Shown here in pieces: positions 1 to 5,258 of a stretch of 5,258 nucleotides of DNA. Position numbers and translations under genes: made by a program. A model generated the notes under the pieces. The model worked only from the letters and a program-made list of their open reading frames with translations. It had not been told where the DNA came from and ran no database searches. The stretch comes from Prevotella sp. (GTDB lineage Bacteria > Bacteroidota > Bacteroidia > Bacteroidales > Bacteroidaceae), in the NCBI GenBank assembly GCA_024681875.1, contig JAILAA010000118.1, forward strand, positions 1 through 5,258, in the 5' to 3' direction. Numbering within the stretch: position 1 is the stretch's first letter; the number at the start of each line of letters is the position of its first letter.

Positions 1-23
1 ATCATGGAAGAGGTAGAGCTTTT

Positions 24-102
24 GCCCTTTCAGGGCGCAATTACCTGTTCCCTTGTACCCAGGGCGATGCCCTGGGCTAAGTGTTTGTTGGCCTTTCAGG
101 CC
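24..102. repeat. Cluster of three GC-rich perfect hairpins (REP-like intergenic repeat)
   Basis: Three perfect inverted repeats sit close together: GCCCT-TTC-AGGGC at 24-36, CCCAGGGC-GAT-GCCCTGGG at 58-76, and GGCCT-TTC-AGGCC at 90-102. All have three-base loops; the first and third share the loop TTC and are near copies of each other. The DNA around them is AT-rich, so they stand out sharply. The arrangement resembles dispersed palindromic intergenic repeats (REP-like) found in many Bacteroidota genomes and sometimes mobilised by Y1-type transposases. That link is inference, since no transposase is in the window. The left boundary may lie outside the window. None of the hairpins is followed by a T-run on the plus strand, so they are not classical terminators. 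Confidence 0.6.
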
Positions 103-199
103 GTTTCTACGCAGGGTTTTCATAACTTGCGAAACTTGAAATAGAATCTATATAAGTGCACATACTTGTTCCTTTATCAGGAATATGCCTTTGTGGGGG

Positions 200-207
200 C
201 AAAGTTA
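200..207 (-). promoter_or_regulatory. Possible leftward Bacteroidota -7 promoter element
   Basis: On the minus strand this reads TAACTTTG, an exact match to the Bacteroidota TAnnTTTG -7 consensus. It would drive transcription leftward through the hairpin cluster and off the left edge. I see no good -33 TTTG at the expected 19-21 base spacing, only a poor TTTAG a few bases too far away. The match could be chance in AT-rich DNA. If real, a minus-strand gene should begin left of the window. Confidence 0.3.
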
Positions 208-333
208 CATTTTTTCTAAGAAATGGTTGCCTAAACGCTAATTTTTTCATCTACGTGGCACAAATCATCGCTTGAGGCGGCTCGATGGATTGTTTGAGCC
301 CTCAATATCTTCCGAAGCGACACTATTTGCCTA

Positions 334-359
334 AAAGTGTTAACCACCGTAAACACTTT
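334..359. repeat. 8-bp perfect inverted repeat with 10-base loop
   Basis: AAAGTGTT at 334-341 pairs with AACACTTT at 352-359 around a ten-base loop. No long T-run follows on the plus strand and only four T on the minus strand, so a terminator role is weak. The dyad could be a protein-binding site. It lies between the leftward -7 element and the rest of the intergenic region. Confidence 0.35.
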
Positions 360-591
360 ATATATGTATGTGTTAAGCATGATAAACGTTTCTTGCGCGC
401 ATTGGTGCTCACCATCGTCTTCTGACAGGCTTTCGGTCTTTGCTGCACATTATCCAGAATCCTCTTTGAAGGTATTTGTGTAAAGAAAAGTTATCGAAAA
501 AATAGGTCTGCGAAAAATGTCGAAATAGAACGGAATGACGGAAAAATACTTCATTTGGGCTTTGTGAAAAAACAATGCTGGATGCAAAAAG

Positions 592-617
592 CTGCACGTT
601 TTTCAAAAATTGTGCAG
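592..617 (+). terminator. Imperfect hairpin followed by T-rich stretch (weak terminator candidate)
   Basis: CTGCAC at 592-597 pairs with GTGCAG at 612-617. After a small internal mismatch, a TTTT/AAAA inner stem closes on a three-base loop. The plus strand continues as tattttt, giving an intrinsic-terminator look. The upper stem is only A-T pairs and no gene upstream in the window needs a terminator, so this is a weak call. Confidence 0.25.
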
Positions 618-732
618 TATTTTTGCTTCGCGAGGGGGCTTTTCAGGCAAAAAAACGGCTTCCGCACGCTCATGGGCAGGCCACTTATTTCAAAATCTAA
701 GCCCCCCGTGAAAAAATCTCATATGACTTTTT

Positions 733-755
733 AAAAAATCTAGCCTGGATTTTTT
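733..755. repeat. A-tract/T-tract hairpin
   Basis: AAAAAATC at 733-740 is a perfect inverted repeat of GATTTTTT at 748-755 with a seven-base loop. The stem has one G-C pair, so it would be weak in RNA. As DNA, the paired A and T tracts could bend or act as an UP-like element. It could also be chance in this AT-rich region. Confidence 0.25.
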
Positions 756-850
756 TGCGCGGAGCTTCGCCAGAATGGAAAACAAGCTCAAAAATTTATC
801 ATCCGTCTGATTCTCAGTAAAATAAGCAACTATCGTCAAAACTGCGATAT

Positions 851-878
851 TTCCGGCAAAGAATTTCTTGGTCTGGAA
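851..878. repeat. 28-bp imperfect dyad followed by five T
   Basis: An interrupted palindrome is centred near 864-865. The outer arms TTCC (851-854) and GGAA (875-878) pair. The inner AAGAA-T-TTCTT (859-869) is a perfect palindrome, and the bases between them pair partly. On the plus strand it runs into TTTTT, so it could act as a terminator insulating the downstream gene. It could also be an operator, lying about 115 bases upstream of the predicted -33 element. Neither role is shown. Confidence 0.35.
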
Positions 879-994
879 TTTTTAAAATATGAGGGTAGTT
901 AACGGGAGCTTTTGTAAATATTTTTCGCACTTCGCTGTCGTGTCGTTTTGTGTTTCGTCAAGTGTAGGTGTCAGGCATATTTTTTGTTAAAACG

Positions 995-1025
995 TTGGTA
1001 GTTGCGTTTTTTTTGTATACCTTTG
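995..1025 (+). promoter_or_regulatory. Bacteroidota-type promoter for the helicase gene
   Basis: TACCTTTG at 1018-1025 matches the Bacteroidota -7 consensus TAnnTTTG exactly. A TTG at 995-997 lies 20 bases upstream, the usual spacing for the -33 element (consensus TTTG). The spacer holds a run of eight T at 1007-1014. Transcription would start around 1030, leaving a leader of about 45 bases before the start codon at 1074. The -7 match and position are good and the -33 box is only partial. Confidence 0.55.
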
Positions 1026-1067
1026 CCGTCAATAATCAGAAACTAAAGACCGCGCGAGACAACAAAT

Positions 1068-1073
1068 AGGAGG
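1068..1073 (+). promoter_or_regulatory. AGGAGG motif abutting the start codon
   Basis: A full Shine-Dalgarno-like AGGAGG ends on the base just before the ATG, so the spacing is zero instead of the usual 5-9 bases. It would not work as a standard ribosome binding site for this ATG. Bacteroidota in general make little use of Shine-Dalgarno pairing, so the motif may be incidental. The first in-frame ATG downstream (1149) would lose the conserved-looking N-terminal strand, so 1074 remains the best start. Confidence 0.3.
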
Positions 1074-4000
1074 ATGGACGGACAAGAGCTGATACAAAAC
1101 GAAAAGGCTGCACTCAGGCTGGAGTACATACCCGCTGTTAACTACGCTATGATGAACAACGGGGTGGAAACATGCTCGAAATGCGTGCTGGACAATGTGA
1201 GCCAGGACGACTGGCAAATGATTCGGATGACTGTGAGCGGAGAGCTCGTCAAAGAACAATGCCTGCATATTGACTGCCTGCGGGCCGGTCAGTCCGTACA
1301 GGTCAGCCGGCTGCCCATCATGCCCGACATCGGGCGGCTGAGCGAGTTGACAGAGGCCGCCAACACCACGTTTACCATTACTGTGGAAGAGCAGAACGGG
1401 CCTTTGCTGCACCAGGAGCTGCCCATCACCTTGCTGGCCTACGACGAATGGGCTGGCGTGAACGTGATGCCCGAGTATCTGGCCGCATTTGTCGTGCCCA
1501 ACAACCCGATGCTGTCGAAGGTGAAGGTGGCAGCGGCACAGCTGTTGGAAAAATGGACGGGCTCGGCACAGATAGACGAATATCAGACGCAAGACCGCAA
1601 CCGGGTAAGGGCGCAGGTGGCCGCCATCTACGAGGCACTGCGTGCCGAGGGCATTGTCTACTCGGCGCCACCTGCCAGTTTCGAGGACAGCGGCCAGCGC
1701 ATCCGGCTGGCCGACAGGGTGCTGACAGAGAAGCTGGGCACCTGCATCGACACCAGCCTGCTCATCGCGTCCTGTTTAGAGGCCTGCGGCATCTTCCCCG
1801 TAGTAGTGATGATGAGAGGTCACGCGATGGTGGGCGCATGGCTCACGCCTAAGGTGTGCCCGCAGATGGTGGGCGACGACGTGAGCCTGCTGCTCAAGGA
1901 AACGGCCGACGGCAATAATAACCTGGTGCTATTAGAGTCGACGGCCATCACGTCGTCGGAGAACGTGGCATTCGAGGATGCTGTCGGGATGGCGCTGGCC
2001 AAGCTGAAGGACGAGCGCCAGTTCAACTGCTTCGTCGACATCCACCGCTGCCGCTTAGGAAATATCCGCCCTATGCCCCAGCGCATCTTGAGGGACGGGG
2101 TGTGGACCTTCGACAACGAGGGCGTGGAACACCAGCAGGCCACCGACCACGTGAACGAGCTAAGCCATTACGACCTGCGGTTAGAAGAAACGGGTCAGCC
2201 CACCACGAAGCAGATGATATGGGAGCGCAAGCTGCTGGACTTCTCGCTGCGCAACAACCTGCTGAACACCCGGCTGGGCAGAAGGGTGGTGCCGTTCATC
2301 TCCTTCGGCATCGACCACTTAGAAGACCATCTGCAAAACAACGAGGACTATGCCATCTTACCGTCGCCGGGGAAGAAGATGGAGCCGAATGACGAGGGGA
2401 TGTACGACTCCCAGCGCCAGGCGGCCGCCTACCAGGACTTCGCCTCGGAGATGATGAGCGACCATAAGATTGTCTCTTACCTGACGGATGCAGAGCTGCA
2501 GAGCGCCCTCACCTACATCTATCGTACGGCACGCACGTCGTTGGAGGAGAACGGTGCCAACAGCCTCTTCCTGGCGCTGGGTATGCTGCGATGGTTTGAG
2601 ACGGCCAAGAGCGAACAGCCACGCTATGCGCCCATCCTGCTGCTGCCAGTGGACATGGTGCGCAGGAGCGGCAACAAATACGTTATCCGCAAGCGCGATG
2701 AGGACATCATCCTGAATATCACGCTGGTGGAGCTGCTGAAGCAGAACTTCAAGATCAACCTGGACGGGCTGCTCCCACCCCTCAGTCCTTCGGACAGCCC
2801 CCCTCGGGCAGGGGGGCAGCTCCCACCCCTCAGTCCTTCGGACAGCCCCCCTCGGGCAGGGGGGCAGCTCCCACCCCTCAGTCCTCCGGACAGCCCCCCT
2901 CGGGCAGGGGGGCAGCTCCCACCCCTCAGTCCTTCGGACAGCCCCCCTCGGGCAGGGGGGCACTATGGGTTGCCGAAGGATGAGAGCGGCGTCGACGTGA
3001 AGAAGATATTCACCTATTTCCGACGGGCCGTGATGGAGCAGAAGCGATGGAATGTGGTGGAGGAGTCGATGCTCGGACTGTTCTCGTTCAACAAGTTCGT
3101 GATGTGGAACGACATCCACTCGAATGCCGATAAACTGGCAGAGAACCTGGTAGTGGCGTCGCTAATTGAGAACAAGGACAAGCAGGAACAGACCGACGAC
3201 ATTGTGGACGCCCGGATAATAGACAAGCAGAACTCGCCCGCCGACTTCTCCATCCCGCTCGACGTGGATTCCTCGCAAATGGAAGCTATCGTAGAGTCAG
3301 GACGTGGCAGGACATTCATCCTGCACGGTCCCCCGGGCACGGGTAAGTCGCAAACCATCACCAACATGATTGCCAATGCCCTCTACCAGGGACGCAGGGT
3401 GCTTTTTGTTGCCGAGAAAATGGCAGCCTTGTCGGTGGTACAGTCGCGACTGGAGAAGATAGGGCTGGCACCATTCTGCCTGGAGTTGCATTCCAACAAG
3501 GCAACGAAAAAGCATTTCCTCGAGCAGATGGAGCAGGTGCTGAACGTCACAAAGATCAAGGAACCGGAAGAGTTTGCCATGGTGGCTGACGAACTGTTCC
3601 AGCAGCGAAAAAGCCTGATTAACTATATGGAGGCCCTGCACAAAAAGGGCTCCAACGGCCTGAGTCTCTATGAGTGCATCTCGGAGTTTCTGACCATCGA
3701 CAACACTAAGAAGCAGGGGCGCTGGAGCGAGGAGACGCCTGAGTGCGATGACCTGCCAGCCGATGAACTACTCACGGCTCAATATATCACGAAGTGCCGA
3801 GGCGAGGTAGAGCCCGTTGCCGCTGTGCTGAGCATTGTAGGCACGCCCGAGAAGAGCCCGCTGATCGGCCTGGAGCCCGTCGACAACCAACTGGAGACTA
3901 CTGGCGGCATCAAGAGCATGCTCGTAGAATTCAGAGAGGTGTTGGCTGGCTACTATCAAGGGCTGAACCGCCTGGACACAGAAGCCTCGCTGCGATTGGA

Positions 4001-5258
4001 GTCTGACGAAGACCTCAAGTGGCTCGAGATGTTCAACAGTCATCTGGCTGCGCAAAAGCAGCATGAGGACTTGTATGGACAGCTGACGCGCTCGTACAGC
4101 GAGGACATTGTGCGCATGAATGTCGATGCCAGCAGGCGCGAATGGGAGGACATCAAGGCCAAATGGTTCCTGCCCCGCTACTTTGCAAAGAAGAAGTTCA
4201 TTAAGTCGCTACAACGCTACGGACAGATATTCGAATCAGGGGTTGACGAGACACTGGCTCTCGTCGCCGACTACCAGCAACAAGACAGAGACATCAAACA
4301 ACAGGAAGAGGAACTGGTGGCATACGCACGCAAAAACGGCTTCAGCCATCTGAAACGGAAGAGCGCCTACGAGACTCACTTTGGCAACGCCGGAACCAGC
4401 GGCCGTCAGGAATTCATGCAAGACGCAGATGCTGTGCTAACCAGCCGCCGACAGTTGCTAAAACTCACCGAGCAGCTGGGTGCCGTAACCGTCAAGAAGA
4501 ATTCCTTTGCGGATATCCGCGACTCGGTTGACAGATGGCTCGAAGGCTACGCGGACATCAAGGACTGGTATTTGTGGACGGACAAGAAACGCGAGCTAAG
4601 TGAAATGCAGCTCCGGCCTGTGGTGCGTAAGATAGAGGAAGGCGCAAACCCGCAAGACGCCATGCTGTGGTTCCTCAAGGGAGTATACCACCAGCTGATA
4701 GCCTTGGCCATCGACTCCAACGCACAACTGAGGACGTTCAACGGTACGATCTTCCGCCAGAAGATTGAGCAGTACAAGCGCGACACGCTGAGATTCCAGG
4801 AACTGAGCAAGAAGGAGCTTTACAGCAAGCTGGCATCGCGGGTTCCGTCCTCGTCGGCCGCCATTGCCGAAGGCTCGGAAATCAGCATCCTAAAGCGTAA
4901 CATTGCCAACGGAGGACGTGGAAACTCCATCCGTACCATCATCGACAACATCCCTACCCTGCTGCCCAGGCTCTGTCCCTGCATGCTCATGAGCCCCATC
5001 AGCGTGGCACAGTACATCGACTTGAACAGCGACAAGTTCGATCTGGTGATTTTCGACGAAGCCTCACAGATGCCTACCAGCGAGGCTGTTGGCGCCATTG
5101 CCAGGGGAAAGGCACTCATTGTCGTGGGCGACAGCAAGCAGATGCCACCGACGAGCTTCTTCACTTCCACACAGGTTGACGAGGAAGAAGCCGACATCGA
5201 CGACATGGAGAGCATCCTCGACGACTGCAAGACGCTCTCGCTACGCGAGTACTACCTC
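1074..5258 (+). CDS. DUF4011-type SF1 helicase with transglutaminase-like N-terminal region (3'-truncated by window)
   Basis: A single frame stays open for 1395 codons to the window edge. An in-frame TAA at 1044-1046 precedes it, and 1074 is the first ATG after that stop. Residues about 12-150 look like a beta-sandwich, with DEWAG at 124-128 and FVVPNNP at 139-145. A Cys-His transglutaminase-like region follows (about 200-310), then the DUF4011 region from W383. A 64-residue repeat insertion spans 567-630. The SF1 helicase core has GPPGTGKS at 752-759, DEASQ at 1328-1332 and GDSKQMPP at 1352-1359. About 570 residues, partly helical and charged, separate Walker A from Walker B. The predicted activity is ATP-dependent nucleic-acid unwinding or translocation in the cytoplasm. 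Relatives usually end in a second RecA domain plus DUF3320 and/or a Vsr-like nuclease, which cannot be seen here. Some are reported anti-phage proteins (Hhe type), so defence is a reasonable inference. The gene has its own promoter and no visible operon partner. Confidence 0.9.
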   Translation, partial: MDGQELIQNEKAALRLEYIPAVNYAMMNNGVETCSKCVLDNVSQDDWQMIRMTVSGELVKEQCLHIDCLRAGQSVQVSRLPIMPDIGRLSELTEAANTTFTITVEEQNGPLLHQELPITLLAYDEWAGVNVMPEYLAAFVVPNNPMLSKVKVAAAQLLEKWTGSAQIDEYQTQDRNRVRAQVAAIYEALRAEGIVYSAPPASFEDSGQRIRLADRVLTEKLGTCIDTSLLIASCLEACGIFPVVVMMRGHAMVGAWLTPKVCPQMVGDDVSLLLKETADGNNNLVLLESTAITSSENVAFEDAVGMALAKLKDERQFNCFVDIHRCRLGNIRPMPQRILRDGVWTFDNEGVEHQQATDHVNELSHYDLRLEETGQPTTKQMIWERKLLDFSLRNNLLNTRLGRRVVPFISFGIDHLEDHLQNNEDYAILPSPGKKMEPNDEGMYDSQRQAAAYQDFASEMMSDHKIVSYLTDAELQSALTYIYRTARTSLEENGANSLFLALGMLRWFETAKSEQPRYAPILLLPVDMVRRSGNKYVIRKRDEDIILNITLVELLKQNFKINLDGLLPPLSPSDSPPRAGGQLPPLSPSDSPPRAGGQLPPLSPPDSPPRAGGQLPPLSPSDSPPRAGGHYGLPKDESGVDVKKIFTYFRRAVMEQKRWNVVEESMLGLFSFNKFVMWNDIHSNADKLAENLVVASLIENKDKQEQTDDIVDARIIDKQNSPADFSIPLDVDSSQMEAIVESGRGRTFILHGPPGTGKSQTITNMIANALYQGRRVLFVAEKMAALSVVQSRLEKIGLAPFCLELHSNKATKKHFLEQMEQVLNVTKIKEPEEFAMVADELFQQRKSLINYMEALHKKGSNGLSLYECISEFLTIDNTKKQGRWSEETPECDDLPADELLTAQYITKCRGEVEPVAAVLSIVGTPEKSPLIGLEPVDNQLETTGGIKSMLVEFREVLAGYYQGLNRLDTEASLRLESDEDLKWLEMFNSHLAAQKQHEDLYGQLTRSYSEDIVRMNVDASRREWEDIKAKWFLPRYFAKKKFIKSLQRYGQIFESGVDETLALVADYQQQDRDIKQQEEELVAYARKNGFSHLKRKSAYETHFGNAGTSGRQEFMQDADAVLTSRRQLLKLTEQLGAVTVKKNSFADIRDSVDRWLEGYADIKDWYLWTDKKRELSEMQLRPVVRKIEEGANPQDAMLWFLKGVYHQLIALAIDSNAQLRTFNGTIFRQKIEQYKRDTLRFQELSKKELYSKLASRVPSSSAAIAEGSEISILKRNIANGGRGNSIRTIIDNIPTLLPRLCPCMLMSPISVAQYIDLNSDKFDLVIFDEASQMPTSEAVGAIARGKALIVVGDSKQMPPTSFFTSTQVDEEEADIDDMESILDDCKTLSLREYYL
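1674..2003 (+). other. Transglutaminase-like (papain-fold) region within the helicase protein
   Basis: Residues about 200-310. The segment LGTCIDTSLLIASCLEACG places C224 at the start of a hydrophobic helix, as in transglutaminase/papain-like folds. H250 follows in RGHAMVGAW, and E288 lies in LLESTA. C224, H250 and E288 are spaced as a plausible Cys-His-acid triad. The family might act as a protease, transglutaminase or amidase, or be a catalytically dead binding domain. Presence of the Cys and His is seen directly; activity is inference. Confidence 0.6.
2220..2771 (+). other. DUF4011 region of the helicase protein
   Basis: Residues 383-566. It opens with WERKLLDFSLRNNLLN (383-398), the signature-like start of DUF4011, and continues through a segment ending in VELLKQNFKINLDGL just before the tandem repeat. 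After the repeat the family-like sequence resumes with LPKDESGVDVKKIF, which I read as the continuation of the same domain or the linker to the helicase. The molecular role of DUF4011 is not established as far as I know; it is usually found fused N-terminal to SF1 helicases. Confidence 0.65.
2772..2963 (+). repeat. Four tandem 48-bp repeats in frame within the helicase gene
   Basis: Units lie at 2772-2819, 2820-2867, 2868-2915 and 2916-2963 with no spacers. Each encodes the 16 residues LPPLSPSDSPPRAGGQ, except that the last ends in H. The units differ only at 2886 (C instead of T in unit 3) and 2963 (C instead of G, at the exit junction). Each unit holds two perfect hairpins: GTCC-TTC-GGAC, and CCCCCCT-CGGGC-AGGGGGG. 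At 48 bases per unit, gain or loss of units keeps the frame. The encoded 64 residues (567-630) are Pro, Ser and Gly rich, so probably disordered. They fall between NLDGL and the conserved-looking GLPKDESGVDV. The near identity of units suggests recent amplification of an inserted intergenic-type palindromic element. Confidence 0.95.
3270..5258 (+). other. SF1 helicase core, N-terminal RecA domain (partial)
   Basis: A Q-motif-like SSQMEAI starts at residue 733 with Q735. Walker A GPPGTGKS follows at 752-759 (K758 binds phosphate). Motif Ia FVAEKMAAL is at 778-786 and LELHSNK at 803-809. MSPISVAQYI at 1306-1315 leads into Walker B DEASQ (D1328, E1329) and motif III GDSKQMPP (1352-1359). The DEAS form of Walker B and GD.KQ.PP are typical of the Upf1/AAA_11 branch of SF1 helicases. 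The catalytic residues seen are intact. The window ends at residue 1395, before motifs IV-VI. Confidence 0.9.

Follow-up and report, generated by a model that had tools for sequence, protein, structure and literature searches.

Tandem in-frame copies of a short palindromic element in a DUF4011 helicase gene of Prevotella, and related elements in other protein genes of Bacteroidales

The stretch of DNA analysed here (hereafter the window; 5,258 nucleotides from a Prevotella sp. assembly) carries on its forward strand an open reading frame that begins at position 1074 and is still open at the 3′ end of the window (1074–5258, 1395 aa), the C-terminal part of the product lying beyond it. Pfam placed a DUF4011 domain (PF13195, E 1.4e-43) at residues 386–555 (2229–2738, forward strand) and the start of a helicase core (AAA_11, GPPGTGKS) at residues 731–796 (3264–3461, forward strand), and with both PF13195 and the helicase core present the ORF was assigned to the DUF4011/SF1 helicases. 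Between the two domains and on the same strand lie four nearly identical units of 48 bp. Unit 1 (2772–2819) and unit 2 (2820–2867) are both LPPLSPSDSPPRAGGQ. Unit 3 (2868–2915, LPPLSPPDSPPRAGGQ) and unit 4 (2916–2963, LPPLSPSDSPPRAGGH) differ from them just by a T>C exchange at 2886, located in a hairpin loop, and by the last base (CAC vs CAG), respectively. Tandem Repeats Finder reported the array as 2766–2962 with a period of 48, 4.1 copies, 97% matches and a score of 380. Two hairpins, GTCC-TTC-GGAC and CCCCCC-TCGGGCA-GGGGGG, are found in each unit and occupy, in unit 1, positions 2785–2795 and 2798–2816. Folded as single-stranded DNA, the array surpassed 200 of 200 dinucleotide shuffles (z = –3.49), and no part of the window scored above the gathering cut-off of any Rfam family. 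All but one of the unit's six reading frames are open; the frame in use is that of the ORF starting at 1074, in which each unit is translated into the 16 residues LPPLSP(S/P)DSPPRAGG(Q/H). The initial annotation, which had described four palindromic 48-bp units in frame within a helicase gene, adding 64 Pro/Ser/Gly-rich residues between the DUF4011 region and the helicase core, was confirmed. The peptide encoded by the array is probably disordered.

A search for helicase homologues returned 7905 sequences at E ≤ 1e-3, the best 120 of which, the window itself being one of them, were compared. The spacing between LVELLKQ and SGVDV amounted to 80 residues in the window, whereas it was 16 residues in all of the 119 others. 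The alignment with related DUF4011 helicases that the initial annotation had called for hence placed the 64-residue block in the window only, and neither a second array-bearing sequence nor a homologue from another genus with the same Pro-rich segment occurred among the best 120 of the 7905. The DUF4011 SF1 helicases of Bacteroidales otherwise resemble the window protein closely, with the same domains and 78–98% identity (best local alignment, 48% of the searched region). Judging by record titles, many of the named helicase relatives come from ruminants. One apparent further case of a lengthened homologue, P0075, was rejected as a mis-hit of the regular expression, its actual spacing being 16 residues. 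At the level of genomes, no lengthened site was present in the 52 of 80 helicase loci that were readable automatically, and a search of all 80 loci for the 18-base core with up to three mismatches gave just two three-mismatch matches (L023 and L034), both off site. The relatives share the sequence NLDxLKELPKDESGVDV at this position, whereas the window reads NLDGL-[64 aa]-YG-LPKDE, with TAT GGG (2964–2969, forward strand) encoding Tyr-Gly at the 3′ junction. This comparison indicates that the old Lys-Glu pair was lost and that the 64 residues encoded by the array, together with Tyr-Gly, now stand in its place. Read from the sequence, the array is an insertion into the linker that separates DUF4011 from the helicase core, as initially proposed; the perfect continuity of the flanks that had been claimed along with it did not hold, the Lys-Glu pair being gone. 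An AlphaFold model of window residues 380–900 based on 21 sequences was too poor for use (mean pLDDT 39, pTM 0.22).

The initial annotation had also called for a search for the unit elsewhere in the host genome. Relatives of the unit were found in other genes of related genomes, where the copies are in frame. The genome of L001, the closest relative by helicase gene (a Prevotella metagenome-assembled genome), yielded no element copy and a single 14-base chance match. Across 398 genomes of L001's genus, the exact 18-base core was found at three places (control 0), and the pattern CCTCAGTCCNNNGGACAGC, in which the loop was left free, at seven places in six of 398 genomes (reversed control 2), the draws of genus genomes for the two patterns being nearly the same. 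A still looser genus pattern gave 12 places, namely the seven known ones and five more, against 7 for its control. With this ratio, and with one or two copies in each carrier, the window-type element is not a high-copy repeat in the genus. Some copies lie near contig ends (e.g., L085, L098), and draft assemblies may conceal others. The constancy of the stems among window-type copies provides no evidence because the stems were fixed by the genus search pattern.

All seven window-type places of the genus set lie inside ORFs of 208–720 codons, in the strand and frame of the window, and encode PLSP(S/T/A)DS or TLSPSDS. The host genes code for a biotin ligase (BirA, L082), a PAD_porph/agmatine deiminase (AguA, L157), a metallo-beta-lactamase-fold (MBL) hydrolase with rubredoxin (L158), a VapE-like protein (L159), a DUF6621 protein (L166, by Pfam) and a BT_3657-like/BT_1020-like glycosidase, here termed GH43 (L160, by Pfam, and its orthologue L170). 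Since L160 and L170 have one insertion in common, the places correspond to six events, or seven with the window. The element of L160 differs from unit 1 at just 2 of 47 bases, which pair with each other in hairpin 2 (C-G in the window, T-A in L160). Solved homologues of the agmatine deiminase and the biotin ligase show gaps at the inserted stretch, and the copies appear to be located in turns or linkers.

For two of these genes, filled and empty sites could be compared. At the GH43 site LVK-RGKD-YVMVV, L160 and L170 carry the insert and the five relatives read do not, the net gain being 39 nt; the MBL hydrolase site VVE-MDG-LFYM is empty in the six relatives read and filled in L158, with a net gain of 42 nt; two of nine sequences in each alignment were unalignable and left out. 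In both comparisons a few codons were replaced and no target-site duplication was evident. From their sequence, the replaced codons look like a short turn. The GH43 insertion was seen in G371 and G230 only, and its motif was found in none of 54 database homologues (site read in 24, with one mis-hit). The MBL insert, by comparison, is present in the representatives of 4 of 120 listed clusters, one of which comprises 159 sequences, the insert having been read in the representative only. The segment measures 23 or 24 residues in these four representatives vs 9 or 10 in the 116 others listed. EPLSPSDSSP is identical in all four and the residues after it diverge, so that the MBL insertion appears to be old and inherited.

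Beyond the genus, the element can be described as a sequence of about 47 bp with the architecture CTCCCACCCCTCAGTC-loop-GACAGCTCCCCT-loop-AGGGGAGCA, its first six bases being variable. The looser pattern CCTCAGTC-N3..15-GACAGCTCCC was present in 13 of 201 family genomes and the reversed-pattern control in none. Among 73 distinct element copies, 64 of them from family-genome loci found with the inner stem left free by the pattern, the stem extended past the fixed GTC/GAC in 71. The inner stems were of the types GTCC/GGAC, GTCAC/GTGAC, GTCGC/GCGAC, GTCAT/ATGAC and GTCGG/CCGAC; the inner stem pairs of the element family thus covary. The outer stem pairs were fixed by the search pattern and have no evidence value. 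The restriction to one strand and frame is confined to the genus sample and does not extend across the family: window-type stems lie outside long ORFs in G585, at least two of six window-type copies in G500 and G582 (L106, L119) lie in long ORFs on the opposite strand, and many element copies in G445, G496 and G566 lie outside long ORFs. Clusters of elements outside long ORFs were observed at L142, L147 and L153 in G496 and G566, spaced mostly by 150–550 bp, with one gap of 1.9 kb.

A sister variant, CTCTGTCC-NNN-GGACRTC, was found at 17 places in G593–G595, the genomes of L002–L004 (control 0). Thirteen of these places are in frame in proteins, in several frames, and the remaining four are not, as judged from the ORFs. 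The in-frame hosts comprise Mfd (in G594 and G595), the linker of a MurF-alanine racemase (Alr) protein, shikimate dehydrogenase (AroE), a PrmC-type methyltransferase, a PatB-like C-S lyase, a GAF methionine sulfoxide reductase (fRMsr), a LeuD-DUF4234 fusion, an APH-RapZ_C protein, an HHH_3 protein, two proteins of the DUF3987 kind and the N-terminus of an aconitase-family (LeuC-like) enzyme. Most of these gene names are backed by Pfam; the full names Mfd, LeuC, LeuD and MurF are our reading, as is the placement of L186, for which Pfam gave no match. Solved homologues of PatB and of the GAF reductase are clearly devoid of the inserted stretch, that of PrmC shows a gap at this position, and that of AroE aligns partly through the insert. 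At one Mfd site, the sister element is read in different frames in L184 (G594) and L177 (G595), giving GEMSEGQRGSSLHFN and GGDAPRAEGVCHFN, respectively.

Short palindromic repeats that are read as protein, and lengthen it, have been reported from other bacteria, most familiarly Rickettsia. The palindromic elements of Rickettsia and Wolbachia (RPE/WPE) are described in PMC3767692 and PMC10969869 as in-frame repeats in unrelated protein genes, with insertions common to several species, and the former source gives a length of 100–150 bp for RPEs and names Rickettsia and Wolbachia as hosts. The elements described here are likewise short palindromic repeats lying in frame in unrelated genes and absent from relatives. 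They differ in their size of about 47 bp, their Bacteroidales hosts and, in the window, the fourfold tandem arrangement. In both Rickettsia and Wolbachia, biotin ligase is among the genes reported to carry palindromic elements (PMC3767692), and L082 carries a window-type element in a biotin ligase gene. Intragenic GTAG/CGTC REPs, according to PMC3733652, are small hairpin repeats, some of which lie within ORFs in several bacteria, many of them in replication and repair genes, with repeat clusters encoding 43–82 aa; tandem in-frame REP arrays are therefore, on this account, not new as such. The window unit differs from these REPs in that it lacks GTAG and CGTC on either strand. No association with Y1 transposases, considered as candidate mobilising enzymes, was evident in a small sample of 20 genomes: Y1_Tnp (PF01797) was present in 6 of the 12 motif-bearing genomes and in 5 of the 8 that lacked the motifs. 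Enterobacterial RU-type MITEs resemble the element in being intragenic repeat DNA that is read as protein in some genes, and differ in being another element of another phylum with a length of 103–168 bp (PMC2759123). For Bacteroidetes, palindromic structured-RNA candidates are catalogued in PMC8040213. A topic-based literature search on palindromic, in-frame or intragenic repeats listed no description of the Bacteroidales element. The points of difference are the element itself (with neither tag, about 47 bp), its Bacteroidales hosts and the use of a single frame across the genus sample. In Bacteroidales, the element works like the Rickettsia palindromic elements and intragenic REPs. As to an origin from plasmids, phages or viruses, the 47-nt element had no match in plasmids, the array none in phages (low-complexity filter on) and the window-type pattern none in IMG/VR, and this origin was rejected.

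We consider it likely that the array arose by tandem amplification of a short REP-like element of Bacteroidales with two hairpins, which is able to enter protein genes and is retained where it is in frame and in a permissive place. One element of about 47 bp would have entered the helicase gene at the linker joining DUF4011 to the helicase core, displacing two codons, and the single insertion would then have been amplified to four 48-bp units of 16 residues each. In general terms, the element would insert or be copied, and in-frame events at permissive places would survive, the element behaving as a near-neutral passenger.

The initial annotation had proposed that unit number may vary without loss of the protein and could tune a linker between domains. 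A selected linker of this kind would have its unit number determine how far apart, or how flexibly joined, DUF4011 and the helicase core are. The position between two domains, the preserved frame and the retention of EPLSPSDSSP across four MBL clusters in an otherwise diverging insert would agree with a selected function. We nonetheless regard this as unlikely: no listed homologue among the best 120 of 7905 is lengthened at the site, and the copies in unrelated enzymes fit tolerance better than a helicase-specific role. Nothing measured points to linker tuning, and a tolerated passenger fits the data equally well.

An assembly artefact, either a repeat expansion made by the assembler or a chimeric join, was weighed because of the course of DNA identity between the window and L001. 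In blocks of 150 bases, identity was 0.73–0.83 over 1501–3000, 0.93 over 3001–3150 and 0.96–1.00 beyond. This switch just 3′ of the array indicates either a mosaic gene formed by recombination or a chimeric contig, and the latter is possible given the jump within 3001–3150. The unit is moreover self-complementary and tandem, and the array stands alone among the best 120 of 7905 homologues. However, the reading frame is intact throughout, the sequence on either side matches the helicase family, and the element is present as single in-frame copies in several other genomes and in four MBL protein clusters, which makes an artefact improbable as the source of the array. Similarly improbable is a minisatellite private to this gene, i.e., a low-complexity Pro-rich linker grown by slippage in the window helicase alone and unrelated to any repeat family: the four near-identical tandem units, a unit length that is a multiple of three and the absence of the array from all other listed homologues (best 120 of 7905) would suit it, but single two-hairpin units stand in the same frame in unrelated genes of other genomes, and that of L160 departs from unit 1 at only the two bases noted above.

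Taking the amplified Bacteroidales element as the preferred explanation, we lean towards the broader view that gut-type Bacteroidales possess palindromic protein-coding elements of a class distinct from that of Rickettsiales, which have repeatedly entered enzymes of housekeeping and repair (Mfd, MurF-Alr, AroE, PrmC, BirA, LeuC/LeuD-like proteins and the DUF4011 helicase) at turns and linkers, in the genus sample in genes only and in one frame. The hairpin repeat would then be a recurrent source of disordered peptide, with local amplification as in the window. A 2024 review considers in-frame palindromic insertion in Rickettsia unusually frequent and the same elsewhere conceivable (PMC10969869). 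An additional phylum with many genomes would make the movement of such elements, the tolerance or use of their peptides and the recurrence of particular genes (biotin ligase, repair helicases) testable, and annotators should take care not to mistake element-derived peptides for conserved protein motifs. Further palindromes lie upstream in the window, at 22–110, namely GCCCTTTCAGGGC, CCCAGGGC-GAT-GCCCTGGG and GGCCTTTCAGGCC. The last of these motifs also forms hairpin 1 in some element copies of G445 (L120, L125, L129).
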